Of a DNA stretch of 64,000 bases, positions 1 through 64,000 are shown in pieces. The notes beneath the pieces are model-generated. The model ran no database searches and was not told where the DNA came from. It saw nothing but the letters and a program-made list of their open reading frames with translations. The stretch is taken from NCBI RefSeq assembly GCF_000784355.1, contig NZ_KN360926.1, positions 66,497 through 130,496 of the forward strand, given 5' to 3'. The DNA comes from Methanolacinia paynteri (GTDB taxonomy: Archaea > Halobacteriota > Methanomicrobia > Methanomicrobiales > Methanomicrobiaceae). Made by a program: the position numbers and the translations under genes. Numbering within the stretch: the first letter of the stretch is position 1; every line of letters starts with the position of its first letter.

Positions 1-83
1 ATGTAAATCACGTTGTGATTTACATGAAACAGTCCATGAAACCTCTGTTTCATAACCGTTTTTGTGATGAAACCTGTGTTTCA
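1..83. promoter_or_regulatory. Cluster of palindromes upstream of xth
   Basis: Bases 1-25 form a perfect inverted repeat with 11-bp arms and a 3-base centre (ATGTAAATCAC/GTGATTTACAT). Two near-identical 16-bp palindromes of the form TGAAAC-N4-GTTTCA follow at 37-52 and 68-83. They lie 31 bp apart, about three helical turns, so a dimeric protein would sit on the same DNA face. All lie upstream of an AT-rich TATA-like element near 101-109 that could serve the exonuclease gene at 199. They look like operator sites, but the left window edge hides any gene they might instead serve. Confidence 0.5.
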
Positions 84-100
84 GGAATGTTTTTTTAAAA

Positions 101-109
101 ATAATATAT
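101..109 (+). promoter_or_regulatory. TATA-like promoter element for xth
   Basis: An AT-rich run (ATAATATAT) follows the palindrome cluster and precedes the exonuclease III start by about 90 bases. A transcript starting 25 bases further on would have a leader of roughly 65 bases ending in the CAGGAGA ribosome-binding site. The assignment rests on position and composition only. Confidence 0.4.
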
Positions 110-198
110 GGCCAACCATTAAAATATAATTGGATTCAAACGGGTTTTCACTTAGAGTGCGTCCGGGCGGACCCGGTGAATCAGGAGAGATAGATGTT

Positions 199-963
199 AT
201 GAAACTGGTGTCATGGAATGTAAACGGACTCCGGGCCGTTGAGAAGAAAGGTTTTCTTGATTTTGTAAACGAATACCAGCCCGAAATTCTCTGCGTCCAG
301 GAGACGAAGGCGCACGAGGATCAGCTGAGCTCTTCGATCCGCCACCCGAAAGGATATTTTTCGTACTTCAGTTCGGCCGAAAGAAAGGGATACAGCGGGA
401 CCGCCCTGTACTCGCGTAAAGAGCCGGAAAGCATCAGCTACGGGTTCGGCGTCCCGGAGTTTGACACCGAAGGCAGAATAATTCTCGCAGAATATAGCGA
501 TTTCAATCTTTACGATATATATTTCCCGAACGGCAAGATGTCGAAGGAGAGGCTTCAGTTTAAGATGGACTTTTACGACGAGTGCCTTAAGCATGCGGTA
601 AGCGACCTGGATTCCGGGAAGAACGTAATAATCTGCGGGGACGTGAATACTGCCCACACTGAGATAGATCTTGCACGCCCGAAAGAGAACTCGAAGGTTT
701 CGGGATTCCTTGAGATCGAAAGAGAGTGGATCGACAGGCTGCTCGATGCCGGTTTTAAGGACTCGTTCCGTATGTTCACATCAGAGGGAGGGTATTATTC
801 CTGGTGGGATCTCAAATCGGGCGCCCGCGAGAGAAATGTCGGGTGGAGAATTGATTATTTCTTCGTCAGCGACGGCATATCCGACAGGGTGAAATCGGCT
901 TCTATACTCTCACAGGTCGAAGGATCGGATCACTGCCCGGTAGAGCTGGAACTGAAATCCTAA
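199..963 (+). CDS. xth: Exodeoxyribonuclease III / AP endonuclease
   Basis: Repairs abasic sites by cleaving the DNA backbone 5' of the lesion; the family also has 3' exonuclease activity. The 254-residue product has the whole exonuclease-endonuclease-phosphatase fold: WNVNGLRA near the start, the metal-binding QETKA, a central GDVN motif, GWRIDYFF and the terminal SDHCPV catalytic His. Its length matches bacterial ExoIII. An open frame extends up to a TTG at 130, but the ATG at 199 follows a CAGGAGA ribosome-binding site and begins exactly at the conserved MKLVSWN start, so I use 199. It is a single gene with a palindrome cluster upstream that may regulate it. Confidence 0.95.
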   Translation: MKLVSWNVNGLRAVEKKGFLDFVNEYQPEILCVQETKAHEDQLSSSIRHPKGYFSYFSSAERKGYSGTALYSRKEPESISYGFGVPEFDTEGRIILAEYSDFNLYDIYFPNGKMSKERLQFKMDFYDECLKHAVSDLDSGKNVIICGDVNTAHTEIDLARPKENSKVSGFLEIEREWIDRLLDAGFKDSFRMFTSEGGYYSWWDLKSGARERNVGWRIDYFFVSDGISDRVKSASILSQVEGSDHCPVELELKS

Positions 964-1013
964 ACTAAAAATTCCAAAATAAAACTGAAATAACTGCCCG
1001 GGATAAAAAAAGA

Positions 1014-1931
1014 TTATTGGTTGTTGTAGATCTTCAATGCAGCCGCGATCTCTGCATTGTCGATTGTTATTGCCGACACCGCGTTGCACATCCGTACCGC
1101 TTCGTCGAGAGTTTTCTGGTGGATGTTTCTTCCGGTCGCATTGCCAGATGCGCCGCCGGTGTGTATCTGATCGTAGAGCTGTTTGAGGAAGTCCTCTCCC
1201 GAGACACTCGAACCGCCTGCGCAGACCAGCTTCGTTTTTCCTGCGGCCGCTACTGCTTCTTTCAAAAGTTCAGGGGACGAGCTTCCGTCCTTCTTCGGGG
1301 CGTTGACCTTGACGAAGTCCGCACCGAGAGCGGATGCGACTCCTGCTGCACCGGCGATGAGGTGCGGATCTTTCTCGTCCTTTACGGCCTTTCCACGCGG
1401 GTAGATCCAAAGAACTACGATGAGGCCGTGCTGGTGTGCCTCGTAGATGATCTGTGCTGCTTCGCGGATCATCTCTCCCTCGTATTCGCTGCCGAGATAG
1501 ATCGTATACCCCACGCCTGTAATCGCCAGGCCGGTCTGGTCGCGGAACCTGACGATCTGGTCGATCGAATAGAGCTGGGGGCTGAGCGGATCCTTCTGGT
1601 CCGTCTTTACGAGATGAGTCTTGGAGTTGAGCTTTACAAGATAGGGAATCTCCCTGTAATCCCTGCCGTATTTTGCGATAAGGCCGAGCTGGGTTGCAAA
1701 AACACCGATTCTTCCCTCTTTTGCGATCCTGAATAGATGCTCGGGCGATGCATCGTCGGCCGCGATATCCTTGCCGAAGAAATCGTCGTTGAGGTGCTCG
1801 ACCTTCTGGTCGCCTGCAAAGAGCATGAGATTCCCGCTTCCGTGGGTTATCATCTTCATGTTCTCGACATACGTCCCTTTCGCGCTCACGGGAACGTCGG
1901 CCGGAACTTCGATCTCGTATGTAAATGACAT
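1014..1931 (-). CDS. Class I aldolase, archaeal FbaB/DhnA type
   Basis: A 305-residue TIM-barrel aldolase of the archaeal fructose-bisphosphate aldolase/DhnA family. Such enzymes form a Schiff base with the substrate and act in gluconeogenesis or in the archaeal aromatic amino-acid precursor route. The likely Schiff-base lysine is K208 in DFVKVNAPK. A DQKVEHL motif lies near residue 41 and a phosphate-binding GGSS motif near the C-terminus. The exact substrate cannot be told from sequence; fructose-1,6-bisphosphate is the default annotation, and a role in 6-deoxy-sugar/ADH synthesis is the alternative. It is transcribed in the same direction as the upstream F390 synthetase gene, with about 60 bp between them. 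Confidence 0.85.
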   Translation of the reverse strand: MSFTYEIEVPADVPVSAKGTYVENMKMITHGSGNLMLFAGDQKVEHLNDDFFGKDIAADDASPEHLFRIAKEGRIGVFATQLGLIAKYGRDYREIPYLVKLNSKTHLVKTDQKDPLSPQLYSIDQIVRFRDQTGLAITGVGYTIYLGSEYEGEMIREAAQIIYEAHQHGLIVVLWIYPRGKAVKDEKDPHLIAGAAGVASALGADFVKVNAPKKDGSSSPELLKEAVAAAGKTKLVCAGGSSVSGEDFLKQLYDQIHTGGASGNATGRNIHQKTLDEAVRMCNAVSAITIDNAEIAAALKIYNNQ

Positions 1932-1990
1932 ACTTATTCGTGCTCAACCGGAATAGATAAAGATTGTTGGATTGATTTTTTCAGGGATTG

Positions 1991-3337
1991 TTATCTCCTG
2001 TCCACAAGCCGCCGGGGCCTGCTTTTCAGCCTGAATAATTCGAGTTCCCCCTTCCCTGTGAAGTTGAATACGATGTCGAGTTCGCCGTCGGAATAATTTT
2101 CGCCCAGTGCAGGACTGATCCCGAATAAATGCTCGGTGAAATTCTTCTTTACAAGTTCGAAATCGCATTTTTCCTTGTCCCTGCATTCCATGCTGATCCT
2201 TAGAATGCACTCGTCCTCGGTTATACCGCAGTACAGGAATGCCTCGTACTCGCCGGTGAGATATTCCATGTTCTCCCGCTGAAAAACACAGCTCTCTATA
2301 TCCACACGGTTTACAGGGACTCCTGCAATGTAGACGTTCTCCGCCTCGCGACGCGGATTCTCGATCCTCATGTGCGTTCTCCCGCACGGGCACTGGTCCC
2401 TGGATACTACCCTTGTGATATCGTCGGTATCGTAATTTATCAGGACCGTTCCCGCCTTTTCGCCTTCGGGAACGAGTGTTGTAAGGACCATCTTTCCTTT
2501 ATCGCCGTCCCTGACGAAATTTTTCATATTGTGATCGTAGATATCCACATGTATCAGGTCTTCGGGAACATGAAGCCCGGTGATCTCGCTGCATTCCCCG
2601 CACATCGATCCTTCGGTGCTGCCGTAGGTATTGTATGATTCGAAACCCCAGATCTCGTCGAGATATGCCCTCGATTCAGGTGCGAAGCTCTCTCCGCCGA
2701 TGACGAGCCCTTTGATCCCGGACTCTCCGGGTCCGAGGCCGTCTTCTTTCATCTTGTCCGCGAGCCTCAGGAGTTTGAAGACCGAGCCGACGATTATCGT
2801 CGGTTTGTAGTCCCTGATTACTCTTACGGGGAAGGTGCACTTTCCCTCCGGAATAACCGTGACCGATGTCTTCTGCGCAGCAAGCGTCATGGTGTTTGCG
2901 CCGATGTTCATGCCATAGGAGGCGCAGACAGCCATACGATCTCCCTTTCCGAACCCCTGAGATTTGAAAGCCCGTGCATATTTTTCTGCGTACCTGTTCC
3001 AGTCGTCCCATGTGAGGAAAAAGGATTTCGGCATCCCGCTGGTTCCGCTTGTCTCGTGGATGGTGTATACTTCCTGCCACGGAACGCTCCTGAACATGAA
3101 CTCCTGTGATGCTGGGGGCTGGTTCTCCCGTATTGTCCTTCCGCTTATTACCGGAAGCTCCCTGAGGTCTTCATGGGTCCTGACGGATTCGGGCCTGATT
3201 TTATTTTCGTCGAACCATTTCCTGTAAAAAAGGGAATGACTTGCCGCATAGGATACCGTATTCCTGACTCTCTCATCTACGAGCGAATCGAGATCGTCGC
3301 GATCCAGGGTCTCGATATCCGGCCTGAAATATTCCAT
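1991..3337 (-). CDS. Coenzyme F390 synthetase-like adenylate-forming enzyme
   Basis: A 448-residue AMP-forming ligase of the phenylacetate-CoA ligase/F390 synthetase group. In methanogens such enzymes adenylate coenzyme F420 to F390, proposed as a signal of oxidative stress. The P-loop-like TSGTSGMPK is at residues 96-104. YGSTEG forms the A5 motif, followed by an unusual pair of cysteines (MCGEC), and a CPCGR motif lies in the C-terminal third. PaaK-like ligases of unknown acid specificity are the alternative. The start MEYFRPDIE is the typical N-terminus of this family. It lies divergent to the glutaredoxin/disulfide-reductase pair, which fits a common redox theme. Confidence 0.85.
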   Translation of the reverse strand: MEYFRPDIETLDRDDLDSLVDERVRNTVSYAASHSLFYRKWFDENKIRPESVRTHEDLRELPVISGRTIRENQPPASQEFMFRSVPWQEVYTIHETSGTSGMPKSFFLTWDDWNRYAEKYARAFKSQGFGKGDRMAVCASYGMNIGANTMTLAAQKTSVTVIPEGKCTFPVRVIRDYKPTIIVGSVFKLLRLADKMKEDGLGPGESGIKGLVIGGESFAPESRAYLDEIWGFESYNTYGSTEGSMCGECSEITGLHVPEDLIHVDIYDHNMKNFVRDGDKGKMVLTTLVPEGEKAGTVLINYDTDDITRVVSRDQCPCGRTHMRIENPRREAENVYIAGVPVNRVDIESCVFQRENMEYLTGEYEAFLYCGITEDECILRISMECRDKEKCDFELVKKNFTEHLFGISPALGENYSDGELDIVFNFTGKGELELFRLKSRPRRLVDRR

Positions 3338-3430
3338 AATTTCGCCTCTCTTACTTCGAAGTGATGGTTTACAGATAATTTAATCTTTTTGGGCGTTCAT
3401 CTGTGAATATAGAAACAGGAAGTTGATTTT

Positions 3431-3718
3431 ATGACCGAATGGACTGTTGTAGAAGGTAAGGATAAGGGTTCGATTGTTCTTTATGCCCTTAGCACCTGCA
3501 TTCACTGTAAAAAAACAAAGGAGCTCCTGAACGAACTCGGTGTGGCCTATAAATATCTCTTTGTCGATCTCCTGCCCGAAGAGGAGCTTAGCGTGGTGTT
3601 CAACGAGATGCTGAAATATAATCCGACCGGCTCTTTTCCCACGATGGTCATCAACGGCGATAAAGTGATAGTAGGATCGAGGCTCCAGGAGATCCGGGAG
3701 GCGCTGAATGGAGATTAA
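3431..3718 (+). CDS. Glutaredoxin-like protein
   Basis: A 95-residue thioredoxin-fold protein with a CIHC redox motif (C23, C26) after a beta strand, and a cis-proline region in GSFPTMVING. Such proteins pass electrons to protein disulfides. An AGGAAG ribosome-binding site precedes the ATG. The stop codon overlaps the start of the next gene by 11 bases, so the two are probably translated together. The neighbour encodes a ferredoxin:disulfide reductase catalytic subunit, so this is probably its electron acceptor, as described for methanogen glutaredoxin-like proteins (methanoredoxin). Confidence 0.88.
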   Translation: MTEWTVVEGKDKGSIVLYALSTCIHCKKTKELLNELGVAYKYLFVDLLPEEELSVVFNEMLKYNPTGSFPTMVINGDKVIVGSRLQEIREALNGD

Positions 3719-4220
3719 AGAGCCTTCGAAGGAAGAGATCGATGCGAAATATAACGAGATCCTCCGGCAGGCAAAGAGGGGCGGATATTTTCTTAATCCC
3801 GATACGGAATTTGCCAAAGATCTGGTGAAGGGACTGATCATAAATGGTGAACGCTACGGTTTCGAGGCATGCCCGTGCCGCCTTGTAATGGGAGAAAAGG
3901 AGCTGAACCTGGATATCGTCTGCCCGTGTTATTACCGCGACGACGACGTATCCGAATACGGGGCCTGTTACTGCGGGCTTTATGTCGACGAGGAGACCTC
4001 GAAGGGAGAAAAACCTGTGACGGCCATCCCGGAGAGGAGAGACCTGAAGTCACGCGGCAAAACCGCAGGAGCCTCCGGGATGCCGACTGCCGCCGGCAGC
4101 CTTCAGTACCCGGTATACAGGTGCAATGTCTGCGGATACCTGTGTGCAAGGAACAGCCCTCCGGAAAAATGCCCGGTATGCGGAGCGGATCAAAAAAGAT
4201 TTGATCTATTCATGAGATAG
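3708..4220 (+). CDS. Ferredoxin:disulfide reductase catalytic subunit fused to rubredoxin
   Basis: A 170-residue two-domain iron-sulfur protein. Residues 1-95 are the ferredoxin-thioredoxin reductase catalytic domain with CPC (55-57), CPC (72-74) and CYC (87-89), which hold the 4Fe-4S cluster and redox-active disulfide. The plant and cyanobacterial enzyme has CHC at the third site. Residues 137-168 are a rubredoxin domain with C139, C142, C155 and C158. The fusion matches an enzyme type characterised in Methanosarcina acetivorans. It probably takes electrons from ferredoxin and reduces disulfides through the glutaredoxin encoded just upstream, whose reading frame it overlaps. Confidence 0.92.
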   Translation: MEIKEPSKEEIDAKYNEILRQAKRGGYFLNPDTEFAKDLVKGLIINGERYGFEACPCRLVMGEKELNLDIVCPCYYRDDDVSEYGACYCGLYVDEETSKGEKPVTAIPERRDLKSRGKTAGASGMPTAAGSLQYPVYRCNVCGYLCARNSPPEKCPVCGADQKRFDLFMR

Positions 4221-4235
4221 AATATCCTGAGACTC

Positions 4236-4856
4236 ATGAATTCCGAATATTACGCAGTCGATATCGCACTAATACCAGAAAGAGAGACTCTTGATTTTTT
4301 TATCGGCCTGAACAGGAGACTTATAGAGAAAACCGGGGACGATTCCATACGCTTGGGAGATTCCGCCTGTCTTCCGCATATCTCGCTTGCCATGGGCAGG
4401 GTTCATGCATCATGCATAGAGGATATCAAAGAAATACTTTCGGTGGTTTCGGGGTTTCTTCCCTATAATGCGGCCTACAAAGATTATGCGGTCGTCGCAG
4501 GCTCAAACGGAGATCAGATTTCAGGATTGGATATAGTAAGGGACGATATGATTGCCGGGTTGCAGGAGATTGTCGCCGGAATACTGGGAGAGTTCAGTTC
4601 GCACGGGATGACGCCCGAATGTTTCTCCGGGGATGCATCCGCGATCACTGATTTTTCTCTCGATTATTCGGAGAATTATCTCGCACGACAGACGGGAGAT
4701 AGTTTTTCACCGCATATTACGATTGGCAACGGGAATATCAGGAAGGTTGAAGATATTCAGCCGCCGGCAAATTTTTCATGCGACAGGATTGCCATATGCC
4801 GTCTCGGGAATCACTGCACATGTGCGGAGCTTTTGGAGAGCATTAAGGGGATCTGA
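4236..4856 (+). CDS. 2H phosphoesterase (LigT-like) protein
   Basis: A 206-residue protein with the two signature H-x-[ST]-hydrophobic motifs of the 2H phosphoesterase superfamily: HIS at 48-50 (PHISLAMG) and HIT at 160-162 (PHITIGNG). The family includes RNA 2'-5' ligases and cyclic phosphodiesterases acting on 2',3'-cyclic RNA ends. The spacing and length suit the superfamily, but the substrate is unknown. It starts 15 bases after the disulfide reductase and may be its last operon partner. A three-hairpin repeat begins about 35 bases after its stop. Confidence 0.75.
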   Translation: MNSEYYAVDIALIPERETLDFFIGLNRRLIEKTGDDSIRLGDSACLPHISLAMGRVHASCIEDIKEILSVVSGFLPYNAAYKDYAVVAGSNGDQISGLDIVRDDMIAGLQEIVAGILGEFSSHGMTPECFSGDASAITDFSLDYSENYLARQTGDSFSPHITIGNGNIRKVEDIQPPANFSCDRIAICRLGNHCTCAELLESIKGI

Positions 4857-4890
4857 TTTTCTTTGGCTCATTGCAGTCTCATGTTTTTCT

Positions 4891-5065
4891 CAGGCGACCC
4901 CGGGCACCACAGACCGGAGGCTGGTGGACGGCCCCTGCCCAGGGGCCTTGCCTTAAGATAGTTCTCTCACGGCACGCCCGGGGAACCGGCGAGGGTTCCC
5001 CGTGCTGTTTAATTTAGTTTTGTTTAGTTTGTTTTGAAATCCGAATTAAGATCCTTTAGATCTCC
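4891..5065 (+). repeat. Three-hairpin intergenic repeat, copy 1
   Basis: This matches the element at 6505-6666 over about 160 bases. It holds three stem-loops in order: an imperfect stem at 4907-4927, a perfect one at 4930-4947 (GGCCCCTG-CC-CAGGGGCC), and a third with 8-bp arms at 4980-4987 and 4994-5001 (GGGGAACC/GGTTCCCC). A conserved linker of 33 bases includes CTTAAGATA and TTCTCTCACGGCACGCCC. It begins about 35 bases after the stop of a plus-strand gene. Stem changes relative to copy 2 are compensatory, so the structure rather than the sequence appears to be kept. A BIME/REP-like element or a 3'UTR RNA are both possible. Confidence 0.8.
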
Positions 5066-5165
5066 TGTTCCGGTTCCAATAAATTTAGTAGATTATAATC
5101 AATTTTTTTTGTAAATATAATCGAGTTTAACAAATTATATTATCTTAAGTCAAAAATATTTGTGG

Positions 5166-6485
5166 ATGAACTCGTGCCGAGATCTGGTTTACCGGTTTTT
5201 TAAATTAAAAGATAACAATACAACGATTAAAACGGAATTTACTGCAGGTGTCGTCACTTTCATGACGATGGCATATATCCTGGTCGTCAACCCTGCGATC
5301 CTGCTTGCGGCCGGGATTCCGTTCGGCCCGGCTGTTGCCGCTACGATTATCACGGCAATATTCGGGACGGTGATAATGGGGGTTTATGCGAACCGCCCGT
5401 TTGCAATCGCACCGTATATGGGCGAGAACGCCTTCATCGCGTATACGGTCTGCGGGGTTATGGGATATTCCTGGCAGACGGCACTCGGGGCGGTTTTCAT
5501 CAGCGGAATTCTTCTGACCGTCCTTACGATCGCGGGCGGACGGACGATTATGTGCGAAGCGGTCCCGGAGAGCTTGAAGTACAGTTTTGCGGCAGGGATC
5601 GGTCTCTTCATTACATTCGTCGGGCTTGTCAACTCGAAGATAGTTGTTCTCGGTACTGAGACGGCACCGGTTCATATCGGGGATTTGAACAGCCCGGAGG
5701 TTATGCTTGCGGTCTTCGGCTTCATCCTGATCTCGGTGATGGAGCTTCGAAAGATCAGGGGATCGATCCTCTTCGGCATAGTTATTGTCTCCCTTATCGG
5801 GTTCGTCTCCGGCCTGGTGGCGTACCCGGAGGCGATATTCAGCCTTCCGCCGGATATCTCGCCGGTGTTCCTCCAGCTTGATGTCGCCGGGGCACTTACA
5901 TGGGGAATGTTTGCTGTTATCCTGACGATTTTCACGATGGCCTTCCTCGATACTATGGGCGGGCTTATCGGGGTATCGGCACAGGCGGGTTTCCTGGATG
6001 AAAAAGGAAACCTCCCGGATATAGAGAAACCGTTCCTCGCGGATGCTCTTTCGAATATATTTGCGGGCCTTGCAGGGACGACTACGAGCGGTGCGTTCAT
6101 GGAATCGGCGACCGGAGTTCTCGCGGGGGGAAGAACGGGGCTTACGGCTATCTTTGTAGCGATTCTTTTCGCATGTTCCCTCTTCTTAACGCCCCTGTTT
6201 ATTGCGATTCCTTCGGCCGCGACAGGTCCTGCAATGATTATGGTCGGACTAATAATGATGCGGCCGCTGGTGAAGATCGATTTTTCGGATTACAGCGAGA
6301 TGATCCCGGCGTTTGCGGTGATCATCCTGATGAGTTTTACATATAATATCGGGGTCGGGATATGCAGCGGGTTTGTTCTTTATCCGCTCTTCAAGATCTT
6401 CGCAGGAAAAAAAGAGGATATAAATCCGTATTCATGGATTCTGTTTGCCCTTTGTCTTCTGTTCTTTATCTTCTATCCATACTGA
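5166..6485 (+). CDS. AzgA-family purine permease
   Basis: A 439-residue, highly hydrophobic transporter of the NCS2/AzgA family, which imports hypoxanthine, guanine or adenine with protons. Family marks include the N-terminal TEFTAGVVTFMTMAYIL segment, NRPFAIAPYMGENAFIAY, and TMGGLIGVSAQAG followed by ADALSNIFAG. About 12-14 membrane segments are visible. A TTG at 5160 opens the frame, but the ATG at 5166 is the more usual codon; neither has a strong ribosome-binding site. It is a single gene flanked on both sides by copies of the three-hairpin repeat. I saw no purine riboswitch in the 5065-5165 leader. Confidence 0.93.
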   Translation: MNSCRDLVYRFFKLKDNNTTIKTEFTAGVVTFMTMAYILVVNPAILLAAGIPFGPAVAATIITAIFGTVIMGVYANRPFAIAPYMGENAFIAYTVCGVMGYSWQTALGAVFISGILLTVLTIAGGRTIMCEAVPESLKYSFAAGIGLFITFVGLVNSKIVVLGTETAPVHIGDLNSPEVMLAVFGFILISVMELRKIRGSILFGIVIVSLIGFVSGLVAYPEAIFSLPPDISPVFLQLDVAGALTWGMFAVILTIFTMAFLDTMGGLIGVSAQAGFLDEKGNLPDIEKPFLADALSNIFAGLAGTTTSGAFMESATGVLAGGRTGLTAIFVAILFACSLFLTPLFIAIPSAATGPAMIMVGLIMMRPLVKIDFSDYSEMIPAFAVIILMSFTYNIGVGICSGFVLYPLFKIFAGKKEDINPYSWILFALCLLFFIFYPY

Positions 6486-6504
6486 TTTTTTACAAATATT
6501 AGCT

Positions 6505-6666
6505 TGGCAACCCCGGCACCGGCGGCCAAGCCGCCGGACGGCCCCTGCCCAGGGGCCTTGCCTTAAGATATTTCTCTCACGGCACGCCCGGGAGACCGAC
6601 AAGGGGTCTCCCGGACTGTTGAATTCGTTTTTTTTTGAAAATCCGGAACGAGACTTTTTAGATCCA
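6505..6666 (+). repeat. Three-hairpin intergenic repeat, copy 2
   Basis: Second copy of the element at 4891-5065, in the same orientation, beginning 20 bases after the azgA stop. Stem 1 is perfect here (arms CCGGCGGC and GCCGCCGG, 6519-6537). Stem 2 (6540-6557) is identical to copy 1. Stem 3 has arms GGGAGACC (6590-6597) and GGTCTCCC (6605-6612). The distance between stems 2 and 3 is 33 bases in both copies. The matching sequence continues past stem 3 into a T-rich tail and a TTTAGATC motif. Confidence 0.8.
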
Positions 6667-6760
6667 TTGTATTATTCTATGAATTCATCGCGGCGAGGGG
6701 TTGTCAAGAGTTGAACTTTTTTTTATGCAAAAAAATGGTAGGATGCCTGATTTTTTTCTT

Positions 6761-7630
6761 TTAGCCCTTACTCGACATGAAGAGACTGAGTGCTATTCCG
6801 GTAATGAGTGCGACGAGTGCGTCGGACCCGAAGTAGTCCATCGAAAGCAGGGTGTCCAGCGGGACTCCTCCCCAGAAGTGGCCGAGGATAATCGAGAGAA
6901 TGAATCCGAGCATAGTTACTATTGCGAAGTGCCTGAGTCCTTTTAAGTAGTCGTGATACGTGAGTTTGATGAATATGAACGCGGCCGCCATAAAGATGAG
7001 GAAGAAATAAAATCCCATCTCCGAAGAGACAGCTGCAATTGTTTTCGAGGAAAATATACCGAACTCCGCGATTATAAGGTAGATGATGACCATCCCGACG
7101 GAGTTGTCCTTGGTCAGGTTCAGGAAGGGGATGACCGACTGCTGTCCTTCTGCTGCCTGCGGTTGCGGAGGATAGCCGTTCGCTCCGTTGTATCCCCCGG
7201 GAGATGCGGGGGGATATGGCGGATAAGGAGCAGGGCCCTGGGGAGCGGTTGCGGGTGCGGCCTGCTGTAATTTTTCTTCTTTGCCTTTTTTATACGATTT
7301 CACGGCCCCGTGGAGTGCGATGGCAACGGCCAGGATTCCGCAGATAAGTCCGCCGAATCCGAAGATTATATTGTCCAGGGTGAGACCTTCGGTTAAGATC
7401 CTCAGGAGGAAACTCTGGAAGAAGATGTACGCCGCGATAACGATGATCAGGAATATGAAGATCTTCTTTGCACCCGGTGCAACGAGGCGTGTAAATTTTC
7501 TCAGAAGCACGACGATGCAATATATGATTATCAGGGCGACCATTATCGCAAAAAGATCTCCCGACTGGACTTTTGCCGGCAGATCCAGCAGGTAGTCCAT
7601 GCCCTGAACAATGTATGACTGAATATCCAT
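6761..7630 (-). CDS. Polytopic membrane protein with proline-rich loop
   Basis: A 289-residue membrane protein I do not recognise. Three hydrophobic segments (about residues 28-115) are followed by a cytoplasm-like stretch rich in K, A, P, G, Y and Q (about 120-170), then four more hydrophobic segments. The loop is low-complexity and resembles linkers in stress or cell-envelope proteins. The frame opens at a TTG (7642), but the ATG at 7630 begins MDIQSYIVQG and is the better start. No operon partner is near; a T-rich run after the stop may end transcription. Confidence 0.7.
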   Translation of the reverse strand: MDIQSYIVQGMDYLLDLPAKVQSGDLFAIMVALIIIYCIVVLLRKFTRLVAPGAKKIFIFLIIVIAAYIFFQSFLLRILTEGLTLDNIIFGFGGLICGILAVAIALHGAVKSYKKGKEEKLQQAAPATAPQGPAPYPPYPPASPGGYNGANGYPPQPQAAEGQQSVIPFLNLTKDNSVGMVIIYLIIAEFGIFSSKTIAAVSSEMGFYFFLIFMAAAFIFIKLTYHDYLKGLRHFAIVTMLGFILSIILGHFWGGVPLDTLLSMDYFGSDALVALITGIALSLFMSSKG

Positions 7631-7913
7631 TTTCAACCCCAAATAAAATTCCGGTAAATTTATGATGTATGTCTCGGGGAATAATAAATTATTGTTTTAA
7701 AATGGGTGGAAGTAGAGGTTTTGGCTATTCAATAATATGAAATGAAAGTTATCGTTTATTTGGATGTTCATAGAATCCATTAATGCCATGGATCATGACA
7801 GAGGACAGAGGAGTAAAATTATGCGAAGGATTAAAATTTGAAAAAAACTAAGTATGATTAGCACAGAGAATCAAAAATAATTATAATAATATGAATTAAA
7901 GGAGGTGGAATAC

Positions 7914-8435
7914 GTGGATAAAAATGAAATTTCATTACTGCTATTATTGAGATATTTTGGATATGATGAAAAAAGCGTTATTGATATGATCGATGATTTC
8001 AAAGGACGCTTGATGATACAAAAAATTGTTTATATTAGTTTAGTAGGAGGAGTAGATATTGGATACTCTTTTACCTGGAATAAGCATGGGCCTGATTCCT
8101 CTCGACTGACAAGAGCATATAATAAGATATTGAATTCTTTTATGGACGGAGACAGAGATTATACAGAATATGAATTCTGGAGGAGTGCACGAAGGTCTCT
8201 TAATAAAATTAAACCTTTGATAGTCGATAATCCTTTGGAAGAAAAAGGAATAAGCAAATATGAATGGCTGGAAATAGTTTCATCTATACTGTTCTGGTCT
8301 ACACTTTACAATAACATTGATTATGGCGTTGAAAAAGTAAAGGAATTAAAATTGGAATATAAAGATATGATTGAACCCGCAAAAAATGAGATAGTTAAAT
8401 ATTTCCCGGCCATGGATCAAGTATTAATAGTCTGA
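7914..8435 (+). CDS. YwgA/Panacea (DUF4065)-like protein
   Basis: A 173-residue soluble protein. Its segment with MIQKIVYI, then GYSFTWNKHGP followed by a Ser-rich turn, resembles the YwgA/SocA/DUF4065 (Panacea) proteins, which have LQKLVYL and F-x-W-x-x-GP-x-S motifs. Panacea proteins often act as antitoxins or in phage-related modules. A strong GGAGGTG at 7901-7907 places the start at the GTG at 7914 rather than the earlier in-frame GTG at 7905, which lies inside it. Base composition is more AT-rich than the housekeeping genes. Its 3' end overlaps the convergent membrane-protein gene by 12 bases. Confidence 0.6.
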   Translation: MDKNEISLLLLLRYFGYDEKSVIDMIDDFKGRLMIQKIVYISLVGGVDIGYSFTWNKHGPDSSRLTRAYNKILNSFMDGDRDYTEYEFWRSARRSLNKIKPLIVDNPLEEKGISKYEWLEIVSSILFWSTLYNNIDYGVEKVKELKLEYKDMIEPAKNEIVKYFPAMDQVLIV

Positions 8436-9728
8436 ATCTTCTCGAATTATTTTTCTCTGTGAGGATAATTTTCTCTTATTTTCATTATCAAGATTAGAAA
8501 TTATCTTATCCCATTTGTATTCATAAGCAGTTATTGATTCAGCCCCGTTTTTGAAACTCCAAACTTTAAAGAAACTCCATATTATCGCCCCAATTCCTAT
8601 ATATAAAGCAATAAAGAACATTTCATAAAACAAGTCCATTGTGATAAAAAATAGAGTGATTCCTGATATAAAAAATATTAGATAGTTAAAACATGTAAAC
8701 AATGGAGCAAACGTTTTTTTCAGGCACGTACTCAGAAATTCCAAACCATCCAAAATATTCTCTCTTTTGGAGTAATCACAAATCATATATCTGATTTTCT
8801 CAAAGAATGGTTCTTTCATTTTTGTAGATTCTTGATTTTCCAATTTATTCGTGATTTTTTTATGCTCTATGTATACGACAGCAAAATAAGTTAGTATTAT
8901 AATCCCAAAAAACACCACCACTATAATATCTTCTGGAATCTGTATCTTAAAAGTCTCTCTTATCGAGGTGATTAAAGCTGCCAGAGAGAATGGTAAAACG
9001 AAGTAAGGAACTATAAAAACAAAATTCCAATATGTATCCTGTTTTTCAAGTGTTTTCCCAATAAGATAGAATGTAAATGTAATAATTGAAAATAAGAATA
9101 GCACTATGAAGTAACCAAGGTTATTATAATCAATGGTCCCCTTCATTATACTGGCTTCATTATTACAGTATAACAAGTAGAAAGGCACAAAAAAGCAGAC
9201 AATTATAAGACCCGAATACGAATAAAAGAAGGTAGACCACAGCCTATTTTTTCGATTTAACGTAACTATCTCACAGAAATTTTTCAAAAAATTTATAATT
9301 CTCGCCCAAATTTTCATAGATTGAACAGGTGCTGTCAAGTAGTCGGCATTATCCAATTCGAAGGCATAACTATCGTAACCGGCATAATATTCTTTTTTAT
9401 CATTATTCACCAGATAACTATTCAAAATTTTACAATAAGCAGAACCTCTTGAAATCAACGTTGCTTTATGGAAACAGAGTATCATTGAGGGAATTGTTAT
9501 AAGCAAGGGGATTAGAAAAAGAAATTCATGCTTAATATCATTAATCGAACTGATAATTGGGGAATTGTAAACATAAAACATGAGGGTTAAAAGTACTCCT
9601 GTTACAGATCCCGCTGTTGTCAGCAATAATATCTGGCCGTTTTTCATTTGATTTATGTCATTTTTTAGGATGGAATACTCTAATTTGTAAATGTCAAGGA
9701 AATCATGTTCTCCAGTATCTTCAATCAA
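8424..9728 (-). CDS. AT-rich polytopic membrane protein of unknown function
   Basis: A 434-residue protein with about eight hydrophobic segments, the first around residues 32-54, and a charged C-terminus. I recognise no family. The start is a TTG at 9728 preceded by AAGGGG at a usable distance; the next in-frame ATG is 27 codons in. The ATG at 9733 is out of frame and hits a stop at once. The gene is AT-rich, overlaps the convergent YwgA-like gene by 12 bases and faces the 3' end of tRNA-Arg(CCG). This suggests a horizontally acquired pair, possibly a defence or toxin-antitoxin-like module; that role is inference only. Confidence 0.6.
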   Translation of the reverse strand: MIEDTGEHDFLDIYKLEYSILKNDINQMKNGQILLLTTAGSVTGVLLTLMFYVYNSPIISSINDIKHEFLFLIPLLITIPSMILCFHKATLISRGSAYCKILNSYLVNNDKKEYYAGYDSYAFELDNADYLTAPVQSMKIWARIINFLKNFCEIVTLNRKNRLWSTFFYSYSGLIIVCFFVPFYLLYCNNEASIMKGTIDYNNLGYFIVLFLFSIITFTFYLIGKTLEKQDTYWNFVFIVPYFVLPFSLAALITSIRETFKIQIPEDIIVVVFFGIIILTYFAVVYIEHKKITNKLENQESTKMKEPFFEKIRYMICDYSKRENILDGLEFLSTCLKKTFAPLFTCFNYLIFFISGITLFFITMDLFYEMFFIALYIGIGAIIWSFFKVWSFKNGAESITAYEYKWDKIISNLDNENKRKLSSQRKIIREDSDY

Positions 9729-10143
9729 AACATTATCCCCTTATCGAAATTCAGAACAAAAAGTCTACTTAAATTCATCTCTTCATATTAATTTCTGGAC
9801 AAAAACCCAAAGGCTCCTCGTCCGATCCTAAGGCCCAACTTATATATTTTATCTCTATATGTCCAACACAAAATAAAGATTTCCCGGACGGTCGTAATAT
9901 CTTCAGGAAATAACTTCAGAACTGACCTCCCGTATCATATTTTGGGGGGGATTGCGATTATGACCAAGACCAAACAATATCAAAAATGAAAGTAATTTTT
10001 AGATCATAACGCTCTCTGAGAGTATATCTAAGACTGGAGATAAATAAGGTCAAAAAAGGAATCAGCTGATTTGAAATTAAATTGAGAATTCATAGAGATG
10101 TAGGCACAAATTTTTTGAATAATCCGCGTTTTGAACAAAAAAA
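9729..10143. other. Gene-free AT-rich stretch between membrane protein and tRNA-Arg
   Basis: I see no convincing gene in these 415 bases. There is a TATA-like run (TTATATATTTTAT) near 9840 and a GC-richer patch after it near 9885-9900. A run of seven G lies near 9943 ahead of a 9-codon ATG frame. An untranslated RNA or decayed accessory DNA is possible. No duplication of the neighbouring tRNA 3' end was found here by eye. Confidence 0.4.
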
Positions 10144-10215
10144 CGTCCCGGCCGGGACTTGAACCCGGGTCGAAAGCTCCGGAGGCTCTCAGGATATCCT
10201 CTACCCTACCGGGAC
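10144..10215 (-). tRNA. tRNA-Arg (anticodon CCG)
   Basis: The minus strand folds into a 72-base cloverleaf. The acceptor stem is GTCCCGG/CCGGGAC with discriminator G, then TA at 8-9. The D-arm is GGGT...TCCT. The anticodon arm AGAGC-CTCCGGA-GCTTT has T33 and anticodon CCG, and the T-arm is CCGGG-TTCAAGT-CCCGG. No CCA is encoded, as is usual in archaea. It reads the Arg codon CGG. Its 3' end points toward the AT-rich genes at 7.9-9.7 kb. Confidence 0.95.
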
Positions 10216-10309
10216 TAAAGATTTCATTATAAATTGGTTTTATGGATATTAATCTGTTCTTTATTTTGTCTTCATGACAGGAATGAAGGTGGATTTACTC
10301 TTTCCCTGC

Positions 10310-11338
10310 TCAGAGTTTCTTTTGGTTGTAAAGCGCCCAGATCTTGCAGGCGCCTTCGTGGCTGACCATGCACGGGCCGACCGGCTTTCTTGGGGTGCAG
10401 ACCTTGCCGAAGAGTTTGCAGTCGGTCGGGTCCGCGATTCCTCTCAGGACCTTGTCGCAGATACAGGCCGAGTTCTTGTCCACGTGTTTGATCTCCACGC
10501 CGAATTTTTTAAGTGCGTCGTACTTCTCAAACTCCGGTTTGAGTTTCAGGCCGGAACCGGGAATGACGGGAAAACCTCTCCATTCCACATCGCACGGTTC
10601 GAAGACCTGGTTCATAATCGCGATCGCTTTCTGGTTGCCTTCTCTCGTAACCGCTCTCGGGTAGGCGTTTTCAACCTCCGCTCTTCCCTCGCGGATCTGT
10701 TTTACAAGCATATAGAGCCCGAGGAGGATGTCGTCCGGCTCGAATCCCGCGACGACCTGGGGAACGGGGAACTGTTCGTAATCCTGGTATCCCGTCACCA
10801 CACACACATGACCCGGTAGCATGAAACCGTCGAGCGATGCCTCTCCCTGTTCGAGAAGGAATTTCATCGCCGGGGGAACGAACCTGTGGCAGCACATTAT
10901 ACTGAAGTTGTCCGGCGGATTCGTAAGCAGCGTTGCGGCAACCGTCGGTGCGGTCGTCTCGAACCCGACCGATATAAAAACGACCTCCTTGTCCGTCTCC
11001 TTCGCGATCTCGACCGCCTTGTGGACACCCTGGACGATCCTGATGTCGCCGCCGCAGGACTCCAGCGCTCCCTTCGTTCCCGGAACACGGATGAGATCCC
11101 CGTACGTAGCGATGATGCAGTCCTTCTCCGAGAGCTCGATCGCCGCATCGATCTCCCCCTGCGGAGTAATGCAGACCGGACAGCCCGGACCCATCACGAT
11201 CTTCAAATTCTTCGGCAAAACACTCCTAAGCCCGGATTTTGCGATCGCCGCCTCATGAGTTCCGCATATATGCATGAAGGTATAGTCACGGTCGACAATC
11301 TCCGAGAGCGCCTGTTTTATATCCACCTGATCAGCCAT
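10310..11338 (-). CDS. hypD: Hydrogenase maturation protein HypD
   Basis: HypD is a 4Fe-4S scaffold that, with HypC, assembles the Fe(CN)2CO unit of NiFe hydrogenases, needed here for F420-reducing and energy-converting hydrogenases. The 342-residue product has the family marks CGTHE (C25), GPGCPVCITP (C53, C56), GFETTAPT, CCHRFVPPA and the C-terminal cysteines of the iron-sulfur site. Length is near the bacterial norm. It stands alone in this window, with no other hyp gene adjacent. It begins ATGGCTGATC about 90 bases from the divergent MscS gene. Confidence 0.97.
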   Translation of the reverse strand: MADQVDIKQALSEIVDRDYTFMHICGTHEAAIAKSGLRSVLPKNLKIVMGPGCPVCITPQGEIDAAIELSEKDCIIATYGDLIRVPGTKGALESCGGDIRIVQGVHKAVEIAKETDKEVVFISVGFETTAPTVAATLLTNPPDNFSIMCCHRFVPPAMKFLLEQGEASLDGFMLPGHVCVVTGYQDYEQFPVPQVVAGFEPDDILLGLYMLVKQIREGRAEVENAYPRAVTREGNQKAIAIMNQVFEPCDVEWRGFPVIPGSGLKLKPEFEKYDALKKFGVEIKHVDKNSACICDKVLRGIADPTDCKLFGKVCTPRKPVGPCMVSHEGACKIWALYNQKKL

Positions 11339-11427
11339 GTATTGAATAAAATTTGTTTTAGAATGTATTTAGATATCCGATCGTAACTTTCTGTAGTAAT
11401 ATAATTCAGTATGTCCAATAATTATCC

Positions 11428-12462
11428 ATGATTGAATACCTGTACGCAGGACTGACAATACTCGCAGGATTTATAGGTGCAATCCTGATCCTGAAGATAT
11501 TCGGCTTCCTTGAAAAGAAGGCGGCCACTACCGAAAACCAGATGGACGACATCCTGTTTGCTTCAATAAAAAGACCACTGGCGATCTCGTCGATCTTCAT
11601 ATCGATCTATTATGCCCTCCTTCAAATTCCGCTTCCCGCAGATTACTCGTGGCTTGTGGATGCAAAGGCGTTTAATGTAGCTTTTATAATCATCGCCACA
11701 TGGATCATCTCAAGTTTCTTTCACAATTTCGTATCGAACTACGGAAAAGTCCTGTGTTCGAAGACCGACAGCGAACTCGACGACAAGATCTTCAGCATTC
11801 TCGAATCCTCTATAAAATACATAATATGGTTCCTCGGATTCGTCTACATCCTGAATTACCTTGAAATCGAGATAACACCCATTATCGCCAGTGCGGGTGT
11901 CGCCAGTATCGCGATAACCTTTGCGGCAAAAGACATCATCTCAAATTTCTTCGGCGGTGCAATGATCCTTGCGGACAAACCATTTGAGGTCGGGGACCGC
12001 GTGAAGATAAACGGAGAGCTCGGGGATATAGTAAGCGTCGGGGTAAGAAGCACGAGAGTAAAAACGCTCAACCACCAGCTGCTCACGATCCCGAACTCCG
12101 TCTTCAGTACATCAATAGTGACAAACTACGCGATGCCGGACGTGAAACTCAAGGTTAAGATTCCTGTTTCCGTCGCATACGGCAGCGATGTCAAAAGGGT
12201 CAAAGAGGTCCTCATGGAGATTGCAGAAGAGGCCGCGAAAGAGGAGGACTATATCCTGGAAAATCCTGCACCCAGCGTATATTTCCTCGAATACGGTCAA
12301 TCGAGCCTGAACTATATGATGGTCATATGGGCGGGAAGATTCAATATGTCATGGGAAGTCATGGACAAGATAAACTTCCTTATAGACGAAAAGTTCAGGG
12401 AAGAAGGAATAGAGATACCGTTCCCCCAGATGGATGTCCACCTGAAAAAAGATTTTAGTTAA
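11428..12462 (+). CDS. Small-conductance mechanosensitive channel (MscS family)
   Basis: A 344-residue membrane channel that releases solutes on hypo-osmotic shock. Four hydrophobic segments lead into the MscS core. The pore helix is glycine/alanine-rich (ASAGVASIAITFAAKD) and is followed by FFGGAMILADKPFEVGDRV, the hallmark of the cytoplasmic beta domain. The C-terminal half forms the cytoplasmic cage. The gene overlaps the convergent KaiC-like gene by 8 bases. A second, shorter MscS gene is at 21.7 kb. Confidence 0.94.
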   Translation: MIEYLYAGLTILAGFIGAILILKIFGFLEKKAATTENQMDDILFASIKRPLAISSIFISIYYALLQIPLPADYSWLVDAKAFNVAFIIIATWIISSFFHNFVSNYGKVLCSKTDSELDDKIFSILESSIKYIIWFLGFVYILNYLEIEITPIIASAGVASIAITFAAKDIISNFFGGAMILADKPFEVGDRVKINGELGDIVSVGVRSTRVKTLNHQLLTIPNSVFSTSIVTNYAMPDVKLKVKIPVSVAYGSDVKRVKEVLMEIAEEAAKEEDYILENPAPSVYFLEYGQSSLNYMMVIWAGRFNMSWEVMDKINFLIDEKFREEGIEIPFPQMDVHLKKDFS

Positions 12463-13093
12463 GATCGAACTCTTCGTAGGAGTTCTCTTCGGAGACTCCT
12501 ACCTGTCCTTTTATTTCGGAGTTGATGAGGGTAATAGGCTCGTCTCTCGGGATCGACATGTCGGCGAGCATCTCGAAATCGGCAACGAGATTGGTGTCGA
12601 TACTCTTTTCGACCATTATAAAGAATCCCTTCAGATCCGTCAGCCGCAGTTTGTTTATCACGAAATGGATAAAACGGCTTACCGAGAGCTGGTTGGAATA
12701 AATGAGCATCGTATTTATCGTGTCGAACAGGAACGCAACCTTTTCTCCCTGACGCTCGGTAATCTGTCTTGTGATCAAAATTCCGGCCTTCGTAAGGTCG
12801 CCCGGCCTGTCGATGTAATGGATCTGATCGGTATCCTTCTGCTTTTTGCCCTTTGCATACGCAGTTATCATATCGATAAAAAACAGATTGGATGTGTTTA
12901 TTCCTTCCTTTTCATATTGGGCAATCTGTAATTCGGAAGGTACGTTAGTTGACACTACTACTATGGTATAATCCATCTCCGTCAGTGCAGAAACGATCTC
13001 GTGGTTTCTGTTCCTGACGCCCATAGGCCCCGAACGGACAAGGAACGTCCTTAAATCCGGGGACAAGTTGTCAATACTTACCATTTCCGACAC
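12455..13093 (-). CDS. KaiC/RecA-fold protein lacking a P-loop
   Basis: A 212-residue soluble protein with the strand pattern of archaeal KaiC-like ATPases: YTIVVVSTNVPSE, LFFIDMITAY, VAFLFDTINTMLIYS and a late FFIMVEK strand. The usual Walker A GxxGxGKT is missing near the N-terminus, where SGPMGVRNR stands instead. It may therefore bind but not hydrolyse nucleotide, or act as a regulatory partner. Such degenerate KaiC proteins are common in methanogens and have no firm role. It is divergent to the TIM-barrel isomerase gene, with a TATA-like ACATATATAT near 13144 between them. Confidence 0.7.
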   Translation of the reverse strand: MSEMVSIDNLSPDLRTFLVRSGPMGVRNRNHEIVSALTEMDYTIVVVSTNVPSELQIAQYEKEGINTSNLFFIDMITAYAKGKKQKDTDQIHYIDRPGDLTKAGILITRQITERQGEKVAFLFDTINTMLIYSNQLSVSRFIHFVINKLRLTDLKGFFIMVEKSIDTNLVADFEMLADMSIPRDEPITLINSEIKGQVGVSEENSYEEFDLN

Positions 13094-13217
13094 ACTCTTT
13101 ACAGAATGTCAAAGGTTAATTACAGATCTATATGCCCGATTAACATATATATCCTTTCTGGAAATTTGCTTCTCTTACGCAAATAAAATTGCATTCTGTG
13201 CTTTATGAGGTGCATAA

Positions 13218-13259
13218 ATGAGAAATTATTTAGCATCCCGTGCAACATTATTTCTTTAA
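13218..13259 (+). CDS. Possible 13-codon leader peptide coupled to the next gene
   Basis: An ATG at 13218 follows a good GAGGTG ribosome-binding site (13208-13213). It opens a 13-codon frame whose TAA (13257-13259) shares its last base with the ATG of the isomerase gene (TAATG). The isomerase start itself has no ribosome-binding site. This arrangement would couple translation of the big gene to the small one. Chance is possible with so short a frame. Confidence 0.4.
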   Translation: MRNYLASRATLFL

Positions 13260-13987
13260 TGATCGGTGTGTCGACAAGTTGTCTTTCGGATGTTCCCCTC
13301 GAGCATGCCCTCGACGTTCTGTACGATCTCACCGATATAGTCGAGATTGTCGATGACGGCCTTCATTTCATGGATAATGCAGACATTGCGGAATGCTTCG
13401 ACTTCCGTTATTTTATTCATGCGCCTTCGAGAGGCGTGAATATCGCCTCGCAGCTCGAGATAATCAGGAAGGCGAGCGTGGAGGTCATCAGGCAGTGTGC
13501 AGGTCTTGCCTCCGGGATTGATGCCGACAGGGTCGTCATTCATCCGGGATATTTCTCGCATGTTCTCCAGAGGGATATCGGGATCTTTCAGCTCGAAAAG
13601 TCGCTTATCGAACTTGAGAAGATATCAGGCGAATTTTCCGTCACGTTCCTGGTTGAAAATATGCCGGAATGGAATTATTTCCTCCTGAAGCGGCCGGAAG
13701 AACTTCCGCTCATAAGGGATTTCGGTTTCGTCCTCGACGTCGGGCATGCCAATACGAATTCGTGCCTCGACGAGTTCCTGGAGGTCCCGATCTCCCATTT
13801 CCATCTTCACGACAATTTCGGGAAGGAGGATTCACATCTTGCTCCGGGAAAAGGAAACATCGACTTCGGCCCGGTCTTCGATGCGATCGAGAAGAACGAT
13901 GCACCCGGGATAGTCGAGGTGAACACCCTTGAGAGTGCAAAAAGCGGGCTCGAATATATCAGAAAGATGCGTCCCGGACTTTTTTGA
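13259..13987 (+). CDS. Xylose isomerase-like TIM-barrel protein
   Basis: A 242-residue protein of the sugar-phosphate isomerase/AP endonuclease 2 TIM-barrel superfamily. Metal-binding positions can be seen in IHAPSRG, VVIHPGY, LVENMP, LDVGHANT and FHLHDN, and the closing GKGNIDF loop is typical. The substrate is unknown; archaeal members are annotated as sugar phosphate isomerase/epimerase. An upstream ATG at 13205 is in frame, but family alignment favours MIGVSTSC at 13259. That start lacks its own ribosome-binding site and overlaps a small leader frame. Confidence 0.8.
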   Translation: MIGVSTSCLSDVPLEHALDVLYDLTDIVEIVDDGLHFMDNADIAECFDFRYFIHAPSRGVNIASQLEIIRKASVEVIRQCAGLASGIDADRVVIHPGYFSHVLQRDIGIFQLEKSLIELEKISGEFSVTFLVENMPEWNYFLLKRPEELPLIRDFGFVLDVGHANTNSCLDEFLEVPISHFHLHDNFGKEDSHLAPGKGNIDFGPVFDAIEKNDAPGIVEVNTLESAKSGLEYIRKMRPGLF

Positions 13988-14088
13988 GAACAAAAATCCG
14001 GTTCTGATTTAAATGTTTTCAAATTCCGGCGATTCAAATCAGTTACAATTTTATATGTTTTCAATCCATTTTATTAGAGCAATTATTT

Positions 14089-14161
14089 GCCTCAGTGGCT
14101 CAGCCGGCAGAGCGCGTCCTTGGTAAGGACGAGGTCGCGAGTTCAAATCTCGCCTGAGGCT
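14089..14161 (+). tRNA. tRNA-Thr (anticodon GGT)
   Basis: A 73-base cloverleaf: acceptor GCCTCAG/CTGAGGC with discriminator T, D-stem GCTC/GAGC, anticodon arm CGTCC-TTGGTAA-GGACG with anticodon GGT, and T-arm GCGAG-TTCAAAT-CTCGC. A TATA-like TTTTATATG lies about 35 bases upstream (near 14049-14057). No CCA is encoded. Phage tail genes lie on its 3' side, consistent with use as an integration site. Confidence 0.96.
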
Positions 14162-14258
14162 TTCTGTCCTTTTAGGCTCAAAGCCTAAGATATTTTTTAT
14201 TAGGATTTATTTTTCAAAAAAAAAATTAAGATTTTGGACTATAGAGGATAATAATCTT

Positions 14259-14639
14259 TTATTCGTTCTCATCGTCAGGGCGTGTGGGCCATTCAAAACT
14301 GTCGATATTTTCCTCTGTCAGTGTGGCCAGGAAATCTCTGAGGGCCTGCCGATAGTTTAGCCATGCTGTACGTTCCTCTTCTGAGATAGGATAATCAGAC
14401 AGGGTGTATTTGTCAGTCTCTTTGAGCTTTCTGTTGCGGTTTGCTCTGACTTTTGAGAGCCTGCCCTCGAATGTATATTCGTAGGCGACTTCGTAGGTCT
14501 TGACTGACTCATCCGCTTCGAGAAATTGTTGATAATCGCAGTTTGCTTCGGCGGTTGGAATGCATTCTCCAGCAGATGACACGATGCTCAAGATATTCCT
14601 GTCTGTGTCGGTTTTGATGCTATAGGCTTTTCTTGTCAT
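14259..14639 (-). CDS. Phage tail assembly chaperone-like protein
   Basis: A 126-residue protein. Its C-terminal half (LSDYPISEEERTAWLNYRQ, then ALRDFLATL and WPTRPD) matches the pattern of the phage tail assembly chaperone domain found next to tail fibre genes in many prophages. The N-terminus is unrelated. It overlaps the upstream tail fibre-like gene by one base, so the pair was probably one operon. It lies directly downstream of tRNA-Thr, and no integrase, capsid or portal gene is near, so this is a remnant or a domesticated tail module. Confidence 0.75.
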   Translation of the reverse strand: MTRKAYSIKTDTDRNILSIVSSAGECIPTAEANCDYQQFLEADESVKTYEVAYEYTFEGRLSKVRANRNRKLKETDKYTLSDYPISEEERTAWLNYRQALRDFLATLTEENIDSFEWPTRPDDENE

Positions 14640-15697
14640 TATGGATGCAACTCCGAGTCGAAAACCATTTTGGCCGTGGGGTCACCATTTGCAGCTAGAA
14701 CTGTGCCATCTCCGGCAACCAGCCCTCCTGCTGCCTGGCACCCGAGATAAAAATGCGATCTGGTCGTTGTTGTTCCATCTAGCCACATCGCTGTAACGGC
14801 ATTCAGAGCTATTGATGCATTCTGAAGACCAAAGTCCCCTGAATATTTCATAGTTGGAACAGACCGCATTGGTACTGGCGGCTTCATCGTGATTATCCCA
14901 GATGTATCTGAGATACATTTTCCAGAGCCGAATAGCGTATTACTCAAACCGAAATCCGGCACCCAACAATACCTCTGACAGAGCATTTCTTCGAGACCTA
15001 ACGGGCGGGGCCTGAAGCTATTTGCTGTAGATCCTTGATTTGTGGTCACAAGAGTTGTATCGATTGTTGCAGAACTACCTGAGACACCCCCCCAATGAAG
15101 TCCTATGAAAAGAGAATCATTCAGCCCTATTGTTTTCCCAGCTATATCAGGAACGGATAGATTGAATTCAAAGAATTCCCACTCTGTCGAAAGTGCATAT
15201 TGTGGCATAGCAAAATTTACTGATGAAGATCCTCCAGAACCAAAGAGTTGCCATAAATTAAGCGTGGGGAATAAGGGTCTATCCGATCTGGCCCAAAAAG
15301 ATAAAGTGACGTCTTCTCCGGCATATGTACGAACGCCTTCAATATATTGTCCAAGCTCACAAGTGGTTTCTGCCGGAACTATCATCCTATGGTAATTCTC
15401 TGGATTACCTGGAATGTCTGTTTGTCCAACCTCAAAGGATTGTTTTGACTGTTGAATACTATTTCCAGAACCATATGCACACCAACGATCGCATAAATAG
15501 ATAAAAGAATTCATGGGATTGACAAGAGAATCACCTCGTTGCCAAATCCTAAAATCACCGTTTATTATAGGATCTGAGTTGATCGCCATCCTGAACGCTG
15601 AATCGACCTTCACGAAGTTGTTGTTCATATCGTCGGCCCAACCTTCATCGCCGGCCGAGTGCTGGATCAATTTTAGATAATCTGTTTCTGTTGACAT
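14639..15697 (-). CDS. Phage tail fibre / receptor-binding-like protein
   Basis: A 352-residue protein. The N-terminal 40 residues resemble phage tail attachment regions (GWADDMNNNFVKVDSAF). The central part begins with NGDFRIWQRGDS, a motif common in phage tail fibres and carbohydrate-binding beta-sandwich proteins, and continues with FWARSDRP and similar sandwich strands. It ends in a glycine- and threonine-rich tail. It likely recognised a host surface sugar or protein. It is followed at once by the tail chaperone-like gene and preceded by an 82-residue gene, all on the minus strand. Confidence 0.7.
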   Translation of the reverse strand: MSTETDYLKLIQHSAGDEGWADDMNNNFVKVDSAFRMAINSDPIINGDFRIWQRGDSLVNPMNSFIYLCDRWCAYGSGNSIQQSKQSFEVGQTDIPGNPENYHRMIVPAETTCELGQYIEGVRTYAGEDVTLSFWARSDRPLFPTLNLWQLFGSGGSSSVNFAMPQYALSTEWEFFEFNLSVPDIAGKTIGLNDSLFIGLHWGGVSGSSATIDTTLVTTNQGSTANSFRPRPLGLEEMLCQRYCWVPDFGLSNTLFGSGKCISDTSGIITMKPPVPMRSVPTMKYSGDFGLQNASIALNAVTAMWLDGTTTTRSHFYLGCQAAGGLVAGDGTVLAANGDPTAKMVFDSELHP

Positions 15698-15707
15698 CCT
15701 TCACTCC

Positions 15708-15956
15708 TCAAAGTAGATCTCCAAAATTCAAGCCATAGGCTGTCTGGCCATATTGCCTGATGGTTTTAATTGACCTGCCGGTCATATCACGCCCACCGTA
15801 CTCTTTCTTCAGGGGTTTGAGACTGTTAAGTTTCTTCTGGGTTTCCTTCGCTTTGATCGAACTTTCCCTAACAGCAGAGGGTAGACCATACAGTGTAAAC
15901 CACAAGGATTCACTCATTGACAATGTGATCCTGATAGTGTCTTTGATATTAGGCAT
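15708..15956 (-). CDS. Small unknown protein upstream of tail fibre gene
   Basis: An 82-residue basic protein with no family I recognise. It begins MPNIKDTIRI and has a lysine-rich centre. It ends 10 bases before the tail fibre-like gene and is probably the first gene of the same minus-strand phage-derived operon. A small tail or baseplate component is possible from position alone. Confidence 0.55.
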   Translation of the reverse strand: MPNIKDTIRITLSMSESLWFTLYGLPSAVRESSIKAKETQKKLNSLKPLKKEYGGRDMTGRSIKTIRQYGQTAYGLNFGDLL

Positions 15957-16128
15957 ATTTGAAAAATGAACTGAAATTAATATAAAGCAAAGTCGGATTT
16001 AATTATATTATTCCTGAAAATCAAATTCCGACTTTCATATATATCAGATCAGGAAAAAACACCAAAAAGCCGGAGGAATAAATGAAAATCCCCGGACATA
16101 AAAAAGATTCAGTAAAAAAAGGTGTTTT

Positions 16129-16638
16129 ATGACTTATATCGTTGAAATTCATCCTGATGGCAAAACACAGGCAATACAACAGAGAAAAAAGATCGTTTGG
16201 CTTGAAAATCCAATGAAATTCAGATACCTCCGGGAAGGAGAATTAAACAACGGCAGATATGAACAGGCAGGAGTAAAGTCCCACCTGTGCGAATTTGGAA
16301 AACTTGTTGGATACGAGATAATTGCCGATAGAAATCCGGAAATAACTTACTTGGATGAGGAAGACGGCAGAACCTATCATCACAAACTTGATTACCTGGA
16401 AAAATTCGACAGGCGGTTCTGGTGGCTGAAAAAGCATGACCGTGATATAAAGCCCGAAGGCTGCTATAAATATCTCGCTCCAATGGAGGCAGTCGTTCCG
16501 GGTTCGATATCGCTCTTCAAAACAAGCGAGTGCTATATGGAATCAAAATATCTTTCCGAAGACCTTGCCAGATTGGAAAAAGACGGAGATCCGAGATTTG
16601 TTTCTGGCAAGTGGGTATGCAAAGAAAAATCTGAATAA
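16129..16638 (+). CDS. Hypothetical protein
   Basis: A 169-residue soluble protein rich in charged and aromatic residues (for example YLEKFDRRFWWLKKHDRD). I recognise no domain and see no signal peptide or membrane segment. It lies between the phage tail remnant and a small membrane protein gene and may belong to the same accessory island. The start ATG lacks a clear ribosome-binding site; an A-rich stretch with GGTG precedes it. Confidence 0.6.
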   Translation: MTYIVEIHPDGKTQAIQQRKKIVWLENPMKFRYLREGELNNGRYEQAGVKSHLCEFGKLVGYEIIADRNPEITYLDEEDGRTYHHKLDYLEKFDRRFWWLKKHDRDIKPEGCYKYLAPMEAVVPGSISLFKTSECYMESKYLSEDLARLEKDGDPRFVSGKWVCKEKSE

Positions 16639-16704
16639 AATAAGCATGAATTAATGAAAAACTCCGGAAAAGGAGGTATTAGGTTCAATAAATGATGATT
16701 TATC

Positions 16705-16881
16705 CTACTCTTTTTTTGTAATTCCTATCCGATAACATTCCTTCAAAAAAAAGCCCGATCCAAGGAGCAATCCCTCAAAAACCATCATAAATCCAACACC
16801 AAAAAAACAAGCCCAAATCACCCTTATTTTTCCCTGAAAACCCGGAATTCCACCCCCATATCGGCGTTTTAAAGCACCCAT
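16705..16881 (-). CDS. Putative 58-residue small membrane protein
   Basis: A minus-strand frame of 58 codons with a basic, glycine-rich N-terminus (MGALKRRYGG), one hydrophobic segment of about 26 residues starting VIWACFFGVG, and a charged tail. A GATATAAT-like element lies about 25 bases upstream of the ATG, so the message could be leaderless; no ribosome-binding site is seen. This explains most of an otherwise empty 330-base gap before the PHP gene. It could be a chance frame in C-rich DNA. Confidence 0.45.
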   Translation of the reverse strand: MGALKRRYGGGIPGFQGKIRVIWACFFGVGFMMVFEGLLLGSGFFLKECYRIGITKKE

Positions 16882-16966
16882 TTTTTCAGACGATGATTAT
16901 ATCGACCGAAGGTGAGATAATGGCGTACAGGGCTTCTGTGTGGACCGTTTTTTCCGGGTTTCAGCC

Positions 16967-17959
16967 ATGATTTTGCGTCTATTTAAGTTTTACTCAATCA
17001 GGAGCGATCGAAACGCCAACCGGGCATTCGGCACATTCCTTTTCTACAATGGAGTCGAAAACAGAAACGAACAAATGAAGATCGACCTGTCCCAATCTCC
17101 CGAAGTAATCTTCAGGCCCCCCGAGTATGCCAGGCTGAAAAAAGCAGGCTTGTCAGGAGCGGACATGCACTATCATACCAACCACTCCGACTCGCACACG
17201 AGGGTGAGGGACGCACTCAAACTCGCGAAGTTCAAGGGGATCGGACTCTCGATCACCGACCACAACCAGATCAGCGGATACTTCGAGGCGAAACGAATCG
17301 ACGATTCGGTCCTGTGCATCCCCGGAACCGAGGTCAGCGCCTGGGACGGACCGCACATTCTCCTGTACTTCTTCTCGGGAGGAGACATGGAAGAATGCTA
17401 CAAGAAAAGGATCGAAGATAAAAAAAGTTCGAGCCCGTATCTGGCGACAAAACTTTCCACCGAAGACATCGTCGAGATCGCACAGGACTACAACTGTCTC
17501 ACGATCGCAGCTCATCCCTTCGGGTACCTCCTCTTCAACAAAGGACTCGGGAAATGCATAGAGCGTGAGTACCTGCATCCCAAAATCATAAGCGATTTCT
17601 CGGGCCTCGAAGTCATCTGCGGGGGAATGACAAGAAAACTAAACCTGAAGGCGGCCGGACTCGCGTACGAAAATAAACTCTGCATGACCGGGGGGACAGA
17701 CGGCCACCTTCTCCGCGATCTAGGAAACGTCCTCACCTGTTCGTATGCCGAAGATACCGAAGATTTCCTCGAAGAGATCATCCACAGGAGAAACTACGTA
17801 GTCGGACAGGAGAAAAGCCTCATCGAAAAAGGCGTCATGGCAACCGCAATCATGCCCAAATACTTCAGGTACACCGCCCCGTCGCTGAGGATACATTACA
17901 GCCAGAACGCTCCCCGGCTGAAACATTTCGGGGAGAAATATCTCTCCCGCAAAAAATAA
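16967..17959 (+). CDS. PHP-domain metal-dependent phosphoesterase
   Basis: A protein of up to 330 residues in the PHP (polymerase and histidinol phosphatase) family. Motif I, HYHTNHSD, is followed by ITDHNQISG, then IPGTEVSAWDG, AAHPFG and GTDGH, which together give the usual metal ligands. Stand-alone PHP proteins hydrolyse small phosphates or nucleotide 5' ends. The first ~100 bases are uncertain: ATGs at 16967 and 17075 are both in frame, and the region before the PHP motifs is not conserved. It converges on the cardiolipin synthase-like gene. Confidence 0.85.
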   Translation: MILRLFKFYSIRSDRNANRAFGTFLFYNGVENRNEQMKIDLSQSPEVIFRPPEYARLKKAGLSGADMHYHTNHSDSHTRVRDALKLAKFKGIGLSITDHNQISGYFEAKRIDDSVLCIPGTEVSAWDGPHILLYFFSGGDMEECYKKRIEDKKSSSPYLATKLSTEDIVEIAQDYNCLTIAAHPFGYLLFNKGLGKCIEREYLHPKIISDFSGLEVICGGMTRKLNLKAAGLAYENKLCMTGGTDGHLLRDLGNVLTCSYAEDTEDFLEEIIHRRNYVVGQEKSLIEKGVMATAIMPKYFRYTAPSLRIHYSQNAPRLKHFGEKYLSRKK

Positions 17960-17967
17960 TTTGGATC

Positions 17968-19446
17968 CTACAAGATCCCCGAGAGCAGTCTTGAAACGGA
18001 TTCTTTGAACATGACCGCATGCGTCCGTTTATAGTAATCCTCGCATGTAACTTCAGTGCAGTATTCGAGATCGTCCTCGAATACTATCTTCAGTTTTTCC
18101 GAAACCTCGTCATCGTAGATAAACGCATTAGTCTCGAAATTCAGCCTGAAACTCCTGATATCCCAGTTGGCGCTCCCCACCGAAGAGACCAGGCCGTCGA
18201 CGACAATCGTCTTGGCATGGATAAAACCCCTGTCGTACAGGTATACACGGACTCCCGCCTCCACCAGGTCCCAAAGATATGAAAAGCCCGCCCAGTAGAC
18301 GAATGGGTGATCCGGTTTGCACGGAAACATTATGCGTACATCGATGCCCGATTCGGCCGCGATAGTCAACGCATCCAGAAGACTCTGGTCGGGGATGAAA
18401 TAGGGAGTCTGGATGTAGATGCTACTGGTTGCATTATTGATAAGCTGAAGGTAGCCCATCTTGATACCCTCCCCGCGTGAATCTGGTCCGCTCGATACGA
18501 CCTGCATCACTGAACCCTCCTTCGGGATCATCTCAGGGAAATAAAAAGTGTTGAAGAACTCCAGGTCCTGTTCGGCCGCGTGGTTCCAGTCCAGGAAGAA
18601 ACGGGCCTGGAGGGAATAGACCGCACTCCCGACGATCTTCAGGTGAGTATCCCTCCAGTACCCGAGCGGACCTTTGCCCAGGTACTCGTCGCCCACATTA
18701 AAGCCGCCGACAAATCCGGTCTTCCCGTCGATAACCACGATCTTGCGGTGATTCCTGTAATTTATCCTCATATTGATGTGGATATACTTCGACCTGAAGA
18801 AAAACGCCGTCTCTCCACCGGCATCCTTCAGTTCCCTGAAGAAATTCCGGGGAAGACGGTGGCAGCCCACCGCATCGCCGAGGACCCTGACCTTAACACC
18901 CTGGCGGGCTTTCTCCGTCAGTGCAGAGACGATTCTTTTCGAGAGTTCGTCGTTCCTGATTATATAATACTGGAAGTTGATACTTTCTTCCGCCGAATTT
19001 ATCGCATCGATCAGGGCTTCGAACTTTTTTTCTCCTTCGGTATATATCTCAACCTCGTTGTCGCCGGTTATCGTCGCATAATTTGTCGCAAGAAGCATCT
19101 CCCTCATGCGGTTGTAATCGCCGGCCTTCTCACCGGGCAGAAACTGAATGCTCTTGACCATTGCAAGCTGTCTTGATATTATCTCCCTGATCCTCCGGTC
19201 GTCATCCTCCTTGATCTTAAAGATCCTCTCCTTGTAGATCGTCTGCCCGAAGATCAGGTACGCAACGAATCCGAAGACAGGAATGAAGAGCAGGACGGCC
19301 ACCCACAAAAGCGCGGCGGACGGTTTTTTCCGCTCGAAAAAGATGATCGATATGACCATGATGATGTTGATGATTAGAATCAGCATGTAGAGATCCGAGA
19401 GCAGACCGCCGCCAGTCGACCAGAGATAATAAAAAGTTGCAGACAT
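17968..19446 (-). CDS. Cardiolipin synthase-like phospholipase D protein
   Basis: A 492-residue membrane enzyme that probably joins two polar lipids, or hydrolyses phosphodiesters. Two N-terminal membrane helices (about residues 13-65) are followed by two PLD domains. Each carries an HKD motif: HRKIVVID with a following GFVGGFN, and HAKTIVVD with SVGSAN. The layout matches bacterial ClsA. Archaeal homologues are linked to glycerol archaeal cardiolipin synthesis. It begins MSATFYYLW and stands alone. Confidence 0.9.
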   Translation of the reverse strand: MSATFYYLWSTGGGLLSDLYMLILIINIIMVISIIFFERKKPSAALLWVAVLLFIPVFGFVAYLIFGQTIYKERIFKIKEDDDRRIREIISRQLAMVKSIQFLPGEKAGDYNRMREMLLATNYATITGDNEVEIYTEGEKKFEALIDAINSAEESINFQYYIIRNDELSKRIVSALTEKARQGVKVRVLGDAVGCHRLPRNFFRELKDAGGETAFFFRSKYIHINMRINYRNHRKIVVIDGKTGFVGGFNVGDEYLGKGPLGYWRDTHLKIVGSAVYSLQARFFLDWNHAAEQDLEFFNTFYFPEMIPKEGSVMQVVSSGPDSRGEGIKMGYLQLINNATSSIYIQTPYFIPDQSLLDALTIAAESGIDVRIMFPCKPDHPFVYWAGFSYLWDLVEAGVRVYLYDRGFIHAKTIVVDGLVSSVGSANWDIRSFRLNFETNAFIYDDEVSEKLKIVFEDDLEYCTEVTCEDYYKRTHAVMFKESVSRLLSGIL

Positions 19447-19621
19447 TGCCTTCAGGTGAACATTATCTCGTGCACGGTTGATAAGTTTTCTTTTTCATAT
19501 TCCTTTCAATTATTCGGGAAAAATATTTGAAAAAAAGCAAAAATTCATTTTTACAAAGCAGTGTTTTATGTATTACTATAGCATATAACTAAATAACAGA
19601 TTCTTCTGTTGGAAAATAAAA

Positions 19622-19801
19622 ATGAATGATAGAAATTATGGCGGCCAGCGCAGAAGCTTTGGCTCCAGCGAACCAAGAGAAATGCATAAAGCAGTATGCT
19701 CAGATTGCGGAAAAGAATGCGAAGTTCCATTTGTACCCACAGAAGGAAGACCGGTATATTGCAGGGACTGCCTGCCGAAGTACAGAAAACCCAGATTCTA
19801 A
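19622..19801 (+). CDS. CxxC zinc-ribbon microprotein
   Basis: A 59-residue protein starting MNDRNYGG. An RG/GS-rich flexible N-terminus is followed by a zinc ribbon with C26, C29, C47 and C50, plus C33, and a basic KYRKPRF end. A nearly identical paralogue lies at 59652-59828. Such microproteins are widespread in methanogens; nucleic-acid binding is plausible from the basic tail and ribbon but unproven. A T-rich run follows the stop and may end transcription. Confidence 0.85.
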   Translation: MNDRNYGGQRRSFGSSEPREMHKAVCSDCGKECEVPFVPTEGRPVYCRDCLPKYRKPRF

Positions 19802-19981
19802 TTTAATTTTTTTTTCTAAGCGATTTTTCAGTTAATATTTCATATTCCCTACTCTTGAGTCTATATTCTGGTGTCCTGCCGGAAAGAAGACAGCATGAAC
19901 CAGGAAAACATAAAGCCATAGATTTTATGCAATCCTGCCAAATTAGAATTATAATATCCATAAATACCAGGAGAAGAGAAG

Positions 19982-21634
19982 ATGAGGATCACGCTTGCAC
20001 AGCTCGACCCTGTCGTAGGAGATATCGACGGAAACACGGAAAGGATCGATGAGACCCTCCGTCTGTGCAGGAGTGACAAGCCGGATCTCGTCGTCTTCCC
20101 GGAATTATTCCTTACCGGCTATCCCCCGAGGGATCTTCTTGAGCGAAAAAGTTTCATCGACAGGTCGTACCGTGCGGTAAAGGATATCATGGAGATCTCC
20201 GCCGGCTTCCCGGATACGGCGGTCCTGTTCGGCGCGCCGCGTAGAACGGGAAAAGAAACCGGCAGGGGGCTTTACAACTCGGCGCTTCTTGTCAAAGACG
20301 GCGAACTGCTGTTCACGCAGCACAAATCCCTGCTCCCGATGTACGACGTATTCGACGAAGTCCGTTACTTCGATCCCGCTCCGTCGACGGGCGTTGCTGC
20401 ACTGGGGAACAATACTTTGGGAATCTCGATCTGCGAGGACGCATGGAACGATCCGCTGCTCTTTCCCGGGCGATTCTACACGTTCGACCCGCAGGCGGAA
20501 CTCGCCGATAAAGGTGCAGACATTTTTATCAATATCTCGGCCTCACCGTTTCACGCGGGAAAGGAATGTGTGAGGTTCGAAATATTCCGGAACCACGCAA
20601 AAAAACATTCTGTCCCGTTCGTAATCGTGAACCAGGTCGGCGGAAACGACGAGCTGATCTTCGACGGAAGATCCATGTGCCTCGATGCAAAGGGAGACCC
20701 GATCGTCGTTCTTCCCGCATTCGAAGAGGCGATCGTAACGGTCGACACGAATATTCCCGGTGTTCCCGGATCATACCGGCCCCTCGACGAAGTCGTGAGC
20801 ATTCACCGTGCCCTCGTCCTGGGACTCAGGGACTACGTGAAGAAATGCGGATTTTCGAAAGCCATCGTCAGCCTTTCCGGAGGGATCGATTCGGCCGTCG
20901 TCTGCTGCCTTGCTGTCGAGGCACTCGGGCCGGAGAACGTGATCGCCGCTACGATGCCCGGGCCGTACTCATCGGCCGGAAGCGTCAACGACTCTGTCGC
21001 ACTTGCGGAAAATCTCGGGATAAAAATGCTCGAGATCCCGGTAACCGGAATATACGATACATATACCGATGCACTCGGGAACCTTGTCGACCGGGAGAAA
21101 GAGGCCAACGTCACGCTCGAAAACATACAGGCACGGATCAGGGGCAATATAATAATGGCACTCTCTAACGAGTACGGCTGCCTCGTTCTCTCGACCGGAA
21201 ACAAGAGCGAGATGGCGGTCGGGTACTGCACGCTATACGGGGACATGTCGGGAGGACTTGCGGTGATCTCGGATGTGCCGAAGACTACGGTTTACAAGCT
21301 GGCACAGGAGATCAACAGAGTAAGGCCCGTGATACCGGAGGCGATCATCTCAAAGCCGCCATCCGCCGAACTCAGGCCGGGCCAGACCGACCAGGACTTC
21401 CTTCCCCCCTACGAGATTCTCGACGGAATACTTGAGGCATATATCGACGAGATGGATTCGCCGGCAGAGATCGTTGCAAAGGGATTCGACAAAGAGACGG
21501 TCGAATGGGTTGTCAGGCAGGTGGACAGGAACGAGTACAAACGGCGGCAGGCGGCAACCGGCCTCAAGGTAACCCCGAAGGCGTTCGGATCAGGGCGGAG
21601 GATGCCGATCGCCGCGAAATATTACAGCGATTGA
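19982..21634 (+). CDS. nadE: Glutamine-dependent NAD+ synthetase
   Basis: Makes NAD+ from deamido-NAD, ATP and glutamine-derived ammonia. The 550-residue product joins an N-terminal nitrilase-type glutaminase domain (catalytic Glu in FPELFLTGYP near residue 41, Lys in QHKSLLP, Cys in GISICEDAW) to an ammonia-dependent synthetase domain with the PPi-loop SLSGGIDSAVV near residue 297. LSTGNKSE and YGDMSGG confirm it. An AGGAGAAG ribosome-binding site precedes the ATG. The next gene, an MscS channel, starts about 60 bases on. Confidence 0.96.
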   Translation: MRITLAQLDPVVGDIDGNTERIDETLRLCRSDKPDLVVFPELFLTGYPPRDLLERKSFIDRSYRAVKDIMEISAGFPDTAVLFGAPRRTGKETGRGLYNSALLVKDGELLFTQHKSLLPMYDVFDEVRYFDPAPSTGVAALGNNTLGISICEDAWNDPLLFPGRFYTFDPQAELADKGADIFINISASPFHAGKECVRFEIFRNHAKKHSVPFVIVNQVGGNDELIFDGRSMCLDAKGDPIVVLPAFEEAIVTVDTNIPGVPGSYRPLDEVVSIHRALVLGLRDYVKKCGFSKAIVSLSGGIDSAVVCCLAVEALGPENVIAATMPGPYSSAGSVNDSVALAENLGIKMLEIPVTGIYDTYTDALGNLVDREKEANVTLENIQARIRGNIIMALSNEYGCLVLSTGNKSEMAVGYCTLYGDMSGGLAVISDVPKTTVYKLAQEINRVRPVIPEAIISKPPSAELRPGQTDQDFLPPYEILDGILEAYIDEMDSPAEIVAKGFDKETVEWVVRQVDRNEYKRRQAATGLKVTPKAFGSGRRMPIAAKYYSD

Positions 21635-21696
21635 AATTTCACCGGTTAAAGATCACTGTTTTGATAATATATGAGTTATAAACGCTCAGATCACTC

Positions 21697-22599
21697 ATGC
21701 GATCGTCAGCCCTCCCTTTCTCGTATTTTATTATCGTTGCTTTGATCTTTGCGAGCGTCATTGCAATCGATCTGGTCACATCCGGCACCATCAGCCTGTT
21801 TACCCCGCTCCTGGATACTCTCGGAATAATCCTGATAATTCTCGTCGCATACACCGCCGGTGTCGCCGTTCTCATCCACAGGATTGCCGACGATTCGTCC
21901 CGGTTTACCGCCGTCAGGATCTTCATGACAGTCCTGCTTGGAATCGGTGCGTTCCTTGCACTGACCGCCTGGATCGACGACCCGAAAGAGATTGTACTGA
22001 CACTGGGAGTTATCGTAGGTGCCGTCCTCATAGCTTTACGTGATTTTATCCAGAACATAATTGGCAGCCTTATGGTGCTGGTGACCGGAATATTCCGGAT
22101 CGGCGACAAGATCCAAATCAGGGGAGTATACGGTCTCGTTATGGATATCGGGATCTTCCGTACCACCATGATGCAACTCGACCCGGAATCCGGCGACCAC
22201 CCGACCGGCGAGATTGTCACCATCCCGAACGGCATTATCTTCAAGGAGAACGTGACCAATACCAGCCGTCATCTCTCAGTCGTAACCGACGAAATCAGGA
22301 TCACGCTTCCTTTTTCTGCGGACCTGGAGAAAGCCCGGGATCTGCTGATCGGAGCTGTACAAAAACATAACCCGGAGATCGAAAAGTGTGCGGCAGACGA
22401 GATCGGCAGACTTTCAGGGGGAAAAAATCTGCATTCCATCGAAGTGGAACCTATTGTAAATCTCCAGCTGAGCGACAACGGGATTATCTTCATCCTTAAA
22501 TATTTCACGACCTCTAAGGATCGTGCGGCAATCAAAACCGCAATAATCCGGGACGTTTCCGTTATGATGCCGGAAATCAAAGACACCTGGGAGAATTAA
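21697..22599 (+). CDS. MscS-family mechanosensitive channel
   Basis: A 300-residue membrane channel. Three hydrophobic segments precede a channel core with IIGSLMVLVTGIFRIGDKIQI, the equivalent of the MscS beta-domain entry, and a soluble C-terminus. It differs strongly from the MscS gene at 11.4 kb, so they are separate paralogues rather than a recent duplicate. It follows nadE on the same strand by 62 bases. The ATG has no strong ribosome-binding site. Confidence 0.88.
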   Translation: MRSSALPFSYFIIVALIFASVIAIDLVTSGTISLFTPLLDTLGIILIILVAYTAGVAVLIHRIADDSSRFTAVRIFMTVLLGIGAFLALTAWIDDPKEIVLTLGVIVGAVLIALRDFIQNIIGSLMVLVTGIFRIGDKIQIRGVYGLVMDIGIFRTTMMQLDPESGDHPTGEIVTIPNGIIFKENVTNTSRHLSVVTDEIRITLPFSADLEKARDLLIGAVQKHNPEIEKCAADEIGRLSGGKNLHSIEVEPIVNLQLSDNGIIFILKYFTTSKDRAAIKTAIIRDVSVMMPEIKDTWEN

Positions 22600-22787
22600 G
22601 AAAACTTCCTGAAAGACAGATAAAATCGTAATCTTTTCATCGTACCTAACTCATTTATCAACCCACCCTGTGGCACGGAAACTTTTATCATGTAATTAAG
22701 CGAGAGCATGTCATATCCAAAACATTAATTAACGACTTACTGGGGGCAAGCCCGGTGAATCATATTCAAAAGACGGAGATGATTTTG

Positions 22788-24263
22788 ATGGGAATGAAAA
22801 CAGTCATTTTAAGCGACATCCATATCGGAGACAATTCGAGTACATGCTGGTACCAGAAGAAATACCATGAGCCGTACCTGATGCAGGCACTGGACTATAT
22901 CGAGCAGAATGCCGCATCCATTAACGAGGTCGTCCTGCTCGGGGACGTCTTCGATTTCTGGACCTACCCCTGCGGATCGAAACCGCCGGGTTTCAGCGAC
23001 ATCGTGAATGCAAACCCGGATATCCTGGGGCCCAACGGAAGGTTGAAAGAGATCGCCGATATAGTCCCTGTAACCTATATCAACGGAAATCACGATATGA
23101 ACGTCAGCGGGGCCGATATCGCCAGTATCGGAAATATCCGGTATAGCGACAATCTCCGTTATGTCAAAAAATCCCCGGCCGGGCAAATACTGTTAACGCA
23201 CGGAAGCGAGTATACCATATTCAATGCCCAGGACTGGATCAATGACTTAAAACCGCTTCCCATCGGGCATTTCGTAACACGTGCAATATCCGAATACCTT
23301 GTGAAAAGCAAACTCACCCCCGGCCAGACCGCGGCGGACCTTGCGGACAACGGTGTCCCGTCGAAACTGGAACTCCTGAAAAATCTCATCAAAGCGCTGG
23401 AAGGCACGCAGTCCGTCGCCCAGATACTGCTCGATATGTTCTCATCGCTTCAGGGAGTATCCAAGAACACCCCGGTCAGCCTGTTAAACGGCCGTACTGT
23501 AACATTTGCCGAAGCGGAGCAGATCTACGATAACCTCGGAACGCAGTGGAAGAACAAGTACGGCCTTTTAACCACCGTCAAATCGATAAATGCAGATATG
23601 ACCGGCGATTATATCGCATGGTGGGCACAGAGGGATGCCCTTCAGGACGATAACGACGCCGACATTGCCATCCTCGGCCACACGCACACACCGAAAGGCG
23701 GGCTGAAAGAGGCCGCGATCAAATATATCAACTGCGGGTACATGTGTTCGCCGCTCCCGGGGGGAAAACTCCAGCACCCGGTAACGTTCGGCGAGATCGA
23801 TCTCGACTCGGGAAATCTCTCTCTCCTTTCCGTCGAGAGTCCTGACAGTCTCCCCGTGCCCGGCACATTCCCTGAGGATTCGATCGTATATTCCCCGTAC
23901 AAGGATTTCTCGTGCTATATCTCCATACTCAACGGAACCTACTTCCCAGTGGACCTTACGGGAAGCAAAGAGTCTCACGGGAGCTATATAGTACCCCCGT
24001 CAAAACAAATCATTCCCCTGCATCGTTCCAGGATCTGGCTCCAGGATTCTCCCGGGATTCATGGTGCCGAAGGTTCCGCGACGTACTCCAATACCGGAAA
24101 CGGGAAGTCGATTAACTTTACTTATGGCTGCCCGACCGGTTTATTCTCAAATTACTGTAGTCCCGCACCGTTCAGGAACAAGAGCGACAGCGGAGCGTGG
24201 GAGAACGACAAGGTGGTGAAAAAAGGACATCCGTATTTCGTGGATTTCACGATCAGGGAATGA
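22788..24263 (+). CDS. Calcineurin-like metallophosphoesterase with aegerolysin-like C-terminus
   Basis: A 491-residue two-part protein. The N-terminal phosphoesterase has all the metal motifs: SDIHIGD, LLGDVFDFW, INGNHD, LTHGSE and LGHTHTPKGG. The last ~120 residues form a separate beta-rich domain. IVPPSKQII, RIWLQDSPGIHGAEGSA and YGCPTGLFSNYC resemble the S-G-T-E-G and W-x-C-P-x-G-S-x-N pattern of aegerolysins, small lipid-binding proteins. Several in-frame starts exist (22755, 22779, 22788, 22794); CGGAG at 22774-22778 best suits 22788. It converges with the next gene, which may be functionally linked. Confidence 0.75.
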   Translation: MGMKTVILSDIHIGDNSSTCWYQKKYHEPYLMQALDYIEQNAASINEVVLLGDVFDFWTYPCGSKPPGFSDIVNANPDILGPNGRLKEIADIVPVTYINGNHDMNVSGADIASIGNIRYSDNLRYVKKSPAGQILLTHGSEYTIFNAQDWINDLKPLPIGHFVTRAISEYLVKSKLTPGQTAADLADNGVPSKLELLKNLIKALEGTQSVAQILLDMFSSLQGVSKNTPVSLLNGRTVTFAEAEQIYDNLGTQWKNKYGLLTTVKSINADMTGDYIAWWAQRDALQDDNDADIAILGHTHTPKGGLKEAAIKYINCGYMCSPLPGGKLQHPVTFGEIDLDSGNLSLLSVESPDSLPVPGTFPEDSIVYSPYKDFSCYISILNGTYFPVDLTGSKESHGSYIVPPSKQIIPLHRSRIWLQDSPGIHGAEGSATYSNTGNGKSINFTYGCPTGLFSNYCSPAPFRNKSDSGAWENDKVVKKGHPYFVDFTIRE

Positions 24264-24325
24264 GACGAACTTCATTGCGCCGGTGGAATGCATATCTCCG
24301 GTTGCCATGAAAAAAAGGTGTATAT

Positions 24326-25357
24326 CTATATTTCAAAAAGTGCCGGGTTGTCGGTGATGCGGATCGTGTATTCACCGAGTTTGATGAGCATTGCGGCCGT
24401 GAGGTCCGAATTTTCTCCGGTTCCGCCTGCCATGGCGAAAGGACGTGCAACTTCCATGTCCAGCTCAACGGACGGATCGGGGACCTGGTAATATGATATC
24501 AACAGACTTGCACCCGTGGGAAAATTCCCACCGGGCGATGTGGCCGTAACAACCAGATCCCCCCAGAAATTGCCGGGAATGGATACCCCGAAGCTGATGA
24601 TCTGGTCTCCCTGTGAATTTGGCTTCGGTAAAGGCTGCTCATTGTCTATAGGGCAGTTTTTGTCTGTACACTGGCAGTTGATCTTCGTGCCTTCATCAAA
24701 CTTTTGCCCGGTAATAACGATGATGAAATATTCGGTTTTTAGATTCATATTCCCAAAACCTACAGACCTGCTCATCTGGGTTTGAGTATTAGGAGAATAA
24801 CTTATGTTTCGATATCCGACGCCGGGATTTGCCTGGACCCACCTGTCATAATCTGCATTGGTCGGAAATGAAGAGGGAATAGTGACAGGGTGGGCATTCG
24901 TCTGAACTACGGCGATCAGGCAATAGTGATCATTTTGAACAGGGGGCAGACCGGTCAGGAGAAAGGAAGGATTCGAGATCGCTATACCGTTCGGAGAGAT
25001 CGAAGTGCCCCCCGAACCGTTGACAAACGACAGGGTCGCTTCCTTACCAGCACTGATTACCGGAGTCCATTCATCTGTCCGCAGGAAGAGGGAAGCCCTG
25101 GAATAATACAGGTTGACTTTACCGGCACCTGCAACATTGTTAAGGTTTTTGGACCGGACATAGATGTTGTTGATCCCGCCGTTTATGATCGGTTTTCCGA
25201 TGTCAGGACCCATATAGTCTGAGTTTGCCGTATCCCATGAAAGTGTTCCATCCTGGCAGGGAATGACATCCGGTGACTGGTAAGGGATGCCGGTCGACGG
25301 AGTAACTCCGGTATCACCGAAGTTATCCCGAACATAAATATCATCATACTTTGCCAT
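24326..25357 (-). CDS. Unknown beta-rich protein, possibly surface or phage-structural
   Basis: A 343-residue protein without signal peptide or membrane helix. It opens MAKYDDIYVRDNFGDTG and soon reads YQSPDVIPCQDG. This D-I-Y-x-R-D-N...S-P-D-V pattern occurs at the start of assorted uncharacterised secreted or structural proteins. A C-x-C-x4-C-P cluster sits past the middle. The frame continues 63 codons upstream to a TTG, but the ATG at 25357 follows a strong GGGAGATG ribosome-binding site, so I use it. It is convergent with the aegerolysin-tailed phosphoesterase; function unknown. Confidence 0.6.
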   Translation of the reverse strand: MAKYDDIYVRDNFGDTGVTPSTGIPYQSPDVIPCQDGTLSWDTANSDYMGPDIGKPIINGGINNIYVRSKNLNNVAGAGKVNLYYSRASLFLRTDEWTPVISAGKEATLSFVNGSGGTSISPNGIAISNPSFLLTGLPPVQNDHYCLIAVVQTNAHPVTIPSSFPTNADYDRWVQANPGVGYRNISYSPNTQTQMSRSVGFGNMNLKTEYFIIVITGQKFDEGTKINCQCTDKNCPIDNEQPLPKPNSQGDQIISFGVSIPGNFWGDLVVTATSPGGNFPTGASLLISYYQVPDPSVELDMEVARPFAMAGGTGENSDLTAAMLIKLGEYTIRITDNPALFEI

Positions 25358-25559
25358 TTTTTCATCTCCCAGATATTCGGTTTCAATCCGTAGATGATCG
25401 GTAATAAATGATAAATTTTTCCGCGAGACGGACGATCTTTCTCCGGGGTGAGACTCTAAGTCAATATCTTTCAGACTCACATTCTCCGTAAAGTTTAAGG
25501 GAGGCCGATTGTCCGGAGAATTACATTTAACCCATTTAAAATCCAATTAATTACCTGTT

Positions 25560-26246
25560 TTGTCAGGCATAAAAAGAAATACGGTCCTGAATCTTTTCGT
25601 CATGACTTCGGGACTTTTCATAATGACTCTCGGCATCGCCGTTTCCGCAAAGGCAGGGCTCGGGACGACTCCCATATCATGTCTGCCGTATGTCCTGAGT
25701 CTCGCGTTCCCCCTTACATTCGGGATGTTTACGTTTATAATCAACTGCTTCTTCGTTCTCTTTCAGTACATGATCCTCAAAGACAGGTTCGAATCATATC
25801 AGCTTCTCCAGGTTCCACTGATATTCGTCTTCGGCGTGTTTACCGACTACTCTATGTTCCTGATGTCGGGACTCGAGATTACCGGGTATTACTGGCAGTG
25901 GGCGTTCTGTCTCTTAAGCTGCGTGATAGTCGCCTTTGGCGTCGCCCTGCTCTTCAAGGGAAATTTATTGATGATGGCTGGAGATGCCTTCGTCCGGGCG
26001 GTTTCACAGGGGACGAAGTTCGAATTTGGATCTGTAAAGATCGGGTTCGATACATCCATGGTTGTTATTGCGACCATTGTATCGGTTATTGTGTTCTCGG
26101 CCTTCAACGGGGTTCGCGAAGGCACGATTGTTGCTGCCGTTCTGGTCGGATTGATCGTAAAGTTCTTTGTGCCGAGACTGTCGTTTATGGACAGGCTGTT
26201 TTGTGAAAATATGCCGAAGGACGATCTTCCGGCAAACCGGAACTGA
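25560..26246 (+). CDS. YitT/YczE-family membrane protein
   Basis: A 228-residue inner-membrane protein with about five to six hydrophobic helices. The N-terminal helix with GIAVSAKAGLGTTPIS, then FPLTFGMFTFIIN, is characteristic of the YczE/YyaS/YitT family, whose transport role is unknown. The start appears to be a TTG at 25560, with no ribosome-binding site in the short gap to the divergent reading frame. The first internal ATG at about codon 15 would cut into the first helix. Confidence 0.8.
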   Translation: MSGIKRNTVLNLFVMTSGLFIMTLGIAVSAKAGLGTTPISCLPYVLSLAFPLTFGMFTFIINCFFVLFQYMILKDRFESYQLLQVPLIFVFGVFTDYSMFLMSGLEITGYYWQWAFCLLSCVIVAFGVALLFKGNLLMMAGDAFVRAVSQGTKFEFGSVKIGFDTSMVVIATIVSVIVFSAFNGVREGTIVAAVLVGLIVKFFVPRLSFMDRLFCENMPKDDLPANRN

Positions 26247-26384
26247 GACTCTTTTTTTGGGATAAAATATCTTACAGATCGATCATAAAATTTCATCCTG
26301 AAATTCCCGGAAATATTTTTTATCTCCAAAAAATACTAAATACTTCAAAAATAATCACTCTCCAAACGGAACCGGAGACTGATC

Positions 26385-26576
26385 ATGAAACACAGAGTTG
26401 TACTTGTAAACAGAAAGAGCAACCGGGCATCAACAAGAAAAAAGCATATGTGGAGGGATTTTGAAAAGAGAGACATCAACCCTTCGATACTCAGGTATGA
26501 ACATCCTTCCGTTCGTGCAAAAAGGAAAGGCAAAGAGGGCAAAAGACTGATAATTAAGATCAAAGGGAAGATCTGA
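26385..26576 (+). CDS. Small, very basic hypothetical protein
   Basis: A 63-residue protein with about one third Lys/Arg and almost no acidic run. Segments such as RKSNRASTRKKH and RAKRKGKEGKR suggest RNA or DNA binding. CGGAGAC about 8 bases before the ATG is a good ribosome-binding site, which favours a real gene over the antisense frame in the same place. I recognise no family. It sits alone between a membrane protein and a convergent glycosyltransferase gene. Confidence 0.55.
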   Translation: MKHRVVLVNRKSNRASTRKKHMWRDFEKRDINPSILRYEHPSVRAKRKGKEGKRLIIKIKGKI

Positions 26577-26603
26577 GTTTTCTGCTGATTTTAAAATATT
26601 ATT

Positions 26604-27761
26604 TTAGTCATCGTAATTGATCAGCATCATGCTGTTGAAGACCGCAGAGAAGATGATCTGCATCCCGGATAAAAACAGTGTTAATGCAATTACTGCATTC
26701 GTGACCTGGAACAGGCTTCCGAATCCCGATTCAATCCAGTTGAGGATTATGTATATTCCCATGATAACCCCGGCCACAATGATGATTATCCCTGCAAATA
26801 ATTCACGCTCAAGGTTTTGATAATTCGCAATTTTTGTTATTATTCCCACTCGTTCACTATAGCCTGCGATAACCGAATAGGTCTTGATATTGATGCCCAT
26901 CAGGATTGCCTGGAGACCGCCTATGAAAAGAATCGCTGCAAGAACGAAAGAGTGAAGGTTTGCATTTTCGACATCTCCCTCCAAGAAATACAGGATCATA
27001 AGCGTAGCGCCCATCACGAAGAAGAAGAAACCCGGAATCGCAAGGAACGGAAGCGGCTGGTAGAGCAGCATGAACCGTACATGCCTCCATCCGTCCGCAA
27101 AACTGTGAAGATTGGAAGGGGCTCTCCTCGGGTAATAATCTATGGGAACCTCGGAGATCTTCAGTTTCTTTCTTGCAGCTTCGATTATCATCTCGGATGC
27201 AAACTCCATGCCCGGTGTCTTAAGATTGAGGCTGTCGAGGGCTTCTTTTTTAATCGCCCTCATCCCGCAGTGAGCATCGGATATATTAGTCTTAAATACC
27301 TTGTTCAGCATCCATGTAAGGAAAGGATTTCCGATATACTGGTGAAGCGCCGGCATCGCCCCTTTCATGATATTTCCCCTGAGGCGGCTACCCATGACGA
27401 AATCGGAGCCTGATTCGATCTCTTTTATGAACGCAGGAATCTTTTTGATATCATACGTCCCGTCAGCATCAAGTATGACGACGATCTCCCCGGACGCCTC
27501 TTTGAAGGCAAAAAGATAGGCATTTCCGTATCCCTTCTTTTCAGGCCTGATGACTTTTGCCCCGAGATTTTCGGCGATCTCGTCCGTCCTGTCGGTAGAG
27601 GACGAAGAGACGATGATCTCGGCGGAGATGTTATTTTCGTAGAGGACGGTTTTGATCTCTTCGATGCAGTCGGCTATGGTGAGCTCTTCGTTGAGGGCCG
27701 GGAGTATGACTGAGATGTATGGACGATTGTTAATTGATTTTGGGGCCGTGTTTTCGTTCAT
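26604..27761 (-). CDS. Dolichol-phosphate sugar transferase-like GT2 with membrane domain
   Basis: A 385-residue enzyme. Residues 14-240 are a family 2 glycosyltransferase of the dolichol-phosphate mannose synthase type (VILPALNEELTI, DADGTYD as the metal-binding motif, GSRLRG). Residues 245-385 hold four membrane helices. Such enzymes load a sugar onto dolichol phosphate for surface glycan or S-layer glycoprotein synthesis; AglJ-like proteins are the closest described type. It is divergent from the heptose operon and marks the edge of the glycan region. Confidence 0.87.
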   Translation of the reverse strand: MNENTAPKSINNRPYISVILPALNEELTIADCIEEIKTVLYENNISAEIIVSSSSTDRTDEIAENLGAKVIRPEKKGYGNAYLFAFKEASGEIVVILDADGTYDIKKIPAFIKEIESGSDFVMGSRLRGNIMKGAMPALHQYIGNPFLTWMLNKVFKTNISDAHCGMRAIKKEALDSLNLKTPGMEFASEMIIEAARKKLKISEVPIDYYPRRAPSNLHSFADGWRHVRFMLLYQPLPFLAIPGFFFFVMGATLMILYFLEGDVENANLHSFVLAAILFIGGLQAILMGINIKTYSVIAGYSERVGIITKIANYQNLERELFAGIIIIVAGVIMGIYIILNWIESGFGSLFQVTNAVIALTLFLSGMQIIFSAVFNSMMLINYDD

Positions 27762-27940
27762 GTCTTTTCGTTTTTTTTATGGGGAGTAGAGAAAAAAATT
27801 CAGGAACTGCATAGGCGTTTCTTTAAGAATCTGACTCATTTTCCCACAGTAATATAATATCTAATTCACGTATATATTTAAACAGATTTTGTTTAATCTT
27901 TCTGATTTCAATTTCTTCTCAATTTTTAAGAAACAGAAGA

Positions 27941-27951
27941 TTATATTATAA
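27941..27951 (+). promoter_or_regulatory. TATA box of the heptose operon
   Basis: TTATATTATAA lies 33 bases before the ATG of the gmhA-like gene, a spacing that fits an archaeal promoter with a very short leader. AAAGGTG just before the ATG gives the ribosome-binding site. Further TATA-like sequence near 27870 may serve the divergent glycosyltransferase gene. Confidence 0.55.
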
Positions 27952-27983
27952 ATAGAAAACCACGTTCAATATAAAGGTGATTT

Positions 27984-28589
27984 ATGACAGATCTTGATTA
28001 TACTTCAGATTTTCTAGACGACGCAATAAAGATCATCAACCTGATTGACAAGTCACAGATCCAGAATATGATTGACGTTTTACAGACCGTAAGAGAGAAC
28101 GAAGGACGGCTTTTCATTCTCGGAGTCGGAGGCGGTGCCGGCCATGCGTCACATGCAGTGAATGATTTCAGGAAGATTGCCGGAATAGAATCCTATGCTC
28201 CTACCGATAATGTATCCGAGCTTACTGCAAGAGTCAACGACGACGGGTGGGAAACCGTTTTTGTCAATTGGCTGAAAGGAAGCCGCCTCAACTCAAAGGA
28301 TTGCATCTTTGTATTCTCTGTCGGGGGAGGGAACGAAGAGAAAAACGTCAGCGTGAATCTGGTCAATGCTCTTCGTTTCGCGAAAGAACAGAATGCAAAG
28401 GTAATTGGCGTTGTCGGGCGCGATGGGGGATATACAGCAAAAGTTTCGGATGCCTGCGTCATCATCCCGACTGTCAACGAAAAGACCGTTACTCCGCAGA
28501 CTGAAGCGTTCCAGGCCGTCGTCTGGCATCTTATCGTTTCAAGCCCGGATCTGCAGAAATTCGAAATGAAATGGGAAAGCACAAAATAA
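27984..28589 (+). CDS. gmhA: GmhA-like sedoheptulose-7-phosphate isomerase (SIS domain)
   Basis: A 201-residue single SIS-domain protein. FILGVGGGAGHASHAVNDFRK corresponds to the GNGGSAADAQH sugar-binding loop of GmhA, FVFSVGGGNEEKN to the second Ser/Gly loop, and TPQTEAFQAVVWH to the C-terminal helix that carries the catalytic His. GmhA converts sedoheptulose-7-phosphate to D-glycero-D-manno-heptose-7-phosphate. Serine-to-glycine changes in the loops leave some doubt about the exact substrate. The adjoining gmhB-, hddC- and hddA-like genes strongly support heptose synthesis. Confidence 0.8.
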   Translation: MTDLDYTSDFLDDAIKIINLIDKSQIQNMIDVLQTVRENEGRLFILGVGGGAGHASHAVNDFRKIAGIESYAPTDNVSELTARVNDDGWETVFVNWLKGSRLNSKDCIFVFSVGGGNEEKNVSVNLVNALRFAKEQNAKVIGVVGRDGGYTAKVSDACVIIPTVNEKTVTPQTEAFQAVVWHLIVSSPDLQKFEMKWESTK

Positions 28590-28596
28590 TTTTCAT

Positions 28597-29193
28597 ATGA
28601 AAAAAGCGGTTTTTCTTGACAGGGACGGAGTTATTAACAGGCTTGTTTTAAATCATGAAACAGGAGAGTACGAACCGCCGCATTCACCCGGAGAACTGGT
28701 TTTGTTCCCAGGTGTCATTCCGTCCCTTCATTCATTATCCAGTGCAGGCTTTGAACTGTTTTTAATATCCAACCAACCCGATTATGCAAAAGGAAAGACG
28801 ACTCTTGAGAACCTGAAAGCGGTTCACGAGAAATTGGACGTGATCTTTATAAAATCAAGAATTCATTTTAAGGATTATTTTTATTGTTATCATCACCCTG
28901 ACGGAATTGTTCCTGAATATTCATGTGTATGTGAATGTAGAAAGCCCAAACCTTATTTTCTGCTGAAGGCGGCAAAAGATTATGATATCGATCTCTCAGA
29001 ATCGTGGATAGTCGGGGATCGCGATTCTGATATCGAGTGCGGGGAGGCAGCAGGAACACGGACAATTCAAATTGAAGAAAAGCATTCTGCAAGGTACAGG
29101 GGTTCTGTCAGGCCGGATTTTTATGCAGGGGATCTTACTGAAGCCGTAAATATAATACTTAAATCTAAAATTTCAGATGCTGATTGTGAATAA
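28597..29193 (+). CDS. gmhB: D-glycero-D-manno-heptose-1,7-bisphosphate 7-phosphatase-like
   Basis: A 198-residue HAD phosphatase. Motif I is FLDRDGVIN (two catalytic Asp), motif II ISNQPD, motif III RKPKPYF and motif IV GDRDSDI. Cysteines and a histidine in CYHHPDG and CVCECRKPKP match the zinc-binding loop that marks GmhB. It removes the 7-phosphate from heptose bisphosphate. It starts 7 bases after gmhA. Histidinol phosphatase is the main alternative, but the neighbours argue for heptose. Confidence 0.85.
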   Translation: MKKAVFLDRDGVINRLVLNHETGEYEPPHSPGELVLFPGVIPSLHSLSSAGFELFLISNQPDYAKGKTTLENLKAVHEKLDVIFIKSRIHFKDYFYCYHHPDGIVPEYSCVCECRKPKPYFLLKAAKDYDIDLSESWIVGDRDSDIECGEAAGTRTIQIEEKHSARYRGSVRPDFYAGDLTEAVNIILKSKISDADCE

Positions 29194-29290
29194 TTTCAAA
29201 TCAAACATTTACTTCTTTACTTACAATTAGGTTATTATTTTAATGTTAAGTAACAAATAAAAATTATATAAAAAAGAACGGGAGAAACAG

Positions 29291-30007
29291 ATGAGCGGAT
29301 TACCACAGTTTAAAATCAAACTCTATGCCGATGGTGCGGACCTGAACGGAATGAGAGAGGAGTATAAAAAGGGAATCGCGAGTGGTTTTACGACAAATCC
29401 TACTTTAATGAAAAAAGCAGGGGTCAAGAGCTACAAAGAATTTGCAAAAACCGTTCTCAAAGAGATCCCGGACCTTCCTATTTCTTTCGAGGTATTCTCA
29501 GACGATCTTGAAGACATGGAAAAGGAAGCAAGGGAAATTGACAGCTGGGGAGATAATGTCTATATCAAAATCCCTGTTACAAACACAAAAGGTGTAAGTA
29601 CTGCACCGATCGTCAAAAAACTGTCAGGTGACGGATTAAAGCTTAACGTCACTGCAATACTTACACTTGAGCAGGTAAAGAAAGTTGCAGATGCTCTTTC
29701 TCCTGATACTCCAAGTATTGTATCGGTCTTCGCAGGGAGAATTGCGGATACAGGTAGAGATCCGATGCCGATAATGAAAGAGGCCGTCGAGATTCTCAAA
29801 TCAAAACCTAAGACGGAACTCCTCTGGGCAAGTACAAGAGAAATCCTGAATCTCATCCAGGCAGAGTCCTGCGGATGCCATATCATTACGATTACAAATG
29901 ACATCCTGAAGAAAGTTCCACAGGTAGGAAAGGATCTCAGCCAGCTCTCGCTTGAGACCGTTCAGATGTTTTATGACGACGCACAGAGTGCGGGGTATAA
30001 AATATAG
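29291..30007 (+). CDS. Transaldolase-family protein
   Basis: A 238-residue TIM-barrel enzyme of the small transaldolase/fructose-6-phosphate aldolase family. It has GFTTNPTLM near residue 32, the Schiff-base lysine K93 in VYIKIPVT, and SVFAGRIADTGRDP. Transaldolase makes sedoheptulose-7-phosphate from fructose-6-phosphate and erythrose-4-phosphate. Many archaea lack a full pentose phosphate pathway, so its place between heptose genes suggests a dedicated supply of the GmhA substrate. That role is inference. It follows gmhB by about 100 bases and has its own GGGAGAAAC ribosome-binding site. Confidence 0.85.
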   Translation: MSGLPQFKIKLYADGADLNGMREEYKKGIASGFTTNPTLMKKAGVKSYKEFAKTVLKEIPDLPISFEVFSDDLEDMEKEAREIDSWGDNVYIKIPVTNTKGVSTAPIVKKLSGDGLKLNVTAILTLEQVKKVADALSPDTPSIVSVFAGRIADTGRDPMPIMKEAVEILKSKPKTELLWASTREILNLIQAESCGCHIITITNDILKKVPQVGKDLSQLSLETVQMFYDDAQSAGYKI

Positions 30008-30075
30008 ATAATAAAAGATATCCAGATTTTTATTTAAGAGAAATTACATATTAGCATTTATTTGGAGAGTTAAAC

Positions 30076-31377
30076 ATGAAAGTTGGTATTTTGGGAGGTG
30101 GATTGACAGGACTGTCATTAAGCCATTTCCTACAATGTGATTCAGAAATCCTTGAGAAAGAAAATGTTTGTGGAGGATTGTGCAGAACTTTCAATAAAAA
30201 TGGTTTCTACTATGATTATGGAGGACATATTATTTTTTCAAAAGATCAAGATGTTCTTAATTTCATGGTCTCTATTTTAGGAAATAATATTGATAAGCAT
30301 TATCGAAATAATAAAGTATTATTTAAAAAATTATTTATTAAATATCCTTTTGAAAATGGATTACATGAAATTCCTAAAGAAGATAACTATGAATGTCTTT
30401 ATTATTATCTTAATAATGACTATCCTAAACCAAATAATTTTAAAGAATGGGTTTATTATACCTTCGGAAAAGGGATTGCAGAGAAATATTTAATTCCCTA
30501 TAATGAAAAGATATGGAATACAAATCTGGAAGAAATGGGTCTAGATTGGGTTGAAAGAGTTCCAAAGCCTCCGATGGAGGACATCCTAAGATCTGCTATA
30601 GGGATAGAAACCGAGGGATATACGCATCAATTATATTTCTACTATCCAGTAAACAGAGGTATACAAGGTTTAATCGAAGCCATTGATAGTAGTAATATAA
30701 ATTCTAATGTAATCAAAAACTTTGAAGTTAAAAAGATCTGTAAAAAGGAAAATAAATGGATTGTGAGCAATGGTATTGAACACAAAATATATGATAGAAT
30801 TATCTCAACCATACCAATTTTTGATTTATTGCAAGCTCTTGAGGATGTACCTTCTCAAGTCCAAGATGCTGCAAAAAAACTTCAGTATAATTCATTGATT
30901 ATCGTAATGATAGGTTTAAACGTAGATAATCTTTCAGACAAAACAGCAGTATATATTCCAGATAAAAAACATTTATTCCATCGTGTTTGCTTTAATAAGT
31001 ATTTTAGTGAAAATATGGTTCCTAATGGTAAATCATCAATCATGGTAGAAATTACTGCAAATATTGGTGATAATATTTGGAATCTGAGCGATGAAGATCT
31101 TATAAAAAATGTTATTTCCAGTCTTTCAGAAGAAGGTTTTCTGAAAAAAGAAGATGTTTGCGAAACTGATTTAAGAAGAACGAAATATGCTTATGTAATA
31201 CCAGATCTTGAATACTCCAAAAACATAGATTTTATTAAATCTTATCTAAAAACTCAAGAGATCGAATTATGTGGTCGTTTTTCAGAGTATAAATATCTTA
31301 ATATGGATGCATGTATACGTAGTGCGATGGACTTAGCTAAGAAAATTAACAACAATATATTAGGAGAATCTGTATGA
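30076..31377 (+). CDS. UDP-galactopyranose mutase-like FAD protein
   Basis: A 433-residue flavoprotein of the amine-oxidase/UGM superfamily. The N-terminal GILGGGLTGLSLSHFL is the FAD-binding Rossmann motif. GGLCRT and YDYGGHIIF follow, and YNEKIWNT recalls the mutase active-site region. It may interconvert ring forms of a nucleotide-linked sugar or oxidise a sugar; the substrate is unknown. From here the DNA becomes clearly more AT-rich than the gmhA-gmhB-transaldolase part, hinting at a different origin. Its stop overlaps the epimerase start by 4 bases. Confidence 0.8.
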   Translation: MKVGILGGGLTGLSLSHFLQCDSEILEKENVCGGLCRTFNKNGFYYDYGGHIIFSKDQDVLNFMVSILGNNIDKHYRNNKVLFKKLFIKYPFENGLHEIPKEDNYECLYYYLNNDYPKPNNFKEWVYYTFGKGIAEKYLIPYNEKIWNTNLEEMGLDWVERVPKPPMEDILRSAIGIETEGYTHQLYFYYPVNRGIQGLIEAIDSSNINSNVIKNFEVKKICKKENKWIVSNGIEHKIYDRIISTIPIFDLLQALEDVPSQVQDAAKKLQYNSLIIVMIGLNVDNLSDKTAVYIPDKKHLFHRVCFNKYFSENMVPNGKSSIMVEITANIGDNIWNLSDEDLIKNVISSLSEEGFLKKEDVCETDLRRTKYAYVIPDLEYSKNIDFIKSYLKTQEIELCGRFSEYKYLNMDACIRSAMDLAKKINNNILGESV

Positions 31378-32315
31378 AAGCGTTTGTAACAGGCGGTGCC
31401 GGCTTTATTGGAAGCCATCTGGTTGATTATTTAATGAAATTAGGCAGTGTGACAGTATATGACAATTTTTCTTCAGGGAGGAAGGAATTCATACAACATC
31501 ATACAGGAAAATCCAATTTTTCATTAATTGAAGGAGATCTATTAGATCTTGAAAAAGTTAAAGTGGCTATGTCAGGTCACGATATTGTTTTTCATCTTGC
31601 TGCAAATCCTGATGCACGACTGGGAAATATGGATACTTCGTTAGACCTGAACCAAGAAACTATAGTAACATATAATGTTCTTGAATCGATGAGAACAAAT
31701 AACATAAAAAAAATTGTTTTTTCTTCAAGCGGGACGATATATGGGGAAGTGCCTGTCGAACCGATAAAAGAAGATTATGGCCCGACACTTCCGATCTCTC
31801 TATATGGAGCAGGAAAATTGGCTTCAGAAGGATTAATTAGTGCATTTTGTAATACATTTGATATGCAGGCATGGATATTCCGGTTTGCCAATATTATAGG
31901 GGATCGCGGAACACATGGTGTCATTTATGATTTTATAAATAAATTAAAGAAAAATTCATCAGAATTAGAGATTTTAGGCGATGGTTTACAAGAAAAACCA
32001 TATCTTGAAGTAAACGACTGTATTGAAGGTATACTTTTTGGACTGAATAATTCAGATGAAAGAGTAAATGTCTATAACCTTGGTTGTGATTCTTCAACAA
32101 ATGTGAATAAAATCGCAGAAATGGTAGTAACAGAAATGGGATTGCCAAATGTAAAAATGAATTATACCGGGACAGACAGAGGGTGGCCGGGAGATGTACC
32201 TCAGTATAGATGCGACTGTGAAAAAATAAACAAATTAGGCTGGAAAGCAAAATCTTCTTCAGATGAAGCAGTCCTGTACTCTGTAAAAAAATTAGTAAAA
32301 GAATTAGAGGCTTAA
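31374..32315 (+). CDS. NAD-dependent nucleotide-sugar epimerase/dehydratase
   Basis: A 313-residue extended short-chain dehydrogenase. GGAGFIGSHL binds NAD, DNFSSG follows the second strand, and FSSSGTIYG plus the YGAGK motif supply Ser, Tyr and Lys for catalysis. It resembles UDP-glucose 4-epimerase relatives, but in this operon it could instead epimerise or dehydrate a GDP-heptose. It overlaps the previous gene by 4 bases and the next starts 3 bases after it, so this is one translation-coupled operon. Confidence 0.87.
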   Translation: MKAFVTGGAGFIGSHLVDYLMKLGSVTVYDNFSSGRKEFIQHHTGKSNFSLIEGDLLDLEKVKVAMSGHDIVFHLAANPDARLGNMDTSLDLNQETIVTYNVLESMRTNNIKKIVFSSSGTIYGEVPVEPIKEDYGPTLPISLYGAGKLASEGLISAFCNTFDMQAWIFRFANIIGDRGTHGVIYDFINKLKKNSSELEILGDGLQEKPYLEVNDCIEGILFGLNNSDERVNVYNLGCDSSTNVNKIAEMVVTEMGLPNVKMNYTGTDRGWPGDVPQYRCDCEKINKLGWKAKSSSDEAVLYSVKKLVKELEA

Positions 32316-32318
32316 TTA

Positions 32319-33020
32319 ATGCAGGTTGCGATTCTTGCAGGGGGTCTGGCAACCCGATTGAGGCCAAAAACGGATAAAATCCCAAAATCAATGATTTTAA
32401 TAAATGGAAAACCATTTCTTGAATATCAAATTACTTTTTTGAAAGAAGGTGGATTTTCTGATTTTGTAATATGTTCCGGATATCTTTCAGAACAGATTGA
32501 AGATTATTTTGGCGACGGAAAGAAATTTGGAGTAAATATTCAGTATAGCAATGATGGAGATAAACTACTTGGAACCGGAGGAGCCCTTAAAAATGCAGAA
32601 AAACTACTAAACGACGAATTTTTTGTTATTTATGGCGACTCATACGTTTCCCTGGATTTTAAAAATGCAAATTCTCATTTTAAAAAATCAGGAAAACTGG
32701 TTCTCATGACTGTATATAAAAATGATAACTTATATGATATAAGCAATATTGCTGTTGAAAATGGCATCGTTATAAAATATGATAAAAAAAATAATTCAAA
32801 AGATTTGGTTTACATCGATTATGGAGTTCTTATTTTCAATAAAAAAGTGTTGGAGAAGATTCCAGCAAACCAGTCTTATCCTCTTGAGAATTTAATCATT
32901 AACCTTATTGAAGATCAGGAAGTTTGTGCATATGAAACAAAAGAGAGGTTTTACGAGATCGGATCACACACAGGATTAGATGAATTTAAAAACTTTATTT
33001 CTCAAATAAATAATGAATAA
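32319..33020 (+). CDS. hddC: D-glycero-D-manno-heptose-1-phosphate guanylyltransferase-like
   Basis: A 233-residue sugar nucleotidyltransferase. Signature features are AILAGGLATRLRP with the following KIPKSMI (nucleotide and phosphate binding), GTGGALKNA, and IYGDSYVSLD as the metal-binding site. Among such enzymes the length and neighbourhood match HddC, which makes GDP-D-glycero-D-manno-heptose; other sugar-1-phosphates cannot be excluded. The last bases overlap the start of the kinase gene. Confidence 0.8.
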   Translation: MQVAILAGGLATRLRPKTDKIPKSMILINGKPFLEYQITFLKEGGFSDFVICSGYLSEQIEDYFGDGKKFGVNIQYSNDGDKLLGTGGALKNAEKLLNDEFFVIYGDSYVSLDFKNANSHFKKSGKLVLMTVYKNDNLYDISNIAVENGIVIKYDKKNNSKDLVYIDYGVLIFNKKVLEKIPANQSYPLENLIINLIEDQEVCAYETKERFYEIGSHTGLDEFKNFISQINNE

Positions 33021-34026
33021 TGGTGATAACCAGATGATCATTTCACGGGCACCTGTCAGAATTTCTCTTGGTGGAGGAGGAACAGATTTAGAGTCATATT
33101 ACTCAAAATATGGCGGTTTTTTAATTTCCGGGGCTATAGACAAATATATTTATATTTCAGCTAACAAGCGCTTTCATAATACAATAAGATTAAGCTATTC
33201 TCAAACCGAGATCGTAAATAGTGTCGAGGATATTAACCACAATATTTTCCGTGAAGCCTTAAATTTCATTCCTCCAAAAAATGGAGACGGGATTGAACTT
33301 GTATCTATTGCAGATGTGCCTGCGAATTGTGGTCTTGGGTCGTCCAGTTGTTTCACAGTATCTCTTCTCAATGCTCTTCATGCCTACAATCGTGAATATA
33401 TTTCACAGCAGCAACTGGCAGAAGAGGCATGTACAATTGAGATCGAAAGACTTGGAGAACCTATCGGAAAACAGGACCAGTATATTAGTGCATTTGGTGG
33501 GATCACAACTTTGACGTTTGAAAAAGATGGGAAAGTCATTGTTGAACCTGTCAAAATGAGCGATGATGCAATTGACGAGCTCGAGCGGAATATCCTGTTG
33601 TATTACACCGGAATCGAAAGAAGTGCATCGGATATACTCTCCGAACAAAATGAAAAGAGTAAAAGAGATGAATCGGCAGTCATAGAATCTCTTCACCAGA
33701 TAAAAAAAATTGGATACGATACAAAAAAGGCTTTTGAAACAGGAGATCTGGAAAAATTCGGAGAACTCTTGGATGTACACTGGAATAACAAGAAACAACT
33801 TTCAAAGAACATTTCAAATCCTTTTATCGATTCCTGCTACGAAACTGCTATGAAGAACGGGGCAATCGGTGGAAAGATAATGGGTGCAGGAGGAGGCGGA
33901 TTCTTCATGTTTTATGCCCCTGAAAATCATGATAATTTAACAAAGGCAATGAAAGAAAAAGGTCTTAGACCAATGAGATTCAGGTTTGATTTTGAGGGAG
34001 CAAAGATACTAGTCAATATAAAATAG
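33013..34026 (+). CDS. hddA: D-glycero-D-manno-heptose-7-phosphate kinase-like (GHMP)
   Basis: A 337-residue GHMP kinase. RAPVRISLGGGGTDLESYY and AIDKYIYI are typical of HddA. CGLGSSSCFTVSLLNAL is the ATP loop, and IGKQDQYISAFGG and GAGGGGFFMFY complete the set. HddA phosphorylates heptose-7-phosphate at C1, the step before GmhB. The ATG at 33013 overlaps hddC by 8 bases; an in-frame ATG at 33034 begins the conserved MIISRAP. With gmhA, gmhB and hddC the known four-step GDP-heptose route is complete. Confidence 0.87.
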   Translation: MNNGDNQMIISRAPVRISLGGGGTDLESYYSKYGGFLISGAIDKYIYISANKRFHNTIRLSYSQTEIVNSVEDINHNIFREALNFIPPKNGDGIELVSIADVPANCGLGSSSCFTVSLLNALHAYNREYISQQQLAEEACTIEIERLGEPIGKQDQYISAFGGITTLTFEKDGKVIVEPVKMSDDAIDELERNILLYYTGIERSASDILSEQNEKSKRDESAVIESLHQIKKIGYDTKKAFETGDLEKFGELLDVHWNNKKQLSKNISNPFIDSCYETAMKNGAIGGKIMGAGGGGFFMFYAPENHDNLTKAMKEKGLRPMRFRFDFEGAKILVNIK

Positions 34027-34193
34027 TAATCTTTAAAGAGATACTAACAATTCTTACATTTACACAATATAACGATATTTTGAAATTTCAATTATAATTT
34101 TCATATTGAATTATATCTAGATAGATATAATATTATACCATATTAAACCACGAATCTCAATATTAATATCTAGTTAAAACATATTTGTTATAA

Positions 34194-35255
34194 ATGGAAT
34201 TATCAAACAAGGTTGGTTTCGTTAAAATATTGGAGCATAACTATTCAGGTATTTTATTAAAAACAAAAGAATGCTTAGAATTAATTGATTGGAAAGATGC
34301 CATTCATGGTAAAAGCTGTTTTATAAAGATAAATGCAATGTCTTCTGAAGTATTACCTGGTCGTTGTAGTAGTCCTTGGGTAGTTGAGGCTGTTTTATCA
34401 ATTATTAGAGAAAATTTTCCAGAAATAGAAATATATATTGGGGACACTGATTTAGCAGGTTCAAAACAATTACAAAAAGCTAAATCTATTTGGGGTTTTG
34501 ATGAAATTGCAAAAAAATATAATGCCACTTTTGTAAATCTTGCTGAAGAACCAGTAAAAAAAATTAATTTTGCGGATGGTTTGGTTATTAAAGAGATTGA
34601 ATTACCAATTATCTTATTAGAGATTGATACGATTGTAAATATTCCTGTTTTAAAAACGCACTGTTTAACCACTATAACATGTTCTTTGAAGTGTTTATGG
34701 GGATTATTACCACGTGCTCGACATCAATTACATCCTGTAGTCAATGAAGCCATAGCTGATATTAATCAATTTTTTTCAAAAACCACATTAAATATTCTTG
34801 ACGGCACAATTGCTATTGAGGGAAACGGCCCTAAAACAGGGACTCCAAAAATATGTGATGTAATTTTTGCGAGTAAAGATAGAGTAGCACTTGATAGAGT
34901 AGCAGCAGAATATATGGAGTTTAATTATAAAGAAATTCCTCATATTCTAATATCAGAAAAAAAGGGTATTGGGTCAACAAATTGCACAATATTGGGTGAT
35001 GAATTTGTTACTAATAAATTTATCAAACCTACAATGTCTGAAGATTTTGTAATGAATGTTGAAATCTCTCTCCGTAAAATACCTATTCTTAGAGAAATTG
35101 TTTTTAAAACTCCTTTATTTAAATTATTTGCATGGGGTGGAACAAACTATAATTATTATATCTGGTATTTAAAACATGGAAAAAAATATGCATATGATAT
35201 TGTCTATAATTCTGTATATAAAGAAGAGTTTTTAAAACTTCGAGGAAGGTTTTAA
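34194..35255 (+). CDS. DUF362 domain protein
   Basis: A 353-residue protein that fits the DUF362 family: FIKINAMSSEVLPG, then SSPWVVEAVLSII, followed by IGDTDL and VNIPVLKTH with a Cys-rich stretch (TITCSLKCLWG). DUF362 proteins often stand near iron-sulfur or surface-modification genes and have no settled biochemical role; this one has no ferredoxin domain. It starts without a ribosome-binding site, 170 AT-rich bases after hddA. The stop shares a base with the methyltransferase start (TAATG). Confidence 0.75.
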   Translation: MELSNKVGFVKILEHNYSGILLKTKECLELIDWKDAIHGKSCFIKINAMSSEVLPGRCSSPWVVEAVLSIIRENFPEIEIYIGDTDLAGSKQLQKAKSIWGFDEIAKKYNATFVNLAEEPVKKINFADGLVIKEIELPIILLEIDTIVNIPVLKTHCLTTITCSLKCLWGLLPRARHQLHPVVNEAIADINQFFSKTTLNILDGTIAIEGNGPKTGTPKICDVIFASKDRVALDRVAAEYMEFNYKEIPHILISEKKGIGSTNCTILGDEFVTNKFIKPTMSEDFVMNVEISLRKIPILREIVFKTPLFKLFAWGGTNYNYYIWYLKHGKKYAYDIVYNSVYKEEFLKLRGRF

Positions 35256-36163
35256 TGAAAGATAATATCTATTTAGATCAGAAAAAATGTATTTTATGTG
35301 GTAATCCAATAAATAATTGTATTGAATTATTGTCATTAAATGAAGATCAAACACTTTTAAAATGCCCAGTTTGTGGCTTAATATTTAATAATAAAATGCG
35401 AATAGATTTCGATGTAATTTACGGAAAAAATTATTATGAAGTAGATAACGTTAAAGATCAGTGCGGGGGTTATTTTAACTATTCGAGCATTGAAATAGGT
35501 TTGAACAAAGACTACTATTTTGCATATAAATATATTCTAAATAAATCAAGAGATAAAAAGAATTTCAAATTACTTGATATTGGTTGTGGTTATGGATTTT
35601 TTTTAAAACAATTTTTAGCAGACAATAACATTATTCTCGAAGGGATAGAAACAAGTTCATATGCCGCTTCAGTTGCTGAAAAATCTATTCCTAAAATATA
35701 TGATAAACCTTTAGGAGAAATAAATTTGGAAAAAAAATCATATGATGCAGTTTTAATGTTTGAAGTTATTGAACATTTAATTAATCCTTTTGAATATTTA
35801 CAAAAAATAAATGAATTATTGATCGACGGAGGATATTTAATAATTTCAACACCCAATATTTCAAATATAACCTTCAAATTATTAAAAAAGAAATGGCCAG
35901 CAATTCATCCGGAAACTCATAATATATATTATACACCAAAAACGTTAGTAAAAATCTGTGAAGAAAATGGTTTCGAACTTGTTAGTCTTCAACAAAAAAA
36001 TACTTTAAGAAAAAGTGTTAACCATATATCCAGAAAAATTTCAATGAAAATCCCTCAAACTTCAATAATTTTTAAACCTTTAAAAGTAATTGATGATATG
36101 ATAATTCCTTTTCCAAGTGGAGGAAGTATTAACGCAATCTTTAGAAAAAAGGAGATTATATGA
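35255..36163 (+). CDS. SAM-dependent methyltransferase with N-terminal zinc ribbon
   Basis: A 302-residue protein. CILCGNP and CPVCGLIF in the first 50 residues form a four-cysteine zinc ribbon. The class I methyltransferase fold follows with LLDIGCGYGFFLKQF as SAM motif I and EVIEHLINPFEYL later. Such enzymes methylate or otherwise finish sugars in polysaccharide loci. It is coupled by overlaps to the DUF362 gene before it and the glycosyltransferase after it. Confidence 0.85.
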   Translation: MKDNIYLDQKKCILCGNPINNCIELLSLNEDQTLLKCPVCGLIFNNKMRIDFDVIYGKNYYEVDNVKDQCGGYFNYSSIEIGLNKDYYFAYKYILNKSRDKKNFKLLDIGCGYGFFLKQFLADNNIILEGIETSSYAASVAEKSIPKIYDKPLGEINLEKKSYDAVLMFEVIEHLINPFEYLQKINELLIDGGYLIISTPNISNITFKLLKKKWPAIHPETHNIYYTPKTLVKICEENGFELVSLQQKNTLRKSVNHISRKISMKIPQTSIIFKPLKVIDDMIIPFPSGGSINAIFRKKEII

Positions 36164-36825
36164 ACGATTTATCCGTTGTAATGATAACGCTAAATGAGGA
36201 AAAAGCAATTAAAAAAGTAGTATCTGATATCAAAAGGGCTGTTCCAGAAGCAGAAATTATTATTGTTGATAGTAGTTCTGATAAAACTCCAGAAATTGCT
36301 CAAGCAATGGGATGTAAAGTAATTAGACAATATCCACCTCAGGGCTATGGAAATGCTATGATTTTAGCTCTAACTTCAGCCACAAAGGACATAATAATTA
36401 CTTTAGATTGCGATGATACATATCCTGCAGAAAAAATTCCAGAACTCGTTGAATGGATTAAAAATGGATACGATGTTGTAAATGCCACGCGCTTAAATAA
36501 AAAACCCAAAAACATGCCTATTGGAAACTACATGGCAAATTGGTTTTTTGCAAAGTTAACTAGATTAGTTCATGGATTTAATACTACTGATGTACATAGT
36601 GGTATGCGAGCTTATAAAAAAGAAGTGATTCAGTCTTTAGATTGGAATCCAAATGGAGCTGCATTCCCAGTTGAATTACTAATAAAACCTGTTATTTCAG
36701 GATATAAGTTGAAGGAAATTCCAATAGATTATAAAGAAAGAATTGGAACACCTACATTAGATAAATTTGCTGCAGTAAAGTGGACGACAAAAAGAATCCT
36801 AGATTTAAAGTTCTCTTCAAAATAA
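36160..36825 (+). CDS. Dolichol-phosphate mannose synthase-like glycosyltransferase
   Basis: A 221-residue soluble GT2 enzyme. VVMITLNEEKAIKK begins the nucleotide-binding fold, DCDDTYPAEKIP holds the metal-binding Asp residues, and HSGMRAYKK is typical of the DPM1 group. It likely puts a sugar on a polyprenyl phosphate. It lacks the membrane domain present in the paralogue at 26.6 kb. ATGA overlap with the methyltransferase; the membrane protein gene follows by 13 bases and may be its partner. Confidence 0.87.
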   Translation: MNDLSVVMITLNEEKAIKKVVSDIKRAVPEAEIIIVDSSSDKTPEIAQAMGCKVIRQYPPQGYGNAMILALTSATKDIIITLDCDDTYPAEKIPELVEWIKNGYDVVNATRLNKKPKNMPIGNYMANWFFAKLTRLVHGFNTTDVHSGMRAYKKEVIQSLDWNPNGAAFPVELLIKPVISGYKLKEIPIDYKERIGTPTLDKFAAVKWTTKRILDLKFSSK

Positions 36826-36838
36826 GAATTATCTAATT

Positions 36839-37822
36839 ATGAAAAAAGCACCGATTTTAGGAATTATAATTAGTATTATTTTTATAATTTTAGCCTTTAG
36901 AAATTTTAATTCTGAAGATTTTATTAGTGCAATCTCTAATGTTAATATATTTTTTATTTTTTTAGCAATAGGATTTTTTCTATTTGGTTATATAATTAGG
37001 GGAATCAGATGGCAAATAATGCTTAGGACAGTAAAGGAAATCCCATACTTGACTTGTTTTGAAATATCTCTCATTGGATATATGGCAAGTTCATTATTGC
37101 CAATGCGTTTAGGAGAAATCATTCGTGCATATGTTTTAGGTATAAAAGAAAATATTAGTAAATTGGCATCTCTATCTTCAATAATACTTGAACGTATATT
37201 TGATGGGATGATTCTAGTCCTTTTTTTTGGAATATTATTGATTATCTATCCTTTTCCAGAATGGGTAAATAAATTAGGTCTATTTATAGCATTTCTATTT
37301 TTAAGTGGTTTAATTTTTATATTTACATTAACATACTACAGGAAAAAATCTTTAGAGATTTTATATCGTTTTTTTCACTTATTCTCGGATTCATTATACA
37401 AAAAAATTGTACCATACTTTGAAAAGTTTGTTTTAGGAACTGGGATGCTTAAAAATAAAACTCAAACATCATTAGTTCTTTTTATTTCAATACTTATCTG
37501 GATAAATGAAGCTTTGGTCTATTATATACTAATGCTAGCCTTTGATATAACTTCACCACTACTTTTTTTGATTGCAATTTTTACAATGATAGTGATAAAC
37601 TTTAGCATAATGATTCCTTCAGCCCCTGGGAGTATTGGAACATACCAATATTTCTGTGTTTTAGCATTAACATTATTTAATATCAACTCAAATACTGCAT
37701 TAGCTTATGCAATTGTTGCCAATACAATGATGATAGTATGTACGGTAATTTTTGGTATTATTTGCATGTGGCATATGGGGTTTTCAATATCTGGTCTAAA
37801 GGAAGAAACAAGAAAATTTTGA
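36839..37822 (+). CDS. AglD/LPG synthetase-like membrane protein (UPF0104)
   Basis: A 327-residue protein with about eight membrane helices. Family marks are the early RGIRWQIMLR, SSLLPMRLGEIIRAYVLG, IILERIFDGMIL and IPSAPGSIGTYQYF. In bacteria related proteins are lysylphosphatidylglycerol synthase or flippase domains; in haloarchaea the AglD C-terminus is of this type and works in S-layer glycan addition. With the adjacent DPM1-like enzyme it probably forms a split version of AglD. Confidence 0.85.
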   Translation: MKKAPILGIIISIIFIILAFRNFNSEDFISAISNVNIFFIFLAIGFFLFGYIIRGIRWQIMLRTVKEIPYLTCFEISLIGYMASSLLPMRLGEIIRAYVLGIKENISKLASLSSIILERIFDGMILVLFFGILLIIYPFPEWVNKLGLFIAFLFLSGLIFIFTLTYYRKKSLEILYRFFHLFSDSLYKKIVPYFEKFVLGTGMLKNKTQTSLVLFISILIWINEALVYYILMLAFDITSPLLFLIAIFTMIVINFSIMIPSAPGSIGTYQYFCVLALTLFNINSNTALAYAIVANTMMIVCTVIFGIICMWHMGFSISGLKEETRKF

Positions 37823-38232
37823 TAGATCTAAATATAAAAACCTAAAATATAAGGAATAATTGCTCTGTAAATTCGTCTCATTTTTTAAACGAGTCATGTT
37901 CTAAATTTGACAGCTTATATATTTCGGCCTGTCAAATCACTAAATCATCCAATTTAATGCAAAATCATCCTGTTAATAGCCTCATAATTCGAATAAATGT
38001 GTATATTGACTCCCTATTTTACAAATCAATTGTAACTGTCAAATTTAGTAAAATTATTTTTATGAATTTTGTCGATTTATGTTTAAGTTCTCCAATTTTA
38101 TAAGTTTTTAATATTTTTATATAATTTAAAAGCTAAGAGCATTTTATCCTTCTTTTTAGGCAGAGTTAGGGTAAAAAGACTCATGAATTATTATAAATAG
38201 TTATTAAAAGATATTTGATAAAGAGATTTATT
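37823..38232. other. Gene-free AT-rich spacer with inverted repeats
   Basis: No gene is seen in this 410-base stretch. A perfect 13-bp inverted repeat, CTAAATTTGACAG at 37901-37913 and its complement at 38036-38048, bounds a 148-base segment, and a third partial copy (CTGTCAAAT) lies near 37925. This could be a small non-autonomous transposon (MITE) or a remnant of an insertion sequence. The promoter of the following large gene should lie in the last 100 bases. Confidence 0.5.
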
Positions 38233-41200
38233 ATGGAAAATAAATTATCTGAGACCAATGATATTCTAGAGATTCCTTATGATATTTTTGCAATAACCTC
38301 TTTTTTCAGTACAGGATTGTATATTTTTTTTTATAGTATCCTAATTGAAAAAACCTCATTTCCTCTGACTTCATTCTCTGAAAGAATCATTGGTATTGCA
38401 GTCCTTGAAGGAGTGGATGCCGCTGCTAGAACTCATTTTTATTTATATTCAATAATTATCACAGGAATATTTACAGTAATCTTATTAATAAGTCTAGAAC
38501 TAGGAATGAATCGTTTTTTTCCAAAAAATAAATACAAAACGGAGAGAGATAATCTTGCATTAATATCAATTCTTGGAACATCAAATATTATATTTTATAT
38601 TTTTACAAAAAATTCAGTTTTCTTGTTTAACATATATTTGATTTTTAGTATCTTTTGCTGTTTTGTTACTTATATATTGATTAAAAAATATTTTGATCTG
38701 AAAGATCGTTCAATATTTGAAACATTTAAAGATTCTACTTTTATTATCTCACTGTTTCTTCTTCCTGTGCCTGTACTCTTTTTTATTCAAGTGATAAAAG
38801 GGAATGAATTTGTTTTTACATTAATTGATCTGTTGCTGTATTATTTAATTTTTTTCATATTATTAATATTGTATTATTTTGTAGTTCCTTTGAAATATCC
38901 AAATGTTTTAGAGTCGAATTTTAGAATCATTTTTAGTAAAAGTATTTTCCCACTTTATCTATACCCTTTTTCAATTCCTTTAACAAATGAATTTCAATTT
39001 ACATTTTCACATTGGATAGTTATTGATCCAAAATTCATTTCTCTTCTTTTTTTTGTGGTACTTCTTATAATTACATGTGTATTTTTTTTAAGAAATATCA
39101 AAAATGAGAATTCATTTTATGATTCAAAATATTTACTTGAAAATTTTTCCTTACCAGTAGTACTGGCTTGTATTCCTCTCTACTCAAATTATATAGCAAC
39201 TACTTCTTTATTTTATATTACTCAAAACATTTTTGAGCTCGGTCTGACAAGTACTGTAATTCAACAGCTTTTTGATTTTGGGAAATTACCATTAATAAAT
39301 CTGGCGACTCCTCATGGATTCATGGATATTTATTATCCAATATTATACTCAATCATTAATGGATACCAATCTATCGATTGCTTTATATGGCAATGGATCA
39401 CTCCAATTTTAATAGTTATAACAGGATACTTTTTTTTGAAAGAATTTGTGGAAGGTTATGTCTCATTTTTATTAATTATATTTCTCCCATTATTTTCAAT
39501 ATTAAGTTTCAATAATTTTATTATTCTATTCGCAGGAATCATATTCATAAAATATTGGAAAAATCCTCAACTAACAAACTACTGCCTCTTAATAATAACT
39601 TTACTCTTATGTTTTGCTTGGAGACCAGAAGCTGGAATTGCTTCCGTACTAGGATTTATATTTTTAATTGTAATACTGAATTATCAACTTCTTAAACAAT
39701 CCCCTAAGCAGATATGCTTAAATTATTCCAAATATTTCTTAATCACATTAGGAATTATTGGTTTGTGTTTATCAGCTTACATTATTTTGTGCTTGATAAC
39801 ACAGATCTCCCCAATTTCAGCTTTTCAATCAGTATTAAGTATGTATATGATTAACGATCCTGCAGGAACTTATGCAGATCTATTCAATTCATATAATATT
39901 AATGTAGCTCTTCAATATGCAATTTTTCCTCTATTCGGATTAAGTATTGTTGTATTATTTATATGGATTGTTATCACCAGGCGTAGTTTATTAACTTCGC
40001 AATTTATACTGATCACTTTTCTTGCAATAGCAACATTATTCCTCTCACAAAGAGGAGTGCAAAGGCATTCTCTTATAGAGGGTTTTAGTGTATACTATTT
40101 CCCATTAATTGCTTGCTCAATCCCTTTGCTATGGTATAAATCAAAAAAACTTATATCAATAATTTTTGTCATTTTAATTCTCATAGGTGGTTCTTTTGTC
40201 GCACAATATCAGTTTACACCAATTCAAAGAGATTTTTCATCACCCTTTTTTGAATTCACAACATGGGATCTTAATGAATCGCGTATTCAAGTCCAACCTT
40301 CAGATTTAGGAATTACTGAAGGACTTACAGATTTTCTAAGGGATTCACTCCAAAAAAATGAAACTTATTTTGATCTCTCTAATTATATTATGCCATTTAC
40401 TCTATTGCGAACAGAATATATGTCTGATACTGTAATCGCTCCTTCCGCAGGAGAATGGCACCAAAATGCAACGATTAAAAATTTAAATAGCAATCTTAAA
40501 TCTATTCCATTTGTTGTATCGGGTGGATGGCAAATAGATACTGTTCCAAATGAATTAAGGGCATATCGGATTGCAGAATATATCTATCAAAATTATCGAC
40601 CAATTGGAAAAATTGACGATATCTATGAAATCTGGCTTAGAAATGATCTCAAGAACTATGAAATATCACCTTTAAATAAAACTTTATTCAATTATGACGA
40701 TATAAAGTTACATAATATAATGTACAGTAATACATCTGATAGTATGACATTATATTCAGGAGATGATGATCCATATGTTTGGAATTTTATCCTTAATGGC
40801 TCTCCGTCTCTCTTAGCAAATTCAAAAAATACAGAATTTCATGTAATTTATGATTCTGATACAGAGGGTCTTTTACAAATATTTTATTCAGTAGACAATA
40901 ACACATTTTCTGAAGAAAATTCTAAATATGTATCAATATCAGCAATAGAAGATGGGTATTTTGAAATTACAATTCCTGAAAGTATTAACAAAATAACAAA
41001 TATCAGACTTGATCCACCAAAAAATAGTGTTTTAAAATTAAATGAAGTATATCTATATCCAACGAATTATTCATTTTCATCAACTAATTTTATTATACGG
41101 GACTATAACCTAAAAAAATTACCGTATATTTGGGGCACATATGATAAAAAAGATCCAATATTAAACCAACCTGTTCAAGATAGACTATTTGAAGGAGAGA

Positions 41201-41502
41201 AACTAATTAACTCTAATGAGATCATATCATTCACAAATATTAGTGATTTAGACAAATCTTCTGGAAACTATCTGATGATTAAATTGAAATCTGAACATGA
41301 AGGCCAAATAAATGTAAATTATGCTACAGATAATAATGTGGGAAAAATTAAATTTGATGTGATCCCATCAGAAAAAGTTGAAAACTATCTTATCCGTATT
41401 AGTTCTCAATGGGAATGGTACTCTGGGGAAGTTCAAGAAGTTAACCTTTTATCATCTGTTCCAATAACGATATCTGAAATAAAAATTCTCAAAGGAGATT
41501 GA
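38233..41502 (+). CDS. Giant membrane glycan-assembly protein
   Basis: A 1089-residue protein. The N-terminal ~640 residues carry many hydrophobic helices, with a GT-C-like loop region around LATPHGFMDIYYP and a later FAWRPEAGIAS. The C-terminal ~430 residues are soluble, probably outside the cell, and include a beta-sandwich-like repeat ending in NIRLDPPKNSVLKLNEVYL, a motif seen in large polysaccharide glycosyltransferases. It may be a membrane glycosyltransferase using a lipid-linked sugar. The TTG at 38215 opens the frame, but the ATG at 38233 is preferred. It is very AT-rich and stands alone. Confidence 0.7.
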   Translation: MENKLSETNDILEIPYDIFAITSFFSTGLYIFFYSILIEKTSFPLTSFSERIIGIAVLEGVDAAARTHFYLYSIIITGIFTVILLISLELGMNRFFPKNKYKTERDNLALISILGTSNIIFYIFTKNSVFLFNIYLIFSIFCCFVTYILIKKYFDLKDRSIFETFKDSTFIISLFLLPVPVLFFIQVIKGNEFVFTLIDLLLYYLIFFILLILYYFVVPLKYPNVLESNFRIIFSKSIFPLYLYPFSIPLTNEFQFTFSHWIVIDPKFISLLFFVVLLIITCVFFLRNIKNENSFYDSKYLLENFSLPVVLACIPLYSNYIATTSLFYITQNIFELGLTSTVIQQLFDFGKLPLINLATPHGFMDIYYPILYSIINGYQSIDCFIWQWITPILIVITGYFFLKEFVEGYVSFLLIIFLPLFSILSFNNFIILFAGIIFIKYWKNPQLTNYCLLIITLLLCFAWRPEAGIASVLGFIFLIVILNYQLLKQSPKQICLNYSKYFLITLGIIGLCLSAYIILCLITQISPISAFQSVLSMYMINDPAGTYADLFNSYNINVALQYAIFPLFGLSIVVLFIWIVITRRSLLTSQFILITFLAIATLFLSQRGVQRHSLIEGFSVYYFPLIACSIPLLWYKSKKLISIIFVILILIGGSFVAQYQFTPIQRDFSSPFFEFTTWDLNESRIQVQPSDLGITEGLTDFLRDSLQKNETYFDLSNYIMPFTLLRTEYMSDTVIAPSAGEWHQNATIKNLNSNLKSIPFVVSGGWQIDTVPNELRAYRIAEYIYQNYRPIGKIDDIYEIWLRNDLKNYEISPLNKTLFNYDDIKLHNIMYSNTSDSMTLYSGDDDPYVWNFILNGSPSLLANSKNTEFHVIYDSDTEGLLQIFYSVDNNTFSEENSKYVSISAIEDGYFEITIPESINKITNIRLDPPKNSVLKLNEVYLYPTNYSFSSTNFIIRDYNLKKLPYIWGTYDKKDPILNQPVQDRLFEGEKLINSNEIISFTNISDLDKSSGNYLMIKLKSEHEGQINVNYATDNNVGKIKFDVIPSEKVENYLIRISSQWEWYSGEVQEVNLLSSVPITISEIKILKGD

Positions 41503-41840
41503 AATTTATGCCAAGAATAACTTCATTTAATTTTTTGGCTATATAGAAAACATCTCATTTTATTAAATGAAGTCCTATCTGCACCATCCGGATTTGATCT
41601 CTTTTTTAAGTTGAATATTCTTTTAATCATATAATCTACCCATATTTTTTGATAACTTAAAATCCAGTCTTTCAATAGATTTCTCTACTATATAATCAAC
41701 ATGAGGTAAAATTTCAGTTATGAAATAGAATTAATTTGCGAAAAATAAAGAAAGATTATTGGCTTTAAAAATCTATACTATATCCTAATATAATTGTAGT
41801 TATGGAATATTTTTGATTAAATAATAATTTTAGGAGATGA
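41503..41840. other. Spacer with a stem-loop and a truncated gene start
   Basis: No full gene is visible. An AAAGGAG ribosome-binding site inside the end of the preceding gene leads to an ATG at 41509 whose frame stops after 12 codons; this may be the start of a lost downstream gene. A 12-bp inverted repeat (41520-41531 and 41562-41573, ACTTCATTTAAT and its complement) could fold as a stem with a 30-base loop. The rest is AT-rich and holds the promoter of the next gene. Confidence 0.4.
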
Positions 41841-42791
41841 ATGTCAATGCAATCATTTAATGTGGATCAAATTGTCACTTTTGAAAATTTTGATGAAGAG
41901 AGCTATCTTAAATCAAATATAGATGTTGTAAAAGCAGTAAATGAAGGTCAATTTCTTTCTGGATATCAACATTTCAAAATTTATGGGCATAAGGAAAATA
42001 GATTCCTTCGAGATTCTAAATTGATACAAAATGCCAAGGAAAATAAATTAGAAAGAATTAAGCCTTTAATTAAGAAAGATTTGGATTTTAAGTATAATGG
42101 AGAATTTTACGATTTTTTATCTCCTTCCTTAAGAAATAAATATAATATCCATGATGCCGGAACTGTTTCAAGTCATGGTTACGATCCATATGTGCAGTCC
42201 CTAATTAATGAATATAAAGATGGCTTGTTATTAGACATTGGATCAGGACAGAGACCTGTTTATTATGATAATGTAGTAAATTTAGAAATATTTGCATATG
42301 ATACAACTGATGTGTTATCTATAGGAGAAATATTACCCTTCAACGATAATTCTTTTGATGCAATTATTTCAATAGCAGTTTTAGAACACGTTAAAGATCC
42401 TTTTTCTTGTGCAAGAGAAATGATTCGAGTTTTAAAACCAGGGGGTAAATTATTTTGTACAGTTCCATTCCTGCAACCACTTCATGCATATCCTAATCAT
42501 TATTATAATATGACAGGACAAGGACTTGAGAATTTATTTAATGAATCTTTAATTATTGATAAAATTGAAGTTCCAGGATCTCTGCTTCCAATTTGGACAT
42601 TAACTTGGTTTTTAAAAAGTTGGTCTGAAGGTTTATTTGGGCACGCAAAAGAAAATTTTTTGAAAATGCAGGTGAAAGATTTGATAGGAGACCCAATTTC
42701 ATATATCAATCAAGATTTTGTTTCGCATCTCTCTGACAAAAAAAACGATGAACTTGCAAGTGGTCATGCATTATTTGCTCATAAAGAATAA
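41841..42791 (+). CDS. SAM-dependent methyltransferase with N-terminal YL...HY-type module
   Basis: A 316-residue protein. Residues 15-55 (FDEESYLKSNIDVVKAV, then HFKIYGHKENR) match the short Y-L-x-x-N-x-D-V...H-x-x-x-x-G-x-x-E-x-R module often put in front of glycosyltransferases and surface enzymes. A class I methyltransferase follows with LLDIGSGQRPVYY, LPFNDNSFDAI and VLKPGGKLF. An AGGAGATG site precedes the start; ATGs at 41841 and 41847 are both possible. It probably modifies the glycan made by this locus. Confidence 0.8.
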   Translation: MSMQSFNVDQIVTFENFDEESYLKSNIDVVKAVNEGQFLSGYQHFKIYGHKENRFLRDSKLIQNAKENKLERIKPLIKKDLDFKYNGEFYDFLSPSLRNKYNIHDAGTVSSHGYDPYVQSLINEYKDGLLLDIGSGQRPVYYDNVVNLEIFAYDTTDVLSIGEILPFNDNSFDAIISIAVLEHVKDPFSCAREMIRVLKPGGKLFCTVPFLQPLHAYPNHYYNMTGQGLENLFNESLIIDKIEVPGSLLPIWTLTWFLKSWSEGLFGHAKENFLKMQVKDLIGDPISYINQDFVSHLSDKKNDELASGHALFAHKE

Positions 42792-42872
42792 AATATTGGC
42801 CTTGTAGAAATCCTCTAAAAAATGGCAGGCGAAAGATCCATAGTACAATAACTCTAATTTAATTTACCATAA

Positions 42873-43035
42873 ATCAAAGAGAGTATCAAAGCAAAATCAA
42901 TGATTCCTGTCAGAAAATAGAAGAGAAAGATCTGTTCAGGAAAATATAAGATTGAGATGATTGAGAATTTAATCAGGAAAAATACTAGTAGAGACTGTTT
43001 TTTCTGTAATTAAAAGGGAATATAAAAAAATCTGA
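42873..43035 (+). pseudogene. Decayed DDE transposase fragment
   Basis: Two reading frames carry pieces of the C-terminal part of an IS4/IS5-type transposase. From 42891 the frame reads AKSMIPVRK, a TAG stop, then KRKICSGKYKIEMIENL. After a frame change near 42980 it reads LVETVFSVIKREYKKI and stops. The order SMIPVR...KR...GKY...VETVFSVIKR is what intact archaeal transposases of this group show. No intact ends were identified. It lies where the locus switches strand, between a plus-strand methyltransferase and the minus-strand export operon. Confidence 0.7.
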
Positions 43036-43101
43036 GATAAGAAAAATATTAAAATCAGGATGATTTACATAATATAACTCTCTAAGACAGAGATAGACTT
43101 T

Positions 43102-46095
43102 CTAAAGAGCAATCTTTTTATTCTTTTTTATTTCCCGAGAACAATAAACTCCAATCCTGCCAATTGTATATTTTAAACCATTTTCTTTTAAGCACAATCT
43201 AAATTTTTTATAGAGATTGTTTTCTTTTCCGAGTGTTTGAGAGATATTCATTTGAAACACAGGAAGAGATTCACGAGATGAATCAAGTCTCATCGATTTG
43301 TATAACTCCCAATTATCAAATTTGGAGTATGAGTCCTTAATAGTCGATCGTATATTCTTTTGATATATTGAATGATATTGATGAGCAACGGATGTTAATG
43401 ATTTCAAATGAATATTCTTTACATTCTCTTTTATAGCGAGGTAATCTTTTTTATCATTAATAATGGAAAGTATTTTTGATTTCACTAAATCCATATCGGA
43501 CATATCTACAGTCCAGCCACCCCCACTATTAACAATTCTTTCCTTTATCGCACCTAAATCTGAACCCAGAACAGGTATACCTAAACACCACGCCTCTGAT
43601 AAGGTAAAAGAAAAAGTTTCCGGCCAAATTGCAGGAAGTAATATCAAATCTACATTGCTTTCATAAACAATTTCTTGGAGGTGGTTGAAATCTTTGTATG
43701 CTCCTGTTATATTAATATTCAAATTCTGATAATATCCAGGTTTTTTATTTTTTTCTGATATTCCGATAACGCTCCATTTTGTAATACCGGACAATTCTTT
43801 ACATCTTGCCAGATCATAGAAAAGATCCTGGCCTTTATGTTTTGCAAGAACTCCAATATATGCAATATGAAATGGTCTATTATCAAAAGAGGCATTATTA
43901 TTTCGTTCAGTCTTCTCAATATTTTGACCATGTTCTATAACGATGCATTTACTTTTTATTTCAGGAAAATAATGGCTAATTATGTCCATTGCAGAATTGC
44001 TGGGAGTGATAATACTATTACATATTCTAAACCCTTCTAAGAATGAAGACCGCCAGGATTCAATATCTTCTATGGAATATCCACAAGAATTGCACCTCCT
44101 TACTTCTGGTAAATTACAATATTGCCCTTTTTCATTGATCATATTAATTCTGGGACAAATACAAAAAAAATCATGAACTGTATATATTATAGGTATTTCC
44201 AACTCTGCACTTATTTGAAAAATGCCAAGAGAGTGGCCAATTAGATGATGAACATGAATCAAGTCAATCTCAAATGTATCAATAAATTTTTTCATTATTT
44301 CAGAATATTCATTATTAATTGCCGTATGAGCCTGAAAAGATTTCATTGGGAAATAATATTTTGTTTCATTTCCATTATTAGTCTCAGTGAAAATAAGATC
44401 ATTTCCAACAACCTGAACAATAAAAAAGATATAATATTGATTCAGGGAGTTTATCATGTCAAGCACATGTTTCTCTGTGCCTCCACCAAGAGGATGCAAT
44501 ACATACAATATCCTTTTTTTATTTTTGTTGTTATTCCAGAGGTCCAATTTTGATTTGAAATATAAATGTTGATCATATAACGGATTTATCTCACAAAATT
44601 TCCCCACCATAGGAAGATAATCAGGATATCTGGCAGAGAGAATTTTCATGTTTCGCTCAATTCTCTCATTTTTTGTTTGATTGAATGAACTTTCCCCCTT
44701 ATGATAAATAAAAGTATTATCGCATAGCTGATTTGAATACCCGGCTTTAATTACCCGCATACAAAAATCATTTTCTTCACAGTACCCTTTATCAAAGGAG
44801 AACTCATCAAATAATCCAATCCTTTCAAGAATCTCTCTTTTTATATACATACAAAATCCAACAGCAGTTGGAATTTCAGGATATTGATGAAATGATAAAC
44901 TCTCAACAAATTTTCCAAAAGAATCAATTGTAAATCCAGGAGGAATGTCATTGTTTTTACAGAACTCAGGAATCGAACAAATAGTTCCATTATTCGTGAA
45001 TGGTGTTACTGTAGCAATAGTTTCTTTTTCATATGCACAATCTCTTATTTTTTTAGCCCAGTTTTCTGTTACAATTGTATCACTATTTAGTAAGATTACA
45101 TCGTTATTTGAAATTTTCATTCCGATATTAACAGTTTTTACAAATCCTTGATTATCACGATTACGAATGACACTTATAAAAGACTTATTAAAGCTTTCAA
45201 TTTTATCCAGCAATAGATCGATTCTTTTATCGGTGGAACAATCATTGATTAAAAAAATTCTATAAATATCTCGATATTTTAGTAAACTTTGCAGGCATTC
45301 ACACAAATCATCATATGCATTATAAATTGGGATAACTACATCGACAGCATCTACTGAATTAAAACTTAAATCTTCAGATTTCTCTAATTCTTTAAAAATT
45401 TCCTCCTCATAGCCGGTTTTTCTCAATATAAAAATATATTCTTTTACTCCATTAATTTCATTTTCTTTATGATCTAAAATGGTGAAATTAATCCCTGATG
45501 AATGAATGTAATCTAATATTTGATCAATTGTATTATTATTAAATACATGATAATGGATAGAATATCCACGCCGCCAGTTAGCCTCAGCAATATCCCTTAC
45601 TTTATCATCGGATACCCTATGCCAAAATTTTGCACACTCATAAAAGTGAGATCGGTCTTTTGAAATATCTACATTCATTGAATCTTCAATCATATGCTCC
45701 AAAGTGGTGGGATCGCGCCCTAAATCCAGAGGGTTGCTGGCATCACGGATTGATAAATATAAAATCCCTCCCGACTTTAATATCCTCATCCAATTAATAA
45801 ATGCACCAATTGGATCTCTCATGTGTTCAAAAACATGATTACAAATACAAAAATCATATGATTCATCTTTTATGGTTTTTAAAGAATACGCATCATCAAT
45901 AATATCCGGTCGAATAATCTCTTCTTTAGAAATTTCAGGATACTGTTCTAATAAAGCATCATAATCAAGTCGATCAACATAATGCATCACAACGTTCGGG
46001 GGTACCGGCAAAGGTTGATGCAGAGGACCTACTTCTATTCCCTCCCCTCTGATATATTTAAAAGATAATTCTTCACGTAGATTATTTATATCCAT
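43102..46095 (-). CDS. Methyltransferase-GT2-GT4 fusion protein
   Basis: A 997-residue three-domain enzyme. Residues 1-230 are a methyltransferase-like domain (GIEVGPLHQPLPVP, later ICNHVFEHMRDP and LKSGGILYL). Residues ~245-500 are a GT2 domain (VDVVIPIYNAYDDL, LINDCSTD, and CEENDFCMR in the C-terminal part). Residues ~535-905 are a GT4 domain (LHPLGGGTEKHVLDM, AYIGVLAKHKGQDL, EAWCLGIPVLGSDLGAIKE). It probably adds two sugars and caps the growing chain. TGGAG before the ATG at 46095 supports that start over the upstream TTG at 46107. It is the last gene of the minus-strand export operon. Confidence 0.85.
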   Translation of the reverse strand: MDINNLREELSFKYIRGEGIEVGPLHQPLPVPPNVVMHYVDRLDYDALLEQYPEISKEEIIRPDIIDDAYSLKTIKDESYDFCICNHVFEHMRDPIGAFINWMRILKSGGILYLSIRDASNPLDLGRDPTTLEHMIEDSMNVDISKDRSHFYECAKFWHRVSDDKVRDIAEANWRRGYSIHYHVFNNNTIDQILDYIHSSGINFTILDHKENEINGVKEYIFILRKTGYEEEIFKELEKSEDLSFNSVDAVDVVIPIYNAYDDLCECLQSLLKYRDIYRIFLINDCSTDKRIDLLLDKIESFNKSFISVIRNRDNQGFVKTVNIGMKISNNDVILLNSDTIVTENWAKKIRDCAYEKETIATVTPFTNNGTICSIPEFCKNNDIPPGFTIDSFGKFVESLSFHQYPEIPTAVGFCMYIKREILERIGLFDEFSFDKGYCEENDFCMRVIKAGYSNQLCDNTFIYHKGESSFNQTKNERIERNMKILSARYPDYLPMVGKFCEINPLYDQHLYFKSKLDLWNNNKNKKRILYVLHPLGGGTEKHVLDMINSLNQYYIFFIVQVVGNDLIFTETNNGNETKYYFPMKSFQAHTAINNEYSEIMKKFIDTFEIDLIHVHHLIGHSLGIFQISAELEIPIIYTVHDFFCICPRINMINEKGQYCNLPEVRRCNSCGYSIEDIESWRSSFLEGFRICNSIITPSNSAMDIISHYFPEIKSKCIVIEHGQNIEKTERNNNASFDNRPFHIAYIGVLAKHKGQDLFYDLARCKELSGITKWSVIGISEKNKKPGYYQNLNINITGAYKDFNHLQEIVYESNVDLILLPAIWPETFSFTLSEAWCLGIPVLGSDLGAIKERIVNSGGGWTVDMSDMDLVKSKILSIINDKKDYLAIKENVKNIHLKSLTSVAHQYHSIYQKNIRSTIKDSYSKFDNWELYKSMRLDSSRESLPVFQMNISQTLGKENNLYKKFRLCLKENGLKYTIGRIGVYCSREIKKNKKIAL

Positions 46096-46129
46096 GAACA
46101 TCTCCAAGTTGATTATATAATTTATAATT

Positions 46130-47695
46130 TTAAGGCCTTAAATTCAATGGAAGATAATATTCCATGTTATTTGTGAAAAATTTCCTACATCTTAGACCTA
46201 AATAATACTGCGATATACTATTATACTGTGGAATATTCCCTATACTAAATGGGGTATATAAATTAGTATAGCACATCTCTTCTGAAAGATCAGACAGGTT
46301 AATTTGCAATTCATCATAATCATGAATTATATTTTTTTGATCTAAAAAAATATCCATAATTTCTTTATTGACACAAAATATCGGCCCACAAGGCCTTTCT
46401 ACATTACAGATTATATTTGAAAATACTAAAGATCCTGTACCAACAATTCCCACATTAAAATAATAGTAATGTTCAATTAATGATTGAATCCAATCAGGAT
46501 TCAATTTAAAATTATCATCAAAATTACAATTGTCATTTACAATAATTAAATAATCATATTTTTCAAATTTGGATATTTCTCTTAGTTGTTCTATTGGATT
46601 TTTGTCAAAAGTTTGAAAATCAGAAAAAACAATTTCTTTTTGATATATTTCGGGGATAAATAATTTAGTATTATGAAATGTTGATTCTTTAAGAATTAAA
46701 TTAAATTTTTGAATGAATTTGCTATTTCTATGCTTATTTGCCACAACCAGGATTATAACGAGGGGATTAGAAAGCATTTCTTTTTTAACCAAATAACTCC
46801 CGGGTTCCAATTCAAAAACCGAACCAGGTATATTATTTCTATTAAGGTAGCCCTGAAGTGCCAATTTTCCAGCATTATAAGCGTATGGTTTAGCTGAAGT
46901 GCTATGTGCAGATGATTCAGGAATAATTCTCCAATGATATAATACTTTATCAATATGAGCGATTTTCTCAGGAGTGGTTCTTTCAACAACTCTTAAAATC
47001 AAATCATAATCCTGAGCACCATCAAATTCGGATCTAAGACCACCTACAGAATCGATCAAGGATTTACGGCAGACAAATAAATGGAATGGATAATTCGTCG
47101 AAAGAAGTGCAGGTAGTGAAAAATCAAATTTAAAAAATGGATCGCTTCGCTCCCCATATTTATCTATCTTATCATTATCAGAATATATAATATCATACTC
47201 ATTATTTTCATTTATTTTTTTTACAACCTCATAAAGACAATTTGATGAAAGTTCATCATCATGATCCAAAAAACAAACAAATATTCCATCGGCTAAATTT
47301 AAAGCTTTATTAGTATTACCAGAAATACCTTTATTATCATCTAAAAACAGGCTTTTGATCCTGTTATCTCTACTAGAATATAACTGGATTATTTTTTTAA
47401 GATTTTTATTAGATGAATTACCATCAGCAATACATAACTGCCAATTTTCATATGACTGATTAATAACTGATTTAATTGCTAAATCAAGCAAATGCTCATC
47501 TGTATTCCAAACTGGCATTATTATACTAATTAGCGGTTTAAATTCAAAAATATCCATTTCAGCATTTTTTTTATTGTTTTTTTCATTCTCTTTTATCCAA
47601 AGATCGTATTTTGATAAATTATGGAAAAAGAGTAATTTTATTTTTTTTAATAATTTGATTGACTGGGGAAAATATGCAGATAAAATAATTTTCAT
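46130..47695 (-). CDS. GT2 glycosyltransferase
   Basis: A 521-residue protein. Residues ~50-280 are a family 2 glycosyltransferase domain (ISIIMPVWNTDEHLLDLAI, DGNSSNKN, FLDHDDELSSN as the metal motif). The C-terminal ~230 residues look like a second, degenerate glycosyltransferase-type fold (VIILVVANKHRN near its start, YLIIVNDNCNFDDNF) of unknown activity. It overlaps the upstream 701-residue gene by 4 bases. It likely lengthens the rhamnose-containing chain. Confidence 0.83.
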   Translation of the reverse strand: MKIILSAYFPQSIKLLKKIKLLFFHNLSKYDLWIKENEKNNKKNAEMDIFEFKPLISIIMPVWNTDEHLLDLAIKSVINQSYENWQLCIADGNSSNKNLKKIIQLYSSRDNRIKSLFLDDNKGISGNTNKALNLADGIFVCFLDHDDELSSNCLYEVVKKINENNEYDIIYSDNDKIDKYGERSDPFFKFDFSLPALLSTNYPFHLFVCRKSLIDSVGGLRSEFDGAQDYDLILRVVERTTPEKIAHIDKVLYHWRIIPESSAHSTSAKPYAYNAGKLALQGYLNRNNIPGSVFELEPGSYLVKKEMLSNPLVIILVVANKHRNSKFIQKFNLILKESTFHNTKLFIPEIYQKEIVFSDFQTFDKNPIEQLREISKFEKYDYLIIVNDNCNFDDNFKLNPDWIQSLIEHYYYFNVGIVGTGSLVFSNIICNVERPCGPIFCVNKEIMDIFLDQKNIIHDYDELQINLSDLSEEMCYTNLYTPFSIGNIPQYNSISQYYLGLRCRKFFTNNMEYYLPLNLRP

Positions 47696-49797
47696 TCCAA
47701 ATTCGCCAATATTTTGTAATTTTTCTTTTTTATAAACTTATTTATTTTTATCGCAATTTTCACCAATTTAGAATTTAAAAGATCTTCCAAATCCGATCTA
47801 TATTCTTGTAATTGCCTGTCGATTTCATCTAATTCTAAATTCAAACGCTCTATCCGCTTGTCACGGTCATCACGCTGGGCAGTCAATGCATCATAATGAA
47901 GACGTAGTTCATCCAATTCCAAATTCAAACGCTCTATCCGCTTGTCACGGTCATCACGCTGGGCAGTCAATGCATCATAATGAAGACGTAGTTCATCCAA
48001 TTCCAAATTCAAACGCTCTATCCGCTTGTCACAGTCATCACGCTGGGCAGTCAATGCATCGTAATGAAGACGTAGTTCATCCAATTCCAAATTCAGTTGG
48101 TTTAACTTAATCCTATCTAAATTTAAAAATGAATTATTTGTTCTATTAATGTTTATCTCAACATCAACTCCCGAAACAAATGATTGAAAAGTCTTTTCAA
48201 AATCCAAATTTTTTATCAAACGCTGATAAGAATATTGTGGATAGACTTTTTTAATCAATTCGATAATAAAATCAACTTTCTTTGTTCTTTTCATAAAAGG
48301 TGCAATTAAATCAAATAATGTAAACAAATTCCTAAATAATATATATTCTGCACCAATTGGTTTCTTCGATCTCCATTTTTTATCAATAAAATGTAATTGT
48401 TTATCAGAAGTAATAATTAAATTCCAAACCGTAAAATCAATAGCCTCTCCTTTAACGTATATATAACCTTCTTCATCTACAATTTTTGATGAGAACTGAA
48501 GAATCAAACTTTCGTATAATAATTTTATTATCTCTTCTATGTGAAGAAATGGATTCCTGCTCATTACACTCTTATAAATATCAAAAATCAATAATTCTCC
48601 TATAATTAGTCTATTCCCTTTTAATTCATATTCAAAATTATTATTTTCAAAACGTGAAACCCCTTTAAATATCGGATCACGTTCAACTTCATAATGGATA
48701 TTATTATTTTCTTCTTCTTTTTTTAGAAGTGTTATTTCATGTTTAAAATTTTCATCTAATTTTTCGTTACAGTGATATTTTTTTATTAACCAAGGTACCT
48801 CTATTTTTTTAGAGTTTGAATCCGTAGCTAAAATGACAAAAGAATTTGAAAAATGCCAGAATAATCCAGAATTTGTTAAATTTCTTAAAAACAGGAATTC
48901 TTCAAAATAATAATTACGATTTCCAAAATAATCTTCAAAAGGTGTTCTAATCCAATTATAAGGTTTTAATGGAACTGTTTCTGATTTCTCAGGAATTATG
49001 GTCTCAGTTAACTTATAATCTGGATAGACATGGTAGAATTGAATTTTTTTATACCCCGATTCTCTGATAATTGATTCTATCTCATTTCGACTAAATGTGA
49101 CAGGTGTTTTATCAGGATAACCGATAATACTCTCAAATTCTTTTCCAGTATGATCTTCCTTACAGCCGGAAAAATACTTTGCTCCAAATTTATTTTCAAT
49201 TGCAATTAATAAAATCCCGTCATCATTAAGGGCCCGATGCAAACGTTTTAAAAGACTTTCACATACATTTGAAGGATCCCCAGATTTATCATACAATGGC
49301 AAGTATTCTAACGATCCGATAAAAGTGATTAAATCATATTTCTTTTCAAAGTCTGTAGATAAAACATCTCCACAATAAACATTAACATTATCCAAATCTT
49401 TTGTCCTATATCTGGTTACACGAGCTCTCTGAATATTTCCTTCCAAAGCATCAACACTACTGAATTCCTCTCCAAACCAGCGAGTAATTATGCCACATCC
49501 CGATCCGATTTCAAGGATATTTGCATTTTTACTAATGATTTCTTTTATCGATTCTAAAAAATTAATTCTCTTATTTGAAAAATGATAACGGGATGGCCAA
49601 TCTTTGATATATTTATTATATTCCCTCGAATGCGATGAAAGATCATTAATCATTTTTATTGATTCAAAAATATAATCTTCCCCTCCATCCTGATATTCAA
49701 TAACATTATTATCTGGATGTATATATATATCATATTCCTGATTAAATATGAAATTATCAAGTTTTTTTTGTATTTTTGTCATCACTAATTCCTTCAA
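47692..49797 (-). CDS. Methyltransferase with C-terminal tandem coiled coil
   Basis: A 701-residue protein. Residues ~85-260 form a SAM methyltransferase (ANILEIGSGCGIITRWFG, VNVYCGDVLS, FIGSLEYLPL). The middle has no recognised family; a kinase-like fold is possible (GEAIDFTVWNLIIT, then DKKWRSKKP). The end has three near-identical 28-residue units beginning RLNLELDELRLHYDALTA, exactly four heptads each, giving a long coiled coil. Similar coiled-coil methyltransferases (WbdD-type) set chain length by acting as a molecular ruler with the ABC exporter encoded next door. That comparison is by architecture only. Confidence 0.8.
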   Translation of the reverse strand: MKELVMTKIQKKLDNFIFNQEYDIYIHPDNNVIEYQDGGEDYIFESIKMINDLSSHSREYNKYIKDWPSRYHFSNKRINFLESIKEIISKNANILEIGSGCGIITRWFGEEFSSVDALEGNIQRARVTRYRTKDLDNVNVYCGDVLSTDFEKKYDLITFIGSLEYLPLYDKSGDPSNVCESLLKRLHRALNDDGILLIAIENKFGAKYFSGCKEDHTGKEFESIIGYPDKTPVTFSRNEIESIIRESGYKKIQFYHVYPDYKLTETIIPEKSETVPLKPYNWIRTPFEDYFGNRNYYFEEFLFLRNLTNSGLFWHFSNSFVILATDSNSKKIEVPWLIKKYHCNEKLDENFKHEITLLKKEEENNNIHYEVERDPIFKGVSRFENNNFEYELKGNRLIIGELLIFDIYKSVMSRNPFLHIEEIIKLLYESLILQFSSKIVDEEGYIYVKGEAIDFTVWNLIITSDKQLHFIDKKWRSKKPIGAEYILFRNLFTLFDLIAPFMKRTKKVDFIIELIKKVYPQYSYQRLIKNLDFEKTFQSFVSGVDVEININRTNNSFLNLDRIKLNQLNLELDELRLHYDALTAQRDDCDKRIERLNLELDELRLHYDALTAQRDDRDKRIERLNLELDELRLHYDALTAQRDDRDKRIERLNLELDEIDRQLQEYRSDLEDLLNSKLVKIAIKINKFIKKKNYKILANLE
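47842..48093 (-). repeat. Three tandem 84-bp coding repeats
   Basis: Three copies of an 84-bp unit (starting 47842, 47926 and 48010) are nearly identical; a few single-base differences are visible, for example near 48034. A diverged part-unit adjoins at the left. The unit encodes 28 residues, four heptads, so gain or loss of a unit keeps frame and coiled-coil phase. The near identity implies recent duplication or ongoing copy-number change. Confidence 0.92.
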
Positions 49798-49850
49798 TAA
49801 TCATCCATTTAATTAATGCAAGACATTTAATTTTATCATTATCTAGCTAG

Positions 49851-51602
49851 TTATATTTGAATTTCTCTTACTGATGATTTAAAATCTACTATTCCAACTA
49901 TAGGATCTTTCTTATTAATTCTAAATATCAGACTGTCATAGCGTCTATCTAAAATCTCAATTTCATCATTCGAATGAACAATTACTAACCCAGCATTAAC
50001 TGAATAAAGTCCTGCATTTAACTTCAATGATTGCGTGAATTCCACAATATATGTTTGATTTTTCTTTTTATTACTAAGATCCAATTTTTGCCATTTTGTA
50101 TTCGTTCCATAAATATCGCAATATTTATTTTTGAAAGTACAACCAACGGTTAAATTATCACTGATATCCTCATGAAGAATAAAATGAATTCTAATAATAG
50201 CAACATCACCAGAATTAAGAATATTTCTAGAAATAAGGTTATTATCTAAAAGTTCAACTTTTGTTATCTCGCCCCTTTTATTACCAAATCTCTCTTCTTC
50301 TAATCTGAAAAAATCCGATAATGAATTATCTGGGCGGATTATTTGATTATTACCTTCATTCTTTATGACAAACTTCCCCCAACCCCAGGCACTCCAGCAA
50401 TAACTTAAATCATCTCCTGAACCGGAAGTGCTGAAAAACAAAGAGATATCTTTCCCGGAATATTTTTCCAGAGACAAAATAAAGTTATGCCAGCCACGGT
50501 CCCCGAGGTTCCTCTTTGGCTGCAGAACTCTTGAAAAAATATTCTCGCATTCCCCGTCAGCCAGAACTTCAATATCAAATTTAACGCCCTGTGGAATCTT
50601 ATCCCAGGCATCAGGTATAATGCCAATAGCAAATGAAAGAGACATTCCCTGTTCTATAGACAGGTTCTTATAACGTATTTTTGACGGAGGATGTGCATAA
50701 ATTATCGGACGAGGAAAGGACTTTATTTCAACAGTCTGTTTTTCAACAATTCCACCGTTACCTCTCTCTATTTTTGCCTTTGAAAGATTTGAAACAAGAT
50801 CATAAACAGTCTCATATTCATCTCCCGGAATTTCACCATGTTCTGTAAGATGGCCCTCGCTGTAAGATCTTTCACGATCGGCAATGAGGGCATGATATTT
50901 ATTTACAACATAATTTGGATCGCCGCGTTCTATGATCCTTCCGCCGTCCAGTAAAAGAGCCTCGGTACAAAGATTTCTGACAGCTTCGGTGTCATGGCCG
51001 ACATAGAGAATTGTCTTTCCCGACTCCTGCATCTCGCGTATCTTCCTGAAGCACCTGTGCTGAAATATTGCGTCTCCCACTGCAAGTGCTTCATCGACAA
51101 TCAGAATATCGGCATTTACATTTACAGCTACGGAGAATGCAAGTCTTACAGCCATTCCGGAGGAATATGTTCGAAGTGGTTGATCTATATAGTCTCCAAG
51201 CTCAGAAAACCTTATGATCTCGTCATACTTATCATCGATCTCCTGCCTGGAAAGACCCATGATCGAACCGTACATGTAAACATTGTCCCTGCCAGAGAAA
51301 TCCGGGTGAAATCCGGAACCAAGTTCGAGAATAGCCGATACTTTTCCATTAAGCTCGTATGATCCTGCACTAGGTTCCAAAACCCCGGCAAGAATGCTTA
51401 AAAGAGTGCTTTTACCCGATCCGTTTTGCCCCAAAATACCGAGTGTAGTCCCGGCGGGAACATCAAATGAAATATCCTGAAGCGCCCAGAAATCATAATG
51501 GCCTTTTATTTTTCTTTTACTTAGGTACTCCAGGAAACGCCTTCCCTCAGAACGGAACAACTTATATTTCTTCCCGAGGTTTTGGACAGATATTGCATTC
51601 AT
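49851..51602 (-). CDS. wzt: Polysaccharide ABC transporter ATP-binding protein (Wzt-like)
   Basis: A 583-residue protein. The N-terminal ~250 residues are the ATPase: GILGQNGSGKST as Walker A, TYSSGMAVRLAFS as signature, ILIVDEALAVGD as Walker B. The C-terminal ~330 residues hold beta-rich domains; Wzt C-termini bind the terminal sugar of the polymer before export, and this one is longer than usual. With the permease that precedes it by a 4-base overlap it exports a finished polysaccharide across the membrane. Confidence 0.93.
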   Translation of the reverse strand: MNAISVQNLGKKYKLFRSEGRRFLEYLSKRKIKGHYDFWALQDISFDVPAGTTLGILGQNGSGKSTLLSILAGVLEPSAGSYELNGKVSAILELGSGFHPDFSGRDNVYMYGSIMGLSRQEIDDKYDEIIRFSELGDYIDQPLRTYSSGMAVRLAFSVAVNVNADILIVDEALAVGDAIFQHRCFRKIREMQESGKTILYVGHDTEAVRNLCTEALLLDGGRIIERGDPNYVVNKYHALIADRERSYSEGHLTEHGEIPGDEYETVYDLVSNLSKAKIERGNGGIVEKQTVEIKSFPRPIIYAHPPSKIRYKNLSIEQGMSLSFAIGIIPDAWDKIPQGVKFDIEVLADGECENIFSRVLQPKRNLGDRGWHNFILSLEKYSGKDISLFFSTSGSGDDLSYCWSAWGWGKFVIKNEGNNQIIRPDNSLSDFFRLEEERFGNKRGEITKVELLDNNLISRNILNSGDVAIIRIHFILHEDISDNLTVGCTFKNKYCDIYGTNTKWQKLDLSNKKKNQTYIVEFTQSLKLNAGLYSVNAGLVIVHSNDEIEILDRRYDSLIFRINKKDPIVGIVDFKSSVREIQI

Positions 51603-52381
51603 AATAGTTCACCAAACCCGCGTTTTGTCTTCCTGAAGAACGTAATTCCGATAATAAAAAATATTATTGAAAATACAACAAAGGGAACAAGTATATCCAC
51701 CTCAGGTAATTTTCCATAGAACAACGCATCCCTGTATATCTCAAGCATATAATAAGCAGGATTTATAGTTACAATCCACTGAAAATTTTCAGGAATTAGA
51801 TTTACCGTGTATGCAATAGGTGTTGCCCAGAACCAAATCAAAAAGATCGGCCCGAGCATAGTGGGTATATCCCTCAGGAAAACCGATCCGCTCGATAAAA
51901 AAAAGGCAAGAGAAAGTGTAAACACAAGTTGCAAGAGAATGGCAACCGGAAGAAGAAATACGAATATTGTAGGAACACCCTTGAGGATAAAATATAATAC
52001 AAAGAAAATTGCAAGACCTATGAACAAATTAACAAATTCAGATAAAGTGACATAAATTGGAAAAATCTCACTGGGAAAGGGAACCTTCTTGATATAATTC
52101 TTATTATTAATAATTGAACTCGTTCCCTTCATTATTGAGTCCTGAAAAGCTGTCCAGGGTAAAAATCCTGCTGCGAAATATAAAGCGAAATCCCAGATGT
52201 CAGTGCTTCCCGGAAGACGGACTCCCAAAAACACACCGAATACCATAATATAGACTACTAAAGTGATAATAGGATTTATGACAGACCAGTATAACCCTAA
52301 TAGAGAACCGACATATTTCTGGGAGATATCTCTCTTTACAAAGTTCCAGATAAGTCCCCGGTAATCAAAGAGTGAAGCCAT
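51599..52381 (-). CDS. wzm: Polysaccharide ABC transporter permease (Wzm-like)
   Basis: A 260-residue ABC-2 permease with six membrane helices. The N-terminal LIWNFVKRDISQKYVGSLLG and the following GLYWSVINPIITLVVY are typical of Wzm/TagG proteins. A mid-protein VFLRDIPTMLGPIFLIWFW and the C-terminal NPAYYMLEIYRDALF complete the match. It forms the pore for export together with the Wzt protein encoded directly downstream. Confidence 0.94.
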   Translation of the reverse strand: MASLFDYRGLIWNFVKRDISQKYVGSLLGLYWSVINPIITLVVYIMVFGVFLGVRLPGSTDIWDFALYFAAGFLPWTAFQDSIMKGTSSIINNKNYIKKVPFPSEIFPIYVTLSEFVNLFIGLAIFFVLYFILKGVPTIFVFLLPVAILLQLVFTLSLAFFLSSGSVFLRDIPTMLGPIFLIWFWATPIAYTVNLIPENFQWIVTINPAYYMLEIYRDALFYGKLPEVDILVPFVVFSIIFFIIGITFFRKTKRGFGELL

Positions 52382-52470
52382 TTCTATTGTTCCAGTTCAT
52401 AATAATATATGAATTAATTTTTGATTAACTATGCCTTTCGAATCTCAGATTTTTAGAATGTTATTTAAGT

Positions 52471-53187
52471 TTAATTCCTTTTCTCCCTCGATTCCTTAAC
52501 CATCATCCCCGCACGAAGAAGACTCTCGAAAGTACCAGCATCGCTCCAGAAACCGTCAAGAACGGAAAACTTCATCTGCTCTTTACCAACATAAGCATTA
52601 TTCACATCCGTAATCTCGAGTTCGCCTCTTCCCGACGGCTTTAAGGTCTTAATGATATCGAAGACCGAATTCTCGTACAGGTACAGACCCGTAACTGCAA
52701 GATCCGACTTAGGGGCTTTCGGTTTTTCCTCGATACCGATAATCCTGTCCCCGTCAACTTCCGCAACACCGAAACGCTGCGGATCGGCTACGCTTTTCAG
52801 GAAAATCTTTGCTCCGGAGTCAAAGGAATTCACAGATTCTTTTATTTTATCTTCAAAAATGTTGTCTCCAAGAATAACGGCAATATCGTCCCCGTCAGAC
52901 CAGCGATTTGCAAGACCCAAGGCTTCTGCAATTCCACCGGCACCTTCCTGTATTTCATAAGATAGTCTTATACCCATCTCCGAGCCTGAACCCAGCAGCT
53001 CAAGAAAATGCCCGACATGCCCGCGACCGGACACTATAAGAATATCGTCGATGCCGGCACTCACCAGTGTATCAAGCGGATAGCAGATCATCGGCTTGTC
53101 GTAGACTGGCAGAAGATGCTTGTTCGTAACCTTTGTAAGAGGATATAACCTTGATCCCGTTCCTCCCGCAAGAATAATTCCTTTCAT
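52471..53187 (-). CDS. rmlA: Glucose-1-phosphate thymidylyltransferase
   Basis: Makes dTDP-glucose from dTTP and glucose-1-phosphate, the first step to dTDP-rhamnose. The 238-residue product has GIILAGGTGSRLYPLT, the following KHLLPVYDKPM, VILGDNIFED for the metal site, and EEKPKAPKSDLAVTGLYLY. It is shorter than the ~290-residue bacterial RmlA, lacking the C-terminal extension, a form common in archaea. It overlaps rmlD by 4 bases. Confidence 0.93.
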   Translation of the reverse strand: MKGIILAGGTGSRLYPLTKVTNKHLLPVYDKPMICYPLDTLVSAGIDDILIVSGRGHVGHFLELLGSGSEMGIRLSYEIQEGAGGIAEALGLANRWSDGDDIAVILGDNIFEDKIKESVNSFDSGAKIFLKSVADPQRFGVAEVDGDRIIGIEEKPKAPKSDLAVTGLYLYENSVFDIIKTLKPSGRGELEITDVNNAYVGKEQMKFSVLDGFWSDAGTFESLLRAGMMVKESREKRN

Positions 53188-53981
53188 TTCAATCTCTCCT
53201 CCAAATAATCCAGAAGTGCTTCATTCCAGTTACGCATAGGTTTTGTTTTATTATTCACAAGTACGGAATATTCAGGACGTTTTGCTTTCCGCGGAAATTC
53301 GTCCGTAGTACATGGAACAACATTGGGAATAATTGCTCTGGCAAAATCAAACCATGAGCAGACTCCCTCGTTTGCGGCATGATATATCCCCGGCTGAAGA
53401 TCGATTATTTCAGCTGTTTTTTCAGCAAGATCTCTTGTATAGGTCGGCTTTCCGAACTGGTCATTTACCACACGCACCTCCGGCATCTCAGACGAAAGCC
53501 GAATCATCGTTTCGACAAAATTCTTACCATGAGTCCCATAGAGCCAGGATGTACGGATTATCCTGAAATCATTCATATTCTTAATGATATTCTCTTCGCC
53601 GAGAAGTTTGGACTTACCGTATATGCTCACAGGGTTCGGCTCATCCGATTCATTATATTCTTTTTTGGAGCCGTCAAACACATAGTCAGTTGAAAAATGC
53701 ACCAGCATTGCACCGTTTTCTTCACAGGCAGCAGCAATGTTTCCCGGACCGTCACCGTTCACGGCAAATGCAACTTCCCGGTTATCTTCACAGCCATCCA
53801 CATCTGTATATGCTGCCGAGTTGATGACAATATCAGGATTTAACTCCGAAATATAAGAAAGAATCTCCTTCTCATCGGTGATATCCAGTTCATGACCCTT
53901 GCATACGGCGCCGGGAAATACTTTTTGAAGAGAATGCCCGAGCATTCCATTGGCCCCGAGAATAAGAATACTGATCTTCAT
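53184..53981 (-). CDS. rmlD: dTDP-4-dehydrorhamnose reductase
   Basis: Last step of dTDP-L-rhamnose synthesis, an NAD(P)H-dependent reduction at C4. The 265-residue product has LGANGMLGHSLQKVF for nucleotide binding, NSAAYTDVDGCE, FSTDYVFDG and YGKSK with the catalytic Tyr and Lys, and RTSWLYGTHGKNFVETM, all typical. It lies between rmlB and rmlA in one operon with touching ends. Confidence 0.94.
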   Translation of the reverse strand: MKISILILGANGMLGHSLQKVFPGAVCKGHELDITDEKEILSYISELNPDIVINSAAYTDVDGCEDNREVAFAVNGDGPGNIAAACEENGAMLVHFSTDYVFDGSKKEYNESDEPNPVSIYGKSKLLGEENIIKNMNDFRIIRTSWLYGTHGKNFVETMIRLSSEMPEVRVVNDQFGKPTYTRDLAEKTAEIIDLQPGIYHAANEGVCSWFDFARAIIPNVVPCTTDEFPRKAKRPEYSVLVNNKTKPMRNWNEALLDYLEERLK

Positions 53982-54952
53982 CAGGCTTTCCTTTCCTTAA
54001 GCGGGCGCCACCAGGATTCGTTTTCGACATACCAGTTGACAGTCTCTTCGATAGCATCATCGAAAGAATACTCGGGCTCCCAGCCCATGGATCTCAATTT
54101 TCCGAAATCAAGCGAATACCTGAAATCGTGACCTTTACGATCTTCGACGTACTCTATCATGGACTCATCTTTGCCTAAAAGCTCCAGGATTTTATAGGTG
54201 ATCTCAAGATTCGTCTTCTCTTCTCCGCCACCGATATTATAGATCTCACCCGGAATGCCATTATGAAGAACAAAATCAATTGCCCTGCAATGATCGATCA
54301 CATACAGCCAGTCACGGATGTTCTTTCCGGTCCCGTAAACAGGAACCTTCTTTCCTTCCATCAGGTTGGAAACAAAGAACGGGATCAGTTTTTCCGGGTA
54401 CTGGTAAGGTCCGTAATTATTAGTGCATCTCGTAACAATTACAGGCAGTTTATGCGTAGTAAAAAATGAAAGAGCCAAAAGATCCGATCCAGCCTTGCTT
54501 GAAGAATACGGACTTGAAGGATTCAGAATATCGATTTCCTCGAACGGTTTGTCCGGCGTACTCCCGTAGACTTCATCCGTAGAGATATGAATAAATCGTT
54601 TTATGCCGTTTTTAAGCGCTGCATCAAGCATTGTGAACGTTCCAAGGACATTGGTCTTAACGAACTCATAACCTCCGTCGATAGAACGATCCACATGACT
54701 CTCAGCTGCAAAATGAACAATCGTATCGATATTGTACTTCGAAATTACGGACGACACCAGATCGAAATCGCAGATATCTCCCTGTACAAATGTATACCTT
54801 CCGCAATCCTCAATATCCTTCAGGTTTTCGGGATTCCCTGCATATGTAAGTTTATCGTAATTTACTATGGAGAGATCATTATAGGTCTCCAGCATATACC
54901 TTATGAAATTACTGCCGATAAATCCGCATCCGCCAGTCACTAAAAGATTCAT
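53981..54952 (-). CDS. rmlB: dTDP-glucose 4,6-dehydratase
   Basis: Second step to dTDP-rhamnose, an internal oxidation-reduction that removes water. The 323-residue product shows GGCGFIGSNFIRYML, HFAAESHVDRSI, STDEVYGS, YSSSKAGSDLL and RCTNNYGPYQYPEKLIP, all RmlB hallmarks. The frame opens five codons earlier, but GGAGTG just before the ATG at 54952 supports the shorter start, 11 bases after the rmlC stop. Confidence 0.95.
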   Translation of the reverse strand: MNLLVTGGCGFIGSNFIRYMLETYNDLSIVNYDKLTYAGNPENLKDIEDCGRYTFVQGDICDFDLVSSVISKYNIDTIVHFAAESHVDRSIDGGYEFVKTNVLGTFTMLDAALKNGIKRFIHISTDEVYGSTPDKPFEEIDILNPSSPYSSSKAGSDLLALSFFTTHKLPVIVTRCTNNYGPYQYPEKLIPFFVSNLMEGKKVPVYGTGKNIRDWLYVIDHCRAIDFVLHNGIPGEIYNIGGGEEKTNLEITYKILELLGKDESMIEYVEDRKGHDFRYSLDFGKLRSMGWEPEYSFDDAIEETVNWYVENESWWRPLKERKA

Positions 54953-54963
54953 AATCACTCCAG

Positions 54964-55440
54964 TCAACCGTGTTTTAAGCCGGGTAAAAGTCCCCAGTCA
55001 TATGGGATTTCATTAGTATCGGGAGGAAGGCGGTATTCATCGGGCTCCTTGTAATTATATGGATGCGTGGGAACACTGACAAAGAACGCGGTCTCAGTCC
55101 CTATTCCTTTGAAGCCGTGATAAACGCCTGGAGGAACAGTTACAAGCACCGGATTTTTCTCCCCGACGAATAATTCCATAAGGTTTCCGTATGTGGAAGA
55201 ATCTTCTCTTGCATCATATAATGCGACCTTCATCATACCGTGCACGCAGGTAAAATTATCGGTCTGGATCTTATGATAATGCCAGGCCTTTACCACTCCG
55301 GGATATGCAGTTGTACAGTAAACCTGCCCAAAAGACTGAAAAACAGGATCGTCGCACCTCAGAATTTCCATCAGCCACCCGCGTTCATCGGGGATCAGTT
55401 TCAGTTGTTTAAGTTCTACCCCGTCTATAGTAATATTCAT
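54964..55440 (-). CDS. rmlC: dTDP-4-dehydrorhamnose 3,5-epimerase-like
   Basis: A 158-residue cupin. KLIPDERGWLMEILR, then AWHYHKIQTDNFTCVHG with the catalytic His region, and VPPGVYHGFKGI match RmlC. It is shorter than the ~180-residue classical enzyme; close relatives are annotated dTDP-4-dehydrorhamnose 3,5-epimerase-related. It opens the rml operon, which then runs through the ABC exporter to the big transferases. Confidence 0.88.
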   Translation of the reverse strand: MNITIDGVELKQLKLIPDERGWLMEILRCDDPVFQSFGQVYCTTAYPGVVKAWHYHKIQTDNFTCVHGMMKVALYDAREDSSTYGNLMELFVGEKNPVLVTVPPGVYHGFKGIGTETAFFVSVPTHPYNYKEPDEYRLPPDTNEIPYDWGLLPGLKHG

Positions 55441-55614
55441 TTAATCAGCCCTTTTGGATAAATTTTGGTCTCCTTTAATGATAAATTATTGCTTCATAAG
55501 TAAGAATTCGGAACAATTCGGCAAATAATAATTATACCAGCAAAATAATATAAATAAACACGAAAAATAACCTCAAAAAAAGTCTGCCAGAACCTGAAAG
55601 GAAATCGAAAACCG

Positions 55615-56559
55615 ATGATTAGTATAGTAATCCCCAATTATAACGGCAAAAAATTTCTTGAAAACTGCCTTAATTCAATATCCGGTCAATCTTACAGTGA
55701 TTCGGAAATAATCGTAATAGACAACGGTTCTTCGGACGGAAGCGCTGAATACATAAAAGAAAATTTCCAGGGAATAATACTTATAGAAAATAATGAGAAT
55801 CTCGGATTTACCGGTGCGACAAACCAGGGGATCAGGCAGTCAAACGGAGAATACATACTCACACTGAATAATGATACGATCTCGGACCCTTCTCTTTTGG
55901 AAAACCTGCATAAAGCAATCATTTCTGATGAAAATATCGGAATTGTCGCTTCAAAAATGATCTTTCCGGACGGAAGGATCAATTCGGCAGGAATGTGTAT
56001 ATCCAGGAGCGGTGCCGCCTGGAACAGGGGAATGTTTGAAAAAGACCAGGGGCAGTACGAAGACCCTGAATACATGATCGGTGCATGTGCTGGTGCAGCA
56101 TTATACCGGCGTTCAATGCTTGATGAAATCGGTCTCTTCGATGAGGACTTCTTCATGTACCACGATGATGTTGACCTTTCATTCCGTGCATATCTTGCCG
56201 GCTGGAAATGCCTGTACTGCCCGAAAGCCATTGTAACACATATAAACAGCGCAACATCGGGATTTGAATCCGAATTCAGCGTATACCACGGCAACAGGAA
56301 TATCATCTGGTTCGCAGTCAAAAATTTTCCGGCAAGACATCTTATCCTGTATTCCCCCTGGATAATAGGAAGGAGCATTGGTGTAATTCCGCATTACATC
56401 CTGAGAAAAAAGACTAAAATCATACTTAAATCAAAATGGGACGCTTTTAAGAAAATTCCATACTTTATCAGGAAAAGAAAAGAAATATCCATAAAAATTC
56501 CAATGAAAAAAGTATCAAAAAATATTTTTGTCTTCGCCCACATCAACTCTGATCAATAA
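55615..56559 (+). CDS. GT2 glycosyltransferase, rhamnosyltransferase-like
   Basis: A 314-residue enzyme with SIVIPNYNGKKFLENCL, VIDNGSSDGS, LTLNNDTISDP as the metal-binding motif and a late FFMYHDDVDLSFRAYLAGW. This last motif and the basic C-terminus are typical of WbbL-type rhamnosyltransferases. It probably uses the dTDP-rhamnose made by the neighbouring rml genes. It is transcribed divergently from them, and its 3' end overlaps the convergent GT4 gene by 17 bases. Confidence 0.87.
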   Translation: MISIVIPNYNGKKFLENCLNSISGQSYSDSEIIVIDNGSSDGSAEYIKENFQGIILIENNENLGFTGATNQGIRQSNGEYILTLNNDTISDPSLLENLHKAIISDENIGIVASKMIFPDGRINSAGMCISRSGAAWNRGMFEKDQGQYEDPEYMIGACAGAALYRRSMLDEIGLFDEDFFMYHDDVDLSFRAYLAGWKCLYCPKAIVTHINSATSGFESEFSVYHGNRNIIWFAVKNFPARHLILYSPWIIGRSIGVIPHYILRKKTKIILKSKWDAFKKIPYFIRKRKEISIKIPMKKVSKNIFVFAHINSDQ

Positions 56560-57658
56560 CCGACCGATATACATCCATATATTTCATCATGACATCATGC
56601 CATGAATATCCTGCAACAGTGTTCTCCCCACTTTTTCCGAGTTTTTCTCTTAATTGCTTATCCCTAGCAAGCATAAGCATGGCATCATAAAGAGCATCGG
56701 GATCTTTTGGACTGACAATAATTGCATTCTCTTTATCAACACAAATCCGGGAAATATCCCCGACATCCGTGACAATTACAGGAAGTCCGCAGGCCCATGC
56801 CTCAAGAAGAGTAAGAGGCATGCCTTCCCAAACAGAAGGCAGGACAAAAATATCTGATGAATGATATAAGAATCTTAAACGCTCATTATCTACCCTGCCG
56901 GTAAATTCAATTTTATCACCCAGTCCTGAATTTTTAACCATCCCATTGAGTTCATTATACATCGAACCATCTCCGACAATTACCACTTTGAAATCACTAA
57001 TTTCTCCTGATAATTTTTTGGAGGCCTGGATCAGGTATGGCAATCCTTTCTGTTCCTCCAGACGGCCTGTAAACAAAAACCTCGCCTCCAAATGATTATT
57101 CATTTCATTGCTTTCCTTCTTAAAATATTCAATATCCACTCCATTGGGAATATATATTGCATCTTTCGCAATTTTTTCGGAAAGATCAGGGAGACTATTC
57201 CCGTCAACGGTAACTATTTTCTCAAAACGTCCTAATTTTAATAATAAAATTTCCAAGTAACCTTTAAATGATGAAAACTGCCTGTTTGAAAATGTTACTC
57301 CATGACAGGTATTGATGACTGGTATTTTAAAAAAAAGAGCCTGAAAAGACAAGATAAATCCGATGTCCGGAGAATGTGAATGAATTATATCAGGTTTTAT
57401 ACGCTTTAAAAGAAAGAAACCTGTAACAGACAATATCAACAATGACAAAATCCTTTTAAAACCGATCCTATCCAGACCGGACGATTTATCAAAGATCCCG
57501 AACATGAAAACATTGTCTTTGGTAATAATTTCAGGGCATCGCGATGTTAATATGAAGACTTCATGACCCATATGCTGCTCATCTTCCAGGCTGGATACAA
57601 CGACAGCATCACCCCCGATCGCGTCGGGATACTTTTTCGTAGCATGAAGAATTTTCAT
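56543..57658 (-). CDS. GT4 glycosyltransferase
   Basis: A 371-residue GT-B enzyme. The N-terminal KKYPDAIGGDAVVVSSL binds acceptor, FLFTGRLEEQKGLPYLI starts the donor domain, and EGMPLTLLEAWACGLPVIVTDVGDI is the E-x7-E retaining GT4 signature. Sugar and linkage are unknown. It lies downstream of another GT4 gene on the same strand with about 100 bases between, likely one transcript. Confidence 0.9.
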   Translation of the reverse strand: MKILHATKKYPDAIGGDAVVVSSLEDEQHMGHEVFILTSRCPEIITKDNVFMFGIFDKSSGLDRIGFKRILSLLILSVTGFFLLKRIKPDIIHSHSPDIGFILSFQALFFKIPVINTCHGVTFSNRQFSSFKGYLEILLLKLGRFEKIVTVDGNSLPDLSEKIAKDAIYIPNGVDIEYFKKESNEMNNHLEARFLFTGRLEEQKGLPYLIQASKKLSGEISDFKVVIVGDGSMYNELNGMVKNSGLGDKIEFTGRVDNERLRFLYHSSDIFVLPSVWEGMPLTLLEAWACGLPVIVTDVGDISRICVDKENAIIVSPKDPDALYDAMLMLARDKQLREKLGKSGENTVAGYSWHDVMMKYMDVYRSVIDQS

Positions 57659-57760
57659 TTGTCATCCTTTTGGTATAATCTTTTGAATCTGAACCAATAT
57701 TTTGCAGTGGTTTTTATGATAATAATATCTTCAATCTTCAGCATATATAATGAAGATAGA

Positions 57761-58888
57761 TCATTTCCCGGATTGATTATATACCAAAACAAGTTTTTTC
57801 AAGATTACATCCCATTCATAATCTTTTATACTATCCACTATAGATTCCTTCATATTTTCCCTCTCAAAAAGTGCAGCCATGATACTGTCCGCCAAACTTT
57901 CAGGCGACAGATCGGCAATATAACCGTTTCGTCCTTCATGTATCAGATCGTAGGCTGCATTCAGGGGAGCTCTTACAGTTACAACCGGGAGACCGCAGGC
58001 CATCGCCTCGATAGAAACTATCCCAAAACCCTCGCGGATTGAAGGCAAAATAAAAATTTTTGATGCTTTCATCGCCGCAATAACTTCATCATGACAGGAG
58101 AGAAAACCTGTGAAAACAACGTTTTCCGTAAGCCCCAAATCATAAGAAAGTTTTTCAAGTGTATACCTCTCCGGCCCGTCACCGATAACTACTGCTTTTA
58201 TTCCGGGCACCTTTTCACGAACCAGAGAAAGTGCTCTGAGAAAAAGATCTACATTCTTTTCAGGAATCAGGCGACCTGCAAAGATGATATCAGAAGAATC
58301 CCCTGCACTACTTTTACAGTTTGTCATATTGGAATCGATTCCGATTGATATAATAGGGATCGGTTCGGAAACTCCCATTTCAGTAAGTTTTCGGACTGTT
58401 GAACCCGAAACCGCAATAGGATTTTTTGTAAGATGTACCGCAAAGTGTTCTATGAATTTCCCGAAAATCCCGAAAAAGCCGAGATAGTCATACCAGTAAT
58501 TCCCCCATACTTCATGCCATGTTACAAACAGAGAGCACTTTGAAACTTTCGAAGCAAGCCACGAGGGAATCAAAGGAAAATAAGGAAAAGCCTGGCAGTC
58601 GATAACGTCAGGTTTCTCTTTCAACAATGGAAAGAAGAGAAAAACAGAATAATAGATCGCCTGAAGGATCGACCTTCGTCCTTTAACATAAAGGTTCATC
58701 GGCTGGCATAAGCCATGATAGATAATCCCGTTTTTTTCAACAACAGCCGGACCTTCCCAGTATTTCATGCCGAAGATATGGACTTCATGCCCCCTCTCCG
58801 CCAGCCTGAGGGACAGCTCGTAGATCCTCTTCTCGGCCCCGCCTTTTACATAAGGATAGATAACATCGTATACGAACGCGATCTTCAT
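57761..58888 (-). CDS. GT4 glycosyltransferase
   Basis: A 375-residue GT-B enzyme with YPYVKGGAEKRIYELSLRL at the acceptor side, IIFAGRLIPEKNVDLFLRAL, and REGFGIVSIEAMACGLPVVTV as the E-x7-E motif. A membrane-binding stretch near YYSVFLFFPLL is visible. It marks the right end of the glycan locus; beyond it lies the toxin-antitoxin pair. Confidence 0.9.
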   Translation of the reverse strand: MKIAFVYDVIYPYVKGGAEKRIYELSLRLAERGHEVHIFGMKYWEGPAVVEKNGIIYHGLCQPMNLYVKGRRSILQAIYYSVFLFFPLLKEKPDVIDCQAFPYFPLIPSWLASKVSKCSLFVTWHEVWGNYWYDYLGFFGIFGKFIEHFAVHLTKNPIAVSGSTVRKLTEMGVSEPIPIISIGIDSNMTNCKSSAGDSSDIIFAGRLIPEKNVDLFLRALSLVREKVPGIKAVVIGDGPERYTLEKLSYDLGLTENVVFTGFLSCHDEVIAAMKASKIFILPSIREGFGIVSIEAMACGLPVVTVRAPLNAAYDLIHEGRNGYIADLSPESLADSIMAALFERENMKESIVDSIKDYEWDVILKKLVLVYNQSGK

Positions 58889-58988
58889 GGGATTATTCCG
58901 GTACTAATACATGAACACTGTATAGACTTTAATATTCTTTAAAAATTCAAGAGATTTAAAGTTTAAATTGCTTTGAGAATAAACTCAA

Positions 58989-59046
58989 GTGCACAATGTG
59001 GAAAAAATGCACAATATGGTAAAAGTGTACAATTATAAATATTGCA
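58989..59046 (+). promoter_or_regulatory. Iterated operator-like repeats before the toxin-antitoxin pair
   Basis: Three repeats of about 18 bp follow each other: GTGCACAATGTGGAAAAA, TGCACAATATGGTAAAA and GTGTACAATTATAAATA, then an inverted ATTGCACT. A TATA-like TTATAAATATT overlaps the third, 20-30 bases before the antitoxin ATG, so a bound protein would block transcription. Autoregulation by the antitoxin or toxin-antitoxin complex is the natural reading. Confidence 0.6.
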
Positions 59047-59064
59047 CTCGACAAAAAATTATCC

Positions 59065-59295
59065 ATGTCATTCAGGACAGAAGAAAGTTCAGCAGGTCAA
59101 ATCAAGCGTATTCCAATAAAAGAACCTACATGGAGAGAATTGCACGATTTAAAAAAATCCGGCCAAAGCTATGACGATTTAATCTCTGAAATGATTGAAA
59201 GGGAACAGGATTACAGGGAATGGAAGATGATTGCCGAGATTGAAGAAAAAGGTGATTTCATACCATTCAACCCGGAAGATATTCTTGGCAACTAA
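59065..59295 (+). CDS. Antitoxin-like protein
   Basis: A 76-residue acidic protein. The segment IKEPTWRELHDLKKSGQSYDD and the following LISEMIER matches the short archaeal antitoxins (VapB/RelB or DUF7557 type) that start with a ribbon-helix-helix-like DNA-binding part. The C-terminal half would wrap the toxin. It lies 18 bases before a RelE-type toxin gene and just after iterated operator-like repeats. Confidence 0.75.
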   Translation: MSFRTEESSAGQIKRIPIKEPTWRELHDLKKSGQSYDDLISEMIEREQDYREWKMIAEIEEKGDFIPFNPEDILGN

Positions 59296-59313
59296 AAAGG
59301 ACGATGAATATCT

Positions 59314-59595
59314 GTGTTTAATATACTTATAGAAAAAAGGGCTGAAAAATTTCTTAAAAAACTTCCAATTAAATCCCGGCGAATAATTGTCGAGAAGATC
59401 CTGGAATTAAAAAATGATTCTTTCCCGGGTGAAAACAAGGAAAAAATATTCTGTCCGAAACCGCCGGAAGCTTATCGCCTTCATATCAGCAGATCCTACA
59501 CAGTATTATATATAATAAATATTGACGATCACCTCGTTAAAATTGAAAAAATAATAACAATCGAAGGTGCACACAAAGATTATTCCCGCAGATAA
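59314..59595 (+). CDS. RelE/ParE-type toxin
   Basis: A 93-residue basic protein with the RelE-fold pattern: ILIEKRAEKFLKKLP helix start, then YRLHISRSYTVLYIINIDDHLVKIEKI strands, ending with GAHKDYSRR. RelE toxins cut mRNA at the ribosome. The start is a GTG. AAAAGGA upstream is better placed for an ATG at 59304 that stops after five codons, so the toxin may be translated weakly by reinitiation, keeping it below antitoxin. Confidence 0.83.
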   Translation: MFNILIEKRAEKFLKKLPIKSRRIIVEKILELKNDSFPGENKEKIFCPKPPEAYRLHISRSYTVLYIINIDDHLVKIEKIITIEGAHKDYSRR

Positions 59596-59651
59596 ACTGC
59601 CGGATTTATGAATCAAAATTTATCCTGAATAGAAAATTAAAAGAAAAAAAA

Positions 59652-59828
59652 TTAGAATCTCGGTTTTCTGTATTTGGGGAGGCAGTCCCTGCAATACACC
59701 GGTCTTCCTTCGGTCGGTTTAAAAGGTACTTCACATTCTTTGCCGCAGTCGCTGCAGACTGTTTTGTGCATCTCTCTTGGTTCTCTGGGTCCGAAGTTTC
59801 TCCGGCCCCCATAATTTCTGTCATTCAT
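59652..59828 (-). CDS. CxxC zinc-ribbon microprotein (paralogue)
   Basis: A 58-residue protein that differs from the one at 19622-19801 mainly in the flexible N-terminus (MNDRNYGGRRNFGP here). The zinc ribbon cysteines and the KYRKPRF end are identical. The in-frame TTG four codons upstream is less likely than the ATG at 59828. Retention of two almost identical copies 40 kb apart suggests either different regulation or recent duplication. Confidence 0.85.
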   Translation of the reverse strand: MNDRNYGGRRNFGPREPREMHKTVCSDCGKECEVPFKPTEGRPVYCRDCLPKYRKPRF

Positions 59829-60064
59829 TTTTGATCTCAACAGATGTATCTGTCAAACGTAATTTAGGTTGTGACATTATATAAGGATGTATTAGCCTGG
59901 TGAAATTTCACTTTCACACTGCCCGCCGGAGATATAAATAAGACAGGTCCCGAACTGATATTGTGCACGAAGCAAAGGAAAAATAATATCACCAATCTTT
60001 TCTTTGATCGTGCCGCAAACCTCCGGAAACCTCAAAAGAAAAATTTCTCCGAATCTCAATTTTT

Positions 60065-60553
60065 TTATTTGGAGGCATGTGTAAGAATATGCCTTATTTC
60101 AGGCAAAATGATCTCCTCGGTAGCAAGTCTTACGGCACCGGTCGATCCCGGTATGCAGAAGATTGCTTTTTCTTTGTAGATCCCTGCAGCAGCCCTGGAC
60201 AATAACGAACTTGTGCCTATCTCGCCGTAGCTCTTCAGCCTGAACAATTCGCCAAAACCGTCTATGGTTTTTTTGAATATAGGTGAGACCGCTTCAATCG
60301 TGCAGTCGTCGTGAGTGAGGCCGGTTCCTCCATTTACTATAATACAGTTTGAAGATTCCAAAGCTTCGAAAACCGCTCCCTTTATCAGGTTGATATCGTC
60401 GGGAACCACTTCATAGAAAGCAATGCCGATATTGTCCTTTGTCAGCAGTTCGATTATCTTTTTTCCGCTTAGATCACTGTCTTTGTCCCTTGTGGTTGAA
60501 ACCGTAATAACAGCCGCTTTTATTTCTATATCCTGAATGTGAGAACTATCCAT
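60065..60553 (-). CDS. moaB: MoaB/Mog molybdenum cofactor protein
   Basis: A 162-residue protein with the MPT-binding loop IIVNGGTGLTHDDCTIEAV, then GFGELFRLKSYGEIGTSSLLSRAAAG and FCIPGSTGAVRLA, as in MoaB/Mog. It adenylates molybdopterin so that Mo or W can be inserted, which methanogens need for formylmethanofuran and formate dehydrogenases. It stands alone, divergent from a lipoprotein gene. Confidence 0.93.
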   Translation of the reverse strand: MDSSHIQDIEIKAAVITVSTTRDKDSDLSGKKIIELLTKDNIGIAFYEVVPDDINLIKGAVFEALESSNCIIVNGGTGLTHDDCTIEAVSPIFKKTIDGFGELFRLKSYGEIGTSSLLSRAAAGIYKEKAIFCIPGSTGAVRLATEEIILPEIRHILTHASK

Positions 60554-60753
60554 ACAAAGTTATTAAGGTTTTAATAGAAGATTAGCATAACGACAGATCG
60601 ATTAAACAAAGGAATTATATAATGCCTGAAGGAAAAATCCTGCACATTTCACGAATAAGAAGACAGTATTTTCACATTTTGCAGGCAATACGAAATTATA
60701 ATTCTATTATAAAACGGATAACAACTATTTATAAAAAGGAAACAAGAACTTCT

Positions 60754-61392
60754 ATGATGAAGACAGGGGTCTTTAAAGCAATAACACTGGGATTGATTAT
60801 CTGCTTTACATTATCAGCGGGGTGTGCAGCACTACCTGAAGAAGAAACACCGGCGCAATCCACGTCTTCAGTTTCTGACACTACACCATCCGTACCAGAC
60901 GGAGAGGTTGATCAGGTAAACTATTCAACGCCGATCCCCACTCCAACAGAAGAAAAAAAACCTGAATATTCCATCCCACCGGATGAGAATATTTCAGGTC
61001 CACAATATTCTGTTATCTATTCTAAGGAAGAATATCTGAGATACACTGTAATACCGTTTGATCTGGATTTAAAGTATCCTCCGCTGGTCTTCGAATACGA
61101 CCTGGAAATAGACACTGAAACAGATGTGAAGGCGGCTTACAGCGAATATGGGGGTAAAAGCGAATACTCCTATACCCTGATAAAACCGAGCCAGAATGCC
61201 TGGTATACGATATCGATATACGATAATGAAACAGGGGTACTTCTCAATTCAAAGGATCTCAGGCATTTCGGTGACTCAAGTGAATCGGGAACTTTCAAGA
61301 TCCTTGAGGCAGGGGACTATCACATAGAAATTTCAGGAAATCTTGTCACGGCAAATACCACCGTTATGCTGCCTCCTGAAAATCTTAATTGA
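60754..61392 (+). CDS. Secreted lipoprotein of unknown function
   Basis: A 212-residue protein with a clear signal peptide and lipobox: a basic start, about 17 hydrophobic residues and LSAGC, so the cysteine would be lipid-anchored outside the cell. A Ser/Thr/Pro-rich linker of about 70 residues follows, then a beta-rich domain. An in-frame ATG at 60622 would put 44 extra residues in front of the signal and is unlikely. Function unknown. Confidence 0.7.
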   Translation: MMKTGVFKAITLGLIICFTLSAGCAALPEEETPAQSTSSVSDTTPSVPDGEVDQVNYSTPIPTPTEEKKPEYSIPPDENISGPQYSVIYSKEEYLRYTVIPFDLDLKYPPLVFEYDLEIDTETDVKAAYSEYGGKSEYSYTLIKPSQNAWYTISIYDNETGVLLNSKDLRHFGDSSESGTFKILEAGDYHIEISGNLVTANTTVMLPPENLN

Positions 61393-61460
61393 CATTTTTT
61401 AAATCAATTAAACAATTATATATGCTAAAAGATCCAATTTAGTTAGGCAAAAATAACCCT

Positions 61461-61532
61461 GTCCCGGTAGGGTAGAGGATATCCTAGAAGCCTGCGGAGC
61501 TTTTGACCCGGGTTCAAATCCCGGCCGGGGCG
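61461..61532 (+). tRNA. tRNA-Arg (anticodon GCG)
   Basis: A 72-base cloverleaf very like tRNA-Arg(CCG) at 10144. Acceptor GTCCCGG/CCGGGGC with discriminator G, D-arm GGGT...TCCT, anticodon arm GAAGC-CTGCGGA-GCTTT with anticodon GCG, T-arm CCGGG-TTCAAAT-CCCGG. A TATA-like TTATATATG lies about 45 bases upstream. The GCG anticodon is the usual archaeal solution for CGU/CGC. The mobile-looking gene chain begins on its 3' side. Confidence 0.95.
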
Positions 61533-61664
61533 TTATTGTTTTAAAATTTTTCATTATTTACAGTATATTGAGTGATACGCCTTTTTACTCCAGAAAAATG
61601 TAAAGAGTCTGGAGAAATTGTTTTACTTTGATTTCTGTAGTCCTTTTTTCGAATTTCAGACACG

Positions 61665-61790
61665 ATGAATCCAGTCATCCTCGTGCGAAAAAAATCCGGA
61701 AAAAATAAACTTAAAATCCTTTTTCATGAAAATAACAAATCTGTGACGGTTCCAGATGTCTACTACAACACGGAGCCGCCACAGGATTAG
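61665..61790 (+). CDS. Possible 41-residue small protein
   Basis: An ATG frame of 41 codons starting MNPVILVRKKSGKNKLK, basic at first and acidic at the end. There is no ribosome-binding site. Near its end the DNA reads CTACTACAACACGGAGCC, repeated almost exactly at 61872-61888, just before another small frame. The gene is doubtful, but it is the only sizeable frame in this part of the gap after tRNA-Arg(GCG). Confidence 0.3.
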   Translation: MNPVILVRKKSGKNKLKILFHENNKSVTVPDVYYNTEPPQD

Positions 61791-61893
61791 ATGTACCCGT
61801 TAATTGAAAATACTTTCACTCTATGCACGTCCATAAGAATTTAATGATAATAAAATTTCATATTCTCAATTCTACTACACACGGAGCCAATAC

Positions 61894-62013
61894 ATGAAAA
61901 AGAAATTTGTTGAAAAAGATGAAGAAGAATTAATTTTAAAGAATGCCGATTGGTTCACTAAGAATGTCATCCAGAGAAAAAAAGGGGTTATATATGGAAA
62001 ATTAAAAAAATAA
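61894..62013 (+). CDS. Possible 39-residue charged small protein
   Basis: An ATG frame of 39 codons starting MKKKFVEKDEEELILK, very rich in Lys and Glu. CACGGAGCC with GGAG seven bases before the ATG could act as ribosome-binding site. The rest of the 61533-62156 gap holds nothing else I can identify. It may be the first gene of the element next to tRNA-Arg(GCG). Confidence 0.35.
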   Translation: MKKKFVEKDEEELILKNADWFTKNVIQRKKGVIYGKLKK

Positions 62014-62156
62014 CCCTCTTGCCTGCCCGGAAGATCATGAATACCTGATTTCAGATAAGACAATGAAATATACTATAACCTGAAACTGAATAAAAATTGT
62101 TTTAGTTTTAATCCTTTTCGACTGATTAATCTATTGCAAACCGACTTCAAATTAAA

Positions 62157-62456
62157 TTATTTCTTCCCGCTCTTTGATCTTTCACCCTTCAGTTCCTGAT
62201 ATATGTCCATCAAAATTTCAGGATTATCCATTACATATTCTCTTGCCGTCCTCTGCAGATCCTGCAATCTTTCATCGGGACTCAGTTGCGGATGATCCCC
62301 GGACGGAGAATAATGCCGGTCGATATATTCCTGGCAGGCAAAAATAATCTCTTTTGATCTGTCCCTGTGATTTTTTTCAGCCAGCTCTTCAATTCTCTCC
62401 AGTATGGCAACAGGCATATTGAGAGTCACGTGTTTTGTATCCAGCTTTTTAACCAT
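62157..62456 (-). CDS. Ribbon-helix-helix transcriptional regulator
   Basis: A 99-residue protein. The N-terminal TKHVTLNMPVAILERIEELAEK and HRDRSKEIIFACQEYI form the ribbon-helix-helix of CopG/Arc repressors. The lysine-rich C-terminus may extend protein contacts. I use the ATG at 62456 rather than the GTG two codons before it. It is divergent from a second such regulator, with palindromic sites between them. Confidence 0.82.
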   Translation of the reverse strand: MVKKLDTKHVTLNMPVAILERIEELAEKNHRDRSKEIIFACQEYIDRHYSPSGDHPQLSPDERLQDLQRTAREYVMDNPEILMDIYQELKGERSKSGKK

Positions 62457-62470
62457 GTTCACCCACCATG

Positions 62471-62562
62471 ATGATATATTATGTCATAATATATTATATT
62501 ATGGTATTGTAGAGCAATTAATATATATTGCTTTGTGCCAAAATATAGCATGATATATTATG
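62471..62562. promoter_or_regulatory. Shared operator region of two divergent RHH genes
   Basis: A palindrome with 10-bp arms and one central base lies at 62474-62494 (ATATATTATG-T-CATAATATAT). The 13-bp sequence ATGATATATTATG occurs in it (62471-62483) and again at 62550-62562, where it covers the start codon of the right-hand gene. A TATA-like TTAATATATA sits near 62518. Ribbon-helix-helix dimers bind such repeats, so both genes could be repressed by either product. Confidence 0.7.
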
Positions 62563-62748
62563 AAAACACATTGGGAGGCACCAAGATCAGACGAACTGAT
62601 TTGCATTTCTGTAAATCTGCCAAAATCGGTTCTTGATCGGGTAGAAAACTACAGAAAAGAGCAAATCGAAAAAAAAGGAAAATGCAACAGAACCGATGCC
62701 ATAATCGACCTCATAATCGCCGGTTCCAAATGCGAGGTGTGCCAGTGA
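62560..62748 (+). CDS. Ribbon-helix-helix regulator, first gene of a coupled operon
   Basis: A 62-residue protein with LICISVNLPKSVLDRVENYRK and NRTDAIIDLIIAG, a classic ribbon-helix-helix, and a C-terminal C-x-x-C (CEVCQ). Its ATG lies inside a 13-bp operator-like repeat and about 33 bases after a TATA-like element, so the message is probably almost leaderless. Its stop overlaps the GTG of the next small frame by 3 bases. Confidence 0.8.
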   Translation: MKTHWEAPRSDELICISVNLPKSVLDRVENYRKEQIEKKGKCNRTDAIIDLIIAGSKCEVCQ

Positions 62749-62873
62749 CCGGAAATATACCATACCGCCCGGCAACTGCCGGAGCATTTCATATAGGATT
62801 TTTCAAACTCATTCTCCCCATTGCAAATGTGGATCAAAATGAGAATAAATTCAGCAGGGGGAGATTTTCATGA
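62745..62873 (+). CDS. Small translation-coupled ORF, 42 codons
   Basis: The GTG at 62745 overlaps the stop of the ribbon-helix-helix gene (GTGA), and the TGA of this frame overlaps the ATG of the next gene (ATGA). The product is 42 residues with one weakly hydrophobic stretch (FFKLILPIANV). Overlaps on both sides fit the pattern of the whole chain, which supports translation. The GGGGGAG near its end is the ribosome-binding site of the next gene. Confidence 0.45.
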   Translation: MTGNIPYRPATAGAFHIGFFKLILPIANVDQNENKFSRGRFS

Positions 62874-63052
62874 GCCAGGTCAGAAGACTGGACCCCGTTC
62901 CCCTGTACCTGATATCCCACAAGTTAAACGAGGAGATCTCGCTTTCTGGAAAGAGCGTTACTGAAATCCACATCAGGCTTGCAGGACAGAATCTCTATAA
63001 AATCGAAATCGTCGAATCCGAAGATCGAAAAACGGCCGGAGGCAAAAAATGA
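62870..63052 (+). CDS. Small hypothetical protein of the mobile-like operon
   Basis: A 60-residue protein with no recognised family; LNEEISLSGKSVTEIHIRL suggests mixed helix and strand. GGGGGAG precedes the ATG, and there is ATGA overlap on both sides. Base composition is as in the following genes, more GC-rich than the glycan locus. Confidence 0.6.
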   Translation: MSQVRRLDPVPLYLISHKLNEEISLSGKSVTEIHIRLAGQNLYKIEIVESEDRKTAGGKK

Positions 63053-63366
63053 GTCTCCGGACACTCACCATTACAAGAACGATAAAATCCCCCGGGGGCG
63101 AAGAAACGATACAGGGAATCTTTGAGATAGGAAATTCCCCTGAAGCGGATGCTGCCGCGGCCGCGATAGAACTGATGGATACAATCGCCAAAAATGCAGC
63201 ATCCGGTTCCGGCCTCGGTCCTGCAAAAGAAAACAAACCCCCGGAAGAAAACAAATTCACCTGCGAGGAATGCGGCAGCATCATCAATTCAAACGAAAGC
63301 CGCCTCTCACAGATATTTGCGAACAGGAACCTGTGCAGGCAATGCCTCGGGAAGGTGGAGCAATGA
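63049..63366 (+). CDS. Hypothetical protein with C-terminal zinc finger
   Basis: A 105-residue protein. The N-terminal half, TLTITRTIKSPGGEETIQG, looks like a beta strand pair, followed by an alanine-rich helix. The end carries CEECGSI and CRQCLG, a four-cysteine zinc-binding knuckle likely to touch nucleic acid or protein. It overlaps both neighbours by 4 bases. The role is unknown; small zinc proteins of this kind are frequent in archaeal plasmids and viruses. Confidence 0.65.
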   Translation: MSLRTLTITRTIKSPGGEETIQGIFEIGNSPEADAAAAAIELMDTIAKNAASGSGLGPAKENKPPEENKFTCEECGSIINSNESRLSQIFANRNLCRQCLGKVEQ

Positions 63367-63905
63367 AGTGTGCGGTCCTGTTCCAGGTCAGGGACGAAGA
63401 CGGCCTGCTCCTGGTTTCCAAAGACGCCGTTATTCCCGCATATGAAGCGCTCCGGCTTTTGTCGGACGTCACAAGGGAAGACGAGAATAATGACGAAGAG
63501 ATCGTCATCTGCCGGGATCATGAAAAATCCAGCAATATTACACCCGAAGATCCGAATCACGGATTAAAAGAAGAAGACCTCTTCGATGAAGACGAAAAGA
63601 ACTTCCTCGGCTGCTGCAAAAACGCAGAAAATGCAGTCGAAGAATTCGGGAAGGCCTTCCCGAATTCGGATAAAAACGATGAAGCGATTGCCCTTACATG
63701 GTCGAATCTTAAAAAGGAAGGATTGCTGAATTCATTAAAAACCGGTAACTTCGTAAAGATCACGGATTCGAATTTCCCGCAATATGATACCACCGGGAGA
63801 GTCCTCCAGGTAAAAGGCAAAGATGTGCTTGTCAGTTTCCCCCATTCGGCGGTATGGATCGACAGATCAGTCATGGAGGTGGTTGACTCTCCGTCAAAAA
63901 AATGA
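63363..63905 (+). CDS. Hypothetical protein, possible single-strand or replication accessory
   Basis: A 180-residue acidic protein with no recognised family. The centre is rich in Asp and Glu, and the end (FVKITDSNFPQYDTTGRVLQVKGKDVLVSFP) reads like a small SH3/KOW-type beta barrel. The ATG at 63363 overlaps the previous stop (ATGA); the longer frame from 63270 lies inside the previous gene and is not used. It overlaps the next gene in the same way. Confidence 0.6.
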   Translation: MKCAVLFQVRDEDGLLLVSKDAVIPAYEALRLLSDVTREDENNDEEIVICRDHEKSSNITPEDPNHGLKEEDLFDEDEKNFLGCCKNAENAVEEFGKAFPNSDKNDEAIALTWSNLKKEGLLNSLKTGNFVKITDSNFPQYDTTGRVLQVKGKDVLVSFPHSAVWIDRSVMEVVDSPSKK

Positions 63906-64000
63906 CATTCGCGTTGCTCTGTCAGATGGTTCCGAGATGTCAGCTGATGAACCAGGAAGTACAAAAATCTCTGGACCGGTTGTTCGAGCAGCGCAGGGAG
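63902..64000 (+). CDS. Partial gene running off the window
   Basis: Another ATGA overlap starts a frame open to the last base (33 codons). It begins MTFALLCQMVPR and becomes charged (SLDRLFEQRRE). Too little is visible to name it. It continues the chain of coupled genes, so the element extends beyond the right edge. Confidence 0.5.
   Translation, partial: MTFALLCQMVPRCQLMNQEVQKSLDRLFEQRRE

Follow-up and report, generated by a model that had tools for sequence, protein, structure and literature searches.

Intergenic hairpin repeats of Methanolacinia are probably partly decayed, non-autonomous ISL3-type elements and carry a hexaloop hairpin found across Methanomicrobiales

The DNA analysed here, a 64,000-nt stretch of the Methanolacinia paynteri genome (the window), carries two copies of a structured repeat on its plus strand, at 4893-5019 and 6506-6632. 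As an initial annotation of the sequence had noted, both copies begin shortly after stop codons; the module at 4893 follows a stop at 4856 by 36 nt, and that at 6506 follows a stop at 6485 by 20 nt. Their stem 2 is identical, and pairing is kept in stem 3, which reads GGGGAACC/GGTTCCCC in one copy and GGGAGACC/GGTCTCCC in the other. The spacing between stems 2 and 3 is indeed equal in both copies but measures 32 nt, not the 33 bases given there. The window contains GGACGGCCCCTGCCCAGGGGCC exactly two times, and likewise the linker; neither appeared in any of 100 shuffles. Copy 2 folds far better than shuffled sequences (z -3.9) and copy 1 weakly better (z -1.4), stem 1 being degenerate in copy 1. 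The three hairpins belong to a larger unit and form just its left half (module L), since most copies of the repeat go on into an inverted, diverged module R. The features in the window, including a terminal inverted repeat (TIR), are as follows.

4865-4888, plus strand: degenerate left TIR of copy 1 (GGCTCATTGCAGTCTCATGTTTTT); most of its outer 20 bases match the TIR consensus GGCTCTTCGCTGTTTCATGTGGGT
4893-5019, plus strand: L module of copy 1, hairpins 1-3 and T-rich tail; covariance-model match at C27:71389-71517 of the M. paynteri genome, 123.9 bits
4893-4897 with 4948-4952, plus strand: outer helix GGCGA/TTGCC of copy 1, from the alignment
4930-4947, plus strand: hairpin 2 of copy 1, from the alignment; hairpin 1 is degenerate
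4980-5001, plus strand: hairpin 3 of copy 1 with the hexaloop, from the alignment
4988-4993, plus strand: hexaloop GGCGAG (consensus GRCRAG) in hairpin 3 of copy 1; the loop is conserved order-wide
5019-5110, plus strand: second-type tail of copy 1 (..GATCCTTTAGATCTCC..AATAAATTT), lacking the R module, like the tails in loci L020, L029 and L032
6506-6632, plus strand: L module of copy 2; covariance-model match at C27:73002-73128 of the M. paynteri genome, 144.2 bits
6506-6510 with 6558-6562, plus strand: outer helix GGCAA/TTGCC of copy 2
6519-6537, plus strand: hairpin 1 of copy 2
6540-6557, plus strand: hairpin 2 of copy 2
6590-6612, plus strand: hairpin 3 of copy 2
6690-6705, plus strand: outer-end remnant of the R module of copy 2 (GCGGCGAGGGGTTGTC); the remaining R is deleted

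The tail of copy 1 is another repeat, which flanks several copies, and no target duplication could be demonstrated for this copy. The orthologue of copy 2 in the sister species Methanolacinia petrolearia SEBR 4847 (position 1371039) retains the complete L-R core. Both stem-3 variants of the window have close counterparts in the M. petrolearia orthologues; they are therefore probably older than the species split and not independent events in the window.

BLAST gave at least 40 matches in the M. paynteri genome (G000). The covariance-model search proposed in the initial annotation yielded 60 L matches there and 62 in M. petrolearia (G001), a few of them partial; further copies thus exist in number, and an alignment of 41 of them shows covariation (see below). 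L copies were collected from these two genomes by the covariance model and a profile search. In G002, the third genome of the genus, a related short form occurs as just two copies in tandem. Among the relatives sampled beyond the genus, a single weak match was the only trace of the L sequence, and scanning named genomes, a set from which near genomes are probably missing, for exact occurrences of the L core gave no match. Only tRNAs exceeded the Rfam gathering threshold in the window and in ten order-wide loci. We found no description in the literature of the Methanolacinia repeat, of hairpin repeats in Methanomicrobiales, or of archaeal ISL3 MITEs, and a keyword search of the two genome papers (PMC3035365 and PMC4149034) returned no mention of intergenic repeats.

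In module L, an outer 5-bp helix GGCRA/TTGCC closes a three-way junction that contains hairpins 1 and 2; a linker then leads to hairpin 3, which is followed by a T-rich tail. The reverse complement of R has the same order, GGCAACCCC, a hairpin, a hairpin GGCCCC, a linker, and a hairpin GGGG..CCCC. A covariance model built from L only detects R on the opposite strand beside L, at about 40 bits (E about 1e-7), and direct alignment of L with R scores 89.5 against a maximum of 61 in 200 shuffles. The conserved L-R core spans 281 nt, and outside it lie variable arms ending in inverted repeats. A full copy (about 450-490 bp) comprises a left TIR of about 24 bp, an arm of about 100 bp, L, a spacer, R, an arm of about 50 bp, and the right TIR, with an AT-rich target duplication of 8 bp at its flanks; at about 350-490 bp, the units are too short to hold a transposase gene. 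A further repeat, TTTTACATGAAAATCACGTTGTGATTTACATGAAACAGT..CATGAAACCTTTGTTTCATGAACG, occurs in the spacer or tail of several elements of both genomes (L005, L012, L032, and L037).

The outer ends are inverted repeats of about 24 bp (GGCTCTTCG...GTGGGT). Both ends were recognizable in only 21 of about 106 copies, and these gave the TIR consensus GGCTCTTCGCTGTTTCATGTGGGT / GGCTCTTCGCTAATCTGTGTGGGT, which is of the ISL3 type (GGCTCTT...). For target duplications, the ends were sought in each copy and the adjoining bases compared with shuffled ones. Across the 21 copies, the adjoining 8-mers agree at 103 of 168 positions against 61.5 ± 6.5 after shuffling (z 6.3). The signal is clearest at length 8 (z 0.6 at k=6 and 1.4 at k=7) and peaks at offset 0, a shift by one base losing most of it. 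Eight copies have duplications of at least 7/8, and four are perfect, for example AGCAATAT on either side of C4:2281 and TTTTATTT at C31:86354 of M. paynteri.

Such ends and duplications are known from ISL3 elements: a report on Microcystis (PMC11448079) gives ends GGCTCTTCG and 8-bp duplications for ISL3 transposases and a matching MITE. An Acidithiobacillus copy annotated as ISTfe1 family shows a perfect 8-bp duplication beside the ends GGCTCTTCGTCGGATTGAGTGGGT / GGCTCTTCGTCATTTCAAGTGGGT; this copy has no hexaloop hairpin, and in three other bacterial ISL3 loci no such ends were found. A Methanospirillum stamsii locus (L353) holds a complete 1403-bp element (5227-6629) with such ends and a perfect 8-bp duplication, TATTTGAT, whose 403-aa protein matches DDE_Tnp_ISL3 (PF01610) with E 7e-73. 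The transposase gene lies on the minus strand (5241-6452), and between its start codon and the right end of the element stands a relative of the hairpin module (6495-6566) with two hairpins, the second having the loop GACAAG. Since a TATA-like sequence, TTTATATAA, lies about 24 nt before the start codon, the module would be upstream of the likely promoter and would be reached by transcripts that enter from outside. The same arrangement recurs on another Methanospirillum contig (L327), whose transposase is 74% identical and cut by the contig end; L353 is the only complete autonomous element found. In Methanogenium, two loci, of 277 and 351 bp, are MITEs that have such ends and 7/8 duplications, each carrying one hexaloop hairpin, on different stems.

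Since the TIRs and 8-bp duplications match those of ISL3 elements, we conclude that the repeats are very probably partly decayed copies of a non-autonomous ISL3-type element (MITE) of Methanolacinia. They share with the ISTfe1-family copy and the M. stamsii element the ends of about 24 bp (GGCTCTTC...GTGGGT) and the AT-rich 8-bp duplications, and differ from ISL3 insertion sequences in having two inverted structured modules and no transposase gene. An autonomous partner in the same genome is usual for a MITE but not defining, as partners can be lost. PF01610 had no match in the three Methanolacinia genomes, whereas the control gave matches in 4 of 14 genomes; mobilization in trans by an ISL3 transposase in Methanolacinia is therefore something that we infer. 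Viral contigs matched neither the hairpin nor the transposase. The ends are usually the best-conserved part of a MITE; the outer arms of the Methanolacinia element are far more degenerate than its modules, which is unusual. When the left arm was used to look for a distinct transposon sharing these ends in the two genomes, nearly all matches adjoined L modules and the rest resembled remnants, and the lead was rejected. Among known systems, the 187-nt ISL3-type MITE of Microcystis aeruginosa (PMC11448079) is likewise non-coding, with 9-nt ends GGCTCTTCG, 8-nt direct repeats, and a stem-loop interior, but it belongs to another organism and has another interior, and the available part of the report describes no internal loop conserved across an order. 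QMITE2 of Coxiella burnetii is likewise a MITE with a structured core lying mainly 3′ of genes, with direct repeats of 7-9 bp and terminal repeats of 23-29 bp; its core is smaller, its host is different, and no order-wide conserved hairpin is described in the portion available (PMC10969869).

Comparison of the two species bears on mobility. Most copies lie at orthologous sites, while 16 copies in M. paynteri and 12 in M. petrolearia were unmatched by their flanks, some of these being internal deletions and not absences (522259 and 766006). Because orthologous L modules are 91.0% identical, close to their flanks (91.9%) and above paralogues (85.8%), most insertions are older than the species split. 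Five shared sites are inverted relative to their flanks. For C44:140526 and C41:182092 no other copy is as similar as the orthologue, which suggests true inversions at these two sites; others may be replacements. Head-to-tail L-R arrays with a period of about 315-355 bp differ between the species in copy number (5/3/2 vs 2/1/1) and lie at:

M. petrolearia C1:1681745-1682208
M. petrolearia C1:1689197-1689878
M. petrolearia C1:1694497-1695832
M. paynteri C39:1068-6676

With TIRs, 8-bp duplications, species-specific insertions, in-place inversions, and internal deletions, the suggestion of a mobile palindromic element made in the initial annotation is borne out.

The same annotation had proposed a selected structure, which gains support from covariation within the genus and from a loop conserved across the order on changing stems. 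In the 41-copy alignment, both sides have changed at 9 of 36 pairs, with 33 cells compared with 11.0 ± 5.0 in shuffles. Across Methanomicrobiales, the stem-3 hairpin shows a GRCRAG hexaloop on changing stems far more often than expected by chance. When the loop was fixed and the three inner stem positions were left free, 49 of 93 order sites outside Methanolacinia and G002, among the matches listed, were perfectly complementary (hand count), about 1.5 being expected at 1/64; eight different inner triplets occurred among the matches listed. Conversely, with the stem fixed and the loop free, the loop was GRCRAG on either strand in 23 of the 46 matches listed, Methanolacinia and G002 excluded, against about 0.1 expected (hand count). 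A scan of 84,980 species with the 20-mer GGGGATRGRCRAGYATCCCC found 51 stretches; from its specified bits, chance alone would give about 7.5 in the entire collection. Of these stretches, 41 are in Methanomicrobiales (Methanoregula, Methanolinea, Methanofollis, Methanogenium, Methanospirillum, and others) according to the titles of their records or their flanks, and none of the 41 lies inside a called gene. Owing to related sites within genera, which are non-independent, the expectations in these three tests are not exact probabilities. An alignment of 22 sequences shows both-sided change at 7 of 8 pairs and serves as illustration only, its rows having been chosen for pairing. A competition of the hexaloop GGCAA with the 5′ GGCAA for TTGCC was considered and discarded, the loop variants GACAA and GGCGA showing no covariation with TTGCC.

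Changes on both arms of a stem might instead arise by replication-templated correction of imperfect palindromes (quasipalindrome mutation), without selection on structure, an explanation that concerns the covariation alone and is compatible with a MITE. Some pairs have few one-sided intermediates (column 91/117 has 18 TA, 17 CG, and 1 TG), and internal deletions between palindrome arms occur, as such a process would predict; it leaves unexplained, however, why the GRCRAG loop is conserved across genera with different stems, and we regard it as doubtful.

Helices 1-3 of L contain 44 A.C mismatches and 18 G.U wobbles, an excess that argues against selection on a plus-strand RNA as the initial annotation had envisaged. 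Read on the strand used for L, hairpins 1 and 2 of R have 42 G.U and 19 A.C. Relative to module orientation, the biases of L and R favour the same strand, namely the one running into the transposase gene of the M. stamsii element. The outer helix has the opposite bias, 44 to 1, mainly in one column. As changes are shared by descent, the strand bias is a hint only.

We then considered position relative to genes, using our own gene calls based on codon usage. Both neighbours were called for 106 copies: the flanking genes are convergent at 47 and divergent at 16, and at the remaining sites the genes are in tandem, with the copy facing in their direction in 27 cases and in the opposite one in 16. 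The excess of convergent over divergent sites (47 vs 16, normal approximation, p about 1e-4) is real, because the two kinds of gene pair are equally frequent on a circular chromosome. The tandem sites, 27 with and 16 against the gene, do not differ significantly (p about 0.1). The statement that the repeat is always 3′ of genes thus holds for the two window copies and fails for the family, 16 of 106 copies lying between divergent genes.

On these counts it is very unlikely that the module is a 3′ UTR or terminator RNA family, transcribed at mRNA ends and ending or stabilizing the transcripts, with the T-rich tract after hairpin 3 as terminator. Such a reading could draw on the convergent excess, on the covariation of stem 3, and on the T-rich tract that, in most L copies, comes after a GC hairpin. 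Against it stand the freedom of gene orientation, with no significant difference among tandem sites and with copies between divergent genes, the five shared sites inverted between species, the TIRs with 8-bp duplications, the excess of A.C over G.U on the plus strand, and the absence of any Rfam match; the 3′ UTR family suggested initially is accordingly not supported. Target duplications of 8 bp together with TIRs are a sign of a DDE transposase, unlike movement of the RAYT/IS200 type. REP/BIME-like palindromes moved by a single-strand (HUH, RAYT-type) transposase recognizing the hairpins themselves are the least credible alternative: the GTAG and CGTC superfamilies (PMC3733652) likewise form intergenic palindromes, inverted dimers, and clusters, and the conserved loop could be a recognition feature, but the Methanolacinia element is larger, has terminal repeats and target duplications that point to a DDE transposase, shows no conserved GTAG/CGTC tag at the hairpin foot in two alignments, and shares its ends with an element encoding an ISL3 transposase.

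For the preferred reading, a non-autonomous ISL3-type element, we propose the following history. The hairpin module would derive from the non-coding region between one end and the transposase gene of a Methanomicrobiales ISL3 element, in which the conserved hexaloop probably acted as a putative binding site or transcription boundary (insulator) shielding the transposase gene from read-in. The elements would have been moved, mainly into AT-rich intergenic DNA, by an ISL3 transposase provided in trans, and purging of insertions in promoter regions would have left the bias toward gene 3′ ends. The element explains a good part of the intergenic repeats in the two Methanolacinia genomes.

MITE interiors are usually regarded as passengers. 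Here a hairpin whose loop is fixed while its stems change persists in an ISL3 element, within the non-coding part, in the MITEs of that element, and, in many genera of a single archaeal order, in repeats that lack TIRs, and such persistence points to a recognized structure; the order-wide conservation suggests a role of the hairpin yet to be discovered. We favour the view that this role would be that of a boundary or insulator, the structure having come from the parent insertion sequence. ISL3 ends were unrecognizable at most hexaloop hairpins elsewhere in the order, and the examined stretches of hairpin-carrying repeat families in Methanoregulaceae contained neither ISL3 ends nor a transposase, so the hairpin may predate the transposon or be independent of it. 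A broader proposal, which we advance tentatively, is that the hairpin could be an order-wide functional motif with a dedicated RNA- or DNA-binding factor, once an insulator between the end and the promoter of the ISL3 element and since retained by several repeat families, in part serving as bidirectional boundaries at the ends of genes. To our knowledge, mobile-element regulation and 3′-end formation are little studied in Methanomicrobiales, and the hairpin of about 26 nt offers a concrete bait for finding its partner.

Several further repeats were met. Long intergenic repeats of Methanoregula, Methanolinea, and relatives (L297-L301, L314-L331, and L339-L350) combine the hexaloop hairpin with a second conserved part (..CCCTTCGGGCCGGGCTCCTCCTCTCCC..GGGAGAGGCAGT), and no ISL3 ends were found in them. 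Contigs binned as Syntrophorhabdus, Acidobacteria, and Bacteroidota (L304, L307, and L335) carry the Methanoregulaceae-type repeat and are probably misbinned. In M. petrolearia, L modules are missing from about 0.86 Mb of contiguous chromosome spanning coordinate 0 (0-0.499 Mb and 2.485-2.843 Mb), about 60 being spread elsewhere, and L insertion or retention seems to avoid this part of the chromosome. The insertion at C1:2118139 of the same genome (L176) is flanked by an imperfect duplication of about 30 bp, far longer than the usual 8 bp. Mapping of empty sites also revealed another M. paynteri repeat (GGGCATAAGCCCCTTCGGGGCAGCCCAGGCGC..CGGCCTGGACGC) with about 30 or more copies, for example at C14:3786, C34:20250, and C32:145199. 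Finally, a GRCRAG hairpin with the stem GGGGATG/CATCCCC lies at the very ends of three M. paynteri contigs (C8:54, C11:21, and C26:12), so that a further hairpin-carrying repeat family probably broke the assembly at these points.
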